Shown in pieces: positions 1 through 64,000 of a stretch of DNA of 64,000 nucleotides; position 1 is the stretch's first letter; each line of letters begins with the position of its first letter. Source of the DNA: Promicromonospora sp. AC04. Lineage in GTDB: Bacteria > Actinomycetota > Actinomycetes > Actinomycetales > Cellulomonadaceae. The notes under the pieces were generated by a model. The model had not been told where the DNA came from, made no database searches, and saw only the letters and a list, made by a program, of their open reading frames with translations. Both the position numbers and the translations under genes were made by a program. The stretch is taken from positions 1 through 64,000 of the forward strand of contig NZ_QBUG01000003.1 of assembly GCF_003058225.1 (NCBI RefSeq), read 5' to 3'.

Positions 1-132
1 GTCAGCAAAGCCACACCCCGCAAAGGGCCAAACAATTTGGCATTGACTATCAAGCACACTGTTGAGTTCTCAAACAACCGACGCACACCGCCAGAGTCAT
101 CATCCTCAGGATGCTGACCCCATCCGGGGCAA
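1..132 (-). other. 16S rRNA operon leader (5' part of an rrn operon)
   Basis: Read on the minus strand, this stretch holds the actinobacterial pre-16S leader signature: a GTTTGAGAACTCAACAGTG block (about 61-84) followed by GTGCTTGATAGTCAATGCC and an AAATTGTTTGG block. In related genomes this lies just upstream of the 16S gene and contains antitermination and processing signals. The 16S gene itself must start left of position 1 and is not in the window. Identification is by recognising the conserved leader; no mature rRNA is visible. Confidence 0.8.
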
Positions 133-139
133 CCTCTTC

Positions 140-168
140 AACTTACCAGACCTGAATCCGCCTCGCAA
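140..168 (-). promoter_or_regulatory. rRNA promoter, proximal
   Basis: On the minus strand a TTGCGA -35 element (163-168) and a TAAGTT -10 element (140-145) are separated by exactly 17 bp. They point into the rRNA leader. The layout is typical of actinobacterial rrn promoters. Transcription would start near 132. Confidence 0.6.
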
Positions 169-335
169 ATCCGCTGGCCTTGAAGGCCTAGCGCACTCGC
201 ATGAGAGGACCCGCATCCGATAACCCGCAGAACAATTTAAACCGTCCTGCATCAGAGATGGGATCCAGCCCCGGCGCGGCCACTCGGACCGTCTCCGGTC
301 CGTGTGTCCGTCGGCCCGTCGGGCTGACATCCAGA

Positions 336-364
336 ACAGTACGTCAGGCGGCAGGGTGCGTCAA
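336..364 (-). promoter_or_regulatory. rRNA promoter, distal
   Basis: A second, better match on the minus strand: TTGACG (359-364), 17-bp spacer, TACTGT (336-341). With the proximal promoter this gives the tandem promoter array usual for rrn operons. Between 365 and 664 I see no convincing gene; the open frames there run through promoter DNA and have no ribosome-binding sites or family resemblance. Confidence 0.6.
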
Positions 365-664
365 AGCCGAGGCGCGTGACGGCGGACACAGAACCGCTGT
401 TCATCGGGTGTTTTTCCAAGAAGCCATCAGCGTCGGCCGGTCCGAAGTCCTGCTGGACGGCCTCTGCCGCCCCCTGGAGCGCCAGGATGGGCGGCGCCAG
501 ACCAAGAACTCTCTCGCTCGGCCATGTCTGCGTAATCTTTGGTTCAGATTTCGCCATCCACGGCGAATGCTCCATCCGGGCCGCGCCTGCAGGCCCCAGT
601 TCGCGGCGCAGCGCTCCGGACCCGATCAACGATCGCCTCTGCGGCAGCCGTCTCCCGGGCGCCC

Positions 665-1357
665 CTAGCCTGCGGCGAAGCCCAGCCGCAGCCCCAGCAT
701 CTCCTCGAGCTCCCCGTGTGTGACGCCGTAGGTCTCGACGACGCGTGCGCCGTCGTCGTCCCGGCGACCCGGCCCGACGTCGATTACTGCGATGTCGCTG
801 TAGATCCGCGACACGCAGCCCACTCCGGTGAGTGGCAGGGTGCATTCCCGGAGGAGCTTGGGCTGACCGTCCTTGGTCAGGAGCGTCATCATGACGACGC
901 TCCGCTTGGCGCCCACTGCGAGGTCCATCGCCCCGCCCACGGCGGGCACGGCGCCGGGCTTGCCGGTGGACCAGTTCGCGAGGTCTCCCGACGTCGAGAC
1001 CTGGAACGCCCCGAGCACGCAGACGTCGATGTGCCCGCCGCGCATCATGGCGAACGAGTCGGCCTGGTGGAAGTAGGAAGCACCGGCGAGCTCCGTCACC
1101 GGGACCTTGCCGGCGTTGATGAGCTCGGGGTCCACGGCATCCGGCTCCGGGGTCGGGCCCATGCCGAGCAGCCCGTTCTCCGTGTGCAGTGTGATGCCGG
1201 AGTCCTCGGGGAGGTGGTCGGCCACGAGCGTCGGCAGGCCGATACCCAGGTTCACGTAGGAGCCCGGCCTGATGTCGGCGGCGACGCGGGCCGCCAGCTG
1301 CGCCTTGGACAGCGGCGACCCGCTCCGCGCGTCCGCCGGGATCGTCTCCGCGCTCAT
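665..1357 (-). CDS. pcaJ: 3-oxoadipate CoA-transferase, subunit B
   Basis: Beta subunit of a family I CoA-transferase, 230 aa, which fits the family's usual length. With subunit A it moves CoA from succinyl-CoA to 3-oxoadipate in the cytoplasm, in the lower beta-ketoadipate pathway. Visible marks are the glycine-rich LGIGLPTL near residue 37 and the ENGLLGMG segment near residue 60 that carries the catalytic glutamate. Its ATG overlaps the stop of the A subunit (ATGA), so the two are translationally coupled. A generic 3-oxoacid (acetoacetate) CoA-transferase is the alternative. The pca call rests on the adjacent thiolase and IclR regulator. Confidence 0.82.
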   Translation of the reverse strand: MSAETIPADARSGSPLSKAQLAARVAADIRPGSYVNLGIGLPTLVADHLPEDSGITLHTENGLLGMGPTPEPDAVDPELINAGKVPVTELAGASYFHQADSFAMMRGGHIDVCVLGAFQVSTSGDLANWSTGKPGAVPAVGGAMDLAVGAKRSVVMMTLLTKDGQPKLLRECTLPLTGVGCVSRIYSDIAVIDVGPGRRDDDGARVVETYGVTHGELEEMLGLRLGFAAG

Positions 1358-2067
1358 GAAGCGACTCCTCGCGCCCCGGGCTGCACGCCCGCGAGCGTGG
1401 TCACGCTGTCGATCGGCACGACGGCGTCGACGTAGATCCCCGGGGTCACCACCGTCTCGGGATCGATCGACCCGGTCGGCACGACCTCGTGTACCTGCAC
1501 CACGGTTCGCCGAGCCGCCGTGGCCATGACCGGCCCGAAGTTCCGGGCGGTCTTGCGGTAGACGAGGTTCCCGACGCCGTCGGCCCGGAGCGCCTTGACC
1601 AGCGCGACGTCGGCGCGGATGGGCGACTCAAGGACCATGGGGACGCCGTCGACCAGGCGGGTCTCCTTGCCCTCGGCCAGCGGCGTGCCGAAGCCGGTGG
1701 GCGTGAAGAAGCCGCCCAAGCCGGCGCCCGCCGCGCGGATCCGTTCGGCCAGGTTGCCCTGCGGCACCAGCTCGAGCTCGATCTCGCCCGCGCGGTACGC
1801 GGCGTCGAAGTGCCACGAGTCCACCTGGCGGGGGAACGAGCACACGATCTTGCGCACGCGGCGTTCGAGGATGAGCCGCGCCAGGGCGTCCTCGCCGTTG
1901 CCCGCGTTGTTGGAGACGACGACGAGGTCGCCGGCGCCCTGTTCCAGCAGCGCCTCGATGAGCTCGACCGGCTGCCCGGCGGGCCCGAACCCGCCGATCA
2001 TCACGGTCGAGCCGTCGGCGACGTCGCCCACCGCCTCCAAGGCGGTCCGCGCGAGCTGGACGGTCAT
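1354..2067 (-). CDS. pcaI: 3-oxoadipate CoA-transferase, subunit A
   Basis: Alpha subunit of the same transferase, 237 aa. The start chosen is MTVQLART, because it overlaps the stop of the upstream thiolase gene in an ATGA junction and places the family motif GGFGPAGQP near residue 24, as expected. The open frame continues upstream but that part is out-of-frame thiolase sequence. It ends in an ATGA overlap with pcaJ. Gene order pcaF-pcaI-pcaJ on one strand with one-base-pair spacing logic indicates a single mRNA and stoichiometric synthesis of the two subunits. Confidence 0.82.
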   Translation of the reverse strand: MTVQLARTALEAVGDVADGSTVMIGGFGPAGQPVELIEALLEQGAGDLVVVSNNAGNGEDALARLILERRVRKIVCSFPRQVDSWHFDAAYRAGEIELELVPQGNLAERIRAAGAGLGGFFTPTGFGTPLAEGKETRLVDGVPMVLESPIRADVALVKALRADGVGNLVYRKTARNFGPVMATAARRTVVQVHEVVPTGSIDPETVVTPGIYVDAVVPIDSVTTLAGVQPGARGVAS

Positions 2068-3257
2068 GCGGCGGCCCGCACGTTCTCCAGGACCACTGCC
2101 ATGCCCTGGCCGACGCCGATACAGATCGCGGCCACGCCCCAGCGCTGGTTCTCCGCGACCAGCCGGCGCGCGAGCGTACCGAGGATGCGCGTGCCGGACG
2201 CGCCGAGCGGGTGGCCGAGCGCCGTCGCTCCGCCCCACGCGTTCACGATGTCCAGGTCGATGCCCCACGCGTCGACACAGACGAGCGACTGTGCGGCGAA
2301 CGCCTCGTTGAGCTCGACGGCGCCGACGTCGTCCCAGCTGATGCCGCTCTTCGCGAGGGCGCGGTCGGCGGCCTCCACCGGGGCGTAGCCGAAGTACTGC
2401 GGCTCGTTGCCGACCGACGCGCGGCCCGCGATGCGGGCCAGCGGTTCCAGGCCGGTGCTGGTCGCCGCCGACTCCGAGCCGATCAGGGCGGCGCTGGCGC
2501 CGTCCGTCAGCGGGGAGGCGTTGCCCGCCGTGATGGTGCCGCCCTCCGCGCGGAAGGACGGCTTCAGCGACGCCAGCTTCTCCAGGGTGCCGTCCGGGCG
2601 GACGGGCTCGTCGCGCCGCAGGTCGGCATCGGGGTGGGGGGTGACCAGGTCGTCGTACCGGCCGTCCTCCCACGCCTCGTGCGCCAGGCGGTGGCTGCGC
2701 AGGGCGAACTCGTCCTGGCGCTCCCGCGTGACGCCGTACTTCTCACGCAGGCGTTCCGTAGCCTCGCCGAGGGAGACCGTCCATTCCGGCCGCATCTTCT
2801 TGTTGACCAGGCGCCAGCCCAGCGTGGTGGAGACCAGCTCGGCGCCGCCCGCCGGGTAGGCACGCTCCGGCTTGGGCATCACCCACGGCGCACGGCTCAT
2901 GGACTCGACGCCGCCCGCCACGACGACGTCGGCGTCGCCGGACTCGACGGCGCGGGCCGCCTGCACGGCGGCCTCCAGCGACGAGCCGCACAGCCGGTTC
3001 ACGGTGACGCCGGGGACCGACAGCGGAAGCCCGGCCAGCAGCACGGCCATCCGCGCCACGTTCCGGTTGTCCTCACCCGCCCCGTTCGCGTTGCCGAGGA
3101 TCACGTCGTCGATCCGGACCGGGTCCAGCCCCGGTGCACGGCGCACCTGCTCCCCGACGACATAAGCCGCCAGGTCGTCCGGCCGCACCGTGGCAAGCGC
3201 CCCGCCGTAGCGGCCGAAGGGCGTGCGCACCGCGTCGTAGACGAATGCCTGCCTCAT
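2064..3257 (-). CDS. pcaF: Beta-ketoadipyl-CoA thiolase
   Basis: Type II thiolase, 397 aa. It would cleave 3-oxoadipyl-CoA with CoA to succinyl-CoA and acetyl-CoA, the last step of protocatechuate/catechol degradation. The acylated cysteine is in NRLCGSSLEA (about residue 90). The HPLGASG histidine motif is near 350 and the second cysteine lies in CIGVGQG near 380, where most thiolases have CIGGGQG. The start MRQAFVYD is preceded by AGGTGG; an upstream ATG in frame lies in the regulatory repeat. It is the first gene of pcaFIJ, 72 bp downstream of pcaR on the same strand. A general acetyl-CoA acetyltransferase is the alternative. Confidence 0.82.
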   Translation of the reverse strand: MRQAFVYDAVRTPFGRYGGALATVRPDDLAAYVVGEQVRRAPGLDPVRIDDVILGNANGAGEDNRNVARMAVLLAGLPLSVPGVTVNRLCGSSLEAAVQAARAVESGDADVVVAGGVESMSRAPWVMPKPERAYPAGGAELVSTTLGWRLVNKKMRPEWTVSLGEATERLREKYGVTRERQDEFALRSHRLAHEAWEDGRYDDLVTPHPDADLRRDEPVRPDGTLEKLASLKPSFRAEGGTITAGNASPLTDGASAALIGSESAATSTGLEPLARIAGRASVGNEPQYFGYAPVEAADRALAKSGISWDDVGAVELNEAFAAQSLVCVDAWGIDLDIVNAWGGATALGHPLGASGTRILGTLARRLVAENQRWGVAAICIGVGQGMAVVLENVRAAA

Positions 3258-3275
3258 CGATTTCCACCTCTGCCC

Positions 3276-3310
3276 GTTCGCAGTGCGCACACAAGTTCCG
3301 TATGCGTACA
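3276..3310. promoter_or_regulatory. Two direct repeats, candidate PcaR operator
   Basis: Between pcaR and pcaF two 16-bp copies, GTTCGCAGTGCGCACA (3276-3291) and GTTCCGTATGCGTACA (3295-3310), share GTTC-N4-TGCG-N-ACA and are 19 bp apart. They sit 19-53 bp upstream of the pcaF start. PcaR-type IclR proteins are known to bind repeated sequences near pca promoters, so this is the obvious candidate site. Binding is inferred. Confidence 0.5.
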
Positions 3311-3329
3311 TCCACGGTAACAGCCGGAC

Positions 3330-4124
3330 TCAGGTCCGGGTACGGGCCAGATCCGCCTCGATCTCGCGGACGGCGCGCAGCAGGGGTGGCAGGAAGTCGG
3401 CTATCAGCTCGTCGGCCGCGCCGCGGCGCACCGGGGCGGACACGTTCACCGCGGCCACCACCCGGCCGGCCCGGTCCCGCAATGGCGCGGCGATCGAGCG
3501 CAGCCCCTCCTCCAGCTCCTGGTCGACGAGCGCCCAGCCCTGACCTTGGACCCGGTCCAGCTCGGCACGCAGCAGCTCCCGGTCGATGATCGTGTGCGGG
3601 GTGAGCTGCTCGAGAGCGACGTCGCCTAGGAAGGCATCCCGGTCGCCGTGGGGCAGGTGGGCCAGGACCGCGCGGCCCATGGACGTGGCCGCAGCGGGGA
3701 ACCGGGTGCCTACCTGGATCGCCGCCGACATGATCCGGCGTGTCGCGACGCGGGCCACATAGACGATGTCGGCGCCGTCGAGCACCGCCACCGACGACGA
3801 CTCGCCGACGTCCTCCGCGAGCTGCTCCAGGTGGGGCTGCGCCACCTCCGGCAGCGACAAACTCGACAGGTAGGCGTGCCCGAGCTCGAGGACCTGGGGA
3901 CGCAGCGCGAACACACGCCCGTCGGTCACCACGTACCCGAGCTCCACCAGGGTGTGCAGGAAGCGCCGCGCGGTCGCCCGGCTCAGCTCGGCCTCGCGGG
4001 CCACCTCGCTCAGCGTCATCCGCGCCCGGTCCGAGCCGAACGCACGGATCACCGCCAGCCCGCGCTCCAGGGACTGCACGAACTCACCCGACCGGGCGCC
4101 GGCATCCTGAACGGTCTCGCCCAT
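3330..4124 (-). CDS. pcaR: IclR-family regulator, PcaR type
   Basis: 264 aa with an N-terminal winged helix (about residues 15-75, including LSEVAREAELSRATARRFL) and a C-terminal IclR effector domain (about 80-260). The SMGRAVLAHL and EGLRSIAAP segments are typical of the PcaR/PobR subgroup. It likely responds to a beta-ketoadipate pathway intermediate and controls pcaFIJ, which follows 72 bp downstream on the same strand. The start is supported by GGGAGGACC just upstream. The ring-cleavage genes (pcaGHBCD) are not in this window, so the aromatic substrate cannot be read from context. Confidence 0.8.
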   Translation of the reverse strand: MGETVQDAGARSGEFVQSLERGLAVIRAFGSDRARMTLSEVAREAELSRATARRFLHTLVELGYVVTDGRVFALRPQVLELGHAYLSSLSLPEVAQPHLEQLAEDVGESSSVAVLDGADIVYVARVATRRIMSAAIQVGTRFPAAATSMGRAVLAHLPHGDRDAFLGDVALEQLTPHTIIDRELLRAELDRVQGQGWALVDQELEEGLRSIAAPLRDRAGRVVAAVNVSAPVRRGAADELIADFLPPLLRAVREIEADLARTRT

Positions 4125-4484
4125 CTGAGGTCCTCCCTGCCGTCAATGCGTCCGCTCCGCATCCTCGGACAAGCATCGGCCGCCTGCAGCTCGCACATGT
4201 GCGACCGGGGAGGTGCGTCACCTGGGCAGCACGCCCGCCCGGGGGCTCCCCAGGTCCGACGACGGAGCGCACCGTTGAGCTCCGACGCCCGTGGCCCAGG
4301 TCGTTCTCCGAACGGGTGTGCCGCAGGTGAACGTAGCGACCGCTCGGAGTTGGGGTCAACAGCGGAGTGGCCCGGGTCACAACCGTGACCGGATCGCGAC
4401 GTGTGGCTCAAGCCGGCTCTTGTCCTGGTTGGCGACCCAGTGGGGCCAGGGACACGAGAATCGGCGGGCACGCCCACCAACGAC
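4125..4484. other. Intergenic region upstream of pcaR
   Basis: About 360 bp without a convincing gene. It holds a perfect 14-bp palindrome TCGCACATGTGCGA (4191-4204), 67 bp upstream of the pcaR start, which could be an operator. A second short inverted repeat GGTCAC-N4-GTGACC lies near 4375-4390. Otherwise I see no feature. Confidence 0.4.
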
Positions 4485-4520
4485 GAAGCCCCGGCCAGCG
4501 TCTCCGCTGGTCGGGGCTTC
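4485..4520 (-). terminator. Terminator of the original tRNA-Arg gene
   Basis: A 16-bp stem (4485-4500 with 4505-4520, one G-U type mismatch) and a 4-nt loop lies just past the truncated tRNA-Arg 3' end on the minus strand. It probably terminated tRNA-Arg before the AICE separated the two. It is chromosomal, outside the element. Confidence 0.6.
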
Positions 4521-4528
4521 TCTTCTAC

Positions 4529-4572
4529 TGTGCGCCCGAAGGGATTCGAACCCCCAACCTTCTGATCCGTAG
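4529..4572 (-). repeat. attL: 44-bp att core with 3' fragment of tRNA-Arg
   Basis: Identical to 14509-14552. It contains the T-arm, acceptor 3' strand and half the anticodon arm of tRNA-Arg, then diverges at 4573 (GGACTC versus TCAGAT at attR). This is the displaced chromosomal 3' end of the tRNA and does not encode a functional tRNA. Confidence 0.93.
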
Positions 4573-4665
4573 GGACTCGTAGGAAGCACGATCCGCATGA
4601 TTCTGCGGTTCAACCGGCCCGGTACGCCCGGGAAATTGGCCCTCGCGCGGGCAGTCCGAGCGATT

Positions 4666-4686
4666 TGGTGGGCAGATTGGTGGGCA
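4666..4686 (+). promoter_or_regulatory. Candidate integrase arm-type sites at the attL end
   Basis: Two copies of TGGTGGGCA (4666-4674 and 4678-4686) with a 12-bp period. The same pair with the same period and orientation occurs at the other end of the element (14423-14443). Paired short repeats flanking the core are what tyrosine integrases and excisionases use as arm sites, so I infer that role. Confidence 0.55.
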
Positions 4687-4729
4687 GCAGATGCGGGTCT
4701 GTGTCCCGGCCATACTCCCGGCTCGGGGT

Positions 4730-4912
4730 CCCTGGTCCTCCGTCATCCGTTGGCGCGGGGCGCGTCTCGGACATCGGTTCTGCCGTCAGTGCAACAGGTC
4801 CCGCCCGTCATCGTCTGGTGCGGTGGTGCTGGGTGTCGGCGGGACCTGTTGCGCTGCCGGCGGGTTCGGTGTCAGGGTCCCGGTGAAGCCAATGGATGAC
4901 GGAGGACCAGGG
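4730..4912. repeat. 183-bp imperfect palindrome, candidate single-strand origin or transfer locus
   Basis: Outer arms 4730-4754 and 4888-4912 match at 24 of 25 positions. Inner arms 4791-4805 and 4838-4852 match perfectly over 15 bp, with further partial pairing around them. The centres nearly coincide (about 4821), so a single strand would fold into one long hairpin. It lies in the non-coding 590 bp between attL and the acetyltransferase gene. Large imperfect palindromes in non-coding DNA of rolling-circle elements often serve as single-strand origins; AICE transfer loci (clt) are also repeat-rich and non-coding. Which of these applies is not decided by the sequence. Confidence 0.55.
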
Positions 4913-4980
4913 GCACCGCGTTCCCTCGATCCTCTTGATTCCTGCGGTGCCCGCCGGAGGCACTGAGAGCCTGAGTAACG

Positions 4981-5016
4981 AAAGACGGTCCTGGTGAGTG
5001 ATCCAGGACCGTCTTT
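4981..5016. terminator. Perfect 14-bp stem-loop terminator
   Basis: AAAGACGGTCCTGG (4981-4994) pairs perfectly with 5003-5016 around an 8-nt loop and ends in TTT on both strands. It would stop minus-strand transcripts from the acetyltransferase gene and insulate the palindrome. 5017-5161 is low-complexity GC-rich DNA with no gene seen. Confidence 0.7.
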
Positions 5017-5161
5017 GTCGTGTGTGGGGCTCGCGCTGGCGGTGGGGTGCGGTGGGGGTGCGCAAGGGCCGCCAGGCCCGCCGCGCGGGGGTCCCCATCG
5101 CGGGGCCCCGCCGTAGGCGCGGGCCCTGCGCGCCGTCAGGCGCGCCTTGATCTTGTAGAGG

Positions 5162-5677
5162 TCAATTCGGCAGCGGCACCACGTAGACGGCTGCCGGTTC
5201 GGTGAGGCCGTCGCCGTAATGGTGCGTGAGGTCGGCAATCCGCACGGCTCCGAGTCGTTCGTAGAGCCGAATCGCGGCGCGGTCCTTGAGCATGACATCG
5301 AACGCGATGGCGAGGCCCCTGGATCGCGCGTAGTTGACGACGGCTTCCATGAGGAGACGTCCGGCTCCGCTGCCCCGGTGGTCGGGGTCAACGAAGAGTC
5401 GGACCGGGATCGCGAGACGGTCGATGTCGCCGCCGGTCTGCTCCTGCCAGGCGCGCGCGGCGTCGTCGTCGGGCACGGCCCGGCTGAGGGTGACTTGCCC
5501 GATGGGGTGGGTGTCGTTGGTGGCAGTCCAACTCTGCAGCTCGTTGGGATGCCGTAGCCAGCCTTCGGGGTCCGCCACACCTTCGACGGGGTAGCCGTCC
5601 TGGGCGTGGACTCGGACCAGGGCGGCGGCGAGGGCGGGCAGGTCTTCGTCGTGGCGGGGGCGGATCGTGAGGGTCAT
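5162..5677 (-). CDS. GNAT-family N-acetyltransferase
   Basis: 171 aa, the usual GNAT length. The acetyl-CoA motif is visible as RLFVDPDHRGSGAGRLLMEA (about residues 95-115), followed by the late beta-strand segment IRLYERLGAVRIAD. The start MTLTIRPRH overlaps the stop of the upstream GntR gene by one base (TGATG), so both are cotranscribed and coupled. Substrate unknown; cargo or self-protection functions are possible. It is the only AICE gene besides the repressor read leftwards, and so is likely kept on when the transfer operon is off. Confidence 0.8.
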   Translation of the reverse strand: MTLTIRPRHDEDLPALAAALVRVHAQDGYPVEGVADPEGWLRHPNELQSWTATNDTHPIGQVTLSRAVPDDDAARAWQEQTGGDIDRLAIPVRLFVDPDHRGSGAGRLLMEAVVNYARSRGLAIAFDVMLKDRAAIRLYERLGAVRIADLTHHYGDGLTEPAAVYVVPLPN

Positions 5678-6456
5678 CAATACTCCACGGGCATGTCGTA
5701 GTCGAGCGCTGAGTAGTCGGCGCGCATGCAGAAGTTCGTGACTTCGAAGGGGTGCTTGTCGGCGGTCATGCCGGTGTGCCACAGGTCGATCATGGGGACA
5801 CCTGCGGGCAAGTCGAGTCCCTCGGCTTCTTCCCGGGTGGCGGGCCGGGCGGTGACCTCTTCGCGGATGTTGGCGATGGTGTAACCGAGGTCTTCGAGAC
5901 GGCCGTACAGGCTGCGCTTGCCGAGGTTCTCGGCCTTCGCGAGGGCTGTCCCCTGGGCGATGGACCACGGGATGTACGTGATGCCGACCTGCATGGGTAT
6001 CTCGTCGGCGTAGTACCAGTTCTCGCGCCGGACGACGTCGGTCCCGGGCTCGATGCCGAGGCGTTCCGCGACGTGGGCTTCGGCGGGAATGCGTTCGGCG
6101 CTGCGGACCTCGACGCGCGGAGTCTTGCCCTGTGCTCGGGCCTCGGCACCGAACGGGCCGTGTCGGGTGACCGCGCGCATCGGGGTGGTGTATCGCAGGC
6201 GGCCGAAGCGCATCCAGCGGGGACGCTCGCGGACGAAGTATCCCCGGCCGTGCTCGGGCCGGACCAGGCCCTCTTGGATGAGTTCCTGGATGGCCGCTCG
6301 GGCGGTGTTCCGGGCACCGTGGTAGGTCGTTGCGAGCACCCGCTCGGAAGGCAGTTTATCGCCGGGGGTGTACTCGCCGGAGTGGATCGCGTCCCGCAGT
6401 GCCGACGCGATCGCGCGGGCTTCGGCGTTGTCGCCGTGGGGTCGCTGATCAGGCAT
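5677..6456 (-). CDS. GntR/HutC-family repressor of the AICE (KorSA type)
   Basis: 259 aa. Winged helix at about residues 10-75 (GDKLPSERVLATTYHGARNT) and a C-terminal UTRA ligand domain. The start MPDQRPHG is chosen because an upstream in-frame ATG lies inside the operator array. In pSAM2-like elements a GntR protein (KorSA) represses the activator of replication, excision and transfer. Here three palindromes in the divergent promoter region suggest the same role for this protein, including autoregulation. It overlaps the acetyltransferase gene by one base. The ligand sensed by UTRA is unknown. Confidence 0.82.
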   Translation of the reverse strand: MPDQRPHGDNAEARAIASALRDAIHSGEYTPGDKLPSERVLATTYHGARNTARAAIQELIQEGLVRPEHGRGYFVRERPRWMRFGRLRYTTPMRAVTRHGPFGAEARAQGKTPRVEVRSAERIPAEAHVAERLGIEPGTDVVRRENWYYADEIPMQVGITYIPWSIAQGTALAKAENLGKRSLYGRLEDLGYTIANIREEVTARPATREEAEGLDLPAGVPMIDLWHTGMTADKHPFEVTNFCMRADYSALDYDMPVEY

Positions 6457-6473
6457 GACCCCAACTCTAGCGA

Positions 6474-6545
6474 ACTGGTTCAAGCCACTCTCTTGCGCAA
6501 CTGGCTCAAGCCAGTCTATGGTCTCTATCACTGGCTTAAGCCAGT
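6474..6545. promoter_or_regulatory. Three palindromic operators for the GntR repressor
   Basis: Three 16-bp sites: ACTGGTTCAAGCCACT (6474-6489), ACTGGCTCAAGCCAGT (6500-6515) and ACTGGCTTAAGCCAGT (6530-6545). The third is a perfect palindrome and the second is perfect apart from the centre; the first is degenerate. They lie 26 and 30 bp apart between the repressor gene and the rightward operon. The affinity order expected from symmetry is third, second, first. Confidence 0.75.
6493..6522 (+). promoter_or_regulatory. Promoter of the AICE transfer/replication operon
   Basis: TTGCGC (6493-6498), 18-bp spacer, TATGGT (6517-6522). The middle operator fills the spacer, so repressor binding would directly block RNA polymerase. 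The first gene of the operon starts 63 bp downstream. Confidence 0.5.
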
Positions 6546-6584
6546 CGGCCAGATGGTCGCAGAGATGACTGAGGAGAAGAAGAG

Positions 6585-6968
6585 ATGGCGACGTTCGCTG
6601 TAGACAGCAACCGACAGCAGATGGTGGCGACCGGTGTTGTGGAGCCGGTCATGGAGTGGGTCGAGACGGCGGAGGGCAAGCGCCGTCCGGGTGACAACCA
6701 GGCCCGGCAGGACGGCACGGGGCTCCCGCTGTGGGGCGTGGAGGTCGTGTACCAGTCCGAGTCCTGGGGACGTGTGTCCACGGAGTCGGTCAAGGTGACG
6801 GTCCCGGCCATGGAGATGCCCGCGCCGTCGCTGTTCACGCCGATCCAGTTCAGCGACCTGGTGGCCTCGGTCCGTGTCGACCGCCGCAACAACGGGCTGT
6901 CGACGTCGTGGGAGGCCGCTGGCATCGCGGAGATGTCCGGCGCCAAGGCCCTGCCCAAGGCGGCCTGA
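6585..6968 (+). CDS. Conserved AICE protein of unknown function
   Basis: 127 aa, first gene of the rightward AICE operon, preceded by GAGGAGAAGAAG. The protein is small, has no membrane segment, and shows an LPLWGVEVVYQ core with alternating hydrophobic strands. It resembles the small proteins that commonly precede traB in actinomycete elements, but I cannot give a function. Its position directly downstream of the repressed promoter would suit an early regulator such as a Pra-like activator; this is only positional inference. Four bases separate it from the next gene. Confidence 0.7.
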   Translation: MATFAVDSNRQQMVATGVVEPVMEWVETAEGKRRPGDNQARQDGTGLPLWGVEVVYQSESWGRVSTESVKVTVPAMEMPAPSLFTPIQFSDLVASVRVDRRNNGLSTSWEAAGIAEMSGAKALPKAA

Positions 6969-6971
6969 CCC

Positions 6972-7367
6972 ATGGTCACCAACACCATGTCGTCGGGGGT
7001 GGCGGGGGCTTCGGTTCCTGCCCCCTCGACGGGGGAAGCGCTCCGGTTCGCCGCGTACGTGGCTGACCTGATCGGGGACGACCGGATCGAGGACATCGCC
7101 TGGCACATCGACCTCGGCACCCAGGCGAAGAAGCTCTACGTGACGGTGACCGACACGACGCACGGCGAGACGATCGCGCACCTGCTCGGCCTGGATCCGC
7201 GCTCGGACCTTGGCCGCAACGACAACACGGGTTTCTCGTGCTGGACGGGCACGTCCGGCGACGTGCCGGTCTTCCTGTCCGCGCCGCTGGCCCTGGGCGG
7301 CCTGCCTCGCCGCCGCCCGTACCGCTGGTCAGAGGACACCACGGCTGACGTGAAGGCGGTGGCCTGA
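6972..7367 (+). CDS. AICE protein of the small WTG family
   Basis: 131 aa, unknown function. The C-terminal half contains GFSCWTGTSGDVPVFLSAPL. A closely similar pattern (GF-x-W-T/S-G ... P-V-x-L-x-A-P) occurs in the two small proteins at 27602-27976 and 27973-28272, which also sit beside a GntR gene. That makes a three-member family in this window. An internal ATG at 6987 is a possible alternative start. No signal peptide or membrane segment. Confidence 0.65.
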   Translation: MVTNTMSSGVAGASVPAPSTGEALRFAAYVADLIGDDRIEDIAWHIDLGTQAKKLYVTVTDTTHGETIAHLLGLDPRSDLGRNDNTGFSCWTGTSGDVPVFLSAPLALGGLPRRRPYRWSEDTTADVKAVA

Positions 7368-7368
7368 G

Positions 7369-7629
7369 GTGTCGCGCGCGGAGTGGCTGGACTCGGCCCG
7401 GCGGTACCTGTTCGAGGCCAAGAACGGTCTGGAGGGCGCGTCCAGGGCCCTGGACCGTGTCGAGTTCACCGACGCGGCCGAGACCGCGCGGGACCTGCAC
7501 AAGGGAGCCGAAGCGCTCCACTTCGAAATCCGGCTCGCGGCCGTCATCGCGCACCGCGCCCAGTACCCCGAGTTCTACGACGAGACCGGCAAGTGGGTCG
7601 GTCGCCAAGACGACGGGGAGCAGGGCTGA
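7369..7629 (+). CDS. Small AICE protein, helical, unknown function
   Basis: 86 aa from a GTG start one base after the previous stop. Predicted largely helical and charged (ALDRVEFTDAAETARDLHKG). Its stop overlaps the next start in TGATG. I do not recognise the family. Coupling to its neighbours makes it a genuine gene rather than a chance frame. Confidence 0.65.
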   Translation: MSRAEWLDSARRYLFEAKNGLEGASRALDRVEFTDAAETARDLHKGAEALHFEIRLAAVIAHRAQYPEFYDETGKWVGRQDDGEQG

Positions 7630-7895
7630 TGCCGAAGAGATGGGCCTACGCCGGTCCGACCGATCCCGGGATGGATGAGGCGGCGAAGCGTCGGGATCTG
7701 GTGGCCACGGCACGGGAGGGCGTGACGCAGATCAACGAGGCGTACGCACTGTTGGCGTTCGGTGGGGCGTTCCTCGTCCCGCTGGATGAGGACCTGGGCG
7801 AACGGATCTATCAGGTGCGCGTGCAACTACACGCGCTGATCGATGAAGCCGAAGCCCTCGTGCGACCGCGCGAGGCCAAAGAAGGGATGAGCTGA
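7629..7895 (+). CDS. Small AICE protein, unknown function
   Basis: 88 aa, start overlapping the preceding stop (TGATG), stop overlapping the following start. It is acidic and helical with a hydrophobic middle (EAYALLAFGGAFLVPL) that is too short and broken to be a confident membrane span. No family recognised. Confidence 0.65.
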   Translation: MPKRWAYAGPTDPGMDEAAKRRDLVATAREGVTQINEAYALLAFGGAFLVPLDEDLGERIYQVRVQLHALIDEAEALVRPREAKEGMS

Positions 7896-8140
7896 TGGCG
7901 ACCGATGAGACAACCCGGCAGGTCAACAAGCGCGCGATCGACGCGCTGGAGGAAGCCCAGCACCGGCTTGGGGAAGCGGTTGGGGAGGTTCAGCGGGGTA
8001 TCGAGCCGCTGGAGAACTTGAGCCGGGTCACCAACGCCCATGACGCGGCCCTGGAGAACCTGCGGGCGCTGTCGGCCCGGGTCCGGGAGGTCCGCGAGGA
8101 CGTAGCCCGCCGCTGGATCGCCGAGAGCGAGGGCGAGTGA
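7895..8140 (+). CDS. Small coiled-coil AICE protein, paralogue A
   Basis: 81 aa, strongly helical. The N-terminus TTRQVNKRAIDALEE is nearly the same as that of the next gene, showing a tandem duplication. Heptad-like spacing of Leu/Val suggests a coiled coil. Overlaps neighbours by single bases. Function unknown. Confidence 0.68.
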   Translation: MATDETTRQVNKRAIDALEEAQHRLGEAVGEVQRGIEPLENLSRVTNAHDAALENLRALSARVREVREDVARRWIAESEGE

Positions 8141-8388
8141 TGGCTGAGCAGGAAACGACACGGCAGGTCAACAAGCGCGCGATCGAAGCGCTGGAGCAGA
8201 CCCACAAACTCGTGGACGTCGCCGTCAGCGGTGCGCGGCACGCGGCGATCGAGATGGAGGACCTGAGGTCCTGGACCGAAGCCCACGCGCCCGTGGCCGA
8301 TGCCCTGTTCACGGTCAAGAACACGCTCATGGGCGTCTTGGACGACGTCGAGCGGCGCCTGAACGCGGAGCGAGAGGGGAAGAGCTGA
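8140..8388 (+). CDS. Small coiled-coil AICE protein, paralogue B
   Basis: 82 aa from ATG 8140, which overlaps the previous stop (TGATG); a GTG three bases earlier is less likely. TTRQVNKRAIEALEQ repeats the start of paralogue A; the C-termini have diverged. Hetero-oligomerisation of the two helical proteins is possible but is speculation. Confidence 0.68.
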   Translation: MAEQETTRQVNKRAIEALEQTHKLVDVAVSGARHAAIEMEDLRSWTEAHAPVADALFTVKNTLMGVLDDVERRLNAEREGKS

Positions 8389-8621
8389 TGTTCACACGAC
8401 GGATCACGGAGAAGGACACGCCGGGCCTGATCTCGCAGATGGGTCAGGACCTCGAACAGACGCACACCATGGTGCGGTTCATGCAGAAGTGGGCCGGAGA
8501 GACCGGTCTCGACGCTCTGGCCGAGTCGCTGCGCGGTGCCGCGCGGGCCATCAACGAGGCGACCGGGGCGGCTCAGGACGCCTACCGCGCCGCCACCGAC
8601 AAGGAGGCGCGGGACCGATGA
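8388..8621 (+). CDS. Small helical AICE protein, unknown function
   Basis: 77 aa, starting in the stop of paralogue B and ending in an ATGA overlap with traB. Helical and Ala-rich. The stretch DLEQTHTMV recalls ALEQTHKLV in paralogue B, so it may be a more distant relative. Immediate coupling to traB suggests a role in transfer. Confidence 0.65.
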   Translation: MFTRRITEKDTPGLISQMGQDLEQTHTMVRFMQKWAGETGLDALAESLRGAARAINEATGAAQDAYRAATDKEARDR

Positions 8622-10291
8622 ACACTGCGACCACGGGCGGCATCCGCACCGCCCTGAACACCAAAATCACGGCCACCCGCTCCCGGCTCCGCGCCGCGAC
8701 CGTGGGCCGTCCCGGATGGTCCGGCAAGGCCTGGCGCATCGCTGCTTGGTCCGGGTTCCGGGTGTGGATGTTCGCCCGTGGCCTGGGCACCTGGGCGGGC
8801 AAGCACCCCCTGCCGGTCGCCCTCGGTGCCCTGCTCGCCGTCGGCTGGTGGGGCGTGCTGACCCTGGCCGAACTGCCCGGCGACCGCACCACTGGCCCCG
8901 TGCTCCTGCTGGTGGTGTTCCTGCTGCCGGGTCTGTTCATGGGCACCTGGGCGATGCTCGCCCCGCGCCGGTACCTGCTGACCATGTACGCGTGGAAGGT
9001 GCGGGACTCCTGGCCCAAGGTCGCCCAGTCCTGCGGCCTGTCGGCCCGCCGCCCGGACGGCACCATCGTGATTTCCCGCCTGGTGCACGTGCGGCGTGCT
9101 CCGGGTGCGGTGGTGCTGCGGATCGAGACGTTCACCGGCCAGACCCCGGACGACCTGTACCGGGCCGCCCCCGCGATCTGCACCGCGTTCCGCGCCCACG
9201 GGTACGAACCGTCCAAGGTCAAGCCCGGCGTCCTGGACCTGGCTCTGTTCACCACCGCGACCATCGCGCCCGCCGTCGCGTCGGTGCCGGGGATCGAGAA
9301 CGCCACCCCGGACAACGTGCCTGTGGGCCGCTCCCGGGCCGGGCTCCCGGCCTGTGTCCAGGTCCGCGGACAACACACCCTCGTCGTCGGCGCCACCGGA
9401 GCGGGCAAGGGCTCGGCGCTGTGGTCCGTGGTCGGCAACCTCGCCCCCGCCGTCCCTGCGGGCCTGGTGCAATTCTGGGGCCTGGACCTCAAGGGCGGCG
9501 TCGAACTGGAGATGGGCCGTGCCCTGTTCGCCCGCGTCGCCTACAGCAACGACGCCGCCCTCCCGGTCCTGCGTGAGCTGCTGGCCGTGATCGACCGCCG
9601 CAAGGAGACCATGCGCGGCGTCTCTCGGCTGCACGTCCCCACTCCCGGGGACCCGCTGCACGTCCTGGTCATCGATGAACTCGCTGACCTGATGGCCTAT
9701 GCCGAGTTCGACGTGCGTCGCGAGGCCGACCGGCTCATGTCCAAGATCCTGACCCAGGGCCGGGCGCTGGGCGTCGTCGTCCTGGCCTGTGTGCAGAACC
9801 CTCGTCAGGAGGCCGTGGGGCAGCGCAACCTCTACCCCCAGAAGATCGCCCTCCGGTTGGACTCTGACATCGAGTCGGACATGGTCCTGGGACCGCATGC
9901 CCGCCTTGCCCCCGCGCACGACATCGCGGGTACGGAGCCGGGCACCGCCTACCTGGTCGGGGAGGACGGCATGCCGTCCCTGATCCGGTTCGACTACTGG
10001 GACGACGACCTCATCCGCCACGTCGCGGCGACGTACCCCGCCCCGGCTCTGGCCGCGTCGGCTCCCCGGGAGGGGATGGATGCCGTCAACGCGTGGGCTC
10101 GTGCCCGTGGCCACCTGGCCGTGGTCGACACCCCCGACGACAGCCCCACCGACGGCCCCGCCACCGAGGCGGCCGCCGTTGCTCCGGCTCCGCGTCCGCG
10201 CAAGCCTCGCGCTCCCCGCAAGCCCCGCGCGCCCCGGGCACCTCGTGCCCCGCGTGCTGCCCGCCCGACCGCATCCGCAGAGGAGGTCTGA
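8618..10291 (+). CDS. traB: FtsK/SpoIIIE-type DNA translocase, AICE transfer protein TraB
   Basis: 557 aa. Two hydrophobic segments near residues 65-115 anchor it in the membrane. The motor domain has Walker A GATGAGKGS (Lys264) and Walker B VLVIDELAD (Asp353). TraB-type proteins of actinomycetes form hexameric pores that move double-stranded DNA to the recipient, unlike relaxase-based systems. The C-terminal tail (last ~30 aa) is a run of RKP-A repeats, an AT-hook-like basic region that could contact DNA. The start ATG overlaps the previous stop (ATGA); the longer open frame upstream belongs to the preceding gene's DNA in another frame. Confidence 0.88.
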   Translation: MNTATTGGIRTALNTKITATRSRLRAATVGRPGWSGKAWRIAAWSGFRVWMFARGLGTWAGKHPLPVALGALLAVGWWGVLTLAELPGDRTTGPVLLLVVFLLPGLFMGTWAMLAPRRYLLTMYAWKVRDSWPKVAQSCGLSARRPDGTIVISRLVHVRRAPGAVVLRIETFTGQTPDDLYRAAPAICTAFRAHGYEPSKVKPGVLDLALFTTATIAPAVASVPGIENATPDNVPVGRSRAGLPACVQVRGQHTLVVGATGAGKGSALWSVVGNLAPAVPAGLVQFWGLDLKGGVELEMGRALFARVAYSNDAALPVLRELLAVIDRRKETMRGVSRLHVPTPGDPLHVLVIDELADLMAYAEFDVRREADRLMSKILTQGRALGVVVLACVQNPRQEAVGQRNLYPQKIALRLDSDIESDMVLGPHARLAPAHDIAGTEPGTAYLVGEDGMPSLIRFDYWDDDLIRHVAATYPAPALAASAPREGMDAVNAWARARGHLAVVDTPDDSPTDGPATEAAAVAPAPRPRKPRAPRKPRAPRAPRAPRAARPTASAEEV

Positions 10292-10293
10292 CC

Positions 10294-11019
10294 ATGAACC
10301 GCACCGCTGGGCCTGTGGCCCGGATCGCGGCCGACTCCCGGCCCGTGCTCGTCTTCACCGTCGTCCTGACCGTCGCCGTCGCCCTGGCGTCGTTCGCGCT
10401 CTCGTTCTCGTCTCTACGGGACGCCGCGCTGTGGGGCCGGGTGCCCGAGTCGCTGGCGTTCCTCGTGCCGGTCGTCATCGATGCGAGCGTGCTCGTCTAC
10501 GGCCTGGTGGCCCTCGTACTGCGCGCCCGGGGCCGCTCCAGCGTCTGGGCCTGGACCCTGATGTTCGGGTTCACCGTCGTTTCCATCGGCGCGAACGCCG
10601 CACACGCCTACGACGTCGGCCCGGCCGTGAAGGTCCTCGTGGGCGTCGTCCTGGTGGCACTGGCCCCGCTGTCCGTGCTCACCTCCACGCACGCGCTGGC
10701 GTCCCTCGTCGTCGCAGACGGTCCCGCCGTCGAGCCGGAGCCGCTGACCCTGCCTGTCGAGGTCGCTGACGTGGCTGAGGCTCCTGAGGTGGCGGCTGCT
10801 GAGCCCGTGCCCGCTATCGAGGCTCCAGCCGTCGCGCCAGAAGCCACCGAGCCGGAGCCCGCCCCGGTCCGCGAGCCTCGGCCGGCCGAATCTCCCGCGT
10901 CGCCCCCGGTGCCGGTCCTCGGCCCGGTCCGCCCCTCCTCGCGCACCCGTACCCGGGTCGCTCCCGTGGCCATGCAGAGCACCCTGCCGGGCCTGGACAT
11001 GCCGGGGGTGACGGCATGA
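10294..11019 (+). CDS. DUF2637-type membrane protein (spread protein)
   Basis: 241 aa with four predicted membrane helices in the first ~130 residues and a Pro/Glu/Ala-rich acidic C-terminal half. DUF2637 proteins regularly follow traB in AICEs and conjugative plasmids and are linked to intramycelial spread (SpdB-like role). AGGAGG lies 7 nt before the ATG, the strongest ribosome-binding site in this part of the operon. The stop overlaps the next start (ATGA). Confidence 0.75.
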   Translation: MNRTAGPVARIAADSRPVLVFTVVLTVAVALASFALSFSSLRDAALWGRVPESLAFLVPVVIDASVLVYGLVALVLRARGRSSVWAWTLMFGFTVVSIGANAAHAYDVGPAVKVLVGVVLVALAPLSVLTSTHALASLVVADGPAVEPEPLTLPVEVADVAEAPEVAAAEPVPAIEAPAVAPEATEPEPAPVREPRPAESPASPPVPVLGPVRPSSRTRTRVAPVAMQSTLPGLDMPGVTA

Positions 11020-11345
11020 GCACCGACCGGCTGACCGGGGCTGGCTGCGCCCGCCCGGAAAACGTGGGCCTGCCGTGGATCAGCGAGAACGCCTCGGCCG
11101 CCGCTCAGGCCCACATGTCCGGTGTCTGCGCCGCCTGCCCCGTGGCCGCTGCGTGCGCCCGTGAGGTCGCCGTGAAGGAGACCACTGCCGGGTTCTGGGC
11201 GGGTGCCGACCGCACCACCTGGCAGGAGGTGTCCGCGTCCGACCTGTTCGCTGAACTGTCCGGCGAGGCCCTGACCGGCCGCCCGGTGCAGGGGACGCTG
11301 CCCTTCGACCTGCCCGGCCTCGACGCTGTGGAGGTGGCTGCCTGA
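11016..11345 (+). CDS. WhiB-like iron-sulfur protein encoded on the AICE
   Basis: 109 aa. Four cysteines in the Wbl arrangement: Cys11, then Cys38-x2-Cys41-x5-Cys47, which would hold a 4Fe-4S cluster. The usual G-V/I-W-G-G turn is present in altered form as GFWAGAD. It lies between the spread protein and the replication initiator and overlaps both by one to four bases. Chromosomal Wbl proteins bind the primary sigma factor; an element-borne copy could tune AICE or host genes to redox state. The role is inference. Confidence 0.78.
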   Translation: MSTDRLTGAGCARPENVGLPWISENASAAAQAHMSGVCAACPVAAACAREVAVKETTAGFWAGADRTTWQEVSASDLFAELSGEALTGRPVQGTLPFDLPGLDAVEVAA

Positions 11346-12976
11346 TGGTCTCGTTCCGCACCGACCTCGACACCCACACCACCGGCCTCGATGTCGACGA
11401 TGCAGCTCGTGCTGCGCGCGATCTGGCGCGGGCTGGTGCTGAGGCTAACGGGGTCTGCACTTCCCCCGTGGTGCGGTCCGTGTTCGACCGCGAGACCGGG
11501 GTCACGCACCTGGTGCCGATCCCGTGCGGCTCCACCCGGGAGTCCAAGTGCAAGGCCTGCGCCGACAAGGCCCGACGTCTGCGGATGCACCAGTGCCGCG
11601 AGGGCTGGCACCGCGACGCCGAACCCGACCTACCCCCGGCCGCCGACAAGGCACCGGCTGAGGACGACGACACGGAGGAGGACGACGGTCCGGCTTCTGA
11701 GCGTGTCTCGCGCTCCACTCGGCGGTTGAAGGGCATCCCCGACCTGCCCACCCGGGAGATGGTGGGCGGCACCCTCGGGCGCACCTTCACCGACGTCAAG
11801 ACCGGCCGCCGGTTCCGGCCCTCGATGTTCCTCACCCTGACGCTGGGGTCGTACGGCGACATCGCCAAGCGTCGACGTGCGGACGGGAAGTGGGAGTCCA
11901 CCGGGGTCCCGGTCAACCCGGGCATGTACGACTACCGCAAGGCTGCCTTGGATGCGCTGATGTTCTCCCGGGTGGTCGACCGGTTCATGCAGAACCTCAG
12001 GCGGTGCGCTGGGTACAACGTCCAATACTTCGCCGCCGTCGAACCTCAGAAGCGGCTGGCCCCGCACCTGCACGCCGCGATCCGGGGCACCATCCCCCGC
12101 GCGATCGTGAAGCAGGTCGCCGCGGCTACCTACTTCGCCGCCTGGTGGCCGCCGTGCACCGATGCCGATGTGGTCTACGGCGAGCACGCCGAACCGCCCG
12201 TGTGGGACGAAGAGACCGCGAACTACCTCGACCCGACCACGGGCGAGCTCCTGCCGACCTGGACCGAGGCCACGACCGAACTCGAGAATCCGGCGCACGT
12301 CGTCCGGCTCGGCAAGCAGGTCGATATCAAGGGTCTCCTGGGCGGCACGAAGGACTCCGACCGGGCGGTGCGGTACCTGTGCAAGTACCTCACCAAGTCC
12401 ATCTCCGGCACCTACGCCGCCGGTGACGACGACGCGGCCGACACCGCATCTCGGGTCGCCTATGAGCGTCACGTGGACCGCCTTCATGCCCAGGTGAAGG
12501 TGCTGCCCTGCGGCCCGGATTGCGCGAACTGGCTCCGTTACGGGGTACAGCCCAAGCACCCGACTCCGGGCATGAAGCCGGGCAAGTGCCTGTCTCCGGC
12601 GCACGACCGGGAGAACCTCGGCCTGGGTGGTCGGCGCGTGCTGGTGTCTCGTGGGTGGTCAGGCAAGACGCTCACCGAGCACCGTGCGGACCGTGCCGCC
12701 GTGGTGCGTCAGGCCCTGGAAGCCGCTGGTATCGAGCACGACGACACCGACCGGCTCTCGACCACCCAAGAGACCACGGACGGGCACGCCCGCTACGTCT
12801 GGCGCGAACCCGAAGCGGGGACCTACACCTACGCGGCTGTGATCACCGCGAGTCTGCATGAGCACTTGCGCCGCCGTGGGCAGTACGACGCCGCGAAACA
12901 AGCCCTCGGGCTGGCTCCGCCAGGGTCACCCGGGCCTGTGGATAACCGTTCGGCAACCGCCGACTTGGCGGCCTGA
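11345..12976 (+). CDS. repSA: Replication initiator, RepSA-like (rolling circle)
   Basis: 543 aa. It contains the HUH metal-binding segment PHLHAAIRG (about residue 240) and a downstream YLCKYLTKS motif (about residue 345) that should hold the catalytic tyrosine. Cys/His clusters occur near residue 60-85 (CKACADK) and around 385 (LPCGPDC). RepSA-type proteins nick one strand and start rolling-circle replication of the excised circle. The start overlaps the wbl stop (TGATG). A 16-bp gap follows before xis. Confidence 0.86.
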   Translation: MVSFRTDLDTHTTGLDVDDAARAARDLARAGAEANGVCTSPVVRSVFDRETGVTHLVPIPCGSTRESKCKACADKARRLRMHQCREGWHRDAEPDLPPAADKAPAEDDDTEEDDGPASERVSRSTRRLKGIPDLPTREMVGGTLGRTFTDVKTGRRFRPSMFLTLTLGSYGDIAKRRRADGKWESTGVPVNPGMYDYRKAALDALMFSRVVDRFMQNLRRCAGYNVQYFAAVEPQKRLAPHLHAAIRGTIPRAIVKQVAAATYFAAWWPPCTDADVVYGEHAEPPVWDEETANYLDPTTGELLPTWTEATTELENPAHVVRLGKQVDIKGLLGGTKDSDRAVRYLCKYLTKSISGTYAAGDDDAADTASRVAYERHVDRLHAQVKVLPCGPDCANWLRYGVQPKHPTPGMKPGKCLSPAHDRENLGLGGRRVLVSRGWSGKTLTEHRADRAAVVRQALEAAGIEHDDTDRLSTTQETTDGHARYVWREPEAGTYTYAAVITASLHEHLRRRGQYDAAKQALGLAPPGSPGPVDNRSATADLAA

Positions 12977-12992
12977 GGAAGGGGACGTACCG

Positions 12993-13190
12993 ATGAACCA
13001 GAACGACAAGATCCTGACGCAGGCCGAAGTGGCCGCGATCCTCCGCGTGCCGGAGAGCACTCTGCAAGACCTCGCCCGGAGGGGTCACCGCTCGATCCCG
13101 AAGGCGTGGAAGGTCGGTCGCGCCTGGCGCTGGCTTGCCTCCGACGTGGACGCCTTCATCGCCTCGCGTGGTCAGCAGGTGGCGGCATGA
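12993..13190 (+). CDS. xis: Excisionase (Xis), MerR-like helix-turn-helix
   Basis: 65 aa from the ATG at 12993, preceded by GAGGAAGGGGAC. It is essentially one winged helix (ILTQAEVAAILRVPESTL ... WKVGRAWRW ... DVDAFIASR), typical of AICE excisionases that bend attL/attR and steer integrase to excision. The stop overlaps the integrase start (ATGA). Confidence 0.85.
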   Translation: MNQNDKILTQAEVAAILRVPESTLQDLARRGHRSIPKAWKVGRAWRWLASDVDAFIASRGQQVAA

Positions 13191-14413
13191 GCGTCACCAA
13201 GCGCGTCCGCGAGTACACCGACAAGAACGGCAAGACCAAGACTTACGAGATCTGGCGTGCTCGGGTCTGGACCTACCCGCCCCACGGTGAACGGCGACAG
13301 ATCGAGGAGGACTTCGACTCTTGGACGGCGGCCGACGAGTGGGAGCGAGAGCAGCGGGGAACCGCTCGTGGCAGGAACGTCGACCTAGAACGGACCACGC
13401 TGGCGGCGTCGGGTCTGTGGGAGCGGGCTGAGCCGGTACTTCGTCGTCGGTTGGCTCCCCGGACGTTCGGCTACTACCGCGACGGCTGGAACGACCGAGT
13501 GCTAGCGACGTTCGGGAACACGAAGGTCGGGGCTATCTCGGTGGGCGACGTCGAGCGGGCACAGGCCGAGTGGACACGGAAGGGAACCATGCACGTCGCC
13601 CGCCAGGCTCGGTACGCCCTGTCAGCGGTGCTAGGCGTCGCGGTGCGGGACGGCCTGCTTACGGCGAATCCTGCTCGCGCTGCGCAGTCCACGAAGGCGG
13701 AGAAGCGCAAGCGGCAGGAACGCAAGGTGGGCATGACGCTCACCCCGGCGCAGCTCGAAACGCTGGTCGACGCCATCCGGAAGATGCCCCAGGGTGAGCG
13801 GTACGCGGTCATGGTCGATCTGATGGGCTCGGCGGGGCTCCGGTATGGCGAGGCGGCGGCGTTGCAGGTCGCTGACGTGGACCTCGCGCGCGGCGTGATG
13901 ACGGTGCAGCGGAGCGTTTCAGAGATGACGAAGGACGATGACGGCGACCTGGCGGACGGGTACTGGCGTGAGGGGAACTTGGTGTGGGGTCCCCCGAAGG
14001 GCGGCAGGAACCGCCTCGTGCCGGTGCCGGTCCATCTTGTGGAACCGCTCCGCGCGCTCACGGCAGGTCAGCGCCGTAGTGCCCAGGTGTTCCGGTCCGA
14101 GCGAAAGGGATACGTGATCCGGGGCAACGTCCTCAAGACCAAGATGGTGACCGAGACGAAGACCAAGGACGGGGTGAAGACGCAACATGGTTGGGGGCCG
14201 TTCGTCACCAGCCTCGGGTTTGCCGGGGTGCGGGTGCACGATCTGCGAGCGACGGCGGCGACCAACTTGCTGAGCGCCGGGGTCCCGCCGCACGTCGTGC
14301 GTGACATCCTCGGGCACGAAGACATCGCGGTCACCAACGGCTACGCCCGGTCGCACGATGATGCGCTGAGCCTGGCTGTTGCGGCTCTGGGCACCTACTC
14401 GGGGAGGGCCTGA
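13187..14413 (+). CDS. int: Site-specific tyrosine integrase
   Basis: 408 aa. N-terminal arm-binding and core-binding domains, then the catalytic domain with Arg219 (GLRYGEA), His351-x2-Arg354 (HDLRAT), His377 (GHED) and Tyr386 (NGYARS): a complete active site. It recombines the 44-bp att core in tRNA-Arg. It lies directly beside attR with the TGGTGGGCA repeats starting 10 bp after its stop, the standard AICE arrangement. Being last in the repressed operon, it should be induced together with xis and rep. Confidence 0.93.
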   Translation: MSVTKRVREYTDKNGKTKTYEIWRARVWTYPPHGERRQIEEDFDSWTAADEWEREQRGTARGRNVDLERTTLAASGLWERAEPVLRRRLAPRTFGYYRDGWNDRVLATFGNTKVGAISVGDVERAQAEWTRKGTMHVARQARYALSAVLGVAVRDGLLTANPARAAQSTKAEKRKRQERKVGMTLTPAQLETLVDAIRKMPQGERYAVMVDLMGSAGLRYGEAAALQVADVDLARGVMTVQRSVSEMTKDDDGDLADGYWREGNLVWGPPKGGRNRLVPVPVHLVEPLRALTAGQRRSAQVFRSERKGYVIRGNVLKTKMVTETKTKDGVKTQHGWGPFVTSLGFAGVRVHDLRATAATNLLSAGVPPHVVRDILGHEDIAVTNGYARSHDDALSLAVAALGTYSGRA

Positions 14414-14422
14414 TGACCGCTG

Positions 14423-14443
14423 TGGTGGGCAACCTGGTGGGCA
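14423..14443 (+). promoter_or_regulatory. Candidate integrase arm-type sites at the attR end
   Basis: TGGTGGGCA at 14423-14431 and 14435-14443, 12 bp apart, the same sequence, period and orientation as at 4666-4686. Confidence 0.55.
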
Positions 14444-14472
14444 ACACGGGTGCGCAGGGTGGAAACGAGAAA

Positions 14473-14505
14473 GCCCCTCACCCGGCTTTTCGCCTGGTGA
14501 GGGGC
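14473..14505 (-). terminator. Element-borne terminator for tRNA-Arg
   Basis: A 14-bp stem with one mismatch (14473-14486 with 14492-14505) just beyond the tRNA 3' end on the minus strand. It replaces the chromosomal terminator now 10 kb away at 4485-4520 and also faces transcripts from int. Confidence 0.6.
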
Positions 14506-14508
14506 CAA

Positions 14509-14552
14509 TGTGCGCCCGAAGGGATTCGAACCCCCAACCTTCTGATCCGTAG
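14509..14552 (-). repeat. attR: 44-bp att core inside tRNA-Arg
   Basis: Identical to attL at 4529-4572. The element side lies to the left, the chromosomal 5' half of the tRNA to the right (14553-14583). Confidence 0.93.
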
Positions 14553-14583
14553 TCAGATGCTCTATCCGTTGAGCTACGGGCGC
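14511..14583 (-). tRNA. tRNA-Arg (anticodon ACG)
   Basis: 73 nt on the minus strand, full cloverleaf: acceptor GCGCCCG/CGGGCGC, anticodon loop CTACGGA, T-arm GGTTCGAATCC, discriminator A; CCA is not encoded. Its 3' 42 nt belong to the 44-bp att repeat, so integration preserves the gene. Confidence 0.93.
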
Positions 14584-14754
14584 TGGTTGCACTACATACT
14601 GCTGGCCTGCCGTTCACACGACCGACCGACGAGAACATTACCGCCTGTTCGGCGCGGGCCCAAACTCAAATCCGCGCTTGCCGGGGAGAACTCCGTCACA
14701 GCCCTCCGGAAGGTTCGATCAAGCACTGAACCGACGTCCCGAAGCCTCCCACAG

Positions 14755-14789
14755 AAAAGGCCCCGGGCGTCATGCGCGGCCGGGACCTT
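14755..14789 (-). terminator. Rho-independent terminator after tRNA-Ser(GCT)
   Basis: 10-bp stem (14780-14789 with 14757-14766, one G-U pair) followed on the minus strand by TTTT. It sits 5 bp past the tRNA-Ser 3' end. Confidence 0.7.
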
Positions 14790-14794
14790 CCTGG

Positions 14795-14883
14795 CGGAGA
14801 CGGAGGGATTTGAACCCTCGAACGGGTTGCCCCGTTACCACCTTAGCAGGGTGGCGCACTAGACCTGACTATGCGACGTCTCC
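14795..14883 (-). tRNA. tRNA-Ser (anticodon GCT)
   Basis: 89 nt class II tRNA on the minus strand: acceptor GGAGACG/CGTCTCC, anticodon loop CTGCTAA, long variable arm (ACGGGGCAACCCGT), T-arm GGTTCAAATCC, discriminator G. CCA not encoded. 14884-15108 upstream holds no gene that I can see. Confidence 0.93.
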
Positions 14884-15121
14884 TCGCGACAGCCTCTACC
14901 CAGGCAGGGCGATGCCGCGCGGCCCAGGGTACCTGGCGCACGGCGGGCTGAGCAAAGCGGGGGTTCCCGTCGCTCTCCGAACCGCTCCACTTCGGCGTCA
15001 TCCCGCCGTTTTCTTGCCCGCCCGGACCGCCTCCCCGAGGCGGGCGAACCGCCCCGGGGAGGCCCGGGCGGCGTCCGGAAGCGTATTTCACACAGCGTCA
15101 ATAGAGAGTACATTCTCGCCC

Positions 15122-16834
15122 ATGGACTACGACGTCTTGGTGATCGGGTCGGGCTTCGGCGGCAGTGTTGCCGCCCTCCGCCTCACGGAAAAGGGCTACC
15201 GGGTAGGCGTGCTGGAGGCGGGCCGCAGGTTCGAGGACCACGAGTTCGCCAAGAACTCCTGGCATCTCAAGCAGTTCCTGTGGGCACCCGCCCTGGGGTG
15301 CTACGGGATCCAGCGCGTGCGCCTGCTGCGCAACGTCCTGTGCCTGACGGGTGCGGGCGTGGGCGGCGGGTCGCTGGTGTACGCCAACACGCTGTACCGC
15401 CCCCTCGACCCGTTCTACGCGGACCCCGCGTGGTCCCACATCACCGACTGGAAGTCCGAGCTCGCGCCGTACTACGACCAGGCGGAGCGCATGCTCGGCG
15501 TAGTCCAGTACCACGGGCGGTCCCCCGCCGACGAGATCATCCGGGACGTCGCGGAGGACATGGGCGTGGGCCACACGTTCCGCCCCACTCGCGTCGGCGT
15601 GTACTTCGGGCCGGGTGGCGCCGAGGCGCCGTCGCCCGGCCGCCTGGCCGCGGACCCGTTCTTCGGCGGAGCGGGGCCGGACCGCACGGGCTGCACCGAG
15701 TGCGGCGAGTGCATGACCGGCTGCCGCCACGGCGCCAAGAACACCCTGGTCAAGAACTACCTCTACCTGGCCGAGCGCGCGGGTGCCGCGGTGCACCCGC
15801 TCACGACGGCCGACGTCGTACGTCCGCTGCCCGACGGCGGCTACGAGATCCGCACGCACCGCACCGGCAAGAAGTGGGCCGGCAAGCGGACGTTCACCGC
15901 GCGGCAGGTCGTGTTCGGCGCCGGCACGCTCGGCACGCAGCGCCTGCTGCACGCCATGAAGGACGCCGGCATGCTGCCGCGGCTGTCGGGGCGGCTCGGG
16001 CACCTCACCCGAACCAACTCGGAGGCCCTGCTCGGCGCGATGACGCACAAGGTCGGCTCGACGGACTACTCGCGCGGCGTCGCCATCACGTCGTCGTTCT
16101 ACCCGAGCGAGAGCACCCACATCGAGCCCGTGCGCTACGGCCACGGCTCCAACGTCATGGCGGCCCTGCAGCACATCCTCGTCGACGGCGGGCCGTACCG
16201 GTTCGCCCGCTGGTTCGGGGAGATGGGCAAGAACCTGAGGTGGCTGCCCGTCCTGCTCGACTGGCGCCGCTGGTCCGAGCGGACAGTCATCGCCCTGGTC
16301 ATGCAGGCCCAGGACAACTCGCTGACCACGGTGACCAAGCGCGCGCTCTTCGGCCGCTACATGACGTCGAAGCAGGGCACCGGCGCCCCGAACCCGAGCT
16401 GGATCCCCGAGGGCCACGAGGCGGTGCGGCGCATGGCCGACAAGATGGGCGACGACGGCGTCGAAGGCATCGCCGGCGGCACGATCGGCGACCCCTTCAA
16501 CATCCCGCTGACCGCACACATCCTGGGTGGCTGCGCGATCGGCTCCGACGCCGCAGGGGGCGTCGTCGACCCGTACCTGCGCGTGTTCGGGCACGAGGGC
16601 CTGCACGTCATGGACGGCTCGGCCGTAACCGCGAACCTCGGCGTCAACCCGTCGCTCACCATCACCGCGCAGGCCGAGCGCGCGTGCGCGCTGTGGCCCA
16701 ACGCCGGCGAGCGGGACGAGCGGCCGGCCCTCGGATCGGCCTACGCGCCCGTCGAGCCCGTGCGCCCCGTCGCCCCGGCGGTGCCCGAGGCGGCCCCGGC
16801 AGCACTGCGCCTACCCATCGTGGGCATCAGCTAG
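15122..16834 (+). CDS. GMC oxidoreductase (cholesterol-oxidase-like) with a four-cysteine cluster
   Basis: 570 aa. N-terminal FAD site YDVLVIGSGFGGS (residues 3-15). A ferredoxin-like cluster Cys191-x2-Cys194-x2-Cys197-x3-Cys201 (CTECGECMTGC) suggests an iron-sulfur centre between FAD and an electron acceptor. The C-terminal GMC motif region HILGGCAIG and VTANLGVNPSLTI is present. No signal peptide, so it is probably cytoplasmic. Substrate is unknown; sterol or alcohol oxidation is only family inference. TACATT at 15109-15114 lies 7 nt before the ATG, fitting leaderless transcription. Confidence 0.78.
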   Translation: MDYDVLVIGSGFGGSVAALRLTEKGYRVGVLEAGRRFEDHEFAKNSWHLKQFLWAPALGCYGIQRVRLLRNVLCLTGAGVGGGSLVYANTLYRPLDPFYADPAWSHITDWKSELAPYYDQAERMLGVVQYHGRSPADEIIRDVAEDMGVGHTFRPTRVGVYFGPGGAEAPSPGRLAADPFFGGAGPDRTGCTECGECMTGCRHGAKNTLVKNYLYLAERAGAAVHPLTTADVVRPLPDGGYEIRTHRTGKKWAGKRTFTARQVVFGAGTLGTQRLLHAMKDAGMLPRLSGRLGHLTRTNSEALLGAMTHKVGSTDYSRGVAITSSFYPSESTHIEPVRYGHGSNVMAALQHILVDGGPYRFARWFGEMGKNLRWLPVLLDWRRWSERTVIALVMQAQDNSLTTVTKRALFGRYMTSKQGTGAPNPSWIPEGHEAVRRMADKMGDDGVEGIAGGTIGDPFNIPLTAHILGGCAIGSDAAGGVVDPYLRVFGHEGLHVMDGSAVTANLGVNPSLTITAQAERACALWPNAGERDERPALGSAYAPVEPVRPVAPAVPEAAPAALRLPIVGIS

Positions 16835-16856
16835 CCCCGTCGGGGGCTTGGATACG

Positions 16857-16894
16857 ACGATGGCTGGAATCCGGGGTCGGGTTCCAGCCATCGT
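16857..16894. terminator. Bidirectional terminator between GMC gene and tRNA-Ser
   Basis: 13-bp perfect stem (16857-16869 with 16882-16894), 12-nt loop, followed by TTCGTC on the plus strand. It serves the plus-strand GMC gene and the minus-strand tRNA-Ser. Confidence 0.65.
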
Positions 16895-16909
16895 TTCGTC
16901 CACAGCCGG

Positions 16910-16994
16910 CGGAGGGCGAGGGATTCGAACCCCCGGTGCGTTGCCGCACAACGGTTTTCAAGACCGTCACATTAGGCCGCTCTGTCAGCCCTCC
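16910..16994 (-). tRNA. tRNA-Ser (anticodon TGA)
   Basis: 85 nt class II tRNA on the minus strand: acceptor GGAGGGC/GCCCTCC, anticodon loop CTTGAAA, long variable arm, T-arm GGTTCGAATCC, discriminator G, no encoded CCA. Confidence 0.93.
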
Positions 16995-17067
16995 CAGCGC
17001 CCTGCTCCCGCCAGACAACATGCGGGACGGCGCGGCCACACAGTCTAGCGCCCGACGAGACAGCGAC

Positions 17068-17094
17068 GGCGGGCCGCCCTCAGGGTGGCCCGCC
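17068..17094 (-). terminator. Terminator of the conservon operon
   Basis: Inverted repeat 17068-17080 with 17082-17094 (12 of 13 pairs before loop opening), 25 bp after the cvnD stop on the minus strand. Confidence 0.5.
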
Positions 17095-17118
17095 ATCCGC
17101 GGAGTGCTGGAGAGTGGC

Positions 17119-17949
17119 TCAGCCTTGCGCCTGTGCGCCGGAACGGAGCTGACGCATCGCGAGCTGGACGAGCGCGATGAGCGTCTGCTTGGTCGCCGCG
17201 CGGGAACGGGCGTCGGTGTAGAGCATCGGCACGTGCGCGGGGATCTGCAGGGCCTCTCGCACGTCCTCGAGCCGGTGCTTGGCCACGCCGTCGAAGCAGT
17301 TCACGCCCACGACGAACGGGATGTTGCGCGACTCGAAGTAGTCGATCGCCGGGAAGCACTGCTCCAGGCGGTCGGTGTCGACCAGGACGACGGCACCGAT
17401 CGCGCCACGCACCAGGTCGTCCCACATGAAGAGGAAGCGGTCCTGGCCCGGGGTACCGAACAGGTACAGCCACAGGTTGCCCGGCAGCTCCACGCGGCCG
17501 AAGTCCATGGCCACCGTGGTGGTGGTCTTGCGGTCGGTCACGCCACCGGCGTCGTCCACGCCGACCGAGTGCTCCGTCATGGCAGCCTCGGTGTTCAGCG
17601 GCTCGACGTCGGAGATCGAGCCGATGAACGTCGTCTTGCCCACCGCGAAGCCACCGGCTACGACGATCTTGACGACGGTCGGCGCGGTGCGCTCGGCCGC
17701 GGGCTGAGCGCCCGGAGCGGCCTGCGCACCGGTGTTGGCGGCCGGTGCCTGCTGCATCACCGGAGGTGCGGGCTGAGCCTGCGCCGGACGGGACGCCTGC
17801 GCGGTGGGCGCCGGGGCGCCACCGCCGCCACCCAGCACACTCTGGCGCGCGGGCGCGTTCGAGGAAGCGGTCGCAGTGCCGGCGTTACCCGACACCGGGG
17901 CCCAGTTGGGACCGCTACGGGCCCCGCCGTCAGAGGGCGGAAATGCCAT
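17119..17949 (-). CDS. cvnD: Conservon GTPase CvnD
   Basis: 276 aa. Ras-like GTPase with P-loop GGFAVGKTT (residues 99-107), a switch II segment FGTPGQDR in place of the common DTPGQ form, and NCFDG in place of NKxD. The first ~90 residues are a Pro/Ala/Gln-rich extension that typical ~190-aa CvnD proteins lack. Conservons (kinase-like A, roadblock B, DUF742 C, GTPase D) form membrane-associated signalling complexes resembling eukaryotic G-protein modules. The start overlaps the end of cvnC by 20 bp. Confidence 0.85.
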   Translation of the reverse strand: MAFPPSDGGARSGPNWAPVSGNAGTATASSNAPARQSVLGGGGGAPAPTAQASRPAQAQPAPPVMQQAPAANTGAQAAPGAQPAAERTAPTVVKIVVAGGFAVGKTTFIGSISDVEPLNTEAAMTEHSVGVDDAGGVTDRKTTTTVAMDFGRVELPGNLWLYLFGTPGQDRFLFMWDDLVRGAIGAVVLVDTDRLEQCFPAIDYFESRNIPFVVGVNCFDGVAKHRLEDVREALQIPAHVPMLYTDARSRAATKQTLIALVQLAMRQLRSGAQAQG

Positions 17950-18340
17950 TCAGAACACTCTCCAAGACGCTCAGCGACAGGCCCGAGTTCGAGCTGCCGT
18001 GGCCTGTGTGGACGTTAACCGGTGTCGAGGTGTGCACAGTGACGTGCCCTTCCTCCTGCATGTCCGCCACAAGGATCCGGACGACACCCAGGGGCAGCCG
18101 CAGAAGGGCCGAGAGCTCGGCGATCGACACGTACGTGTGCGCGGCGTGCTGGAGGATCGCGCGCTTCTCGGGTGGCAACCCGAAGCTGCTGACCGCCCCG
18201 GGCAATACCTCCACGAGAGCCTCGAGCGGCAGGTCGGACAGTTCCGACCGCACCCGGCCTCCGGTGACCGCGTAGGGGCGCACGGTGGACGTCTCACGGA
18301 CGTCCCCCTGCCCCTGGGAACCGAAAGGTGCGTACGTCAT
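17930..18340 (-). CDS. cvnC: Conservon DUF742 protein CvnC
   Basis: 136 aa with the DUF742 hallmark VRPYAVTGGR near residue 20 and a C-terminal winged-helix-like part (VSIAELSALLRLPLGVVRILV). The start MTYAPFGS is 10 bp after the cvnB stop with GAGGA 8 nt upstream; a longer start at 18382 overlapping cvnB cannot be excluded. It is thought to bridge B and D proteins. Confidence 0.84.
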   Translation of the reverse strand: MTYAPFGSQGQGDVRETSTVRPYAVTGGRVRSELSDLPLEALVEVLPGAVSSFGLPPEKRAILQHAAHTYVSIAELSALLRLPLGVVRILVADMQEEGHVTVHTSTPVNVHTGHGSSNSGLSLSVLESVLNGISAL

Positions 18341-18350
18341 GGTCGAGTCC

Positions 18351-18800
18351 TCATCCCACGCTGGCGGCTCGGGTCTGCCCATCGACCGGGAGGCTGCCAC
18401 GCATCTCCGAGATCAGCTGCGGCGTGAGCGTGGCCTCGGTGCGGGACACCAGAAGAGCCATCTCGTAGCCGATGAGGCCGATGTCGCACGTGGCCTCCGC
18501 GACCACGCCGAGCACTGACCCGTTCGAGACGTTCATCAGGAAGAGGAAGCCGTTGTCCATCTCGATGATCGCCTGACGGACATTACCGCCGTTGAGCTGC
18601 CGAGAAGCTCCACGCGTGAGGCTTGACATACCCGAGACGATTGCCGCGAGCTGGTCACCGCTGGTGCGGTCGAGCTGGTCCGACATCGCCATGAGCAGGC
18701 CGTCCGCCGACACCACGAGCGTGTGCCGGCTGCCGGGAACGGTACGCACGAAGTTATCGAGCAGCCACCCGAAATTCGTTGCTTCGGTGCTGAGGGTCAC
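18351..18800 (-). CDS. cvnB: Conservon roadblock/LC7 protein CvnB
   Basis: 149 aa roadblock/LC7 (MglB-like) domain covering nearly the whole protein, beginning at FGWLLDNFVRTVPGSRHTLVVSADGLL. Such proteins act as GTPase regulators for the CvnD partner. 40 bp separate it from cvnA. An AGGAGG-like site (GAGGAACAGAGAG) precedes the ATG. Confidence 0.87.
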   Translation of the reverse strand: MTLSTEATNFGWLLDNFVRTVPGSRHTLVVSADGLLMAMSDQLDRTSGDQLAAIVSGMSSLTRGASRQLNGGNVRQAIIEMDNGFLFLMNVSNGSVLGVVAEATCDIGLIGYEMALLVSRTEATLTPQLISEMRGSLPVDGQTRAASVG

Positions 18801-18840
18801 TCTCTGTTCCTCCTAGTCAGAATCCACAGACGCGCTTTTG

Positions 18841-21800
18841 TCACCGCGACTGCGGCGCTGAGTCAGGGACATGATTCACGGTCGAGGGTGCCCACGTCGA
18901 GTCCCCATCGCCCTTCTTGCCGTTCTCGTGCTCAGATTTGCCCTCGTCCGCCGACTCCGACCGGCCACGCGCGGTGGCCGACTGGAACGCCGAGAGACGT
19001 GAGCGAAGCTGCTCAGGATCACGGTCGATGCGAGCTGAGAGGCGCTCGACAGTGGGGTCCGCCCCGGTGCCGGAGGCACCGCGAGTGCGGCGAGTCAGAC
19101 CGCCGTTGGCAACCTCAGTGCTGACGGCTGCCGGACGGTACGAGTCGTTCTCTTTCACATCATCTTCCTGATAAGCCCCCCGACGAAGGAGGCTCGTCAT
19201 CTCCTCGTAGAGAACTGCCGAAGCGGTCCACTCCGAGCGGGCTTCCACCGAGTCACGCACGTACTCAGGGTCTAGTGGGTCCTTGCCGTCGCCGTCCGTG
19301 CCGGCGGCGCGCTTGGCCAGCGGCGCCGGCGAACCGTACGACGGGTCGTACACGGCACCCGTGGGGTACGGCTCGCTGAACTCCCGGACGGGAGGATCGA
19401 AGGACTGCTGCACGGCGGCCACCGGCACGGCCTGGGTGGCCGGGGCGGACACGAACGAGGCAGGCGCCTGCTCGGGAGCGGGGGCCGGCGCGGCAGCAGC
19501 TGCCGCGCGGGGTGCCGCGTCCACGAACGGGTTGATGCCGGGAGTGGTGGCAGGCCGAGCAGGTGCGGGGGCCGCGACCTGCGCGGAAGGCACCGGAACC
19601 GTGCCGCCGGCCGGGGCGTTCGAGAGCGCCGGCATCGCCGACGTCAGCGACTCCTGGACGGCCTTCTGGTAGCCCTCCTGGTAACCCCGCTGATACGTCG
19701 GGTCCGCGATCGGCGGCTCCGGAGCCTGGACCGGGAAGGCACCCGTCGGAGTCTGGGCCGGGAAGGCGCCGGTCATCGGGGCGGGGTTTCCCTGCGGCGG
19801 GCCGCTCGGCGCCTGGAAGTCCTGCGGCTGGAAGTCCCGCTGGAAGTCCTGCGCCGGGAAGTCCTGCGGCTGGAAGTTCTGGACCTGGAAGCTCTGCGTC
19901 TCGGGGTTCGGCGCGGGCGCGGTCGGTGCGCCGAAGGTCGGCGCACCGGCGACGGGGCCGCCCACGGTCTGGATCGGACGCGACGCCGGACGCTCCTGCG
20001 GCTGGTAGGCGCGCAGCTCACCGGTGGCGGGCTGGCCCGGCCGGCGACCGAACAGACCGCGCTTCTGCTGGGCCGGCTTGCCGCCCTGCTGGGTACCCGT
20101 GGCGGTCGAGCGCCGGCTCGGGAGGTCCGCCATGAGCTCCTCGAACGCGGGCAGCGCCTCGAACGACGAGTCGGGGCCCTCCGGGGCCTCCGCCCCGAAG
20201 CCCTGCGCCTGCCCACCATCACCCTGGAACGGTCCGCCGAAGCTCTCCGGCGGTGCGCCGAAGCTCTGCGCCGGTGCAGGGGTCGCGGGAGCAGGAGCGC
20301 TGCCCGCAGCCGGGAACCGCATCACGTCGGTGTCGGACATCCCCGGCAGCGCGGCCGGGTCCTGCGTGATCGGGTCGAGCTGCAGCGACTGCGTGCCGCC
20401 CTCGACGGGATCGATCGTGTTCAGCGAACGGAAGCTCGAGAAGAGCGCGCTGCGCTGGTCCACGTCCACCGCGGCCGGCGTGGTGTCCTCGAAGACCGGC
20501 GCGACCGGCTCCACCGGCTGCGGTGCACGCTGGCGGCTCGGGAGGGAGCTGCCTTCCGACACGTTCGACGGCGGGGCCCATGCGTTGTCGTCGCCCTGGT
20601 ACTCCTGCGGGAGCGACGGCGTCTGGATCTCCGGCAGCACGATCGAACCGGTCGGGGTCGTCTCCGCCACCGGGTGCGCCGCCGTCGAGCTGCGACGCCG
20701 GGCCAGGCCGAGCGCCGTCGTGCCGTCCGTCAGGGCGTTGATGTCTACCTGCCGCGCGACGGGAGCGGGCTGGGCCGCGAACGCGGCCGCGGCGATCTGC
20801 GACGTGCCGGTCGGGACCGGCAGGCCGCCCTGCTGCGGGACGGAGGTGGTGGCCGGGGACGCCGCCGTGACAGCGGGCTGGCCGAAGCCGCTGGTGGGCA
20901 CTCCCGCGCCCCGCATCGCGCCGGTACCCGGGCCGGTGGCCACGCCGCCGCCGTTGAACTGCGAGGCGGCCGCCTGCGTGTTGGCCTCCAGCGGGTCGGT
21001 CGGCATCGGCAGCGGCATCGCGTTGTCCGGCATGAACAGCACAGCCGGGAAGCGGACCGTCACCTCGGTGCCGGTGCCACCCTCGCCCACGCCGAACGTC
21101 ACCTGGGCGCCGAGGCGGTCCGACAGGCGGCCGACCACGTAGAGGCCGAGGCGCTGGGCGCCGACGGCGTCCGACGCCGCGTGGCTGAGCACCTTGCGGT
21201 TCGCCTCCGCGACCTCCTCGGGGTTCATCCCGAGGCCGTGGTCGCGGACCACGACGGTGACGAACTGCTCGTCGCGGGCCGTGGTGACCTCGACGGGCGT
21301 GTGCGGCTCCGAGAACATCGTCGCGTTCTCGAGGAGCTCGGCCAGCAGGTGCGCCGCGTTCAGCGCGTTGTGGCCCAGCATCATCGGGTCGACCACGAGG
21401 TTCAGGCGGACCCGGTCGTACAGCTCGATCTCGGACGACGCGGTACGGATGACGTCGGAGACCGGCATGGGCTGGCGCACGCGACGACCGGAGTCGATGC
21501 CCGCGAGGACCAGGAGGGACTCCGCGTTGCGGCGCATCCGGGTCGCGAGGTGGTCGAGGCGGAACAGGTTCGACAGCGTCGACGGGTCTTCCTCGGAACG
21601 CTCGAGGTCGTCGAGGAACGCGAGCTGCCGGTTGAGGAGCACCTGGTCGCGGCGGGCCACGTTGACGAACATCTCGGCGATGGAGCCACGGAGGGCTGCC
21701 TGTTCGCGGGCGACGTCGATGGTTGTCCGGTTCACGTCGTTGAACGCGGCGGCCAGCTGGCCGATCTCGTCCGACGACTCGACGGTGATCGGGTCGAGGT

Positions 21801-22989
21801 CGATGCTCGGCCCCTGGCCCGGCACCGACACCTGCTCCACCAGGGTGGGGAGGCGGTCCCGGACCACACCGGCAGCCTGGGTCAGACGGCGCAGCGGGGA
21901 GACCAGGCGGCGGGCGATGACGAGCGCCGTGATGATCGAGAAGCCGAGGGCCGCGATGGCGATGCCACCGGTGAGGTACGCGCGGTTCGCGGCGATGTCG
22001 GCCTGCTCCTGCGCGAAGGCCGCGGAGTCCTCGCGGACCGCGTCACGGACGATGCGGCCTTCCTCGACCCACTTGGCGGACTCGGTGGTGAACGCCGCGG
22101 CCTGGGCCGGCTGGATCGCCGCGAGGTCGCCGCGCGCGATGGCGCCGCGGACGGTGCCGTAGACGCCGTCCATGCCGGGCACCTGGTAGTCACCGGGGAT
22201 CCGGTCGAAGAGGTCCTGCGTGCTGTCCCACTCGCGGTCGCCCAGGTTCACCAGGTCTGCCGCACGCAGCGCCATGTTGGTGGCGAAGCTCTGGTCAACG
22301 GCGGCGAGGCCGAGGGTCAGGGCGACCACCGGGCGCTCGTAGGTGTTCGTCAGCATCAGCTGGTCCATCGAGTAGTACGCCTCGAGGCGGGTACCCAGCT
22401 CACGGTCCTCGGACGTGTCGGCGATGGAGTCCATCACCTCGAGGGCACCGTCGATGTACGTGCCGTACGCGTCGGTCGCCACCTGCTCGGTGAGGCGCCC
22501 TTCGGCTACCTTCTTCTGCACCTCGGTGATGGCAGCGCGGTCCTCGATGGTCTGCGCGACGGCGTCCTTGACGCGCTGGTCGAGCATCGAGATGTCGATG
22601 TTGAGCAGCGCCTCGTCGCGCTGGTCGAGAGCCGTGATCGTCTGCGCCTGGGCGGCCGGGGCGGCCCACACGGGGTTGCCCTCCGCGTCGGTGACGGGGT
22701 TGCCGTCCTCGTCCAGCTTGGGCGTGCCCTGCAGCAGCGCGCGACGGGCGTCGTCGCCGGACTTGCTGTCGTCGATCATCGCCACGATGTTGTACGACCG
22801 CTCCTGCGCGAAGGTCGTTCCAGCCATGTCCTGGTACTCCAGCGCGGCGACGAGATCGCTCGTCTGCTGCGCGCGCATCGCGTCGACCACAGACAGGCCG
22901 ATGATGTACGCCGCTGCGATGACCAGGACGATGGCAGGCGTAACCAGAGTCGCAAGAACTTTCCCGCGCACTCCCAACCTGCGGAACAT
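18841..22989 (-). CDS. cvnA: Conservon sensor kinase-like protein CvnA with NIT domain
   Basis: 1,382 aa. A membrane helix at residues ~10-32, a nitrate/nitrite-sensing-type helical region outside (ERSYNIVAMID), a second helix near 345-365, HAMP, then a histidine-kinase-like ATPase domain with N-box HLLAELLENATMFS and G-boxes DHGLGMN and GLYVVGRLSDRLG. Beyond residue ~650 follow more than 700 residues of Pro/Ala/Gln-rich low-complexity sequence with QDF-type repeats, much longer than usual. No clear phospho-acceptor His box is visible. It heads the cvnABCD operon. Confidence 0.86.
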   Translation of the reverse strand: MFRRLGVRGKVLATLVTPAIVLVIAAAYIIGLSVVDAMRAQQTSDLVAALEYQDMAGTTFAQERSYNIVAMIDDSKSGDDARRALLQGTPKLDEDGNPVTDAEGNPVWAAPAAQAQTITALDQRDEALLNIDISMLDQRVKDAVAQTIEDRAAITEVQKKVAEGRLTEQVATDAYGTYIDGALEVMDSIADTSEDRELGTRLEAYYSMDQLMLTNTYERPVVALTLGLAAVDQSFATNMALRAADLVNLGDREWDSTQDLFDRIPGDYQVPGMDGVYGTVRGAIARGDLAAIQPAQAAAFTTESAKWVEEGRIVRDAVREDSAAFAQEQADIAANRAYLTGGIAIAALGFSIITALVIARRLVSPLRRLTQAAGVVRDRLPTLVEQVSVPGQGPSIDLDPITVESSDEIGQLAAAFNDVNRTTIDVAREQAALRGSIAEMFVNVARRDQVLLNRQLAFLDDLERSEEDPSTLSNLFRLDHLATRMRRNAESLLVLAGIDSGRRVRQPMPVSDVIRTASSEIELYDRVRLNLVVDPMMLGHNALNAAHLLAELLENATMFSEPHTPVEVTTARDEQFVTVVVRDHGLGMNPEEVAEANRKVLSHAASDAVGAQRLGLYVVGRLSDRLGAQVTFGVGEGGTGTEVTVRFPAVLFMPDNAMPLPMPTDPLEANTQAAASQFNGGGVATGPGTGAMRGAGVPTSGFGQPAVTAASPATTSVPQQGGLPVPTGTSQIAAAAFAAQPAPVARQVDINALTDGTTALGLARRRSSTAAHPVAETTPTGSIVLPEIQTPSLPQEYQGDDNAWAPPSNVSEGSSLPSRQRAPQPVEPVAPVFEDTTPAAVDVDQRSALFSSFRSLNTIDPVEGGTQSLQLDPITQDPAALPGMSDTDVMRFPAAGSAPAPATPAPAQSFGAPPESFGGPFQGDGGQAQGFGAEAPEGPDSSFEALPAFEELMADLPSRRSTATGTQQGGKPAQQKRGLFGRRPGQPATGELRAYQPQERPASRPIQTVGGPVAGAPTFGAPTAPAPNPETQSFQVQNFQPQDFPAQDFQRDFQPQDFQAPSGPPQGNPAPMTGAFPAQTPTGAFPVQAPEPPIADPTYQRGYQEGYQKAVQESLTSAMPALSNAPAGGTVPVPSAQVAAPAPARPATTPGINPFVDAAPRAAAAAAPAPAPEQAPASFVSAPATQAVPVAAVQQSFDPPVREFSEPYPTGAVYDPSYGSPAPLAKRAAGTDGDGKDPLDPEYVRDSVEARSEWTASAVLYEEMTSLLRRGAYQEDDVKENDSYRPAAVSTEVANGGLTRRTRGASGTGADPTVERLSARIDRDPEQLRSRLSAFQSATARGRSESADEGKSEHENGKKGDGDSTWAPSTVNHVPDSAPQSR

Positions 22990-23131
22990 GCGTACCTCTC
23001 TCCATCACTGATCCGGAAGGGGTGGCGTGCGTGGTGCCCGCCGAACACCCCTCGGTGCTGCGTACAAGTTACCGGCACCCGGTTTCCGCTGGCGACCCTC
23101 GTGAGGCCACACGGAAGTAGGCTTCATCGAT

Positions 23132-24109
23132 GTGCGAGCCGTCACGATATCCGGAGCCGGGCCCTCAGGGAAACTCTCCCTTTCATCCCTGAATCACCCG
23201 ATTGCTGGCCAAAGCGACGTAGTGATCACTGTGGCTGCTGCCGGAGTCAACCGCGCTGACCTGCTACAACGCGCCGGATACTACTCCCCTCCGCCGAACG
23301 CCCCGGACTGGCCAGGTCTTGAGATATCAGGAACTGTGAAGCGTGTCGGACTCGGCGTGTCGCGGTGGCGCGCCGGGGACCGCGTCGTCGCGCTCCTCGA
23401 GGGCGGCGGTTACGCGGAGGAAGTGATGGTCCGCGAGACGCAGGTACTCCCGGTGCCCGACGGCATCGACCTGGTCGACGCGGCGGCTCTCCCCGAGGCC
23501 GCGTGCACCGTCTGGAACAACCTCGTCGACGTCGGCGGGCTGCGCTCCGGCGAGTGGGTGCTGGTCCACGGCGGATCGGGCGGCATCGGCACGTTCGCGA
23601 TCCAGGTCGCGCGGGCGCTGGGCGCGCACGTGGCAACGACCGCGGGCGGGCCGGAGCGCGCCGCGCGGTGCGCCGAGCTCGGCGCTGACGTCGTCATCGA
23701 CCACCGGCGGCAGGACTTCGTGGAAGAGGTGCGGAAGGCGACCGGCGGCCGGGGGGCCGACGTCGTGCTCGACCTGCTCGGCGGGGGCGCGCTGGGCGAC
23801 AATGTCCGCGCCCTGGCCCGCGGCGGCCGCCTGGTCGTCATCGGGATGCAGCAGGGCCGGCGCGGCGAGCTCGACCTCAGCGCGCTCCTCGCCCGGCGCG
23901 GGACGATCACGGGGACGCTGCTCAGGCCCCTGCCCCCGGACGAGAAGGCGCGCATCGTCGCCGACACCGAACGCCACGTCTGGCCGATGGTTGCCGACGG
24001 CCGGGTGCGGCCGGTGATACACGCCCGCATCCCGTTCACGGAGGCGCAGTCGGCGCACGACCTGCTGGAGTCGGGCGGGGCCTTCGGCAAAGTGCTCCTG
24101 GTCCCGTGA
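23132..24109 (+). CDS. NAD(P)H quinone oxidoreductase, PIG3 family
   Basis: 325 aa, zinc-free medium-chain dehydrogenase/reductase. The N-terminal GroES-like half has AAAGVNRADLLQRAGYYSPP, typical of PIG3-type quinone reductases. The Rossmann motif is VHGGSGGIGTFAIQVA near residue 150. It likely reduces quinones with NADPH in the cytoplasm. GTG start; TAGGCT (23118-23123) 8 nt upstream suggests leaderless transcription. The 142 bp to cvnA form a divergent promoter region. Confidence 0.82.
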   Translation: MRAVTISGAGPSGKLSLSSLNHPIAGQSDVVITVAAAGVNRADLLQRAGYYSPPPNAPDWPGLEISGTVKRVGLGVSRWRAGDRVVALLEGGGYAEEVMVRETQVLPVPDGIDLVDAAALPEAACTVWNNLVDVGGLRSGEWVLVHGGSGGIGTFAIQVARALGAHVATTAGGPERAARCAELGADVVIDHRRQDFVEEVRKATGGRGADVVLDLLGGGALGDNVRALARGGRLVVIGMQQGRRGELDLSALLARRGTITGTLLRPLPPDEKARIVADTERHVWPMVADGRVRPVIHARIPFTEAQSAHDLLESGGAFGKVLLVP

Positions 24110-24115
24110 TCAACT

Positions 24116-24135
24116 CATGCCTATATATAGGCATG
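24116..24135. promoter_or_regulatory. Perfect 20-bp AT-rich palindrome upstream of bpa
   Basis: CATGCCTATATATAGGCATG is perfectly self-complementary over 20 bp and lies 6 bp after the quinone reductase stop and 68 bp before the bpa start. Its TATATA core is striking in GC-rich DNA. It may be an operator that overlaps a bpa promoter; the binding protein is unknown. Confidence 0.55.
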
Positions 24136-24203
24136 GCCGACAATTTCGTTCCCGGCGCCAGAATGCAATGCGGGCGACAGCCGATTCGAGCAAGACTGGA
24201 CCC

Positions 24204-24851
24204 ATGACCGACGAACGAGCCAACCCCCAGTCCGACGAGCGGCCCGACGACCACCGCGACGAGTCACGTGACGGGGCGCCTACCGTGCACCCCCAGGTGG
24301 TGACACCGGACGGTGCGGCCGTGCCGCCGGAGGGCGAGCCCAAGGGCGCCCGCGGCGAGGCTGAGGTCGACGAGGCCGAGGCCGTCGTGGGGCAGGTCGA
24401 GGAGCCGGCCAAGGTCATGCGCATCGGCGGCATGATCAAGCGGCTGCTCGACGAGGTGCGCGACGCCCCGCTGGACGAGGCCGCTCGTTCGCGCCTGGCC
24501 GAGATCCACGAGCGCTCGATCCACGAGCTCGAGGACGGCCTCTCCCCCGACCTGGTCGACGAGCTGCACCGCATCACGCTGCCGTTCTCCGACGACTCGG
24601 CACCGTCCGACGCCGAGCTCCGCGTGGCCCAGGCGCAGCTCGTGGGCTGGCTCGAAGGCCTGTTCCACGGCATCCAGACGGCGCTCGTGGCGCAGCAGAT
24701 GGCGGCCCAGGCGCAGCTCTCCCAGATGCGCCGCGCCCTGCCGCCCGGCACCGGCGCGTTCGGCCCGGCCGGTCCCGGCGGGCCCACCATGCCGGGCGGC
24801 CAGGACGACGAGGCGGGCGGAGAGCGCCGGACCCCGGGCCAGTACCTCTGA
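24204..24851 (+). CDS. bpa: Bacterial proteasome activator Bpa (PafE)
   Basis: 215 aa. Disordered acidic N-terminus, a helical core (about residues 65-165: MIKRLLDEVRDAPLDEAARSRL, LVGWLEGLFHGIQTALVAQQ) and the C-terminal GQYL motif that docks into the 20S proteasome alpha ring. It forms an ATP-independent ring that opens the proteasome gate for unfolded proteins. The start MTDERANPQ is chosen because residues from earlier in-frame ATGs lie in the palindrome and promoter region. Proteasome genes are not in the window. Confidence 0.87.
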   Translation: MTDERANPQSDERPDDHRDESRDGAPTVHPQVVTPDGAAVPPEGEPKGARGEAEVDEAEAVVGQVEEPAKVMRIGGMIKRLLDEVRDAPLDEAARSRLAEIHERSIHELEDGLSPDLVDELHRITLPFSDDSAPSDAELRVAQAQLVGWLEGLFHGIQTALVAQQMAAQAQLSQMRRALPPGTGAFGPAGPGGPTMPGGQDDEAGGERRTPGQYL

Positions 24852-24938
24852 CCGCAGGCGGCCCGGCCGACGGGACAGCGGCACAGGTCACGGCGCCGCC
24901 GCAGGCCAGGCCGCCGCAGGCAGGTGAGGCCTGGGTGA

Positions 24939-26066
24939 TCAGAGGTCGGCGGGGTCTACCAGAAAGCCGTCCTCGTCGGCGATCTCGCCTCCGGCGGCGC
25001 CCTGGATCGTGCTCGCGAGCCGGGCCACCAGCTCCGCCGCGCGCTTGCGTGCGATCCGCAGCTCCATGGCGGGGAACTCCCGCTGCGACTCCACGAGGTC
25101 CTGCGGCTCCCAGTGCACCCAGTAGCGCACCGCGCCCTGCTCCGCCCACGGCAGGCCGCGCAGCAGGCGCGGCAGCTTCTCCTCGCCACTGATCTCGACC
25201 GAGACGATGCCGTCGACGCCGAGCTCCACGACCAGGCCGTACCCGTCCAGGACGCGCGGGCCGGTGAGCGCCTTGATGTCGTAGTCGTCCGCGGCCGCGT
25301 GGATCTTCTTGCGCAGCTCGGGGTCCAGGGTCTCGCCCCGGTACAGCGGCTTGTCCGCGATGCCGTCCGGCGGACCGCCCCACTCCTTGCCGTCCATGTG
25401 GAGACGGGCGCGCGGGTGCACCTTCTGCAGGATCGTGTGCGCGGCCTGCGGGTCGAGCCAGACGTCGGAGTACACGGTCATGTCGATCGCTGCCCCGGCG
25501 TCCGGGGTGAGCACGACGCCGGCGCCGGGCTTCGCCGTCGGGCTGCCCGGGGCGGCCGTGGCGTCCCAGATACCGCCGACGTCCAGGCGGAGGGAACCGC
25601 CCAGCCGCCGCGCGACGGCGACGAGCCACTCGACGATGCGGCGCTCCTCGCGCTCGGGCATCCCGGCCGCGAAGGCCCGCCCGATGCCGTCGCGATCGCC
25701 CGCGGGGAACGGCGGCTCCCCCCGCTCGCGGTGGCAGACGATGTCGAAGGCCATCGCCGCACCCGGCGGCACACCGAGGTCGAAACCGTCGCCCGAGGGC
25801 AGGTACGGCCCGTTCATCACCGCGTGCCGCGAGACCCGCAGCACGCCCGGCTCGCGGCCCTGCGCGCGGCGGCCCTGCGGGGCACCCGCCACGTTGCCCG
25901 GGAAGATCCCGACGGGGACCACGTCCCAGCGGGTGGCGGAGAAACGCGAGAGTGCGAGGACCTCGATCTCGTCCAGCTCCACGTCACCGGGCACGGTCAG
26001 AACGTGTCGCGCCTGGTGTGCCTGCGCGACCGTGCGCGGCAAGAGCGGGAGCTGGGGAGCGGCCAT
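24939..26066 (-). CDS. Uncharacterised protein, family copy 1
   Basis: 375 aa, no signal peptide or membrane segment, acidic. I do not recognise a named domain. It shares a central block with the protein at 33514-34524 (DRDGI-x-x-AF ... EE-x-RIV-x-W ... VA-x-AR-x-x-GG) and a similar C-terminal D-GF motif, so the two are diverged paralogues. The C-terminal third is charged and rich in Trp/Arg. It lies alone between convergent bpa and co-directional dcd. 87 bp separate it from bpa. Confidence 0.75.
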   Translation of the reverse strand: MAAPQLPLLPRTVAQAHQARHVLTVPGDVELDEIEVLALSRFSATRWDVVPVGIFPGNVAGAPQGRRAQGREPGVLRVSRHAVMNGPYLPSGDGFDLGVPPGAAMAFDIVCHRERGEPPFPAGDRDGIGRAFAAGMPEREERRIVEWLVAVARRLGGSLRLDVGGIWDATAAPGSPTAKPGAGVVLTPDAGAAIDMTVYSDVWLDPQAAHTILQKVHPRARLHMDGKEWGGPPDGIADKPLYRGETLDPELRKKIHAAADDYDIKALTGPRVLDGYGLVVELGVDGIVSVEISGEEKLPRLLRGLPWAEQGAVRYWVHWEPQDLVESQREFPAMELRIARKRAAELVARLASTIQGAAGGEIADEDGFLVDPADL

Positions 26067-26161
26067 CGGGGACCCTTCTTACGTCCGGATGCCCGGTCCG
26101 CACCGGGCATCCGGAGCCTACCGCTCGGCGAACGCCCGTCGGGGCGCCCGCCGGCCCTTCG

Positions 26162-26737
26162 TCACACCGCGGTGCGGTGGAAGTTCTTCGAGGAGCGGGA
26201 CGCCGTCGGGCCGCGCTGGCCCTGGTAGCGGGAGCCGTACAGGTCCGACCCGTACGGGTGCTCCGACGCCGACGAAAGCCGGAAGAAGCACAGCTGGCCG
26301 ATCTTCATGCCGGGCCACAGCTTGATCGGCAGCGTCGCGACGTTGCTCAGCTCCAGCGTCACGTGTCCGCTGAATCCCGGGTCGATGAAGCCGGCCGTGG
26401 AGTGCGTCAGCAGGCCCAGCCGGCCCAGGGAGGACTTGCCCTCGAGGCGGGCGGCGACGTCGTCGGGCAGCGTGACCGCCTCGAAAGTGCTGCCCAGCAC
26501 GAACTCACCCGGGTGCAGCACGAACGCCTCGCCGTTGTCCGCCTCCACGAGACGGGTCAGCTCGGGCTGGTCCGTCGCGGGGTCGATGAACGGGTACTTG
26601 TGGTTGTCGAACAGCCGGAAGAACTTGTCGAGGCGCACGTCGATGCTCGACGGCTGCAGCATCGACGCGTCGTACGGATCGAGGACCACGCGACGGGCGT
26701 CGAGCTCGGCACGGATATCGCGGTCGGAGAGGAGCAC
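26162..26737 (-). CDS. dcd: dCTP deaminase (dUMP-forming type)
   Basis: 191 aa from the GTG at 26735-26737, the exact length of actinobacterial Dcd. Motifs: MLLSDRDI-type start, [21 protein letters not shown], and HVTLELSN with the catalytic glutamate. Actinobacterial enzymes often make dUMP directly from dCTP. A longer frame exists upstream but runs through a GC-rich repeat (about 26760-26830). ACGGTA/TACCGT (26744-26749) 6 nt before the GTG fits leaderless transcription. Confidence 0.92.
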
Positions 26738-26852
26738 CCCGATACGGTACTGGCCACCGCGGGGCGGCGCCGCTCCGTCCCGGGGTGGCGCTGCCTCGTC
26801 CGGCTGGCGCTGCCTCCTCCCGGCTGGCGCCGCCCGCGTCATCGGGCGATCG

Positions 26853-27308
26853 TCACCACTGCAGCGGCTGGTGCTTCGCGTCCACCGACCAGTAGCCCTT
26901 GCGCATCACGAGGTACAGGATCCCCTCGATCGCGCCCCAGATCGCCGGCACGAACCACGCCTGTCCCAGCGACACCACGGTGATGAGCAGCATGATCCAG
27001 CCCAGGCCCTTGTAGCCCAGGTAGAACCGGTGTGCGCCCACCACTCCCAGCAGGATCCCGAGCAGGCCTGCGGTGATGCGCGACTTACGGCCCGGCACGT
27101 GCTCTGGCGGCGGGGTCGGGCGGTCGTAGTCGTACTGCTGCTGATAGTTCGCGGGGCTGCTCTTCGACGGCGTCCTCGCGGGAGTCCTCGGCGTCTGCAC
27201 GACGCGCGTCTCGCGCGGCGGCTGCGGGGGCTTCGGCGGCCGCGGGGGCAGAGGCTTGGTCTCCTTGTAGATCGGCTCGGTCGGCTTCTCGCTGGGGTGC
27301 TCGCTCAC
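26853..27308 (-). CDS. TM2-domain membrane protein
   Basis: 151 aa. Pro-rich cytoplasmic N-terminus of ~75 residues, then the TM2 domain: [24 protein letters not shown], DxF/RFY-type turn and a second helix pair ([31 protein letters not shown]). TM2 proteins are small membrane proteins of unknown function. 115 bp upstream of dcd on the same strand. Confidence 0.83.
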
Positions 27309-27463
27309 TGCTGCTCCGGCTGCTCGGCGACACTCGCGCGGGACCTGGTTCGGGCATCCGGGCGAGGTTGGGTATGATCGGGTCGCGCGCCAGGTTCACG
27401 GGCGCTGTTGCGGAACCCTAGCGGGATTCCGGAACGGCAGATACTCGGACAGAACCGGACGAT

Positions 27464-27537
27464 GCGGGTGTAGTTCAATGGTAGAACTTCAGCTTCCCAA
27501 GCTGATAGCGCGGGTTCGATTCCCGTCACCCGCTCCA
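27464..27537 (+). tRNA. tRNA-Gly (anticodon CCC)
   Basis: Acceptor GCGGGTG/CACCCGC, D-arm GTAGTTCAATGGTAGAAC, anticodon stem-loop CAGC-TTCCCAA-GCTG, T-arm GGTTCGATTCC, discriminator T and encoded CCA (27535-27537). Confidence 0.93.
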
Positions 27538-27541
27538 GCAA

Positions 27542-27581
27542 GAACGCCGCAGGCCGGACCCACCGTCCGCCTGCGGCGTTC
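27542..27581. terminator. Terminator after tRNA-Gly
   Basis: 13-bp perfect stem 27542-27554 with 27569-27581 and a 14-nt loop, followed by GTCTGT. It also faces the minus-strand gene ending at 27602. Confidence 0.65.
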
Positions 27582-27601
27582 GTCTGTGCGGGGAGCCGCG
27601 C

Positions 27602-27976
27602 TCAACCCCGGATCGGCGCCGTCACGTGCAGCGAGACCGGCAGGCCGCGTTCGGCGGCCGGCACCCAGCCGCTCCAGCACCGCCACACCATGGGCCCACG
27701 CGCCTCGCCGTCGTGGTGGCCCAGGCGCTCGGTGAGGTGGAGCAGCCCGGCGAGCTTCAGGGCGTCGGGCACCCGGGCGGCGACGACGTCGACGGTCAGC
27801 ACGCCCACGACGTCGTCCTCGAGGTCGAGATGGTCCACGCCCGCCCGGACGTCCAGCGTATGGATGTCGAAGATGTGGGCGATGAGCGCGGTGACCCCGA
27901 CGAGCTCGGCGAGATGCGCTCCCGGCGTCGGACCGTCGTCGTGGTCGGGACCGGCCTCGCACGAGCCACCGGTCAT
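27602..27976 (-). CDS. Small protein of the WTG family, unknown function
   Basis: 124 aa, starting at MTGGSCEA in an ATGA overlap with the preceding gene. The C-terminus WRCWSGWVPAAERGLPVSL, followed by a TAP turn, repeats the CW(T/S)G ... PV-x-L ... AP pattern of the AICE protein at 6972-7367. The ALIAHIFDIHTLDV segment suggests an alpha/beta fold. No function known. Confidence 0.65.
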   Translation of the reverse strand: MTGGSCEAGPDHDDGPTPGAHLAELVGVTALIAHIFDIHTLDVRAGVDHLDLEDDVVGVLTVDVVAARVPDALKLAGLLHLTERLGHHDGEARGPMVWRCWSGWVPAAERGLPVSLHVTAPIRG

Positions 27977-28272
27977 GTCGGCCACGCCCGGACCGTGCGC
28001 GTCGTGCCGCGCAGGTCGCCGTAGACATACATGTCCATCCCGTTCCAGGTACCGGTCCACATCGTGAACCCCGGCTTGGTCGCCGGGTAGTCCGTCGCCA
28101 CCGTGATCCCCAGCTGCGCCGCGATCGCCGCACCCTCCGATTGCCGCGCCGGATGCACGACCAGATGATCCCGGAACACCTCGACCCACTTGATCCGCGC
28201 GTCCCCCACCTCCGCCAGCAGCTCCGCCACACCGGCCGCGGAATCGGCCAGGTTGCCCGCAATCGTCGCCAT
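27973..28272 (-). CDS. Small protein of the WTG family, unknown function
   Basis: 99 aa with a good ribosome-binding site (AAGGTGGGAG). GFTMWTGTWNGMDMYVYGDL matches GFSCWTGT in the AICE protein 6972-7367, and the N-terminal half (ELLAEVGDARIKWVEV) aligns in pattern with its DLIGDDRIEDIAWHI. It is the first gene of a two-gene unit divergent from a GntR regulator. Confidence 0.68.
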   Translation of the reverse strand: MATIAGNLADSAAGVAELLAEVGDARIKWVEVFRDHLVVHPARQSEGAAIAAQLGITVATDYPATKPGFTMWTGTWNGMDMYVYGDLRGTTRTVRAWPT

Positions 28273-28299
28273 CTCTCCCACCTTTCTGCACCTACCTCT

Positions 28300-28380
28300 A
28301 GGCGCATAGACAGCCTGTTGCGGGTTAAATGGAGGTCGCAACTGCTACGCGGAAAAGTTGCGTATACGCACTGGCTGCGG
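28300..28380. promoter_or_regulatory. Candidate GntR operators between divergent genes
   Basis: A perfect palindrome TGCGTATACGCA lies at about 28358-28369. Two direct copies of TGCGGGTTA (near 28318 and 28376) flank it. This is the expected place for autoregulation by the GntR protein and control of the 28272-27602 gene pair. Site assignment is inference. Confidence 0.45.
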
Positions 28381-28412
28381 GTTAGGTGGGTTCCGTGTCT
28401 AGAGAGGGACGT

Positions 28413-29132
28413 GTGACTGCCGCAAGCATCGCCAAGGATCTTCGTGCCGCGATCCGCTCCGGAACGTACAAACCGGGCGATCGCCTTCCGAGCGAAGCAG
28501 CGCTCATGTCGAACTACGGCGTGGCGCGCATGACCGCGCGCCACGGCCTGTCGATGCTCAAGGACGAGGGCCTGACCGTGACCCGCCACGGCTCCGGTGT
28601 GTTCGTCCGGGCTTTCGAGCCGATCGTGCGGGACAGCACGGGCGGCAAGGTGGACGAGTCCACCGTGACCGCCGAGATCGACGAGACCGGCGCGGGCCTT
28701 ACGGTCCGCACGCTCGCCGTCACGGCGGAGGCGGAGCCGTCCGAGAAGATCCGCACGGCGCTCGGTCTCGCGAAGGGCGAAAAGGTCACCGTGCGCGAGC
28801 GCCTGCACCTGCGGGAGCGCAAGCCCGTGCTGTTCGCGACGTCGTACCTGCCCTCGTCGATCGCGGCCGGGACACCGATCGCGGACCAGGAGATCGGGCC
28901 GGGCGGTACGCACGCGCGCCTGACCGAGGCCGGGCACGCGCCGGTGCGGTTCCGCGAGGACGTCGTGGCCCGTATGCCGACGATCGAGGAGATCGAGGAG
29001 CTGCGCATCGAGCCCGGCACGCCGGTGCTCTCGGTCACGCGCACCGCGTTCACGCAGGACGGCGCGGCCGTCGAGGTCAGCCACGTGGTGCTCGACGCCG
29101 GCGAGTTCATGCTCCGGTACGACATCGACTGA
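28413..29132 (+). CDS. GntR/UTRA-family regulator
   Basis: 239 aa from the GTG at 28413 with GAGAGGGAC just upstream; two earlier in-frame GTGs lack such a site. Winged helix at residues 3-65 (GDRLPSEAALMSNYGVARMT) and UTRA ligand domain after residue 80. It resembles the AICE repressor at 5677-6456 in type. It probably controls the divergent WTG-family pair. Confidence 0.82.
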   Translation: MTAASIAKDLRAAIRSGTYKPGDRLPSEAALMSNYGVARMTARHGLSMLKDEGLTVTRHGSGVFVRAFEPIVRDSTGGKVDESTVTAEIDETGAGLTVRTLAVTAEAEPSEKIRTALGLAKGEKVTVRERLHLRERKPVLFATSYLPSSIAAGTPIADQEIGPGGTHARLTEAGHAPVRFREDVVARMPTIEEIEELRIEPGTPVLSVTRTAFTQDGAAVEVSHVVLDAGEFMLRYDID

Positions 29133-29156
29133 CACCGACGCCGGCCGGACCCGACC

Positions 29157-30071
29157 TCACAGGAGCCGGAGCCTCCGCTCGGCCACCCCGATCCGGACCT
29201 CCTGGCCCCAGGAGACCTCGAGCCGGTCGGCCTCCATACCGTCCCCGAACACCACCAGCCGGTCGGACTGGACGGTCACGACGAGCTCGCGGTCGTCGTC
29301 GAGCACGCCCTCGGTCATCGTGACGCCGGTGATGGGCGACGGCCAGGCCTCACGAACGAACCAGGCCAGAGCCGGGTCGGTGGGTTCGGGCAGCCTGCGG
29401 CCGCCGCGGTCGTGCGCTATCGAGGCGCACCACCCGGTGGCGCCGGTGCCCGTACTGACGATCAGGCCCGACGACGACTGCCGCTCCGACCCGCCGTCGA
29501 CCGCCAGCGTGTAGCGCGCCGACTGGTGGCTCGGGTGCCCCAGGAACAGCTCGTTGACGGCGCGGAGCTCCTGGCCGTCGTCGAGCCGCGCGTGGACCAT
29601 GGTGAGCTCGTCACAGAGCAGGGCCGCGAACGATGCCTGGTTCGCGCCGCCCTGCGGGGCGGCCAGGTTGTCGATGATCTCGGCGACGCTCTCGACCTCG
29701 TGCCGTACCAGGACGCCGAGGTTGGCACCCGGCTCGGGGTTTACGCCGACCACGAGCTGCTGGTCCAGGTACTTGGCCGCGTTCGCGACCAGCCCGTCCT
29801 GGCCCACCACGAGGACGACGTCCTCGGGCGCGAAGAGGAAGCGGTCCAGGTCGGCCCGTTCCACCTCCGCGAGCGCCCAGTCGGACGGCACGCTCGCCGC
29901 GACTGCCCGGCGGGCCGATGCGGCGGCCTCGTGCCGGGCCTCGACCTCCGCCAGGGTGCGACCGCGAGTGCGGAGGAAGAACTCCGCCTGACCGCGCGTG
30001 GCGTGCCGGTCCAGCAGCTCGTCGAGCTCGGTGCGGCGGTGTACGAGCACCGCCCGGGTGCGGAGCGCCAC
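29157..30071 (-). CDS. NAD-kinase-like protein (COG0061 fold)
   Basis: 304 aa. The N-terminal domain has VVGQDGLVANAAKYL where true NAD kinases have GGDG, followed by VVGVNPEPGANLGVL. The C-terminal domain has STGTGATGW where NAD kinases have the GSTAY turn. The conserved Asp is kept, so activity is possible but substrate may differ. The GTG start one base after the SPFH stop is chosen; an ATG at 30098 overlapping it would add 9 residues. It forms an operon with the SPFH gene, under the twin boxes at 31134-31182. Confidence 0.75.
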   Translation of the reverse strand: MALRTRAVLVHRRTELDELLDRHATRGQAEFFLRTRGRTLAEVEARHEAAASARRAVAASVPSDWALAEVERADLDRFLFAPEDVVLVVGQDGLVANAAKYLDQQLVVGVNPEPGANLGVLVRHEVESVAEIIDNLAAPQGGANQASFAALLCDELTMVHARLDDGQELRAVNELFLGHPSHQSARYTLAVDGGSERQSSSGLIVSTGTGATGWCASIAHDRGGRRLPEPTDPALAWFVREAWPSPITGVTMTEGVLDDDRELVVTVQSDRLVVFGDGMEADRLEVSWGQEVRIGVAERRLRLL

Positions 30072-30072
30072 G

Positions 30073-31110
30073 TCAGTGCCCCGCGGCCGGCGCGCCATCC
30101 GACGTCGACTCGCTCGCCCGGGACGTCAGCGCGCTCAGGAGACCGCTCACCAGGTCGGGCGTGACGGTCAGCGAGCCCACGCTGGGCAGGTGCGGTGCGG
30201 CGTCGCGCAGAGCGAGGGCGGTGAGCACGTCGCGCCCGACGTTCGCGTAGACCTCCATGAGTGCCGCCTCCTTGGCTGCCTCGGCCTCACCGAGCTGCCG
30301 CAGCGAGGCGGCCTGGGCGGCCGCGGCGATCTCGCGACGCTCGGCGTCGGACCTGGCCGACACGAGTGCGGCCGCCGCAGCTTCTTCGGCCTCACGCCGC
30401 TTGTTCGCCCCTTCCTGGGCGACGAGCTGCTCGCGCCGGGCGGCGAGCTCGATCTGGCTCGCGAGCTCGTTCTCCGCGATCTTGCGTTCCCGCTCGACGG
30501 CGACCGCGCGCCGCTCGTAAGTCGCACGATCGGCCTCGGACTGGAGCCGCTCACGCACGGGCGTGCGCAGGGCCTTCTCGACGTCGCCCTCCGGCCGGAT
30601 CGCGAGCACCCGCACACCCAGCACCTCGATACCCGTCGCAACCAGGCGAGCGTCGTCGCCCAGCGCGCCAAGTGCCGTCCGCACACGCCCGATGCCGGAC
30701 TCGAGCGCCTCGGCCAGGTCCAGCGTGGCGATCAGGTCGACGGTGAGGCTCTGTGCGAGCTGGCCCACGATGGCGCCCACCTGCTGGCGGCCGCTCGCCT
30801 CCTGCCCCATGCCCGTGGCGGGAAAGATGCCGAAGTCGAGGCGCTGGGACGCGAGGACCGGGTCGCCGAACCGGTAGGTGACGTTCGACTGCACGCTGAC
30901 GTCCTGCTGGTCGCGCGTGACGGCGTGGAACAGGACCGGGAGCTCCTGGTCGGTTGCGGGCACCTCGCTGAGCACCGACGTGTCGGGGCGGAACCAGAAG
31001 GCCTGACCCACGCCCTCGTGCCGCACGCGGCCATTGCTGAGGTGCACCACGTAGTCGCTCGCGGAGCCCAGGAACTGGCGGATCCAGGGGTAGCGCTTGA
31101 TCGTTGCCAT
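30073..31110 (-). CDS. SPFH/band 7 (slipin-like) protein
   Basis: 345 aa from MATIKRYPW with GGAGGAGAA 9 nt upstream. SPFH domain at about residues 40-210, then a long Ala/Glu/Arg-rich coiled coil (about 205-285), then a C-terminal helical tail. There is no clear N-terminal membrane helix, unusual for slipins; membrane contact may be peripheral. SPFH proteins oligomerise into membrane scaffolds. Cotranscribed with the NAD-kinase-like gene. Confidence 0.82.
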   Translation of the reverse strand: MATIKRYPWIRQFLGSASDYVVHLSNGRVRHEGVGQAFWFRPDTSVLSEVPATDQELPVLFHAVTRDQQDVSVQSNVTYRFGDPVLASQRLDFGIFPATGMGQEASGRQQVGAIVGQLAQSLTVDLIATLDLAEALESGIGRVRTALGALGDDARLVATGIEVLGVRVLAIRPEGDVEKALRTPVRERLQSEADRATYERRAVAVERERKIAENELASQIELAARREQLVAQEGANKRREAEEAAAAALVSARSDAERREIAAAAQAASLRQLGEAEAAKEAALMEVYANVGRDVLTALALRDAAPHLPSVGSLTVTPDLVSGLLSALTSRASESTSDGAPAAGH

Positions 31111-31133
31111 CGTCGACTTCTCCTCCATCATTG

Positions 31134-31182
31134 TCGTCACTTTGACGATATCTACCCGCTCGGCTTTTCGTCAAGGTGACGA
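31134..31182. promoter_or_regulatory. Twin NrtR-type operator boxes
   Basis: Two identical-arm palindromes, TCGTCA-CTT-TGACGA (31134-31148) and TCGTCA-AGG-TGACGA (31168-31182), centres 34 bp apart, in the 90-bp gap between the divergent SPFH and Nudix regulator genes. One overlaps the leftward promoter and the other the region just upstream of TACCGT (31188-31193), the likely -10 of the regulator gene. They are the natural targets of the Nudix regulator. Confidence 0.7.
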
Positions 31183-31200
31183 GAATGTACCGTCGATGCC

Positions 31201-31977
31201 ATGGCCCGTACAGCCCTCCCCCCGCCCGCCGTGCCCGGCACCGCGGGCGCCTTCCCCGTCACCGTCGACGTCGTAGCCCTCACGGTGCGCGGCGCGGCCC
31301 TGCACGCCCTCGTGGTCGACCGGCTCCTGGAGCCGTATCGCGGCCAGGCCGCGCTGCCGGGCGGGTTCGTGCTGCCGGGCGAAACCCTTGAGCAGGCGGC
31401 GGGACGGGAGCTCGAGGAGGAGACGGGGCTGACGGTGCCGGCCGGCGTGACCGGCACCGGGCCATGGCACCTGGAGCAGCTCCGAACCTACGGCCCGCTC
31501 GGGCGGGACCCACGCGGCCCTGTGCTCTCTGTCGCGTACCTCCTGCTCGCGCCCGCGTTCGGGCTGCCCGCGGCGGGCGGCGACGCGGCCGAGGCCCGCT
31601 GGGTCCCGGTCGGCGGCACGACGGCGCACCTCGCCTTCGACCACGACCGCATCCTGGCCGACGGCGTGGAGCGGGCCCGCGCCAAGCTCGAGTACTCCCC
31701 CCTGGCAGCGGCGTTCTGCCCGCCCGAGTTCACGGTCGCCGAGCTACGCGGTGTGTACGAGGCGGTCTGGGGCACCCACCTGGACGCGCGCAACTTCCAC
31801 CGCAAGGCCACGGGCACGCCAGGCTTCCTGGAGCCGACCGGACGCCTGGGCGGGAGCGGGCCCGGTCGGCCTGCCGAGCTCTACCGCCTGGCGGCCGGCG
31901 TCGACCCGACGGCGGCCGTGCTGCACCCGCCGCTGCTGCGACAGGTCAGCCCTGGCCCGGCCGCGCCCTCGGCTTGA
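31201..31977 (+). CDS. nrtR: NrtR-type Nudix transcriptional regulator
   Basis: 258 aa. N-terminal Nudix fold (about 20-150) with a partial Nudix box GFVLPGETLEQAAGRELEEETGL (catalytic REx2EE retained as RELEEE), and a C-terminal winged helix (FTVAELRGVYEAVWGTHLDARNF). NrtR proteins bind ADP-ribose and release DNA when NAD turnover products rise; they control NAD metabolism genes. Here the divergent targets are an SPFH scaffold and an NAD-kinase-like protein. TACCGT 7 nt before the ATG suggests leaderless transcription. The 3' end overlaps the pirin gene by 32 bp, convergently. Confidence 0.82.
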   Translation: MARTALPPPAVPGTAGAFPVTVDVVALTVRGAALHALVVDRLLEPYRGQAALPGGFVLPGETLEQAAGRELEEETGLTVPAGVTGTGPWHLEQLRTYGPLGRDPRGPVLSVAYLLLAPAFGLPAAGGDAAEARWVPVGGTTAHLAFDHDRILADGVERARAKLEYSPLAAAFCPPEFTVAELRGVYEAVWGTHLDARNFHRKATGTPGFLEPTGRLGGSGPGRPAELYRLAAGVDPTAAVLHPPLLRQVSPGPAAPSA

Positions 31978-32986
31978 GGCGCAGATCGGGCAGCGCGGGC
32001 GCGCGCAGCGGCCCGCTCGGATAGCCCCGCACCTGGCCGAACAGGCGCCCGGCGGCGCCGTCGGCGTACCCCGTCGCCCCGGCGTCGAGCTCGGCGATCT
32101 GTGCCATCCAGCCGTCGCGGGCCCGGACGATGTCCTCGTGCGTGCGGCCCATGAAGTTCCACCACATGACGACGTCCTCGGCGAACGGCTCCCCGCCGAT
32201 CAGGACCGCCCGGGCGGGCGCCCCGGCCCCGGCACGCACGGCGAGCACGGACCGTCCCGGCGCCACGTAACCGAGGTTCGACGGCGGGACGACGCGGGTC
32301 TCGAAGGTCACGTCGCCGGTGTCCACGAGCAGGGCGTGCTCGTGCGCCGGGTCGACGTCGAGCCGCACCTCGGCGCCCGGCTCCAGGTCGATCTGCGCAC
32401 CCACGAGGGGCGTGTACGTCGTCGCGGGCGAGGCCAGCTCCTCGCCGGCGACCGCGAGGCGGCCGATGAACACCTGCACGACGGCGCCGTCGGCCCGTGC
32501 GACCGGGAGGTCGCCGTGGTGCTCGAAGTGCGGGTCTACGCCGAGGGCAGCGCCGGGCAGCGCCGTCCACAGCTGAACCCCGTGCAACCGGGGCGGGCGC
32601 CCCTGCGCGGGCGACTCCTCAGAGTGCGAGATGCCGACACCCGCGGTCATGAGGTTGAGCTCGCCCGGCCGGACCGTCTGGAGCGACCCCACGGAGTCGC
32701 GGTGCAGGATCTCGCCCGCGAAGAGCCAGCTCACCGTCTGCAGCCCGGTGTGCGGGTGCGGGGGAACCTGCATGCCCTCGCCGGACGAGACGTCGTCGGG
32801 GCCGTAGTGGTCGCTGAAGCACCACGCCCCCACGAGCGACCGGGCGCGCTGCGGGATGGTGCGCCGGACGTTCATCGCCCGCGGTCCGCCGAGCGGCACG
32901 TCGCGCGGGGTGAGGAGCTCGATGCCGTCGCCCTGCTCGCCGGCGGTGCAGACCTGCTCGTCCGGCCGGGTCTCGAGGTTGCTCAT
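31946..32986 (-). CDS. Pirin-family protein
   Basis: 346 aa bicupin. N-terminal pirin cupin with PHPHTGLQTVSW and the metal-binding histidines, followed by LMTAGVGISHSEE; a second cupin at the C-terminus ends near residue 300. Pirins bind iron and can act as quercetinases or redox regulators. The role here is open. Preceded by 520 bp of non-coding DNA. Confidence 0.85.
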   Translation of the reverse strand: MSNLETRPDEQVCTAGEQGDGIELLTPRDVPLGGPRAMNVRRTIPQRARSLVGAWCFSDHYGPDDVSSGEGMQVPPHPHTGLQTVSWLFAGEILHRDSVGSLQTVRPGELNLMTAGVGISHSEESPAQGRPPRLHGVQLWTALPGAALGVDPHFEHHGDLPVARADGAVVQVFIGRLAVAGEELASPATTYTPLVGAQIDLEPGAEVRLDVDPAHEHALLVDTGDVTFETRVVPPSNLGYVAPGRSVLAVRAGAGAPARAVLIGGEPFAEDVVMWWNFMGRTHEDIVRARDGWMAQIAELDAGATGYADGAAGRLFGQVRGYPSGPLRAPALPDLRLKPRARPGQG

Positions 32987-32989
32987 GCG

Positions 32990-33513
32990 CTGAGCCTAGA
33001 TCGCGTCCGGATCCGGGCGCCTGCCCCGGGGCCCGGGCATGGGCCAGGGCCCCCGGGGCAGGCCGGGGGCCCTGGCAGAACCGCGTACCCATGGCCCGCA
33101 CTCGGCGAGGACCAGGGGCGTCGTGTCGACGTCACGACTCCGACGTACCCGTCAGACCCGGATCGCCAGGCCTGTTCTCCACGGACACTTCGGACGCGGG
33201 CGGTCTTCCGGCCCCGTACAGGCACCCGTGGCGTCATCCACAGCCCGCACCGCGGTACGGGACGTCCTGTCGTTCTCCGGTCGACCATGTGTCCGATGCC
33301 CGGGCCGGTCGGTGCTGCTGCAGCGCACCGCATCTGCACCCGGATCGTCGAACCACTGCCAACGTTTCTATCCGCGTGTCGTGCAAGCGGCAACCGCTCC
33401 ACGGTTGTAATTTTCACCCTCTCGTCACCCACAGTCTTGTCCACAGGTACAGCCCCGGATTTCCCACACAACACACAGGGCTGTGGACCAAATCTGTGGA
33501 TAACTAGTCGGGG
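32990..33513. other. Intergenic region with GC-rich hairpin and DnaA-box cluster
   Basis: No convincing gene in 520 bp. A GC-rich inverted repeat lies at about 33020-33060. Four DnaA-box-like nonamers follow: TCATCCACA (33234-33242), TTGTCCACA (33437-33445), TGGTCCACA on the minus strand (33482-33490) and TTATCCACA on the minus strand (33495-33503). Two are perfect actinobacterial or E. coli consensus boxes. dnaA and dnaN are not nearby, so this is unlikely to be the main oriC. Confidence 0.5.
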
Positions 33514-34524
33514 TCAGACCCAGGCGCGCGAACCCGGAGCGCCACCTGCGGTCGAGTCGTTGCGCCCGTCCAGCTCCTCCGGGGTGGCGATGAAGCCGCC
33601 GTCGTCCACGAGGATCCCGGCGATCCGGCTCTGGAGGGCTACCGCGAGGCGGGCCAGCGAGGCGCGCATACGTGCCCGGGCGATGACGTGCAGCCCGGAC
33701 GCGTGCTCGAGCTCCAGCTCGTAGGGGTCGGCCGGCATCCAGGCCATGCGATACGCGAACGGTCCGTAGCTGCGCCAGTCCAGCGACCCGAGCGCGCGCG
33801 GCACCCGGTCGACGCGCTCCACGTCGACCACTATCGCGCCGTCGTAGGCGGTGCTGCCCGCGAGGGTGTAGCGCGGCGACCCGTCGGGCGTGACCTGCTC
33901 GGCGGTCACGTCGGCCGTCGCGATGAGCGAGCGGAGCATGGGCAGCACGTCGCCGGGCAGCAGGGCGTGCGCGGCGTAGAGCGACAGGTTGACGGACGCC
34001 GCGGGGTCCGGGACCAGCGGCTGCCGGCCGTCGGCGAGCACGCCCCCGCCGGTCTTGCGGGCCGCCGCGACCATCCACTGCACGATGCGCAGCTCCTCGC
34101 CCTGCGGCAGCGCGTGCGGGAAGGCATGGGCGATGCCGTCGCGGTCGTCGTACGACGTCGGGGCCGCGCCACGGACGTCCCGCAGACCGTCGCTGCGCGC
34201 CACGGAGTAAGCCTCCGCCGTGGCGGCGGAGATCCCCACCTCGGCGAGGTGCGCCTCGCCGACCTCGAAGGGGCCGGTCGCGACGTGCCCGTCCCCCAGC
34301 CGCATGACGCCGGGGGTGAGCAAGTCGGGCTGCGCCATGCCCCGGAACCGGGCTCCGGCCATCCGTCGCGTACCCGAGGTGCGGGACGGTTCTCGGAGCC
34401 ACGCAATGTCAGAGAACCACGCGGCGGCGAGCTCGCTCACCGCGACCGGTCCGTTCGTACTGGGCAGGATCAGAATGTGACCCGAAGCATGCTCCGCAGG
34501 GATCACGCCCGCCAGAAATGTCAT
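33514..34524 (-). CDS. Uncharacterised protein, family copy 2
   Basis: 336 aa, no signal peptide or membrane span. It matches the 24939-26066 protein in the central block (DRDGIAHAF, EELRIVQWMVAAARKTGG) and ends with DDGGFIATPEEL like the other's DEDGFLVDPADL. Outside these blocks the two are very different in sequence, so the duplication is old. The start at 34524 is uncertain; MAGARFRGM further in is an alternative. Confidence 0.72.
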   Translation of the reverse strand: MTFLAGVIPAEHASGHILILPSTNGPVAVSELAAAWFSDIAWLREPSRTSGTRRMAGARFRGMAQPDLLTPGVMRLGDGHVATGPFEVGEAHLAEVGISAATAEAYSVARSDGLRDVRGAAPTSYDDRDGIAHAFPHALPQGEELRIVQWMVAAARKTGGGVLADGRQPLVPDPAASVNLSLYAAHALLPGDVLPMLRSLIATADVTAEQVTPDGSPRYTLAGSTAYDGAIVVDVERVDRVPRALGSLDWRSYGPFAYRMAWMPADPYELELEHASGLHVIARARMRASLARLAVALQSRIAGILVDDGGFIATPEELDGRNDSTAGGAPGSRAWV

Positions 34525-34840
34525 GCGGGCACTTTACTGCGGGGCACTTTCCCCCATGATGCGGGCATGTTACAGAGAGGAAACACGCTGGTGACAGCGC
34601 GCGCACATCGTTGCGACCGCCTGGTGACCAGCTTTCGACCCTGCCAATAACCAGCACCCATGAAGCATTTCAAAGCGACCGAGTCTCAGTATGTTGAGGG
34701 TGAAAAAGGCAGATTTCCAACTGCACAAAGGTGGTGTATCGGGACTTAACGCCATCTCTCGGTAGAAGACGTCTTCGACCCCCTTCCGAGACCCGATCCC
34801 GGGTTCCAGTTACCTGACGACGCAGGCATATGATGTCAGC
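34525..34840. other. Divergent intergenic region, relatively AT-rich
   Basis: 316 bp between divergent genes, noticeably less GC-rich than its surroundings. TATGAT (34829-34834) 6 nt before the tetR ATG is the likely -10. CTGAC (34814-34818) and GTCAG (34835-34839) form an inverted repeat around it, a candidate TetR operator. No gene seen. Confidence 0.45.
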
Positions 34841-35452
34841 ATGCCCAAGATCATCGGCAAGAGCCTGCACGAGCATCGCCAGATGACAAGGCACAAGCTG
34901 TTCACCGCTCTGTCCACCCTCATGGCGGAGCGCGGGTTCGACACCATCACCCTGGCCGACATCGCCGCAGCGGCGCACGTCGGCCGGACCGCTGTCTACA
35001 ACCACTTCCACGACAAGGAAGCGCTGCTCCTCGGGTTCATCACCCACGAGACGGAGCAGTACGCCCACACGCTGGAGCGGGCTCTGGACGGCGTGAGCGA
35101 CCCCGTGGAACAGCTGCGTACCTACATCCGCCAGCAGGCTCAGCTCACCCGCGTCTTCCATCTCGCCCCCGGCCCGGACCTGCGTACGGTCCTGTCCCGC
35201 GCCACGCAGCAGCGCCTGCGCGAGCACGCCGACATCGTGGAGGCGATCCTGCGTCGGATCCTCACCGCGGGGATCTCCGCCGGGACGTTCCCGCCCCAGG
35301 ACATCGAGCCGACGGTGCACCTCGTCAACGCCTGCCTGTCCGGCCGCCTCATCCCGGACGAGCCCGTCGCCCGCGAGCGCACCATCCGTGCCGCCGAGTC
35401 GTTCGTGCTGCGCGCGGTCGGGGCACGCGTGCCGGAGCGCGTCCCCGCCTGA
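34841..35452 (+). CDS. TetR-family regulator
   Basis: 203 aa. N-terminal helix-turn-helix ITLADIAAAAHVGRTAVYNHFHDKEALL (about residues 37-64), C-terminal ligand domain of usual length. It is directly upstream of an MFS exporter on the same strand (76-bp gap) and probably regulates it. The inverted repeat overlapping its -10 suggests autoregulation. Ligand unknown. Confidence 0.85.
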   Translation: MPKIIGKSLHEHRQMTRHKLFTALSTLMAERGFDTITLADIAAAAHVGRTAVYNHFHDKEALLLGFITHETEQYAHTLERALDGVSDPVEQLRTYIRQQAQLTRVFHLAPGPDLRTVLSRATQQRLREHADIVEAILRRILTAGISAGTFPPQDIEPTVHLVNACLSGRLIPDEPVARERTIRAAESFVLRAVGARVPERVPA

Positions 35453-35527
35453 GCCTGAGCGGAGGCAGCACGCCGGCCGGCCGGGCCGGGTGAAAACCGG
35501 TGCCACCGAGGCGGTAGCCTCTGGCCC

Positions 35528-36892
35528 GTGTCTTCCACCGCCGTGAACTCCGAGCCCGCGCCCGCGATGAAGCCTGCGCCGCTCGGCGGCGCGTTCACCA
35601 GGGTCATCGCCGCCAACCTCAGCTCGAGCCTGGGCGACGGCATCGCACGCGTCGCCGCACCGCTGCTGGCCGTGCAGCTGACGAACGACCCGCTGCTCGT
35701 GTCCCTGGTCGCGGTCGCAGCGCTGCTCCCCTGGCTGCTGTTCGCCATCCCGGCGGGCGTGCTCGTGGACCGGATCGACCGCCGCCTCGCCCTCGCCCTG
35801 GCGGGCGGTGTCCGCGCCCTCGTGGCGGGTGGCCTCCTCGCGCTGCACCTCACCGATGCGCTCACCATCTGGTGGCTCCTGCTGGTCGTGCTCCTGTACG
35901 GCGTGCTGGAGACGGTGTACGACGGCGCCATCCGCGCCGTCGTCCCGTCGCTCGTCGGCAGGAGCGACCTGCCGCGCGCGAACTCGCGCATCGAGGCCGT
36001 CGAGATCGTGGTGCAGCAGTTCCTCTCCCAGCCGCTCACGTCCTGGCTGCTCGCGTTCTCTGCGGCGTGGGCGCTCGGGCTGAACACCGCCGCGTACGCC
36101 GTGGCGGGCGGGCTGGCCCTGACGCTGCCCGCTGTCGCGTCCGGCATCGCCGCCCGGTCCTTCGGCGGGCGCGGGACGGCGCGGCGCGGCGCCGAGCCGG
36201 CAGCGGATGCCGAGGAGGGGCCGGACTCTCCTCGCGCCCCCGAGGCCGAGCAGGACCCCGGCAGCGCCCTGGCGGGAGGCTGGAGGGCCGAGCTCGTCGC
36301 CGGGTTCCGGTTCATCTGGGCGAGCAAGATGCTGCGCCCGCTGTGGATAGTGAGCGTGCTCATCGGCATCTGCCACGCCGCCATCACGTCCACGCTCGTG
36401 CTCTTCATCCTGGAGCGGCTCGACGTGCCCGAGGCCTGGTACGGCACCTTCCTGCTGGCCGGCGCCGTGGGGGCCCTGACTGCGGCCGCGATCACCAACC
36501 GCCTCAAGGCGCGCTTCGGGACGGGACCCGTCATGGCGGTCGCGAACGCCGTCGGCCTCGGGGCGTGGTTCCTCGCCGGCGCATTCCCCCTTGCCTGGGT
36601 CGGGGCGGTCGCCATCTTCGTGTCGTTCGGCTGCACGACGACGTGGAACGTGCTGGTCATGTCGCTGCGCCAGGCGGCGGTGCCGAACCACCTGCTGGGC
36701 CGGGTGCACGGCACGTGGCGCACCGCGCTCTGGGGCGCCATGCCGCTCGGCTCCCTGATCGGTGGCCTGCTGGCCCGCGCGGGCTACAGCACGCCGCTGA
36801 TCGTCGGGGCGACGGCGGGCCTCATGGTCGCCGCCGTCGGGCACCGGTACATCGTGTCGCTGCCCGACCCGGAGACGCTCGACCCCGCCTGA
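35528..36892 (+). CDS. MFS transporter
   Basis: 454 aa, about 12 membrane helices, with the MFS loop 2-3 motif as GVLVDRIDRRLAL. The enlarged central loop (about 215-255) is Glu/Pro/Ala-rich. The overall pattern fits MFS_3/EntS-like drug or siderophore exporters. GTG start; TAGCCT (35515-35520) 7 nt upstream fits its own leaderless promoter. Likely controlled by the preceding TetR protein. Confidence 0.83.
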   Translation: MSSTAVNSEPAPAMKPAPLGGAFTRVIAANLSSSLGDGIARVAAPLLAVQLTNDPLLVSLVAVAALLPWLLFAIPAGVLVDRIDRRLALALAGGVRALVAGGLLALHLTDALTIWWLLLVVLLYGVLETVYDGAIRAVVPSLVGRSDLPRANSRIEAVEIVVQQFLSQPLTSWLLAFSAAWALGLNTAAYAVAGGLALTLPAVASGIAARSFGGRGTARRGAEPAADAEEGPDSPRAPEAEQDPGSALAGGWRAELVAGFRFIWASKMLRPLWIVSVLIGICHAAITSTLVLFILERLDVPEAWYGTFLLAGAVGALTAAAITNRLKARFGTGPVMAVANAVGLGAWFLAGAFPLAWVGAVAIFVSFGCTTTWNVLVMSLRQAAVPNHLLGRVHGTWRTALWGAMPLGSLIGGLLARAGYSTPLIVGATAGLMVAAVGHRYIVSLPDPETLDPA

Positions 36893-36899
36893 GGCGGGC

Positions 36900-36926
36900 G
36901 GCGGGCCGCGGCGGGCGCGGCCCGCC
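36900..36926. terminator. Bidirectional terminator between MFS and corA
   Basis: GGCGGGCCGCG (36900-36910) pairs perfectly with CGCGGCCCGCC (36916-36926) around a 5-nt loop. It lies between convergent stops. Confidence 0.6.
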
Positions 36927-36934
36927 GTGGCAGG

Positions 36935-38071
36935 TCAGATCCAGCGCTTCCAGCGGAAGACGCCGAACAGGCCGACGCTCACGGCCAGCATCGCGACGAG
37001 GGCCACCGGGTAGCCGTACGCCCAGTCGAGCTCCGGCATGATCTCGAAGTTCATGCCGTAGACCGTGCCGACGAGGGTCGGGGCGAACAGGATGGCCGCC
37101 CAGCCCGAGATCTTCTTGACCTCCTCGCCCTGCCGGATGCTGACCTCCGACAGGTGCTTCATCTCCTCGTTCTGCCGCTGTGCGACGAGGGTCGCGGCGA
37201 CCGTGAGGATGTCGCGCAGCGCGGCCCGGAAGACCTCGATGCGGTCGGCGGCCTCGGTGAGGTGGTCAGCGACGTCGCGCAGGTAGGCCTGCAGCTCCGG
37301 GTGCACGCCGTACTTGTCGGCGCCCTTGGCGAGCGAGGCGCAGAGGCCCTGCTCGGGCCGGACCGCACGCTGGAAGTCGATGACCTCGCGGGACAGCTCG
37401 TAGATGCGCCGGGACACGTCGGGGGCGCCGCCCCAGACGTCGGACTCGATCTCGTCGATGTCGTGGTCCAGCCCTGCGACGACGGGCGCGTAGCCGTCCA
37501 CGACGCTGTCGAGGATCGCGTACAGGACGGCCTCGGGGCCGCGCGAGAGCATCTCGCGGTCCGACTCCAGGCGGGTGCGCACCGCGGCCAGGTCCGGCGA
37601 GGCACCGTGCCGCACGGTCACCACGAAGTCAGGCCCCACGAACACGTGCAGCTCGCCGAACTCGACCTCCTCGACGTCGTCCAGGTAGCGGGCCGCGCGC
37701 AGCACGACGAACAGGGTGTCGCCGTACCGCTCGATCTTGGGGCGCTGGTGCGCCTGGATGGCGTCCTCGATCGCGAGGGGGTGCAGGTCGAACTCACGCG
37801 CGAGCGACGTCAGCTCGGCCTCGTCCGGCCGCTCCAGCCCGATCCAGGCCATGCCGCCGGGCCGGGACCGGAGCGCGCTGAACGTCTCCGCGAGGTTGTC
37901 GTAGCCGGCGGTGCGGACGCCGTCGTCGTAGATCGCGGCGGCGACCACCGACGAGCGGGGTGCGGGCGCGGCGGGGCGCGGGGCGACGTCGGGCACGATG
38001 CCGACGGCGCGGCGCGGGCGCAGTGCGCCAAGCAGCGGACGGGCGGGGCGGGAGGGCAGGAACGTGGCCAT
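36935..38071 (-). CDS. corA: CorA-family magnesium/divalent cation transporter
   Basis: 378 aa. Large cytoplasmic N-terminal funnel domain, long stalk helix, two C-terminal membrane helices with the selectivity motif YGMNFE between them. It forms a pentameric channel for Mg2+ (also Co2+/Ni2+ in some). The start MATFLPSR has CAGGAG 9 nt upstream; the frame continues upstream through the leader without a ribosome-binding site. A 13-codon leader peptide lies 153 bp upstream on the same strand. Confidence 0.9.
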   Translation of the reverse strand: MATFLPSRPARPLLGALRPRRAVGIVPDVAPRPAAPAPRSSVVAAAIYDDGVRTAGYDNLAETFSALRSRPGGMAWIGLERPDEAELTSLAREFDLHPLAIEDAIQAHQRPKIERYGDTLFVVLRAARYLDDVEEVEFGELHVFVGPDFVVTVRHGASPDLAAVRTRLESDREMLSRGPEAVLYAILDSVVDGYAPVVAGLDHDIDEIESDVWGGAPDVSRRIYELSREVIDFQRAVRPEQGLCASLAKGADKYGVHPELQAYLRDVADHLTEAADRIEVFRAALRDILTVAATLVAQRQNEEMKHLSEVSIRQGEEVKKISGWAAILFAPTLVGTVYGMNFEIMPELDWAYGYPVALVAMLAVSVGLFGVFRWKRWI

Positions 38072-38224
38072 GGGGAACTCCTGGGGTCGAGCGCAGGAAA
38101 AAGGACTGCGAACGGACACCGCAACAGGGACGGCCGGACGACCGGTGGACCTCACGCCCGAGAAGAGGGCGGAGCGCACCGGTGCGCGAGAGCCCGCGAG
38201 CACGCGGACAGGGAAACCGTCAGC
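38072..38224 (-). promoter_or_regulatory. corA leader RNA segment
   Basis: 153 bp between the leader peptide and corA. On the minus strand it includes the palindrome GCGCACCGGTGCGC (about 38171-38184) and a TTTTT tract (near 38099), pieces that could make alternative hairpins or a Rho-dependent stop. No riboswitch class recognised. 38267-38385, further upstream, should hold the promoter. Confidence 0.4.
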
Positions 38225-38266
38225 TCAGCTGCGGCTCGGACTACTCGGAGGCTCGCTACGGGTCAT
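38225..38266 (-). CDS. 13-aa corA leader peptide
   Basis: A complete small frame encoding MTRSEPPSSPSRS, preceded by AAGGAGGTGG with 7 nt spacing, the best Shine-Dalgarno site in this region. Three of 13 codons are proline (Pro-Pro and a third Pro). Short Pro-rich leaders upstream of Mg2+ transporter genes (mgtL, corL in enterobacteria) couple ribosome stalling at low Mg2+ to transcription elongation. The position, 153 bp before corA on the same mRNA, fits this. The mechanism here is inference; the frame and its strong site are seen directly. Confidence 0.6.
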   Translation of the reverse strand: MTRSEPPSSPSRS

Positions 38267-38385
38267 GCGCGCCACCTCCTTCGTCCCTGCGGCGGATCGC
38301 CGCGCCATACCTTCTCGACAGTGCGCAGTCTAGCCCCGTCGCGGAGCAGGATCGAACCCATTCGAGACCAAGGTCACAGAACGCG

Positions 38386-39264
38386 TCACCAGGCGTCGTG
38401 GGCCCGGTGGTGCGCCCCGGGCGGGGTGTGGAACTCGTGCGGCGTGGTCGACAGGTAGGCTCGCGCGAACTTCAGCGAGGCGGCCAGGTCGTCGTGGCGC
38501 TCGGCTGCGGTGCGCGCGGCGCGGGTCGAGATCTCCACGCAGACGTCGCCGCTCCAACGGCGCGCGACCAGCTCCTGGAGCACTTTCTCGGCCTGCATGG
38601 CCCCGCGGCCGGGCACCAGGTGCTCGTCCCGGGGGCCGTGGTTGCCGTCCGCGAGGTGCACGTGACGCAGGCGGTCGCCGAACACACCCAGCAGGGTCAG
38701 CGCGTCCTGCTGGGCCACGCTCGCGTGCGACAGGTCGAGGGTCACGGCGTCGTAGTCGTGCTCGGCGGGATCCCAGCCGGGCAGGTAGGCCTGGAACTCG
38801 CGCTTGCCGCCGCGCCAGGGGTACATATTCTCGACGGCGATGGTGACGCCCGTCGTCTCGCTCAGCGCGCGCACCTGGTCCTGGAACTGCCGCGCGTACT
38901 TGTACTGCCAGCGGAACGGCGGGTGCACCACCACGGTACCGGCCCCGAGCTCGAGGGCCATGTCGGTGGTCCGCTCCAGCTTCGCGTCCGGGGACCGGCC
39001 CCAGACCCGCTGGCTCACCAGCAGCGTCGGCGCGTGCACCGAGCGCACCGGCATGCCGGTGTCGGCGGCGAGCTTCGCCAGGGAGCGCGGGTTCTGGGTG
39101 ACCTCCTCGGACCAGATCATGACCTCGACGCCGTCATAGCCGAGCTCGGCCGCCGACTCGAAGGCCAGCGGCACACGGCGGGGGAAGACCGACGCCGTCG
39201 AGAGCGTGACCTGCACGTCGGGTGCAGCGGGCTCCTGCGGATCGGTCCGGATCGGTTCGGGCAT
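38386..39264 (-). CDS. Sugar phosphate isomerase/epimerase family protein (AP endonuclease 2 fold)
   Basis: 292 aa TIM barrel. Metal-ligand motifs are visible: VHPPF (His), VENMYP (Glu), LDLSHAS (Asp/His), HVHLADGNHG, VEIST. The start MPEPIRTD is chosen from the family boundary; upstream in-frame sequence is non-coding. Substrate not known; xylose-isomerase-like TIM barrels in this group act on sugars, inositols or DNA. The fold is clear, the reaction is not. Confidence 0.78.
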   Translation of the reverse strand: MPEPIRTDPQEPAAPDVQVTLSTASVFPRRVPLAFESAAELGYDGVEVMIWSEEVTQNPRSLAKLAADTGMPVRSVHAPTLLVSQRVWGRSPDAKLERTTDMALELGAGTVVVHPPFRWQYKYARQFQDQVRALSETTGVTIAVENMYPWRGGKREFQAYLPGWDPAEHDYDAVTLDLSHASVAQQDALTLLGVFGDRLRHVHLADGNHGPRDEHLVPGRGAMQAEKVLQELVARRWSGDVCVEISTRAARTAAERHDDLAASLKFARAYLSTTPHEFHTPPGAHHRAHDAW

Positions 39265-39322
39265 GCGGGCCACCTTAAAGCGCCTACGTGACTGTGATGT
39301 GACCTGGAGGTTCAGGTTAGGT

Positions 39323-40972
39323 TCAGGTGAGAAGACGTTCGCGTGCCACGTCGCGCGCGGCCTGCGCCGTCGAACACTCCAGAACTGTTCGTGCCAGCTC
39401 CGCGCACTCGTCACGGGACACGCTTGCGAGGGTACCTGCGACGTCGGCCAGCGCACGGGGTGTCATGGACAGTGACGTTACGCCCAGCCCGACCAGGACG
39501 GGCGCGAGGAGGGGGTCGGCCGCTGCCTCGCCGCACACACCCACCGGAGCACCATGCATCGCACCACCCTCGCACGCCATCCTGACGAGTTCCAGGACGG
39601 CGGGCTGCCACGGGGTCGACAGGGCGGCCACGCCGGCCAGATCGCGGTCGGCCGCCATCGTGTACTGCGTGAGGTCGTTGGTACCAAGGCTCGCGAACGA
39701 CACCTCCGCCAGCACGTGTCGCGCCTGCAGCGCGGCAGCCGGAGTCTCGATCATGACGCCCGGCTGCTCCAGGCCGTGCGCCGCGCACGCGGCCGCGAAG
39801 TCGCGGGCCTCGTCCACGGTCGAGACCATCGGCGCCATCACCCAGACCTCCGCGGTCTCCGCGGCAGCGGCCTGGGCTATCGCGTCCAGCTGCCGGTCCA
39901 GCACGTCCGGGTGCGCGACGGCGGTGCGCAGCCCCCGCACGCCGAGCGCCGGGTTGTCCTCGTGATCGGGTGTGAGGAAGCGCAGGGGCTTGTCGGCGCC
40001 GGCGTCGAGCGTGCGGACCACCACGCGGCGGTCCGGGAAGTGGGACAGCACCGCCCGGTAGGCGGTCACCTGCTCCTCGATGGTGGGCTCCTCGCCCCGG
40101 CCGAGGAAGCAGAACTCGGTGCGGAACAGGCCGACGCCCCGCGCGCCGGCGGCCGCCGCTGCCTGCGCCGCCGACGGGTCGGCGACGTTCGCCATGAGCT
40201 CCACCTCGGACCCGTCGCGGGTGACGCCCCGGCCGTCGAAGGTGGCGGCGGTGATCCGGCGTCGGGCACCCGCGACGTCGTCCGCCGAGGGGGTGCGCAG
40301 GACCGTGCCGGCCGTGCCGTCCACCACCACTTCCTCGCCGTCTGCGAGGTCGTTCGCGCCGGGCAGCGCGACCACCGCCGGGATGCCGAGGGCGCGGGCC
40401 AGGATCGCCATGTGCGAGGTGGGGCCGCCGCGCGCCGTGACGATCGCGGTGACCACCGCGGGGTCCAGCATCGCGGTGTCGGCCGGGGCGAGGTCGTTCG
40501 CGGCCAGCACGAACGGGTGCCCCGGGTCGGGCACGCCGGGCGGCGCGGCGCCCGTGAGGGCGGCGACTATGCGGTCCCGGACGTCCCGCACGTCACGGGC
40601 GCGCTCCGACATGGGCGGGCCGAGGGACTCGAGCTGCGTGGCGACCGAGCCTGCGGCGTCCCACACGGCACGCTCCGGGGTGAGGCGGTCCTCCCGGACG
40701 CGGCGGGCCGCCCCGGCGGCGAGGGTCGGGTCCGCGGCCATGGCCGCGGTGACCGCGAGGACGTCGGCCGCGGTGCCCGACGCACGCCCCGCTCGCTCCG
40801 CGAGATCCGCCTCCACCGTTGCGGCGGCCTCCTCGACGGCGCGGACGGCGGCGTCCGCGGAACCCGACAGGCGGCTCGTGCTCGGCTCCGGGACGCGGGC
40901 CGGCATCCGGACCACGGTGCCCGCTGCGCGACCCGGGCTCGCCGGGACCCCCGTGAGCCTCTCGCTCGTCAT
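39323..40972 (-). CDS. ptsI: PTS enzyme I (phosphoenolpyruvate-protein phosphotransferase)
   Basis: 549 aa, close to actinobacterial EI length. Phospho-His in GGPTSHMAILARALGIPAVV (about residue 185), PEP-binding domain with LFRTEFCFLGR, SLGTNDLTQYTMAADR, and the C-terminal VGVCGEAAADP. It starts the phosphorelay to HPr in the cytoplasm. HPr is not in the window. It is divergent from a IIA-Glc gene across 191 bp, so both may share control. Confidence 0.92.
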   Translation of the reverse strand: MTSERLTGVPASPGRAAGTVVRMPARVPEPSTSRLSGSADAAVRAVEEAAATVEADLAERAGRASGTAADVLAVTAAMAADPTLAAGAARRVREDRLTPERAVWDAAGSVATQLESLGPPMSERARDVRDVRDRIVAALTGAAPPGVPDPGHPFVLAANDLAPADTAMLDPAVVTAIVTARGGPTSHMAILARALGIPAVVALPGANDLADGEEVVVDGTAGTVLRTPSADDVAGARRRITAATFDGRGVTRDGSEVELMANVADPSAAQAAAAAGARGVGLFRTEFCFLGRGEEPTIEEQVTAYRAVLSHFPDRRVVVRTLDAGADKPLRFLTPDHEDNPALGVRGLRTAVAHPDVLDRQLDAIAQAAAAETAEVWVMAPMVSTVDEARDFAAACAAHGLEQPGVMIETPAAALQARHVLAEVSFASLGTNDLTQYTMAADRDLAGVAALSTPWQPAVLELVRMACEGGAMHGAPVGVCGEAAADPLLAPVLVGLGVTSLSMTPRALADVAGTLASVSRDECAELARTVLECSTAQAARDVARERLLT

Positions 40973-41163
40973 CCGTCCGCTCCCTAAGGCTCGTCGTCGA
41001 GTGCGCTGGGAACGTTACACGCGCGCGCTGGACCGGGCGATACCCCGGTCGCCGGCGCGGCTCCGCACCACCCTGCACGGCCCGGCCCGACGGGGCAGCG
41101 ACGGGCCGAGCCCAAGGCAAAGAACCGATCTCGTGCGGGTCGAAGGTCTGACAAGATGGCCCC

Positions 41164-41688
41164 ATGGCCGAGGCCCTGATCGTCGGATCGCCCGTCGCAG
41201 GACGGGTGGTCGCGATGCGCGACGTGCCCGATCCCGTCTTCGCGGAGAGCATCGTCGGCCCGGGGCTCGCGATCGATCCCGACCCCGCTCTCGGTGGGCG
41301 CGTCGTCGCCCCGTGCGCCGGCGTCGTGGTGAAGCTGCACCCGCACGCGTTCGTGCTGCTGGCGCCGCCAGTGGAACCATCCGGGCCGGACGGGCTTGCC
41401 GCCGGAGCACCCGCCGCCGGGCCCGCCGCGGGCCGGGGCGTCCTGGTGCACCTCGGCATCGACACGGTCCAGCTCAAGGGCGAGGGATTCATCCTGCTCG
41501 TCGCCGAGGGCGACACGGTGACGGCCGGCCAGGAGCTCGTCGTCTGGTCCCCCACCGCGGTGTCCAACGGCGGCCGCTCGCCCCTGGTACCCGTGGTCGC
41601 CCTGGACCTGGGCCCCAACGGTCTCGACGAGCTGGTCCGTCCGGGTGCGCGGGTGCAGGCCGGGGATCCGCTGTTCCACCTGCCCTGA
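41164..41688 (+). CDS. PTS glucose-type IIA component
   Basis: 174 aa. IIA-Glc fold: GRVVAMRDVPDPVFAESIVGPGLAI, then the two active-site His segments KLHPHAF and VLVHLGIDTV. An insertion of roughly 16 Ala/Gly/Pro-rich residues separates them (usual spacing is about 15 residues in total), presumably a surface loop. It receives phosphate from HPr and passes it to a IIBC permease that is not present here; it could also be a regulatory crr-like protein. Confidence 0.85.
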   Translation: MAEALIVGSPVAGRVVAMRDVPDPVFAESIVGPGLAIDPDPALGGRVVAPCAGVVVKLHPHAFVLLAPPVEPSGPDGLAAGAPAAGPAAGRGVLVHLGIDTVQLKGEGFILLVAEGDTVTAGQELVVWSPTAVSNGGRSPLVPVVALDLGPNGLDELVRPGARVQAGDPLFHLP

Positions 41689-41706
41689 CCGGGTTCAGGT
41701 CGGGGA

Positions 41707-41769
41707 GAGCGACCCCTGCACACTGCACGCGGTCAACGGCGTGTCGCGTGCAGTGTGTAGGGGTCGCTC
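41707..41769. terminator. Long hairpin (25-bp arms) after the IIA gene
   Basis: Arms 41707-41731 and 41745-41769 match at 24 of 25 positions around a 13-nt loop. It begins 19 bp after the IIA stop and would strongly stop transcription even without a T tract. HAD gene -10 (TAGGGT, 41804-41809) follows. Confidence 0.6.
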
Positions 41770-41816
41770 GATCGCCGGTTCCCGGATGAGGCGACAGAGG
41801 TCCTAGGGTCGGGGCC

Positions 41817-42461
41817 ATGGTGCGCACCGTGGTGTTCGACGTCGGAGAGACGCTCATCGACGAGTCCCGGATCTGGCTCCGCTGGGCCGAGCGGCTCGGC
41901 GTCCCGGCCCTCACGTTCCTCGGCGTGCTCGGCGGCTGTGCCGCCCTTGACCGGTCGCACCGGGACGCGTTCGAGATCGTGCGGCCGGGGCTGGACTTCG
42001 AGGCCGAGATCGCCCGCTGGGCGCGGGACGACCCGGACGGCCTGCGCAACAGGTTCGACGCCGACGACCTCTACCCCGATGTCCGGCCCGCACTGAGCGC
42101 GCTGCGCGAGGCGGGCTTCGACGTGGTCATCGCCGGCAACCAGCCGCCGGAGGCGCGCGCCGCGCTGGAGGCGATGGACCTCCCGGCGAGCGCTGTCCGC
42201 ACCTCGGACGAGTGGGGTGTGCAGAAGCCCGAACCTGGGTTCTTCACCAAGGTCGCAGAGCTGTCGGGAGTCGCGCCCGAGGAGATCGCCTACGTCGGCG
42301 ACCGGCTCGACAACGACGTGCTCCCCGCCGCCGACGCCGGGATGCGGCCGATCCTGCTCCGCCGCGGGCCGTGGGGATACCTGCACGCGGAGCGCCCCGA
42401 GGCGGCGCGCACGACCGTCATCGACTCGCTGACGGAGCTGTCCGGGGTGCTCACCCGCTGA
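41817..42461 (+). CDS. HAD-superfamily hydrolase
   Basis: 214 aa. Motif I is FDVGETL (nucleophile Asp kept; the usual second Asp of DxDxT is replaced, as in DVGGTL-type HADs), motif III KPEPGFF, motif IV YVGDRLDNDV. A four-helix cap lies at about 20-80. Phosphatase of unknown small-molecule substrate. Leaderless start suggested by TAGGGT 7 nt upstream. Confidence 0.82.
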   Translation: MVRTVVFDVGETLIDESRIWLRWAERLGVPALTFLGVLGGCAALDRSHRDAFEIVRPGLDFEAEIARWARDDPDGLRNRFDADDLYPDVRPALSALREAGFDVVIAGNQPPEARAALEAMDLPASAVRTSDEWGVQKPEPGFFTKVAELSGVAPEEIAYVGDRLDNDVLPAADAGMRPILLRRGPWGYLHAERPEAARTTVIDSLTELSGVLTR

Positions 42462-42547
42462 GCTGTCAGAAAACCGGCGCAGGTGTCGGACCTATCGGTC
42501 ACTCGGGTGGACCTGTAGGTCCGACACGTGCGGCGGGGTCTGACAGC
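42462..42547. terminator. Complex inverted repeat between convergent genes
   Basis: Outer arms GCTGTCAGA (42462-42470) and TCTGACAGC (42539-42547), with inner arms GTGTCGGACCTA and TAGGTCCGACAC. It begins at the HAD stop and ends just before the minus-strand gene's stop at 42551: a bidirectional terminator. Confidence 0.55.
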
Positions 42548-42550
42548 GGC

Positions 42551-44527
42551 TCAGCCCCGCAGCGGGAGGGTGAGCCCGGCGTCGCCGTCGGGCACCACGC
42601 GGACCGGGACGCCCCAGTCCTGCTGCGCCAGGTGGCAGGCGGGGAATACGTCCGGGTCCGGCTCACCGTTCGGCAGGAGCGGCACCTGGTCGCACGACGC
42701 CGCCTTCGCGGTCACGTGCAGCACGCCCTCGGCCACCTCGGGGTTGATCACCAGGTCCCGGAACAGGTCCGTCCCGCTCCCGGCCCCGGAGAGCAGCAGC
42801 TCCGGCGGAGTCGCGCTGACCTGGAGCGACGTCGAAGGCCCCCAGCGGTCGTCGAGCTTCTGGCCCGGGGCGGGCGCGAACGGCACGTCCAGCCGGAGCG
42901 CCCCGGCGCCGACGTCGGTGGCGGGGCGGGCGACCCGGTGCGCGCCGCCGTCGAGCACCTCGCCCGCGAGGCTCGCCGGGAGCGCGACCCGGGTGAGCCG
43001 GTGCGCCGCCGACTCCACCACGAGCAGGTGCACCGCGCCGTCGGCGACCTCGACGAGCACGTCCGACGGCTCGGCCAGGTCCTTCGCGAGGGTGGTCACC
43101 TCGCCGGACGCCGGGTCGTAGCGGCGCAGCGCGCCGTTGTAGGTGTCGGCGACGACGACGGAGCCGTCGGGCAGGGTGGCCACGCCCAGCGGGTGCTGCA
43201 GCAGCGCCTGGCCGGCGGCGCCGTCACGGTGCCCGAAGTCGAACAGGCCCTGGCCCACGGCGGTGGTGATCGTCGCGGCAGGCGCGCCGTCCGCGCCGTC
43301 GGACAGCTCGACGCGGCGCAGCGACGAGGTCTCGGAGTCCGCGATCCACAGGTGTCCGTCGGGCCGCCCCTCGGGGTCGACGGACGGCACGATCCCGGAG
43401 GTCTGGGCGAACCAGGCCCCCGCACCGGGGCCGTCCTCCAGGCCCTCGTTCATGGTGCCGGCGAGCAGACCCGCCGAGCCCTGCAGCAGGTCGACCTCCC
43501 ACAGGGTGTGGTTGCCGGCCATGGCGACGACGAACGCGCCCCGCACCGGCGACCACGCGACGTCCCACGGGGAGCTGAGGCGCAGGTCGAGCGGCGCGAC
43601 GGCGGTGCCGGGCTCGTAGGCCCGCAGCGGCTCGCCGCCGCGCCCGCCGACGTTCTCCTGCCCACCGACCATGAACTGCTCGCCGGTGCCGGCCACCGTC
43701 GTGACCGTGCCGTCGGCGAGGCTCAGGCCGCGCAGGGCGTGGTTCACGGTGTCGGCGACCACCACGTCGTAGCCGAGGTGGGCGCGCAGCTCGTCGGGCA
43801 CCAGGCACAGGCCGTTCGGCTCCGAGAACCGCGCCGCGTCCGGCCCGCCGTCGACCAGCCCGCGCTCGCCCGACCCGATGCGCCGCACGAGCGTCTCGCC
43901 GTCGGGGGCGAGCTCCGCGAGGGAGTGGTGCCCGGCGTCCGCGACCAGCAGGTTGCCGTTCGGCAGGGCGAGGACCTTAGCGGGGAACCGCAGCGTGCCC
44001 GACGCCGGGGCGGGCGGCACGTACGGCCCCGAACCGCGGTGCAGGGTGCCCTTCGCCGCGTGCTCGGCGATCAGGTCACCCACGAGCGCGGCGATCGCGG
44101 AGCCGTGCCCCTCGCCCGCCATCTGCGCCACGATGTACCCCTCGGGATCGATGACCACGAGCGTGGGCCAGGCCCGCGCGGTGTACGCGCCCCACGTGAC
44201 CAGCTCCGGGTCGTCGAGGACGGCGTGCCGCACCTCGTACCGCTCGACGGCGGCGGCGAGCGCGTCGGGGTCCGCCTCGTGCTCGAACTTGGGCGAGTGG
44301 ACGCCGATGATCACGAGCTCGTCGCGGTGCTGCTCCTCGACCTCGCGCAGCTCGTCGAGGACGTGCAGGCAGTTGATACAGCAGAAGGTCCAGAAGTCGA
44401 GCACCACTACCTTGCCGCGCAGCTCGGAGAGGGTGACGGTGTGGCCGCCGGTGTTCAGCCAGCCGCGCCCGACAAGCTCGGACGCGCGGACCCGGGGAAG
44501 GTTCTGGACTTCTGTGCTCACCGGCAC
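42551..44527 (-). CDS. Thioredoxin-fold protein with NHL beta-propeller
   Basis: 658 aa. N-terminal TlpA/thioredoxin domain (about 1-165) with FWTFCCINCLHVL, containing a CxxC (Cys-Ile-Asn-Cys). NHL repeats follow (about 180-480: LPNGNLLVADAGHHSLAEL, PLGVATLPDGSVVVADT). C-terminal beta-rich domain. No signal peptide, so cytoplasmic or atypically located. The animal relative NHLRC2 has the same architecture; function in bacteria is not established. Start GTG 44527 chosen from GGGAG at -7. Confidence 0.82.
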   Translation of the reverse strand: MPVSTEVQNLPRVRASELVGRGWLNTGGHTVTLSELRGKVVVLDFWTFCCINCLHVLDELREVEEQHRDELVIIGVHSPKFEHEADPDALAAAVERYEVRHAVLDDPELVTWGAYTARAWPTLVVIDPEGYIVAQMAGEGHGSAIAALVGDLIAEHAAKGTLHRGSGPYVPPAPASGTLRFPAKVLALPNGNLLVADAGHHSLAELAPDGETLVRRIGSGERGLVDGGPDAARFSEPNGLCLVPDELRAHLGYDVVVADTVNHALRGLSLADGTVTTVAGTGEQFMVGGQENVGGRGGEPLRAYEPGTAVAPLDLRLSSPWDVAWSPVRGAFVVAMAGNHTLWEVDLLQGSAGLLAGTMNEGLEDGPGAGAWFAQTSGIVPSVDPEGRPDGHLWIADSETSSLRRVELSDGADGAPAATITTAVGQGLFDFGHRDGAAGQALLQHPLGVATLPDGSVVVADTYNGALRRYDPASGEVTTLAKDLAEPSDVLVEVADGAVHLLVVESAAHRLTRVALPASLAGEVLDGGAHRVARPATDVGAGALRLDVPFAPAPGQKLDDRWGPSTSLQVSATPPELLLSGAGSGTDLFRDLVINPEVAEGVLHVTAKAASCDQVPLLPNGEPDPDVFPACHLAQQDWGVPVRVVPDGDAGLTLPLRG

Positions 44528-44531
44528 ATTG

Positions 44532-44759
44532 TCACTCCCGGGGCGAGCCGCCCTTGCTGCTGTCCGGCGTGCGGGCGCGCCACTGCTCCACCAGAACCTT
44601 GTCCGCCCGGCGGCGCGTGAGTTCGCTCTTGCTGGAGTGCACGGCCGCACGGTGCGCGAGCAGAGCAGCGCGGTCCCGCTCGAGGGCCCACATGAGGGCC
44701 TCACGCACGTCGGCGCGAGTCACCCGCGCGCTCCGCGTCTCGTCCATCGTCCCGATCAT
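44532..44759 (-). CDS. Small helical protein, unknown function
   Basis: 75 aa (start uncertain; ATG 44747 or a longer version from 44861 are possible). Helical and basic: ADVREALMWALERDRAALLAHRAAV. It ends 4 bp before the thioredoxin/NHL gene on the same strand, so the two are probably cotranscribed. No family recognised. Confidence 0.5.
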   Translation of the reverse strand: MIGTMDETRSARVTRADVREALMWALERDRAALLAHRAAVHSSKSELTRRRADKVLVEQWRARTPDSSKGGSPRE

Positions 44760-45006
44760 TCTCGCCGTTTCGTGTCCATCGGCGCCCAGAGCGGACGCCA
44801 CCAACGATTCAAGAGGTCCCCGGGGATGTTTTGTGACACCCCAGGTCTTCCTGGCTTTCACCCGGCCATGATTGGGTGTAGCAGAGGAACGTACCGCGCA
44901 AACCTGACGGGGCGATATCCGTCTATCGGATGACTTTCCGGGGCAGATCGGCGTGTCGCCATCTTGTGTGCCGTGTCGTGTTGGTGGGTGAGGAGAGGAT
45001 CAGGAC

Positions 45007-46062
45007 ATGGACCGCGACGAGGCCAGGAAGATGAAGGAGCAGCTTGCAGCCTTCGCCCGAGAGCTGGCAGAGAAGCACGGAGTCGTGGCGACGCCGCGGT
45101 CGCTGGGCGCACAGACGGAGGCCGACGCCGCCGACGTCGTGCGCGCCCCCACCATCGCGCTCGGCCTGGTGCCTCAGGCCGACGGCGGCTTCGGCATAGC
45201 CGTCCGCTATCGGCTCGGGATCCCCCGGGCCCGTTCGATAGTGCGCAAGGTCTCGGCCGAGATCGGGCCGGACGCCGACATCCGCCGCACCGGCCGCATC
45301 CGTCCCGTGAGCGAGCTCGGCCCGCGCCCGCCCGCACCGACGTGGCAGGCCGACGGCGACACCGACCGGCGCCGGCCGCTGCGGCCCGGCATCTCCATCG
45401 GCCACGTCGGTGTCACGGCCGGCACGCTCGGCGCCTTCGTGACCCGCGCGGGCCCCGGCGACGACGCCCTGTACGCGCTCTCGAACTACCACGTGCTGGC
45501 CGGGTCCCCGGAGGCGCAGCCCGGCGACATCGTCCTGCAGCCCGGTCCGGCCGACGGCGGCCTGGCACCCGGCGACCGGATCGGCGAGCTCACGCAGGTG
45601 GTGGACCTGGACTCGACCGAGCCGTCGTTCACGGATGCCGCGATCGCCCGCCTCGACCGGGTCCCGGTCGACTTCGACTACCCCGTTGGGCGCGTGGTGA
45701 AGACCGCCCGGGCCCTCGGCGGTGAGGTCGTCGGCAAGGTGGGCCGCACGACGGCGATCACGCGTGGGCGGGTCACCGCCATCGAGCTCGACGACGTCAT
45801 AGTCGGCTACGAGGACCTCGGCGCGCTCAACTTCGACGACCAGATCGAGATCGAGAGCCTCGACGACGGACCGTTCTCCCGCGGCGGCGACTCGGGCGCC
45901 CTCGTCTACCGGGAGGACGGCGTGGCGATCGGCCTCCTGTTCGCCGGATCCGAGTCCGGCGGGCACAGCGGGAAGGGACTCACCTACGCCAATCCGATCG
46001 ACCAGGTGCTGGAGATCCTCGACGTCGAGCTGGCCAGGGAGCCCGCCCACCCCTTTGAGTGA
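45007..46062 (+). CDS. Trypsin-like serine protease, Nal1-like, without signal peptide
   Basis: 351 aa. Chymotrypsin-fold catalytic residues: His in LSNYHVLAG (about 161), Asp in FTDAAIARLD (about 208), Ser in RGGDSGALVY (about 299). The first ~115 residues form a separate domain with IALGLVPQADGGFGIAVRY and an I-G-P-D-A-D-I-R-R-T-G-R-I strand pattern. There is no signal peptide, so it should act in the cytoplasm. GAGGAGAGGATCAGGAC precedes the ATG. The small protein 209 bp downstream resembles its N-terminal domain. Confidence 0.82.
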   Translation: MDRDEARKMKEQLAAFARELAEKHGVVATPRSLGAQTEADAADVVRAPTIALGLVPQADGGFGIAVRYRLGIPRARSIVRKVSAEIGPDADIRRTGRIRPVSELGPRPPAPTWQADGDTDRRRPLRPGISIGHVGVTAGTLGAFVTRAGPGDDALYALSNYHVLAGSPEAQPGDIVLQPGPADGGLAPGDRIGELTQVVDLDSTEPSFTDAAIARLDRVPVDFDYPVGRVVKTARALGGEVVGKVGRTTAITRGRVTAIELDDVIVGYEDLGALNFDDQIEIESLDDGPFSRGGDSGALVYREDGVAIGLLFAGSESGGHSGKGLTYANPIDQVLEILDVELAREPAHPFE

Positions 46063-46271
46063 CGTTCGGCATGCGAACCAGCGTTTCCAGCGCCGGGCGT
46101 GTCGCTCTCGGCGACCAGGGGCGTGGGCGTGTTCGCGCGGCGCGTCGCGCGCCACAACCCGGCTGACCTGCGGCGCTGCCCGAGGCCTGGAAGAGTGGCC
46201 CACAACACGTTCCGGACCGGTGGAAGGGGGTAGACAGGGGGGACACAATGGATGACCAGGAGGTGATCGGC

Positions 46272-46616
46272 ATGGCAACACTCGACAAGGCTCGGTCGGC
46301 AAAAGCCGCATTACGGAAAAAAGTCACCGGGCTCGACGGTGTGATCGGGGTTGGCGTCGCCCCTGAGTTCACGACGTCACTCGAACACCCACGACGCGAG
46401 TACCCCACGCGAAAGCACGCGAAGCCAGGCACTTCCGGCGGATCGCCGGTCGAGGTGCTAGCGGAGGAGGACCTGGTCGAGCAGGTCGCAGGACCGGGCG
46501 GGAGCTGGGTGCTGCAGGTCAACGTCACGGACGCCCGCCTCGTTGACCGGATCCCCGAAGAGATCGACGACGTCGCGGTGCGCGTGCGCGTCGTGGGCGC
46601 GGTCCGCGCCGGCTGA
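46272..46616 (+). CDS. Small companion protein resembling the protease N-terminal domain
   Basis: 114 aa. The start at 46272 has a perfect AGGAGGTGATC site 7 nt upstream; the in-frame ATG at 46248 is inside that leader. GLDGVIGVGVAPEF ... SWVLQVNVTDARLVDRIPEEIDDVAVRVRVVG follows the GVxGVGVG ... V ... IP-x-x-I-x-G-V-x-V-x-x-x-x-x-G pattern found as an N-terminal domain in Nal1-like proteases. As a stand-alone protein beside such a protease it may be an inhibitor, chaperone or substrate adaptor. Inference only. Confidence 0.6.
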   Translation: MATLDKARSAKAALRKKVTGLDGVIGVGVAPEFTTSLEHPRREYPTRKHAKPGTSGGSPVEVLAEEDLVEQVAGPGGSWVLQVNVTDARLVDRIPEEIDDVAVRVRVVGAVRAG

Positions 46617-46623
46617 ACCACTG

Positions 46624-46662
46624 CCGAAGTAGAGCGGCTGCCCCAAACTCGCTCTACCTCGG
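46624..46662. terminator. Terminator between convergent genes
   Basis: Stem 46624-46636 with 46650-46662, 12 of 13 pairs, 13-nt loop, between the companion protein stop and the S9 peptidase stop. Confidence 0.6.
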
Positions 46663-46691
46663 TCAGCAGTATCCGGCCGGGTGCTGCTCGG

Positions 46692-48887
46692 TCAGCCGAG
46701 GGTCGTCGGCAGCTCCGGCGTCTCGTCCAGGACCTGCTCCGCGAGGAACGCCGACACCACCTGGTACCAGACCTTGGCGTTCTGCGGCGTGAGCACCCAG
46801 TGGTTCTCGTCCGGGAAGTACAGGAACCGGTGCACCGTCTCGCCGTCGTCGGACGCCGGGAGGCCCGACTTCGTCAGCAGCTCGAACCAGAGCCGCAGGC
46901 CCTCGCCGATCGGCACCCGGTAGTCCTTGTCGCCGTGGATCACGAGCATCGGGGTGCGGATCTCGCCCACGGCCAGGTGCGGGCTGTTCTCCAGCGCCAT
47001 CTCGGGCGTCATCTCGCGGGCCCAGTAGTACCCGGCGTCCGTGGTCGGACCGAACTGGTCCAGCGCCCACAGGCTCGCGTGCGTCACCACGGCCCGGAAC
47101 CGGTCCGTGTGGCCGGCCACCCAGTTCGCCATGTAACCGCCGAACGAGCCGCCCATCGCGGCCGTGCGGGTCTCGTCGATCTCGGGCAGCGCCTCGGCGG
47201 CGTCGGTGATCGCCATGAGGTCGGTGAACGGCGACCCGCCCCAGGCACCCCAGCCGCGCTGGACGAACTCCTGGCCGTACCCGGTCGACAGCGCCGGGTC
47301 GGGCAGCAGCACGGCGTACCCCTGGGCGACCATCAGCCACGGGTTCCAGCGCCAGCTCCAGGCGTTCCACGAGCCCAGCGGGCCGCCGTGGATCCACAGC
47401 AGGAGCGGGGCCTTGGCCTCCGGGCCGACGTCGGCGGGGAGCGCGAGCCATGCGCGCACGCGCGTCCCGTCCTCGGTGGTGGTCTCGATCTCGGTGAGCG
47501 TGCCCGGCAGCTCCAGGGCCGGCGCGGGCGAGCGCAGGACGGTCGCGGCGACCGGCGTCCGCTCCCCCGGCGTGCCCGAGGCGAGGAACGCCGCCAGGTC
47601 GATCCGCACCGGCTCGGCCGGGGCCGCGTAGGAGGTGCGCAGCGCGAAGAGGGTGGCACCGTCGGGTGTGACCGCGAGGTCGGAGAAGACGGCGTCGTCG
47701 GAGGTCAGCTGCTCGACGGTCACGTCGCCGCCCGGGAGCGCCCCCGAGAACGTGAGCAGGAAGACCGGGCCGCGGCCGTCGTCGTCGGCCTCGACCAGCA
47801 GGCCGCTGCCGTCCGGGAGCCAGGTGGGGCGGCCGGGCCAGCGGTCCCAGTCGTCCGCGAGGACCACCGGCGCCGCGGAGCCGTCGGTCGGCACCAGGGC
47901 GAGGCGGATCACCGGCGCCTCGGTCGGGGACGAGATGGACTCGGTCCCGTAGGCCACCCAGGCGCCGTCGGGCGAGATGCGGGGGCCGGCGGCGTCGGCG
48001 TCCGGGTCGTCCACGAGCACGCGACGGTCGCCGGTCGCCGTGTCGATAGCGACCAGGGTGCTGCGGTTGGCGGCGCCGGCGTCCGGCACGCTCCAGGTCG
48101 TGACCAGGGTCGCGCCATCGGCGGACAGGTCCGCCGAGTGCTCCACGAGCTGCCGGCCGGCGCCGGTGAGGTCGCGCAGGTCGAGGTGCTTGCCTGACGC
48201 CGGGCCGTCGGTCTGGGGCTCGGCGGACTCGACCTGCGCGGCTCCCGGTGCGCCCGAGGCCGCGGGCAGCGGCACCGCCGGCTCGTCCGTGAGCGCCGCC
48301 AGGTCGCCCGCGAAGCGTCGCTCCTGGTCGGGGCCGAGGTCGTGGTCCCAGAACCGCACCGGGTACCCGGTGTGCAGGATCGCGGAGACCTTCTGGTCCT
48401 TGCGGGCCTTGCGCAGCTTGACGTCCTCCGCCAGGCCCTTCGCCGAGGGCAGGAGGCCGGCGGCGACGCTGACCGTGTCGGCGTCGCGCGCGGCGAGCGC
48501 GCCCGAGACGCCGCCCGGCGGGGCCGCGATCACGCGGGCCTCACCGGCGTGTGCCGGCAGGAGCCAGAGGGCCGGCTTGGGCTCGTCGCCGTCCTTGCCG
48601 TCCGGGTCGGGCCGGGCGGAGGTGAACAGGAGGTCGCCGGACCGGGTGAAGACGGCTGCCGACTCGCCCTTCGCGGATCGGGTCAGCCGGCGGGCGGGCG
48701 CCTCGCCTGCCGGGTCCACCTCCCAGAGGGCGGTGCGGTAGGCGGTGCGCTCGGCGTCGAGCGTCTGGACGCCTACGACGAGGCGGGTGCCGTCCTGGCT
48801 GGCCGTGAGGCCGGTGAGGCGCGGGATCGCCACGTAGTGGTCGAGGTCGTGGAACGGGGTCTGCGGGGACTGCGGAGATTCGCTCAC
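46692..48887 (-). CDS. S9-family prolyl oligopeptidase/acylaminoacyl peptidase
   Basis: 731 aa. N-terminal beta-propeller (about 20-460) and C-terminal alpha/beta hydrolase with nucleophile in GGSFGGYM, Asp in IHGDKDYRVP and His in DENHWVL. It cleaves short peptides or removes acylated N-terminal residues in the cytoplasm; no signal peptide. Monocistronic, followed by a terminator. Confidence 0.87.
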   Translation of the reverse strand: MSESPQSPQTPFHDLDHYVAIPRLTGLTASQDGTRLVVGVQTLDAERTAYRTALWEVDPAGEAPARRLTRSAKGESAAVFTRSGDLLFTSARPDPDGKDGDEPKPALWLLPAHAGEARVIAAPPGGVSGALAARDADTVSVAAGLLPSAKGLAEDVKLRKARKDQKVSAILHTGYPVRFWDHDLGPDQERRFAGDLAALTDEPAVPLPAASGAPGAAQVESAEPQTDGPASGKHLDLRDLTGAGRQLVEHSADLSADGATLVTTWSVPDAGAANRSTLVAIDTATGDRRVLVDDPDADAAGPRISPDGAWVAYGTESISSPTEAPVIRLALVPTDGSAAPVVLADDWDRWPGRPTWLPDGSGLLVEADDDGRGPVFLLTFSGALPGGDVTVEQLTSDDAVFSDLAVTPDGATLFALRTSYAAPAEPVRIDLAAFLASGTPGERTPVAATVLRSPAPALELPGTLTEIETTTEDGTRVRAWLALPADVGPEAKAPLLLWIHGGPLGSWNAWSWRWNPWLMVAQGYAVLLPDPALSTGYGQEFVQRGWGAWGGSPFTDLMAITDAAEALPEIDETRTAAMGGSFGGYMANWVAGHTDRFRAVVTHASLWALDQFGPTTDAGYYWAREMTPEMALENSPHLAVGEIRTPMLVIHGDKDYRVPIGEGLRLWFELLTKSGLPASDDGETVHRFLYFPDENHWVLTPQNAKVWYQVVSAFLAEQVLDETPELPTTLG

Positions 48888-48974
48888 GCGGTCCGTCCTA
48901 TCACGCCCGGATCGCGGGCAGGACGGATTTTCGGGCGGCTGTGCAGGTCGGTCCGTCCGTGGGCGGCGGCGCCG

Positions 48975-51023
48975 TCAGCCTTCGCCGCGCTTCGACGCCT
49001 GTTCCGCCTTCTGGGCCAGCATCTTGTTGTACGCCTCGAGCTCGGCGTCGCCGTCGCGCTCCGCCTTGCGGTCGTTCCGCTTGGCCTCGCGCGCGTCGGA
49101 CCGTGTCCAGGAGATCGCGACGCCGATCGCGAGCAGGAGGGTCGGCAGCTCGCCGATGCCCCATGCCACGCCGCCGCCCAGCTGCTGGTCCACGATGGCG
49201 CTGGGGCCCCACGTGCGGCCCATGAGCCCGAACCAGTCAGGCACGAGCAGCGCGGTGCCCGAGGTCAGCGTCACGCCGAAGAACGCGTGGAACGCCATGG
49301 TGGCGAACAGCAGCACGAGCCGCAGCGGGTACCCGGGGCGGGACGGCCCGGGGTCGACGCCGATCAGCGCATTCGCGAAGAGGTACCCCACCAGCGTGAA
49401 GTGGAGGATCATCCACAGATGGCCCGCGTAGGTGGTCAGCGCCAGCTCGAACAGGGGCGTGAAGTAGAAGGCAATCATCCCGCCCGCGAACAGGACCGCG
49501 GCCACCACCGGGTTGGCCATGAACCGGCCGAAGGCGGAGTGCACGAGCAGCAGGACCCACTCGCGCGGACCCCGGGAGTCGTCCTTGCGCGCCGGGACGG
49601 CCCGCACGAGCAGGGTGACCGGCGCGGCCAGGACGAGGAACAGCGGCACCACCATCGCCAGGATCATGTGCTGCACCATGTGCGCGCTGAACAGGACGTG
49701 CCCGTAGGCGGCCGCGCCGCCGTTCGTGGCCCAGAAGAGGACCAGGATGCCGAGGCACCAGGAGATGGTGCGGCCAACGGGCCAGGCGTCCCCCCGACGG
49801 CGCAGCCGCAGCGTCCACCGGACGTAGACGAGCACGGCGGCAGCGCACGCGAACGCGGCGATGACGTCCCACTGGAACTCGGTGAGCCAGCGCAGCACCG
49901 TGGGCTCGGGCGGCAGCGGGTGGCCGGTGACGATCTCGGCGGGGGTCGCGTCGACTATCTCGTCGTCGGGCACGGGGGGCGCCGTGGAGCCGAGGGCGAC
50001 CGCCACGCCGGACACCGCGCCCATCACTCCGATCTCCACCGCGGCGAGCCGCCAGAACAGGCCGATCGCCGCGTTCCTGGTGGTGGTCCCGGCGGAGAGG
50101 CGGGCGACGACCGTGCTGCGGTGCAGCCAGCCGAGGCTGCCGAGGACTGTCAGCAGCGCGGCCTTGACGACCAGCAGGATCCCGTAGTCGGTGCTCAGCC
50201 CGTCGAGCGAGCCGATCCGGATCCATGCGCTGACCAGGCCCGAGACCGCCACGGCGGCGAAGCACCAGAAGGCGATCTCGGAGTACCGCCGGATCACGTC
50301 GGCGGTCGCGGCGTACCGCAGGCCGACGAAGACGATCGCGGCCAGCCCGCCGACCCAGAGCGCCGCGCCGCCCAGGTGCAGGAACAGGGCGGAGACCGCT
50401 AGGTCGTGGCTGGAGGCGCCGGCGGCGTGGCCGGTCGAGGACTGCGTGCCGAGGGCGACCAGCGGCAGGGCCGTCGCGCACAGGGCGCCCACCGGACCGC
50501 GCACCAGGAGCGCGACGGCGGCCGTCAGGGCGGCCACGATCACCGTCCCCAGATACGTGCGGCCCGCGGGGATGGTCGAGATGTACTCCATCAGCGCCGG
50601 CCCGAACGTCGGCGCGTCCAGGGGCAGGTAGGTGGACCACGAGAAGCGCAGGACGAGCTGCACGAGCGCCGCCAGGGTCCACGCCCCTGCCGAGACGCCT
50701 GCGACCCCGAGCGCCCGGTCGACCAGCGGCCCGCGCGGCAGGACGCAGGCCGCCAGCACGAGCGAGCCCAGGGTCACCGCCACGGCCAGCTCGGTGGTCA
50801 CCGTCGCGACGGGTACGCCCCAGCGCACGAGGATGCCCGGGTCGGTGAAGTTCGCGAACGCGGTGAACGCACCGGAGAACGCGCCGGCCGCGAAGAGAGC
50901 CGCCAGAGCCACGAGAGCCGCGGCGGGCAGCGCCGCGACGAGCCACGAGGGGCTCGCTGGGCCGCTCGCGGGGCTCTTCCGGGCAGTTCTGCTGGCCGCG
51001 TTCTGGGCGTCGGTCGGTGTCAC
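48975..51023 (-). CDS. CopD-CtaG fusion membrane protein
   Basis: 682 aa with about 15 membrane helices. N-terminal CopD-like copper-resistance half (about 30-340; HLGGAALWVGGLAAIVFV) and C-terminal caa3-type CtaG half (about 375-640; FSAHMVQHMILAMVVP, MAFHAFFGVTLTSG). Fusions like this are common in actinobacteria and serve copper supply for cytochrome oxidase assembly. The cytoplasmic C-tail is charged. Conserved His/Met in the helices are candidate copper ligands. Confidence 0.86.
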   Translation of the reverse strand: MTPTDAQNAASRTARKSPASGPASPSWLVAALPAAALVALAALFAAGAFSGAFTAFANFTDPGILVRWGVPVATVTTELAVAVTLGSLVLAACVLPRGPLVDRALGVAGVSAGAWTLAALVQLVLRFSWSTYLPLDAPTFGPALMEYISTIPAGRTYLGTVIVAALTAAVALLVRGPVGALCATALPLVALGTQSSTGHAAGASSHDLAVSALFLHLGGAALWVGGLAAIVFVGLRYAATADVIRRYSEIAFWCFAAVAVSGLVSAWIRIGSLDGLSTDYGILLVVKAALLTVLGSLGWLHRSTVVARLSAGTTTRNAAIGLFWRLAAVEIGVMGAVSGVAVALGSTAPPVPDDEIVDATPAEIVTGHPLPPEPTVLRWLTEFQWDVIAAFACAAAVLVYVRWTLRLRRRGDAWPVGRTISWCLGILVLFWATNGGAAAYGHVLFSAHMVQHMILAMVVPLFLVLAAPVTLLVRAVPARKDDSRGPREWVLLLVHSAFGRFMANPVVAAVLFAGGMIAFYFTPLFELALTTYAGHLWMILHFTLVGYLFANALIGVDPGPSRPGYPLRLVLLFATMAFHAFFGVTLTSGTALLVPDWFGLMGRTWGPSAIVDQQLGGGVAWGIGELPTLLLAIGVAISWTRSDAREAKRNDRKAERDGDAELEAYNKMLAQKAEQASKRGEG

Positions 51024-51180
51024 CGGTCCAGCCTAGGCGCGCTCCGCCGCGGTTCTGACCGGCGGCTGATGTCCGGTTGACCACGCCGTGGGCGTCCGGG
51101 CCCGGCCGGTTTCGAAGAAGTTCAGGAAAAACTGGGAGGGGTTATGCACCAAACCCAACCCTTTAGCCCTCTTCTGCGTT

Positions 51181-51462
51181 GTGACCAGTGTGGACCTCGC
51201 GTACATCATCACCGAGACCGACGACTCCGTACCGTGCTCGGAACAGCCCGAGCTCTGGTTCGCGGAGCATCCTGCGGACCTTGAAGAGGCTAAGCGCGCG
51301 TGCGCCGACTGCCCGCTCAAGGCGCAGTGCCTCGCAGGTGCCCTCGCCCGCCGCGAGCCGTGGGGCGTCTGGGGCGGGGAGATCGTCGTGGACGGCACCG
51401 TGCGGAGCCGCAAGCGTCGTCGCGGCCGGCCGCGGTCGATCGGGGGCATGCGCGTGGCGTGA
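51181..51462 (+). CDS. whiB7: WhiB7-type transcriptional regulator with AT-hook
   Basis: 93 aa from GTG 51181 (GTG 51190 possible). Fe-S cysteines Cys19, Cys41-x2-Cys44-x5-Cys50, the GVWGGE turn at 62-67 and a C-terminal AT-hook KRRRGRPR (78-85). This combination is diagnostic for WhiB7, which activates intrinsic antibiotic-resistance genes with the primary sigma factor and autoregulates. A stretch of A residues and a possible promoter lie at about 51115-51146. The leader is usually attenuated in this family. Confidence 0.85.
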   Translation: MTSVDLAYIITETDDSVPCSEQPELWFAEHPADLEEAKRACADCPLKAQCLAGALARREPWGVWGGEIVVDGTVRSRKRRRGRPRSIGGMRVA

Positions 51463-51632
51463 CGGCCACGCGACCTGACGAACGTTGTCCGAGGCACGGC
51501 GGCCGAGTCCAGCCGCCGTGAGATGCCGGAGCAGTGCGCCCGTCCGTACCGCGGATCTCCCAGACCGATCCGGACGAGGCGCACTGCTTCGGTCGTTCCA
51601 GGCCTTTGATCGTTCCACGTCTCGGACCTTCT
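51463..51632. other. Stacked hairpins downstream of whiB7
   Basis: Two hairpins: ACGGCGGC/GCCGCCGT around 51496-51519, and GCAGTGCGCC (51531-51540) with GGCGCACTGC (51578-51587), extended by CGTCCG/CGGACG. With the terminator that follows they make three stem-loops in about 190 bp. No gene seen. Confidence 0.45.
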
Positions 51633-51679
51633 ACGCAGCAGACCCCCAGGTCAGTCGGTGACCTGGGGGTCTGCTGCGT
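51633..51679. terminator. Perfect 21-bp stem terminator
   Basis: 51633-51653 pairs perfectly with 51659-51679 around GTCGG. It separates convergent whiB7 and the dehydrogenase operon. Confidence 0.75.
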
Positions 51680-51707
51680 TGTGCGGGGTCATGCGGGTCC
51701 GGCTCGG

Positions 51708-53189
51708 TCAGCTCCACACCAGGCCGCGCGCCGGCTCCTCGAGCACGCGCGCGACGTCGGACAGGAACCGCGCGCCCAGCTCGCCGTCGGCCAGCCGGTG
51801 GTCGAAGCTGAAGCTCAGCGTCGTGACCCAGCGCGGCTTGACCTTGCCCTTGTGCACCCAGGGCTGCTCACGGATCGCGCCGAAGGCGAGGATCCCCGCC
51901 TCCCCCGGGTTCAGGATCGGCGTACCGGTGTCGATGCCGAAGACGCCCAGGTTGGTGATCGTGATGGTGCCGTCGGACATGTCCGTGACCGACGTGCGCC
52001 CGGCCCGCGCGGTCGCCGTCAGCCCCGCGAGGGCTTTGGCGATGCCGAGCAGGTCGAGCGTGTGCGCGTCCTTGATGTTCGGCACCACGAGGCCGCGCGG
52101 GGTCGCCGCGGCGATCCCCAGGTTCACGTAGTGCTTGTAGATGATCTCCTGCGCCGCGTCGTCCCAGGAGGCGTTGATCTGCGGGTGCCGCTTCACCGCG
52201 AGCAGCACCGCCTTGGCCGCGATGAGCAGCGGCGTCACCTTGACGTCGGTGAAGTCGCGGTCCTCCTTGAGGTTCGCGACCAGCTTCATCGACTTCGTGA
52301 CGTCGACGGTGTGCAGGACCGTCACGTGCGGCGCGGTGAACGCGCTGGCCACCATGGCCTCGGCGGTGCGCTTGCGCACCGACCGCACCGGGACGCGTGT
52401 CTGCCGCCCGTCCGGTGAGACGACGCCGGAGGCGAGCCACGGCTCGTCGTCCGGGTAGCTCGTCAGCTTCTGCACCGACGAGCGCTCGGCGTGGGCGACC
52501 ACGTCCTCGCGCGTCACGATGCCGCCGGGACCCGACGCGTGCACACCCGCCAGGTCCACCCCCAGGTCCTTGGCCAGCTTGCGGACGGGCGGCTTCGCGA
52601 GCACGCGGGCCCGCGCGGCCGTCGTCGTGCCGGCGTCCGACGGCGGGGCCGCCACCGGGGCCGGGGCCGGCGCCGGAGCGGCTGCCACGGGGGCGGGTGC
52701 CGGGGCGGTGGCCGCGGGTGCCGGGGTCGCGACCGGCTGGGCCGCCGGGGCGGGCCCTGTTGCCTGGTGCCGCCGGCGCCGGCCGCTCGCCTTGGCCTCA
52801 GCCGTGCCGTAGCCGACGAGCACCGACCCGGAGCCCTCGTCCTGAGCGCCCTCGGCGGCAGGAGCGCCACCGGGACCAGCGCCCGGGGCAGCCCCCGATG
52901 CGGTGCCGTTCGAGGTCGACCCGGCGGGGGTACCGCCGCCGTCGGACACCGTGATCTCGATGATGGGGGTGCCGACGTCGACGGTGGTGCCCGACTCGAC
53001 GAGGAGGGCGGACACGGTCCCGGCCCAGGGCGACGGCAGGTCGACGAGCGACTTCGCCGTCTCGATCTCGACGATCGTCTGGTTCACCTCGACCGTGTCG
53101 CCGACGGCGACCCGCCACTCCACGATCTCGGCCTCGATGAGCCCCTCACCGACGTCGGGGAGCGGGAACCTCTGGTTGTTCAAGGTCAC
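51708..53189 (-). CDS. bkdC: 2-oxoacid dehydrogenase E2 (dihydrolipoamide acyltransferase)
   Basis: 493 aa. One lipoyl domain (1-80; lipoylated Lys in IETAKSLVDL), an Ala/Pro/Gly-rich linker, a peripheral-subunit-binding domain (KPPVRKLAKDLGVDL, about 195-235) and the catalytic domain with FSFDHRLADG near the C-terminus. GTG start. It is the last gene of the E1alpha-E1beta-E2 operon; no E3 is encoded, as is usual when a shared lipoamide dehydrogenase is used. Branched-chain or pyruvate specificity is not decided by sequence reading alone. Confidence 0.86.
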   Translation of the reverse strand: MTLNNQRFPLPDVGEGLIEAEIVEWRVAVGDTVEVNQTIVEIETAKSLVDLPSPWAGTVSALLVESGTTVDVGTPIIEITVSDGGGTPAGSTSNGTASGAAPGAGPGGAPAAEGAQDEGSGSVLVGYGTAEAKASGRRRRHQATGPAPAAQPVATPAPAATAPAPAPVAAAPAPAPAPVAAPPSDAGTTTAARARVLAKPPVRKLAKDLGVDLAGVHASGPGGIVTREDVVAHAERSSVQKLTSYPDDEPWLASGVVSPDGRQTRVPVRSVRKRTAEAMVASAFTAPHVTVLHTVDVTKSMKLVANLKEDRDFTDVKVTPLLIAAKAVLLAVKRHPQINASWDDAAQEIIYKHYVNLGIAAATPRGLVVPNIKDAHTLDLLGIAKALAGLTATARAGRTSVTDMSDGTITITNLGVFGIDTGTPILNPGEAGILAFGAIREQPWVHKGKVKPRWVTTLSFSFDHRLADGELGARFLSDVARVLEEPARGLVWS

Positions 53190-53207
53190 TCTCGGTTCAC
53201 TCCTGGG

Positions 53208-54248
53208 TCAGTGCGCGAAGGCGCGGTCGACGGCGTCGAGCACACGGTCCACGCTCGGCAGGTACTCGTGCTCGTGCTTCGCCACCGGGTACGGGGTGTG
53301 GAAGCCGCCCACGCGGAGCACGGGCGCCTCGAGCGCGTAGAAGCACTCCTCGGTGACCCGGGCCGCGATCTCGGCGCCGGCACCGAAGAACACGGGGGCC
53401 TCGTGGATCACCACGCAGCGCCCGGTCTTGCGGACGCTCGCCACCACTGCCGCGGTGTCGATCGGCGAGATGGCACGCAGGTCGAGCACCTCGGCCGAGC
53501 GGCCCTCGGCCGCGAGCGCGTCGGCGGTCTTGAGCGCGGTCTCGACGGAGGGACCGTAGGCGACGAGCGTGACGTCGGTGCCGGTCCGGACCACCTTGGC
53601 CGCGTTGAGCGTGGCCGACGCGACGGGCGTGCCGAGGTCGACGGCGCCCTTCGCCCAGTAGCGGCCCTTGGGCTCGAAGAACAGCACGGGGTCCGGGGAG
53701 GCGATGGCCTCCTGGATCATCGTGTAGGCGTCCTGCGGGTTGCTCGGGGAGACCACGCGGAGGCCGGCGGTGTGCGCGAACAGCGCCTCCGGGCTCTCGC
53801 TGTGGTGCTCGACCGCGCCGATGCCGCCGCCGTACGGGATGCGGATCACGACGGGCATCGACACCGCGCCGCGCGTGCGGTTGTGGATCTTCGCGAGCTG
53901 CGTGGTGATCTGGTTGAACGCCGGGAACACGAACCCGTCGAACTGGATCTCGCAGACCGGGCGGTAGCCGCGCATGGCCAGGCCGATGGCGGTGCCGACG
54001 ATGCCGGACTCCGCCAGCGGCGTGTCCACCACCCGCTGCTCGCCGAACTCCGCCTGCAGGCCGTCGGTCACGCGGAAGACGCCGCCGAGCGGGCCGATGT
54101 CCTCGCCCATGAGCATGACCTTGTCGTCGCGCCGCATGGCGGCGCGCAGGCCTTCGTTCACGGCCTTGCTCAGCGAGAGGGTCGTGGTGCCCGACGCCGG
54201 GTCGGGGGCGCCGGACGTGGTGTGGGTACGTTCCGCCATGGTTGTCAT
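53208..54248 (-). CDS. bkdB: 2-oxoacid dehydrogenase E1 beta subunit
   Basis: 346 aa transketolase-like subunit: LSKAVNEGL, MLMGEDIGPLGGVF, PLAESGIVGTAIGLAMRG, and RIPYGGGIGAVEHHSESPEA. It pairs with E1alpha for decarboxylation of the 2-oxoacid on thiamine diphosphate. The start MTTMAERT overlaps the E1alpha stop (ATGA). 18 bp separate it from E2. Confidence 0.88.
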   Translation of the reverse strand: MTTMAERTHTTSGAPDPASGTTTLSLSKAVNEGLRAAMRRDDKVMLMGEDIGPLGGVFRVTDGLQAEFGEQRVVDTPLAESGIVGTAIGLAMRGYRPVCEIQFDGFVFPAFNQITTQLAKIHNRTRGAVSMPVVIRIPYGGGIGAVEHHSESPEALFAHTAGLRVVSPSNPQDAYTMIQEAIASPDPVLFFEPKGRYWAKGAVDLGTPVASATLNAAKVVRTGTDVTLVAYGPSVETALKTADALAAEGRSAEVLDLRAISPIDTAAVVASVRKTGRCVVIHEAPVFFGAGAEIAARVTEECFYALEAPVLRVGGFHTPYPVAKHEHEYLPSVDRVLDAVDRAFAH

Positions 54249-55411
54249 CGTGCGCCTCCCTGGGCCGTGTCCGCGATCGCGTACTGCGGGGTCGGCGGGT
54301 CGCCGGCCTCGTATGCCTCGTACCAGGCCCGTTCCGCGGCGACCACGCCGTGCGGGGTGGCGTAGACGTCGTCGAACGTCGAGACGGGCACGCCGCCGTC
54401 GAGCGCGCGGACGCCGGAGCGCAGGTGGGCGCCGAGCTCGGCCTCTGCCTCCTTGACCTGGGCCTCGAAGTCCTCGTCGAGCTCGCCCTCGGCGCGGAGC
54501 AGGGCGGCGAGGCGATCGATCGGGTCTCGACGACGCCACTCCTCGTCCTGCTCGGTGGTGCGGTAGCGGGTCGGGTCGTCGGTCGTCGTGTGGGCGCCCA
54601 TGCGGTACGTGAACGCCTCGATGAAGCTCGGGCCCTCGCCCATGCGGGCGCGCTCGAGCGCCTCCTGCGTCGCGGCGTACACGGCCAGCACGTCGTTGCC
54701 GTCGACCCGCAGGCTGGGCATGCCGAACGCCGCGCCCCGCTGGTAGAGCGGGGTCTTCGACTGCTTGGCGGTGGGCTCGGAGATCGCCCACTGGTTGTTC
54801 TGCAGGAAGAACACGACGGGCGCGTCGTTCACCGCGGCGAACACCATCGACTCGTTGACGTCGCCCTGCGAGGTCGCGCCGTCACCGAAGTAGGTGATCA
54901 CGGCGGTGCCGTCGTGCTTGTCGTGGGGGGTGCCGTCGCGCTGGACGCCCATGGCGTAGCCGGCGGCGTGCAGCGTGTGCGCGCCGATGACCACGGTGTA
55001 GACGTTCGCGTTGTGCTCGTTCGGGTCCCACCCGCCATGGTCCGAACCGCGGAAGAACCGCAGCCGGTCGACAGGGTCCACCCCGCGGACCTGCAGCACG
55101 CCGTGCTCCCGGTACGACGGGAAGACGAAGTCCTGCGGCCGCAGCGCGTACGCGCTGCCGACCTGCGCGGCCTCCTGGCCACGAGCCGGCGCGTACAGGG
55201 CGAGCTCACCCTGCCGCTGGAGCGACGTCGCCTCTTCGTCGAAGCGGCGAGTCAGGACCATGTCGCGATACATGCCGCGGAGGTCTTCCGCGGTCAGAGC
55301 TGCGGCGCGGTCGCGATAACCCTTGGTACCGCGTGTCGTGACGCGGTTCCCTAGGGGGTCGAGTAGCTGCAACGTCGGGATCGCCTCGTTGGAGCCGTTG
55401 GTCGTAGTCAC
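54245..55411 (-). CDS. bkdA: 2-oxoacid dehydrogenase E1 alpha subunit
   Basis: 388 aa with the thiamine-diphosphate motif YFGDGATSQGDVNESM ending in QNNQWAIS. The GTG at 55411 is preceded by AAGGAGGAG, a clear start; the frame continues upstream through the operator without another site. First gene of the operon, 115 bp from the symmetric operator at 55526-55571. Confidence 0.88.
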   Translation of the reverse strand: MTTTNGSNEAIPTLQLLDPLGNRVTTRGTKGYRDRAAALTAEDLRGMYRDMVLTRRFDEEATSLQRQGELALYAPARGQEAAQVGSAYALRPQDFVFPSYREHGVLQVRGVDPVDRLRFFRGSDHGGWDPNEHNANVYTVVIGAHTLHAAGYAMGVQRDGTPHDKHDGTAVITYFGDGATSQGDVNESMVFAAVNDAPVVFFLQNNQWAISEPTAKQSKTPLYQRGAAFGMPSLRVDGNDVLAVYAATQEALERARMGEGPSFIEAFTYRMGAHTTTDDPTRYRTTEQDEEWRRRDPIDRLAALLRAEGELDEDFEAQVKEAEAELGAHLRSGVRALDGGVPVSTFDDVYATPHGVVAAERAWYEAYEAGDPPTPQYAIADTAQGGAR

Positions 55412-55525
55412 GCTCTCCTCCTTCAACTGCGGACGCGAGCGCCCGCTGTTGCGGAGACGCCCGGCCCGTTCCGGGGACCTTTCCATCTTGGCACGGGTCC
55501 AGCCGGAAATTTGGCCGATCCGCAA

Positions 55526-55571
55526 CCTACGCTCTCGTAGCCTACGCAAGCGTAGGCTACGGGTCCGTAGG
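55526..55571. promoter_or_regulatory. Symmetric 46-bp operator with four CCTACG half-sites
   Basis: Core palindrome of 11-bp arms (55537-55547 and 55550-55560, GTAGCCTACGC around AA) flanked at exactly 5 bp on each side by CCTACG (55526-55531) and CGTAGG (55566-55571). All four half-sites are CCTACG or its complement and are symmetric about 55548.5. It lies between the divergent dehydrogenase operon and the esterase gene. The geometry suits an oligomeric regulator such as an Lrp/AsnC or GntR protein; none is encoded next to it. Confidence 0.65.
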
Positions 55572-55716
55572 TAGGTCTGCCGCGATGTCACCCAATCTCT
55601 CGGGGGACCGTTTGTCGGAATCCACCAACGCCCGCGACGGAGTCTCGGCCAGTCCGCCCCGGCACCCGCCGCGCGGCGTCCGGGTCTCGGTCGGGCCTGC
55701 CGCCGATACTGGTCCG

Positions 55717-56775
55717 GTGCCCCTGCCTGAGCCGTACGACAGCTGGTTCCCCGACGCGCCGATCGACGGCACCTATGGGTACGACCGGGACGCGCTGCTC
55801 GCCGTCGAGCCCGTCCCGCCGCCGCCCGGCTTCGCCGACCTGTGGCACGGCTGGTTCGCGGCCTCCCGGACGGTGCGTCCCGAACCGCGGCTGACGTCGC
55901 TCGACCGGCAGGGCGCGCACGACCTCTACGAGGTGGAGCACACGGGCGCCGGCGGGCTGCGGCTGCGCGGCTGGCTCGCCCTCCCGTCCGACGGCGCGGC
56001 CCGGGTCGGCGTCGTGCGCAGCCACGGGTACGGCGGCCGGGACGAGCCGGGCTTCGACCGCGTGCCCGACGACGCCGCCGTCGTCTTTCCCGTCGCGCGC
56101 GGGCTCGGGGCGCTCAACGTCGGCGTCGGCGCCCCGGACACGGCGGCCGAGCACGTGGTGCACGGCATCGGCTCGGTGGAGACGTACGCGCTGGGCCGCT
56201 GCGCCGTCGACCTGTGGCACGCGGCCGACGCCCTCGTCGAGGTCGCCGGCGACCTGCCGCTCTACTACGTGGGCGAGAGCTTCGGCGGGATCGGGGCGCT
56301 GGCCGTGCCGTGGGACCGACGGTTCGTCGGCGCGACCTTCGTGGTGCCCAGCTTCGGGCAGTACGACGTGCGGCTCGGCGTGGAGTGCACGGGCAGCGGC
56401 GAGGCCGTGCGCCGGTACGTCGCGGAGCACCCCGAGGCCAGGGACGTGCTGCGCTACTTCGACACGTCGACGGCGGCCGGGTACCTCCGCATCCCCGTGC
56501 GCTGCGAGTGCGCGCTCTGGGACACGGCGGTGCCGCCGCCCGGGCAGTTCGCCGTGGCGAACGCGGTGGCTGTTTCGGCACGGGCCGGTTCGTCCGGAGC
56601 AGGGGTGGCCGGGGCTGCTTCGTCCGGAGCGGGCGCATCCGGGTACGGGGTCGGCGCCACGCTGGAGCTGCAGGACCTGCCGGCCGGGCACGCGGAGTAC
56701 CCGGGCAAGGACGACGACAACGCTCGGGCCGCCGCGGCGACCCGGGCGCACATCGCGCGCTGCCTGGAGCGCTGA
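55717..56775 (+). CDS. Acetyl esterase of the CE7/AXE1 (acetylxylan esterase/cephalosporin deacetylase) type
   Basis: 352 aa alpha/beta hydrolase from GTG 55717, with GATACT 6 nt upstream. Nucleophile in YVGESFGGIG, catalytic Asp probably in LWDTAVPP, His in PAGHAEYPG. A ~22-aa Gly/Ala/Ser-rich insertion precedes the His segment. No signal peptide, so it would act on imported oligosaccharides. An earlier ATG at 55585 would add 44 unstructured residues and lies close to the operator. Confidence 0.75.
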   Translation: MPLPEPYDSWFPDAPIDGTYGYDRDALLAVEPVPPPPGFADLWHGWFAASRTVRPEPRLTSLDRQGAHDLYEVEHTGAGGLRLRGWLALPSDGAARVGVVRSHGYGGRDEPGFDRVPDDAAVVFPVARGLGALNVGVGAPDTAAEHVVHGIGSVETYALGRCAVDLWHAADALVEVAGDLPLYYVGESFGGIGALAVPWDRRFVGATFVVPSFGQYDVRLGVECTGSGEAVRRYVAEHPEARDVLRYFDTSTAAGYLRIPVRCECALWDTAVPPPGQFAVANAVAVSARAGSSGAGVAGAASSGAGASGYGVGATLELQDLPAGHAEYPGKDDDNARAAAATRAHIARCLER

Positions 56776-56864
56776 CCAGCGCGCGGCCGGGATGCGGCCG
56801 GGATCAGGCCGCGCTGATCAGCTGAGCTGCCGGTGGCTCGACCAGGTGATCGGGTGACCGAATC

Positions 56865-57953
56865 TCAGCGCCAGGCCGAGGCGACCGCCAGGAACGCGTC
56901 GTTCGCCTCGGGGTCGCCGATGCTCACGCGGATGCCGTCACCGGCGAACGGGCGCACCAGGACGCCGGCCGTCTTCGCGGCGGCGGCGCGCTCCGTCGTC
57001 GCCTCCCCCAGGCCGAACCAGACGAAGTTCGCCTGCGTCTCCGGGAGATCCCAGCCCTGGTCGCGCAGGGCGCCGGTGACCCGGGTGCGCTCCGCGACCA
57101 GTGCCTCCACGCGTGCCATGAGCTCGTCCTGCGCCGTGGGCGCCAGCGACGCCAGAGCGGCGACCTGCGCCACGTGCGAGACGCCGAACGGCGTGGACAC
57201 CGCGCGGACGCCCGCGGCCAGGCGCGGTTCGGCGACCGCGTAGCCGACCCGCAGCCCGGCCAGCCCGTACGCCTTGGACAGGGTGCGCAGCAGCACCACG
57301 TTCGCGTGCCGCCGCAGCAGGTCGACGCCGTCGGGCACCCGGGGGTCGCGGACGAACTCGAGGTATGCCTCGTCCACCACGACGAGCACGTCCTTGGGCA
57401 CTGCCGCGAGGAACGTCTCGAGCTCGTCGGCGTGTACCGCGGGGCCTGTCGGGTTGTTCGGCGTGCAGACCAGCACCACGCGGGTGGCGGGCGTGACGGC
57501 GGCCGCCATCGCCGGCAGGTCGAGCCGGCCCGTGTGCTCCTGGACCGGTACCGTTACCGCCTTGCCGCCGGCCACCGCCACCGCTATCGGGTACGCCTCG
57601 AAGGACCGCCACGGGAACACGACCTCGTCCCCGTGCTCGACGACCGCCTGCAGCACGTGCGCCAGCACCGCCACCGAACCGTTGCCGACCACCACGTTCT
57701 CCGGCGCCACCCCGGTGTGCGCGGCGAGCGTCTCGACGAGCTCACTCGCGTACATGTCCGGATACCGGTTGACCTCGGTCGCAGCCCGCGCTATCGCGTC
57801 CAGCACGGACGGCAGCGGCGGATAAGGGTTCTCGTTCGACGACAGCTTCCAGGCTTGTGCGCCGGCGGCGACCCGCGCCCCCGGAACGTAGGCGGGGAGT
57901 GCCGACACGGCGGCGCGGAGCGGTACGAATGCGTCTTCCACGAGGGTCAGCAT
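56865..57953 (-). CDS. Aromatic/histidinol-phosphate aminotransferase (HisC/Pat-like)
   Basis: 362 aa fold-type I PLP enzyme. SSNENPYPPLPSVL near the N-terminus, the PLP lysine in RTLSKAYGLAGLRVGY (about residue 235), and VSIGDPEANDAFL at the C-terminus. Outside a his operon, this subgroup in actinobacteria usually makes phenylalanine (Pat), with histidinol phosphate as the alternative. The start MLTLVEDAF is 14 bp from the divergent holin-like gene. Confidence 0.84.
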   Translation of the reverse strand: MLTLVEDAFVPLRAAVSALPAYVPGARVAAGAQAWKLSSNENPYPPLPSVLDAIARAATEVNRYPDMYASELVETLAAHTGVAPENVVVGNGSVAVLAHVLQAVVEHGDEVVFPWRSFEAYPIAVAVAGGKAVTVPVQEHTGRLDLPAMAAAVTPATRVVLVCTPNNPTGPAVHADELETFLAAVPKDVLVVVDEAYLEFVRDPRVPDGVDLLRRHANVVLLRTLSKAYGLAGLRVGYAVAEPRLAAGVRAVSTPFGVSHVAQVAALASLAPTAQDELMARVEALVAERTRVTGALRDQGWDLPETQANFVWFGLGEATTERAAAAKTAGVLVRPFAGDGIRVSIGDPEANDAFLAVASAWR

Positions 57954-57967
57954 GCCACGATGACTGG

Positions 57968-58375
57968 ATGAAGCTTGTGGTTCGCATCCTCATCACCGCA
58001 CTCGCGATCGGGCTGTCGGCCCTGATCCTCGGCTCCCACATGGACGTCGTGAGCAACGGCACCGCGCTCGGCACGACTCTCGCCGTGCTGGTGGTGGCTG
58101 TCGTCTACGGCCTGGTCCACATGATCGTGAAGCCGATCGTCCAGCTCATCTCGCTCCCGCTCTACATCCTGACGCTCGGCCTGGTGGGACTGTTGATCAA
58201 CGCGCTGATGCTGTGGATCACCACGCTCATCACGAACCAGACCTGGTTCTCCGACACCCCCAACTGGGGTCTGGAGGTGAACGGCGGCTTCTGGTGGTAC
58301 CTGCTGGCGGCGCTCGTGATCTCGCTCGTGCAGACCATCCTGCTGGCGCTGCTGCCCCAGAGGGTCTCGGACTGA
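57968..58375 (+). CDS. Four-helix membrane protein of the phage holin superfamily IV type
   Basis: 135 aa with four predicted membrane helices (LVVRILITALAIGLSALIL, TTLAVLVVAVVYGLVHMIV, SLPLYILTLGLVGLLINALML, WYLLAALVISLVQTILLAL). It matches the family annotated as mycobacterial 4-TMS phage holin (PF04020), a chromosomal family that is not evidence for a prophage. The start MKLVVRIL is chosen; upstream in-frame sequence is antisense to the aminotransferase. Confidence 0.8.
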   Translation: MKLVVRILITALAIGLSALILGSHMDVVSNGTALGTTLAVLVVAVVYGLVHMIVKPIVQLISLPLYILTLGLVGLLINALMLWITTLITNQTWFSDTPNWGLEVNGGFWWYLLAALVISLVQTILLALLPQRVSD

Positions 58376-58377
58376 GC

Positions 58378-58440
58378 CCGATCGCGGGCTGAGGCCCGGC
58401 CCGAACCCGATCGCGGGCTGAGGCCGGGCCCGAACCCGGT
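58378..58440 (+). repeat. Short tandem repeat between convergent genes
   Basis: About two and a half copies of a ~32-bp unit (CCCGATCGCGGGCTGAGGCC ... CCCGAA). Each copy can fold through CCCGATCGCGGG. It may also act as terminator. Confidence 0.5.
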
Positions 58441-59996
58441 CACGGGCCGGCCCGTTCGGCCCGGTAGAACACGGTGCTCGCGGCCTTCCCGTCCAGCCGC
58501 GACCCGATCCGGTCGGCCACCTCGGTCACCCGCGGGTCGCCCGACCCGATCGCGAGGTCCAGCGTGCGGACGTGTGTGGTGAGCGAGTGCGCCAGCGACA
58601 CGTTCTCCGACGCCGTGCGGTCGCCCGCGTAGGTCGAGTCCCGCAGCGACCGGACCACCGTGACGCGGTCGCGGGTGCGCGGGTTCTCCGCCGCGGACCG
58701 GCCGTCGGTGTGCGCGACCACCTCCTCCGGCGTCTCCAGGTGCAGCACCGGGACGCCGGGCGGCGTGGCGAGCAGGCCCGTCGGCGACCCGGCAGTGACC
58801 AGCCCGCCCACCCGGTAGCGCTCCGCGAAGCCCGCCCGCGACACCAGGGCGGCGGCCGCGATCCCGCCCAGGCTGTGCCCGACGATGGTGACGGGCTCGT
58901 CGGGCCCGCCGCCGGAGTCCGCGAGCGCACGCTCGATCGCCTCCGTCCCGCCGTCTGCCTGGCCCGCGACCAGCTCGAGGTCGGTCCGGCCGTCCAAGGG
59001 ATGGTCCGCGGGCAGCGCCGACTGGGTACCGGGGACCAGCACGGTCCAGGACACCGCGCCGTCGGCTCCGGTCACCCGCTGGACCGCGATGGTGGCCTCG
59101 GGTGCGCCACCCTTGCCGGGGTACAGGTCGTCGATCCTTGCCAGTGCCTCCTGCACGGACCACGCTCCCGTATCGGACCATGCCGGGACGGCGCCGTACG
59201 CGAAGTCCTCGGGGCCGAGGCGCGTGACCCGGAGCCCGCTGTCGTCGTTCCCGAGCACCGGGGTCTCGCGGGCGACGTGCGCGAGCACACCGGCTCCTCC
59301 GGCAACGCCCGGGCGGCCGTTGCCGAGCCCGGGCTGGGCCAGCCCGATGCCGCTCCCCAGGCCGGCGAACGCCTCGTCCGAGAACGGGGCCAGGCCGCGC
59401 GTCGCGTAGGCCCCCACCCGCCTGGTGACCGCCGCCGACGCGCCGCCGGTGAGCACTCCACCGGCCAGGCGCACGGCCACCTCCGCACCGCCCGCGACAC
59501 CGGCCCCCACGAGGCCTGCCCAGCCCAGGCTGCCGAACGCCGCCCCGACGCCGAACGTCCCTGCGGTGACGAGCGCGCCGATCGCCCGCTCCGCGGTCGA
59601 CTCCGCCTCCTCGTACAGGCCGGCGGCTCGCAGCAGGCGCCAGCCCAGCAGGTCGCACAGGTCGGCGTGGGCAGCGAGGTTTCGCGCCGCCTCGTGCGCG
59701 GCCTCCTCCAGCGCCCGGGCCGCCGGGGCGAGCAGGGCACCGGCCCAGCCGAGGCCGCCGTCCGGCAGCCAGGACGTTCCGGCGGCTCCGGCGATCCCGG
59801 GCAGGACGACGTCCCCGCTCGCCGCCAGGACCTGCGCCGCGGCAGCGCGCAGGTCGTCGGCGGCGCCCGCCACCCGGGCGGCCGCACGGCGCACCGAGTC
59901 CGACTCGACAGCGGTGGCCCCTGCTCCCCCGAACACCGTGACGGTGTCCGCCGGGGCACGCGGGCCGTCCGGCGGCGTGATCCCGAACGGCGTCAT
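58440..59996 (-). CDS. Lipase/alpha-beta hydrolase with helical N-terminus (possible type VII substrate)
   Basis: 518 aa. The first ~200 residues are Ala-rich helices resembling ESX/PPE-type secretion partners, with a YEEAE (YxxxE) sequence near residue 130. The C-terminal domain is a lipase: nucleophile in VGHSLGGIAAA and conserved LETPEEVVAHTDG / LAHSLTTH near the end. Its ATG overlaps the stop of a WXG100-like gene (ATGA). No Sec signal peptide. The pair looks like a secreted effector with a small partner, but no ESX secretion genes are in this window. Confidence 0.68.
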   Translation of the reverse strand: MTPFGITPPDGPRAPADTVTVFGGAGATAVESDSVRRAAARVAGAADDLRAAAAQVLAASGDVVLPGIAGAAGTSWLPDGGLGWAGALLAPAARALEEAAHEAARNLAAHADLCDLLGWRLLRAAGLYEEAESTAERAIGALVTAGTFGVGAAFGSLGWAGLVGAGVAGGAEVAVRLAGGVLTGGASAAVTRRVGAYATRGLAPFSDEAFAGLGSGIGLAQPGLGNGRPGVAGGAGVLAHVARETPVLGNDDSGLRVTRLGPEDFAYGAVPAWSDTGAWSVQEALARIDDLYPGKGGAPEATIAVQRVTGADGAVSWTVLVPGTQSALPADHPLDGRTDLELVAGQADGGTEAIERALADSGGGPDEPVTIVGHSLGGIAAAALVSRAGFAERYRVGGLVTAGSPTGLLATPPGVPVLHLETPEEVVAHTDGRSAAENPRTRDRVTVVRSLRDSTYAGDRTASENVSLAHSLTTHVRTLDLAIGSGDPRVTEVADRIGSRLDGKAASTVFYRAERAGP

Positions 59997-60235
59997 CGCG
60001 GTAGGCCCGCAACACGGATGAGATCGGCCCGCCGCATCGCCTCCTTCAGCAGCAACAGGTCCTGCGCGACGGCGAGCGCCGCCTCCGCCACCTCCTCTCG
60101 GTACAGCCGAGCCGCGGGTGCCTCCCAGTCCACCTCGACGGCGGCCTGCAGCTGGTTCACTGCCCGGATCAGGAGCTCCACCGCCGCCGCGAACGCGGCC
60201 GTCGGGTCCCCTGGCGGCACACGTGTGCCGTTCAT
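59993..60235 (-). CDS. WXG100-like small helical protein
   Basis: 80 aa, all helical, with VDWEAPAARLYREE in the middle, where W-E-A replaces W-x-G. Length and hairpin layout fit the ESAT-6/WXG100 superfamily. Coupled (ATGA) to the lipase gene, suggesting a heterodimer or a chaperone role. The assignment is tentative. Confidence 0.55.
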   Translation of the reverse strand: MNGTRVPPGDPTAAFAAAVELLIRAVNQLQAAVEVDWEAPAARLYREEVAEAALAVAQDLLLLKEAMRRADLIRVAGLPR

Positions 60236-60362
60236 GGGGTCTTCCTCACTGCTCGTTCGGCTGTGTCCATCTCTCGCGTTCCTCTCCCCTGTCCCTCGTT
60301 CCCACGACGCTAGACATGGACCGGGCACCACCGTCGGCCACGAATGCCCGCCTGTGCACAAG

Positions 60363-60438
60363 TCGTCGAGAAGGCCGGCTGTGGTCGGGCTCGCACCCGC
60401 GGAATGGCGTCGCAAGGGTCTGTGCCGTTTCTCGACGA
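60363..60438 (+). promoter_or_regulatory. purB leader inverted repeat
   Basis: TCGTCGAGAA (60363-60372) and TTCTCGACGA (60429-60438) pair perfectly across 56 bp in the 229-bp region between divergent genes, 26 bp before the purB start. Could be a two-part operator or leader hairpin. Confidence 0.35.
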
Positions 60439-60464
60439 ATCTTCGACGGGACTCCCGTGGGAGA

Positions 60465-61961
60465 ATGGAGCACGTGCCTGAGACCACCGCCCCTGCTGCC
60501 AGCTCTGCCGGCTCCGTCACCCGCGTCGCACTCGCGGAGGTGAGCCCGGCCATCGCGCTCGGCCCGCTGGACGGCCGGTACCGCAAGGCCGTCGCCCCAC
60601 TCGTGGACCACCTGAGCGAGGCCGCGCTGAACCGTGAGCGCATCCACGTCGAGGTGGAGTGGCTCATCACGCTGTGCAACGGCGCGCCCGGCATCGAGGC
60701 GCCAGTGGTCCCCGGCGCCCCCACTCTGTCGCCGCAGGAGATCGACTACCTCCGCGCGATCCCCGCGACGTTCGGCGCGGACGAGATCGCCGAGCTGGCC
60801 GAGATCGAGCGCGAGACCGTGCACGACGTCAAGGCAGTCGAGTACTTCATCAAGCGCCGCATCGCCGCCGCCCCTGAGGCCCTGGGCACTACCAGCCTTC
60901 CCGCGGCGAGCGAGCTGGTGCACTTCGCCTGCACCAGCGAGGACATCAACAACCTGTCGTACGCGCTGATGGTGCGGGGTGCGGTCCGCGACGTCTGGCT
61001 CCCGGCCGCGACCGCCGTCGTCGACCAGCTCGCCGGCATGGCGCGCGAGCACGCCGCGGCGCCGCTGCTCAGCCGCACGCACGGCCAGCCCGCGACGCCG
61101 TCGACCCTGGGCAAGGAGCTCGCGGTGCTGGCGCACCGCCTGCGGCGTCAGCTCCGGCGCGTCGAGGGAGCCGAGTTCCTGGGCAAGCTGAACGGCGCCA
61201 CCGGCACCTACGGCGCGCACACGGTCGCCGTCCCCGGGGCCGACTGGCCCGCGGTCTCGAAGGCATTCGTCGAGGGTCTCGGGCTGGACTGGAACCCGCT
61301 GACCACGCAGATCGAGTCGCACGACTGGCAGGCCGAGGTCTACGCCGACATCGCCCGCTTCAACCGGATCCTGCACAACCTCGCGACGGACGTGTGGACC
61401 TACATCTCGCTCGGCTTCTTCACGCAGATCCCGGTCGAGGGCGCCACCGGCTCGTCCACGATGCCGCACAAGGTGAACCCCATCCGGTTCGAGAACGCCG
61501 AGGCCAACCTCGAGATCTCGTGCTCGCTCCTGGACACGCTCTCGGCGACGCTCGTCACCAGCCGCCTGCAGCGCGACCTCACCGACTCGACGACGCAGCG
61601 GAACATCGGCCCGGCGTTCGGGCACAGCCTGCTCGCGATCGACAACGTGGCGCGCGGCCTGGACCGGCTCGCCGTGAACGAGACCCTGCTGCGCGAGGAC
61701 CTCGACGCCAACTGGGAGGTGCTGGGCGAGCCCGTCCAGTCCGCGATGCGCGCGGCGTCCGTCGCGGGCGTGCCCGGCATGGAGAACCCGTACGAGCGCC
61801 TCAAGGACCTTACGCGCGGCCAGCGGGTGGACGGCGCGCGCATGCGCGAGTTCGTCGCGGGCCTCGGTCTGCCCGACGACGTCGCCGCTCGCCTCGCGGC
61901 CCTGACCCCCGCGACCTACACGGGGCTGGCCGAGCAGCTGGTGAAGGACTACCTGGACTGA
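60465..61961 (+). CDS. purB: Adenylosuccinate lyase
   Basis: 498 aa. Fumarase-superfamily signature GSSTMPHKVNPIRFENAE (about 325-342) with the catalytic Ser loop, HFACTSEDINNLSYA and SRTHGQPATPSTLGKE. This is the E. coli-type PurB. It splits SAICAR and adenylosuccinate, releasing fumarate, in purine synthesis. ATG 60465 is preceded by GTGGGAGA; GTG 60474 is an alternative. Monocistronic or with the downstream peptidase (65-bp gap). Confidence 0.92.
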   Translation: MEHVPETTAPAASSAGSVTRVALAEVSPAIALGPLDGRYRKAVAPLVDHLSEAALNRERIHVEVEWLITLCNGAPGIEAPVVPGAPTLSPQEIDYLRAIPATFGADEIAELAEIERETVHDVKAVEYFIKRRIAAAPEALGTTSLPAASELVHFACTSEDINNLSYALMVRGAVRDVWLPAATAVVDQLAGMAREHAAAPLLSRTHGQPATPSTLGKELAVLAHRLRRQLRRVEGAEFLGKLNGATGTYGAHTVAVPGADWPAVSKAFVEGLGLDWNPLTTQIESHDWQAEVYADIARFNRILHNLATDVWTYISLGFFTQIPVEGATGSSTMPHKVNPIRFENAEANLEISCSLLDTLSATLVTSRLQRDLTDSTTQRNIGPAFGHSLLAIDNVARGLDRLAVNETLLREDLDANWEVLGEPVQSAMRAASVAGVPGMENPYERLKDLTRGQRVDGARMREFVAGLGLPDDVAARLAALTPATYTGLAEQLVKDYLD

Positions 61962-62026
61962 CGCCCGGATATCTGCCACCCACCCGGCCCCAGGGCGCGG
62001 GCGCACTACTCCATACGATGGAGCGC

Positions 62027-63382
62027 ATGAATCGCTCCGCCCCGCCCAGCACCGCGTACCTCGACCATCTGGTCGCCGAGACCGAGGGCCGGCGGAAAGC
62101 CGTGGCCGGGCCGGCATCCGCGGCTGACGGCGGGAGCGCTTCGGCGGACGCCGGCGGGGCGCCCGCCGCGCTGCACTCCGCCGTCGAGCGAGCGGCGGAA
62201 CGGCTCGAACCCGAGCTCGCGGAGATCGTCCGGCGGCTGCACGAGCACCCCGAGCCTGCGTTCGAGGAGCACCGCAGCGCCGCGACGCTGGTCGAGGTGC
62301 TCGCGCGGCACGGCGTCGAGGCGGAGCTGGGCGTCCACGGGGTGCCGACCGCGTTCCAGGCAGAGGTCGGCGACCCCGCCGGGCCCACCATCGCGATCTG
62401 CGCGGAGTACGACGCGCTGCCCGGCATCGGCCACGCCTGCGGCCACAACGTCATCGCGGCGGCCGGCGTCGGCGCGTTCCTCGCCCTGCACCAGGTCATG
62501 ACCTCCGGCGCCGCCCCCGCGGGCCGCGTCGTCCTGCTCGGCACACCCGCCGAGGAAGGGCACACCGGCAAGGAGGTCCTCGCCCGCAACGGGGCGCTCG
62601 AGGGCATCGACGCGGCGATCATGGTGCACCCGTACGGGCTCGACGTCGCCGACCAGGTCTGGCTCGGCCGCCGTCTCCTGACCTGGACGTTCACCGGGCG
62701 ACCGGCGCACGCCTCCGCCCAGCCGTACATGGGCCGCAACGCCCTGGACGCAGCCAGCCTGGCCTACCAGGGCATCGGCCTGCTGCGGCAGCAGATGCCG
62801 CCGGTCGACCGCGTGCACGCGACGATCGCCGAGGGCGGCACGCGGCCGAGCATCATCACGGAGCGCGCCGTCGTGCACCTGTACGCGCGGTCCAAGTACG
62901 CGGACACGCTGCGCGACCTCTCGCGCCGCCTCGACGACATCGCGCAGGGCGCGGCCCTCATGACCGGCACCGACGTCGAGATCGCCTGGGACGACGGCGC
63001 CCACCCGAGCCTCCCGGTACGCACCAACCGGACGCTCACCGACCGGTGGGTCCTGGCCCAGCGCCGACGTGGCCGCGACCCGCTGCCCGCCGGAGTGCTC
63101 TCGGAGACGCTCGCGGCGTCCACCGACTTCGGCAACATCTCGTTCCGCATCCCCGGCATCCATCCGTTGGTGCAGGTGTCGGACCCGGACGTCGCGCTGC
63201 ACACCGCGGAGTTCGCGGCAGCCGCGGCGACGCCCGCGGCGGTGTCCGCCGCCGTCGACGGCGCGGCCGGGCTCGCGGCGACGGCCCTGGACTACCTGTA
63301 CGACGCCGGGCTGCGCGCCGCCGTCCATGAGGAGTTCGCCGCGGAGGGCGGCGCGGTCGACGTGGTGCGCTACTTCGACTGA
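62027..63382 (+). CDS. M20-family amidohydrolase
   Basis: 451 aa. Metal-dependent amidohydrolase of the AbgA/ACY1L2 group: CAEYDALPGIGHACGHN (metal ligands), TPAEEGHTGKE, and the dimerisation domain with RPAHASAQPYMGRNALDA. Cytoplasmic. Substrate could be N-acyl amino acids or p-aminobenzoyl-glutamate. ATG 62027 is chosen because TACGAT (62014-62019) lies 7 nt upstream; ATG 62018 would add three residues. A Tat-exported amidase follows 181 bp downstream. Confidence 0.83.
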   Translation: MNRSAPPSTAYLDHLVAETEGRRKAVAGPASAADGGSASADAGGAPAALHSAVERAAERLEPELAEIVRRLHEHPEPAFEEHRSAATLVEVLARHGVEAELGVHGVPTAFQAEVGDPAGPTIAICAEYDALPGIGHACGHNVIAAAGVGAFLALHQVMTSGAAPAGRVVLLGTPAEEGHTGKEVLARNGALEGIDAAIMVHPYGLDVADQVWLGRRLLTWTFTGRPAHASAQPYMGRNALDAASLAYQGIGLLRQQMPPVDRVHATIAEGGTRPSIITERAVVHLYARSKYADTLRDLSRRLDDIAQGAALMTGTDVEIAWDDGAHPSLPVRTNRTLTDRWVLAQRRRGRDPLPAGVLSETLAASTDFGNISFRIPGIHPLVQVSDPDVALHTAEFAAAAATPAAVSAAVDGAAGLAATALDYLYDAGLRAAVHEEFAAEGGAVDVVRYFD

Positions 63383-63563
63383 AGGACGGCGGTCGAGCTC
63401 GTCGAGACCCGTCCGCCGTCGGGCCGCAGCGCCCGCGCTGTGCCCAACGATCCGGACACCGTAACGGCGGGCACACACGGGTGAAATATCCAGTTCCTAG
63501 CGTCGGGGCCGTGCGGTGCCCGACCGCGCGCGATCTCGAACGTCATCGAAGGAGCGTGGACCC

Positions 63564-64000
63564 GTGACTCTTCCCGGACACCGAACCGGACGCGCGACGA
63601 CAGCGGCCCTGGTCTCAGCACTGGGCCGACGCCGGTTCCTGCAGGCGGCGCTCGGCGTGGGGGCGGGGTCGGCGCTGGCGGCCGGGTCCGCGGTTCCTGC
63701 CGCGGGCGCGGCGTCGGCCGCGGCCCGGGGAGCCGGAGCCACGCGCGGCTCCGGGAGGTTCTCCGGCGTCCTGCAGCCCGGCCGCGGACGGATCCCGGGC
63801 GACGTCTACCTGGGCTCGGACGTCGACGACGTCCTGTGGGGGTACGTCCCGTCCGTGCACGCCGACGCCGTAGCGCGGGTGCGCTCGGGGCAGACCGTCA
63901 CCATCGACTCCGTGTCCCACGAGGGCATCCTCGAGGACCAGGGCCGCGACCCGGTCGCCTGGTTCGCCGAGCACGGCGTCCGACGCCGAGAGGTGCTCGA
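63564..64000 (+). CDS. Acetamidase/formamidase family protein, Tat-exported, 5' part
   Basis: GTG start with GGAGCG upstream; 145 codons are in the window and the gene runs past 64000. Twin-arginine signal RRRFLQAALGVGAGSALAAG at about residues 22-41 followed by an AxA-type site (GAASAA). The mature part begins LQPGRGRIPGDVYLGS and includes TVTIDSVSHEGILEDQG, typical of FmdA/AmdA acetamidase/formamidase proteins. Export through Tat implies extracellular hydrolysis of short amides and release of ammonia. Most relatives are cytoplasmic, so the signal is worth noting. Confidence 0.78.
   Translation, partial: MTLPGHRTGRATTAALVSALGRRRFLQAALGVGAGSALAAGSAVPAAGAASAAARGAGATRGSGRFSGVLQPGRGRIPGDVYLGSDVDDVLWGYVPSVHADAVARVRSGQTVTIDSVSHEGILEDQGRDPVAWFAEHGVRRREVL

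What the first reader, a model, noticed from the sequence alone, without database searches (positions are those of the whole stretch)
29157..31977. NAD(ADP-ribose)-linked SPFH module: NrtR-type regulator facing an SPFH scaffold and an NAD-kinase-like protein
Seen: two boxes with identical arms (TCGTCA-N3-TGACGA) between a divergent Nudix/winged-helix regulator and a two-gene unit of SPFH protein and NAD-kinase-like protein. Known: NrtR regulators sense ADP-ribose and control NAD synthesis. Inference: this NrtR controls a membrane scaffold and an altered NAD kinase rather than biosynthesis genes, so the module could answer NAD depletion or ADP-ribose release, for example during phage attack or stress. 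The GQDG change in the kinase and the missing membrane anchor in the SPFH protein are unusual.
Basis: partly seen in the sequence, partly recalled or inferred. Interest (0 to 1): 0.72.

Follow-up and report, generated by a model that had tools for sequence, protein, structure and literature searches.

The report
ADP-ribose-linked SPFH and kinase operon
A compact three-gene cassette, in which a sensor probably tuned to a breakdown product of the cell's NAD coenzyme controls a scaffold protein and an unusual NAD-kinase relative, recurs as a unit in many bacteria and was not found described in the papers that could be searched.

Summary
The two TCGTCA-N3-TGACGA boxes are the only exact ones in the window (0.01 expected). 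The genes are an NrtR-type regulator, a Band_7/SPFH protein and an NAD-kinase relative (NADKL). The trio is a conserved unit: in the best 80 of 553 relatives (these 80 are actinobacterial), 80 have SPFH upstream of NADKL and 76 the divergent regulator. Trios also occur in proteobacterial records. In six same-genus genomes without the trio its flanking genes lie 19-103 bp apart. In 76 of 80 loci two boxes overlap or flank the SPFH promoter: the -35 lies in one box, a -10 17-18 nt downstream. This is repression architecture. GQDG is a family signature, never GGDG in 80. By sequence NADKL is nearest human mitochondrial NADK2. ADP-ribose contact residues of Shewanella NrtR are conserved; the Nudix core is intact in 76 of 76 regulators of that set, unlike described NrtRs. 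Best reading: an ADP-ribose-derepressed SPFH/NADK2-like module acting on the NAD(P) pool. A phage-defence role found no support. Ligand, activity and assembly are untested.

The parts
29157..30098 (-). NADK2-like protein gene (called NADKL here); possible alternative start GTG at 30071
   Evidence: NCBIfam NAD kinase E 1.5e-6, below cut-off; PDB NADK2 E 2e-8, profile E 1e-21; AlphaFold2 pLDDT 90, Foldseek NADK2 E 1e-17; GQDGLVAN, NE and DG motifs
30073..31110 (-). SPFH/Band_7 protein gene, no transmembrane segment by hydropathy
   Evidence: Pfam PF01145; AlphaFold2 pLDDT 83, pTM 0.56, helix 175-289; Foldseek HflK/C, stomatin, erlin, prohibitin, flotillin, vault; hydropathy
31134..31148 (.). 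promoter-proximal box TCGTCACTTTGACGA, presumed operator; overlaps the predicted -10 of the SPFH promoter
   Evidence: two boxes in 76 of 80 loci
31145..31150 (-). predicted -10 hexamer TATCGT of the SPFH-NADKL operon
   Evidence: TANNNT 17-18 nt from TTGACN in 76 of 76 two-box loci
31168..31182 (.). promoter-distal box TCGTCAAGGTGACGA, presumed operator; contains the predicted -35
   Evidence: two boxes in 76 of 80 loci
31169..31174 (-). predicted -35 hexamer TTGACG of the SPFH-NADKL operon
   Evidence: TTGAC in 76 of 76 distal boxes
31201..31977 (+). NrtR-type regulator (Nudix sensor + NrtR winged helix), divergent
   Evidence: Pfam PF00293 + PF21906; PDB AraR 2e-21, 3gz5 2e-19
29133..31977 (.). 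extent of the cassette that is present or absent as a whole between the GntR gene (28386-29132) and the pirin gene (31946-32986)
   Evidence: six same-genus genomes without the trio have these flanks 19-103 bp apart (junctions shown)

Best explanation
This is a self-contained regulon that is gained and lost as a unit. A repressor of the NrtR family, probably a dimer, binds two tandem operators at the -35 and -10 of the SPFH-NADKL promoter, beside its own divergent promoter, so the cassette is normally off (layout shown by comparison; binding and repression inferred). When ADP-ribose or a close relative accumulates because NAD is being cleaved, it binds the Nudix domain and releases the operators (inferred from conserved ADP-ribose contact residues). 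In most of the actinobacterial branch the intact Nudix centre may then hydrolyse the inducer and reset the switch (inferred). The operon makes an SPFH protein without a membrane anchor, which probably assembles into a ring or cage through its long helix (predicted fold only), and an NADK2-like enzyme that probably works with it to phosphorylate NAD(H) or an NAD-derived nucleotide and so protect or rebuild the NADP(H) pool beside the ordinary NAD kinase (inferred).
For: Linkage: SPFH 80 of 80, NrtR 76 of 80; trio in 21 of the 22 strongly matching genomes among 99 relatives. All-or-none presence: six empty sites. No recurrent fourth partner: no Pfam family in more than 4 of 104 neighbours of 40 loci. 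Promoter layout: TTGAC in 76 of 76 distal boxes, -10 at 17-18 nt in 76 of 76. Only perfect extended box in the own genome. ADP-ribose contacts Arg41 and Arg98 of Shewanella NrtR (passages of PMC4666351) correspond to Arg41 and Arg105, invariant in A6 and A8; a Providencia trio regulator matches 3gz5 end to end at E 1.7e-108. Nudix core intact in 76 of 76. Kinase residues: the GGDG Asp, the NE pair (E or D), Thr and the DG pair kept, matching four of five residues reported vital in Ppnk (passages of PMC8553519). A Pfam NAD_kinase_C gene is present elsewhere in 38 of 39 genomes including this one.
Against: No binding, ligand, enzyme or interaction data exist here. NrtR-family ligands vary: NdnR answers to NAD and AraR to arabinose (passages of PMC4666351). 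The second glycine of GGDG is never Gly in 80 loci (72 Gln, 7 Pro, 1 Ser) and the Asp of region II is Ser, so another substrate or no catalysis is possible. The Nudix core is impaired in the 6 proteobacterial trio regulators aligned and in one actinobacterial one, L044, so hydrolytic reset cannot be general. Of the four loci without NrtR, one (L154) keeps both boxes and one (L117) is a contig edge; L134 has NrtR but no boxes found. In genome G009 a truncated NADKL lies without SPFH or NrtR beside it. Loci were chosen by NADKL, so whether this SPFH type occurs without NADKL was not tested; one Streptomyces plasmid has a partial SPFH match and is not among the NADKL hits listed. The own-genome box search gave 13 near-matches outside the module against 2 for the reversed control; 8 of them lie in long high-GC3 frames and 5 were left unresolved.
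Confidence: 0.6

Rival explanations
1. NADKL is not an active kinase but a nucleotide sensor: the GQDG loop binds NAD(P)(H) or ADP-ribose and controls assembly or a client of the SPFH protein, so the module is a membrane or protein-quality response to NAD stress.
For: The second Gly of GGDG is replaced in 80 of 80 loci and the region II Asp by Ser in all 12 sequences of A7; the SPFH-NADKL pair is kept where NrtR is absent.
Against: The catalytic Asp, the NE pair, Thr221 and the DG pair are retained. The Ser also occurs in the matching stretch of human NADK2, reported to be an NAD kinase (passages of PMC8553519).
Confidence: 0.25
2. The NADKL substrate is not NAD but ADP-ribose or another ribosyl nucleotide, so the operon clears or caps the very molecule that induces it (substrate-induced detoxification).
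For: Inducer logic of NrtR; records of Rhizobium and Methylomonas name their members 'sugar kinase', which is only an annotation; altered GQDG and Asp-to-Ser change.
Against: Nearest sequences and folds are NAD kinases; no direct evidence on substrate.
Confidence: 0.2
3. The module is an anti-phage or inter-bacterial conflict system that is switched on by ADP-ribose released during NAD depletion.
For: ADP-ribose-type sensing, patchy distribution with presence on plasmids predicted conjugative, and analogous Nudix-TF-regulated ARG systems predicted to counter viral ADP-ribosylation (PMC9503650 section 3.8, read in full).
Against: One weak PADLOC match for the three proteins; 104 neighbours give 8 matches to 5 models, without a matched control; high sequence conservation (A4 mean column identity 63%) and a stable composition without swapped effectors, unlike the conflict systems described there.
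Confidence: 0.1

Closest known systems
NrtR family regulators (Shewanella NrtR; M. smegmatis NrtR; C. glutamicum NdnR; AraR)
   Same: Nudix sensor plus winged helix, divergent gene with palindromic boxes, ADP-ribose contact arginines kept
   Different: Described members control NAD biosynthesis or sugar genes and have an impaired Nudix motif (passages of PMC4666351, PMC6800001); here the target is SPFH-NADKL and the Nudix core is intact in 76 of 76 regulators of the 80-locus set. The box TATCGTCA-N3-TGACGATA differs from the M. smegmatis palindrome GTTTTCGA-N7-TCGAAAAC.
NAD kinases, nearest human mitochondrial NADK2
   Same: Fold, catalytic Asp, NE and DG motifs, Ser in place of the region II Asp, best profile match
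   Different: Second Gly of GGDG never Gly, followed by LVAN-AKY; below NCBIfam cut-offs, no Pfam hit; beside SPFH in 80 of 80 loci
SPFH/Band 7 proteins (HflK/C, stomatin, erlin, prohibitin, flotillin, vault protein)
   Same: Band_7 domain and long helix
   Different: No transmembrane anchor by hydropathy; paired with NADKL
ARG-centred systems with Nudix or WYL transcription factors (PMC9503650 section 3.8)
   Same: Nudix-HTH repressor proposed to sense ADP-ribose in front of an operon of accessory genes
   Different: No ARG, phosphatase, chaperone or nuclease in the trio; that paper's main text contains neither 'SPFH', 'stomatin' nor 'NAD kinase'

Membership tests
NrtR family | Nudix domain followed by NrtR winged-helix DNA-binding domain | tested here: met
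   PF00293 and PF21906 over cut-off
NrtR family | palindromic boxes between regulator and target | tested here: met
   two boxes in 76 of 80 loci and exact in the window; binding itself not tested
NrtR family | ADP-ribose contact residues of Shewanella NrtR (Arg41, Arg98) | tested here: met
   Arg41 and Arg105 invariant in A6 (34) and A8 (8); register. That 3gz5 is Shewanella NrtR is recalled; its PDB name is MutT/nudix family protein, and the paper's Arg41 and Arg98 do fall on arginines of that chain
NrtR family | impaired Nudix signature | tested here: not met
   GX5EX7REXXEE intact in 76 of 76 regulators of the 80-locus set; in A3 one of 14 (L044) has Val for the first Glu; impaired in 6 of 6 proteobacterial trio regulators and intact in the Treponema one. 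PMC4666351 gives the impairment as the state of NAD-metabolism NrtRs, not as a requirement of the family
NrtR family | regulates NAD metabolism genes | tested here: inconclusive
   only perfect extended box in the genome is here; the NADK-like target may or may not make NADP
NAD kinase | NAD kinase fold | tested here: met
   Foldseek E 1e-17, profile E 1e-21 to NADK2
NAD kinase | GGDG motif | tested here: not met
   G-Q/P/S-DG in 80 of 80; the Asp is kept
NAD kinase | NE/D motif and region II Thr and Tyr | tested here: inconclusive
   N182 invariant, position 183 Glu or Asp, T221 kept, Tyr replaced by Trp
NAD kinase | phosphorylates NAD | not testable with these tools
   needs an enzyme assay
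SPFH family | Band_7 domain over cut-off | tested here: met
   39.6 bits, cut-off 23.6
SPFH family | membrane association by an N-terminal hydrophobic anchor (present in many members) | tested here: not met
   no hydrophobic segment in 38 sequences; peripheral attachment not excluded
anti-phage defence system | match to known defence models or defence-island location | tested here: not met
   PADLOC-DB 2023 only, neighbours of 40 of 80 loci, no matched control

The most novel reading that the evidence does not exclude
The SPFH protein without an anchor forms a soluble, vault-like shell that houses or organises an NADK2-like kinase, and the whole compartment is built only when ADP-ribose signals that NAD is being destroyed: an inducible NAD(P)-salvage compartment spread between phyla on mobile DNA. 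The same structural search that finds HflK/C and stomatin also finds vault cages, including one solved with ADP-ribose. That is a resemblance of fold only, and the model's pTM is 0.56.
Probability: 0.1. Interest if true: 0.88.

Novelty: new variant of a known kind. Interest (0 to 1): 0.64.

Why it matters
It ties three separate fields: ADP-ribose sensing by Nudix repressors, SPFH scaffolds whose bacterial roles are largely unknown, and NAD kinase biology. It gives one type of bacterial SPFH protein a steady genomic partner (80 of 80 loci chosen by that partner), with a predicted inducer that a gel shift can test. It also points to a bacterial protein family whose best solved relative by sequence is human mitochondrial NADK2, with a diagnostic motif that would let databases stop calling it 'hypothetical protein' or 'sugar kinase'.

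Tried and rejected
Rejected or not borne out: (1) a chance box: only exact pair in 64 kb. (2) A wide regulon: 17 sites with up to one mismatch in the own genome (reversed control 2). Four of them are the module's two boxes read on two strands; of the other 13, 8 lie in long high-GC3 frames and 5 were not resolved, so further weak targets are not excluded. (3) A fourth partner gene: outside the trio the largest cluster was an ABC-transporter-like one in 14 of 69 loci at scattered positions, then phosphate-transporter-like and LacI-like clusters in 9 each; no family exceeds 4 of 104. The frame caller was crude and failed on 11 of 80 loci. (4) Phage cargo: no match in phages, 2 relatives in viral contigs, one of which, L189, has SPFH upstream but no NrtR hit. 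(5) Replacement of the normal NAD kinase: that gene is present elsewhere. (6) E. coli carriage: no match with the Providencia trio as DNA query.

Literature: all 10 searches used. NrtR+SPFH 0 papers; SPFH+NAD kinase 0; NAD kinase+Nudix+band 7 protein 0; NrtR+Nudix+NAD kinase 1 (PMC12178909, listing only); SPFH+Nudix 5, of which I saw passages of PMC7159879 and PMC10434189 and the other three only in the listing. Passages of PMC8965627 gave only a reference. Rodionov 2008 and Huang 2009, the core NrtR papers, are not held, so a mention there cannot be excluded.

The distance correlations of 0.88-0.91 have no species-tree control. The palindromes had no shuffle control. The VIA-align library was not available.
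Full report
What is there. In the window, 29157-31977, a divergent pair of transcription units faces each other. To the right, 31201-31977(+), is a Nudix protein with an NrtR winged-helix domain. To the left, on the minus strand, are an SPFH/Band_7 gene (30073-31110) and a gene related to NAD kinases (29157-30098, called NADKL here). The genome is probably a Promicromonospora: the best named locus is P. sukumoe L080 with 89% identity in NADKL (inference). The two boxes are exact and unique in the window, and the only perfect extended box in the genome lies here.

Conservation of the trio. Of 99 related genomes, 23 have an NADKL match, one of them weak (G094) and 22 strong. The trio was seen in 21 of those 22: in 19 of the 20 wide regions fetched, the exception being the weak one G094, plus the window and G002. 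In the remaining strong genome, G009, a truncated NADKL has no SPFH or NrtR near it. In G006 NADKL is broken by a frame change, which could be a sequencing error. All 80 have SPFH directly upstream and 76 have the divergent NrtR. Of the four without it, L117 is the edge of a short contig. In a sample of 396 genomes of the phylum, 14 match, one of them weakly, so the module is patchy. Distances between loci for the three proteins correlate at 0.88-0.91 against a permutation maximum of 0.16 over 75 loci. This shows shared history but has no species control.

A cassette gained or lost whole. Of 13 same-genus genomes (own included) 7 have an NADKL match and 6 do not. In those six the flanking GntR and pirin matches lie only 19-103 bp apart (junctions). 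In the window the same two genes flank the 2.8 kb cassette. Beyond the genus and the two genomes of genus g3, the tested flanking genes were not found beside the trio. A clustering of neighbours in 69 of 80 loci found no fourth gene at a fixed place; the largest other cluster, ABC-transporter-like, is in 14 loci at scattered positions, and phosphate-transporter-like and LacI-like clusters are in 9 each. A Pfam scan of 104 neighbours from 40 loci gives at most 4 members for one family, a phosphate transporter.

Beyond Actinomycetota. tblastn against plasmid records gives 64 records: 42 Rhizobium, four Streptomyces or Kitasatospora, one Treponema, and others that are mostly Proteobacteria among those listed. 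Annotated trios NUDIX - SPFH - 'sugar kinase' or hypothetical protein are in R. etli p42f, Providencia (a 489 kb record with housekeeping genes that may not be a true plasmid) and Methylomonas. Cupriavidus and Proteus show the three by tblastn; the Proteus record is of chromosome size. Treponema has SPFH-NADKL with a NUDIX gene about 4 kb away. Roseomonas and Kitasatospora have the pair without a NrtR match beside it. In a Psychrobacter plasmid only the C-terminal part of NADKL matched.

Promoter logic. In 76 of 80 loci two boxes were found upstream of SPFH. All 76 distal boxes carry TTGAC, although the palindrome does not demand the first T, and all 76 loci have TANNNT 17 or 18 nt downstream and, except for two loci with a further one at 26 nt, at no other spacing from 10 to 26. 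In 47 loci (box spacing 33-34) that -10 is TATCGT at the edge of the proximal box. In the other 29 (spacing 42-46, mainly Arthrobacter and Cellulosimicrobium relatives) a separate -10 is used and the proximal box lies further downstream. In the window the scan finds TTGACG-18-TATCGT on the minus strand and one other site on the plus strand; shuffles gave a mean of 0.0. A repressor on both boxes would be expected to block RNA polymerase. In Proteus, Providencia and Acinetobacter each intergenic region holds three GTC-N5-GAC palindromes, and Cupriavidus holds two long palindromes of another sequence (no shuffle control). Rhizobium, Methylomonas and Cupriavidus have no GTC-N5-GAC; Methylomonas has GWC-N5-GWC sites. 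So a tandem layout persists in several lineages while the letters differ.

The sensor. The regulator's nearest solved relatives are AraR (2e-21), 2fml (MutT/nudix, 1e-20) and 3gz5 (MutT/nudix, 2e-19). That 3gz5 is Shewanella NrtR is recalled. PMC4666351 (passages) states that in Shewanella NrtR Arg41 contacts the phosphate and Arg98 the O5D and O1B of ADP-ribose, and that Arg98 is Gly in arabinose-binding AraR. With the chain numbered three higher, both fall on arginines of 3gz5, and they correspond to Arg41 and Arg105 here, invariant in A6 (34 sequences) and A8 (8 sequences of three phyla). A Providencia trio regulator matches 3gz5 over its whole length at E 1.7e-108. ADP-ribose, or a near relative, is therefore the best guess, but NdnR answers to NAD, so this is inference. 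The same paper says the Nudix motif is impaired in NAD-metabolism NrtRs; PMC6800001 (passages) reports loss of hydrolase activity in M. smegmatis NrtR. Here the core GX5EX7REXXEE is intact in 76 of 76 regulators of the 80-locus set. Exceptions: L044 of the separate set A3 (1 of 14) has Val for the first Glu, and 6 of 6 proteobacterial trio regulators are impaired, while the Treponema one is intact. A self-clearing sensor in Actinomycetota is a testable idea.

The kinase-like protein. The AlphaFold2 model (pLDDT 90) matches NAD kinases, first mitochondrial NADK2 (1.4e-17) with P. aeruginosa NAD kinase close behind (3.9e-17), so the fold alone does not choose between them. By sequence a profile of 21 relatives finds NADK2 at 1e-21 and bacterial NAD kinases at about 5e-8. 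Profile alignment with 15 true NAD kinases places GQDG on GGDG, NE on NE and DG on DG. PMC8553519 (passages) lists Asp85, Asn159, Glu160, Thr200 and Tyr202 of Ppnk as vital; the counterparts here are Asp101, Asn182, Glu183 (Asp in some), Thr221 and Trp223 (my reading of the alignment). The second Gly of GGDG is Gln in 72, Pro in 7 and Ser in 1 of 80 loci, never Gly, and Gln in 12 of 12 sequences of three phyla. The change is thus old and kept, not decay. A gene with the Pfam NAD_kinase_C domain sits elsewhere in this genome and in 38 of 39 examined, so NADKL is an addition.

The SPFH protein. It starts directly with the beta-rich SPFH domain, followed by a helix of 115 residues (pLDDT 83, pTM 0.56). 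Foldseek's best hits are SPFH assemblies (7vhq, HflK/C) and stomatin, then erlin, prohibitin, flotillin and vault protein. None of 38 aligned members has a transmembrane segment by hydropathy. A soluble or peripherally bound ring or cage is the natural guess.

Defence? One weak PADLOC match, to the Nudix part, was found for the three proteins, and 104 neighbours of 40 loci give 8 matches to 5 models, without a matched control. Phage records have none. Section 3.8 of PMC9503650 (read in full) proposes Nudix-regulated ARG operons against viral ADP-ribosylation; the regulatory idea is the same, but apart from the Nudix regulator none of their components is in the trio.

Verdict. It is an NrtR-family regulon with a target pair not found in the papers that could be searched (searches listed under tried and rejected; the two core NrtR papers were not held), including an NADK2-like family without a Pfam model. 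How it works is inferred: ADP-ribose relieves repression, and an SPFH scaffold plus an NADK2-like enzyme act on the NAD(P) pool.

Noticed in passing
L181 (Proteus), L182 (pHHV216), L183 (Acinetobacter), L187 (Psychrobacter): NADKL genes, whole or as a remnant, lie directly beside tetR-tet(H) or shortly before tet(J), which suggests that these tetracycline genes were once picked up from next to the trio.
   Followed up: partly
window 24939-26066(-) and 33514-34524(-): Two hypothetical proteins on either side of the module that match each other's places in relatives at 26-29% identity: apparent distant paralogues.
   Followed up: no
L178 (Kitasatospora plasmid) and L154 (Kitasatospora phosalacinea): SPFH-NADKL with two boxes but no NrtR match beside them; the regulator may act from elsewhere.
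   Followed up: no
Arthrobacter and Cellulosimicrobium relatives among L083-L135: 29 of 76 two-box loci have a box spacing of 42-46 instead of 33-34, with a separate -10 between the boxes: the same logic with about one more helical turn.
   Followed up: partly
L189 (IMG/VR contig), 1272-3226: A viral-collection contig carrying a divergent SPFH-NADKL pair (NADKL 30% identity), GQDG kept but LVAN changed to LVVN, no NrtR hit.
   Followed up: partly
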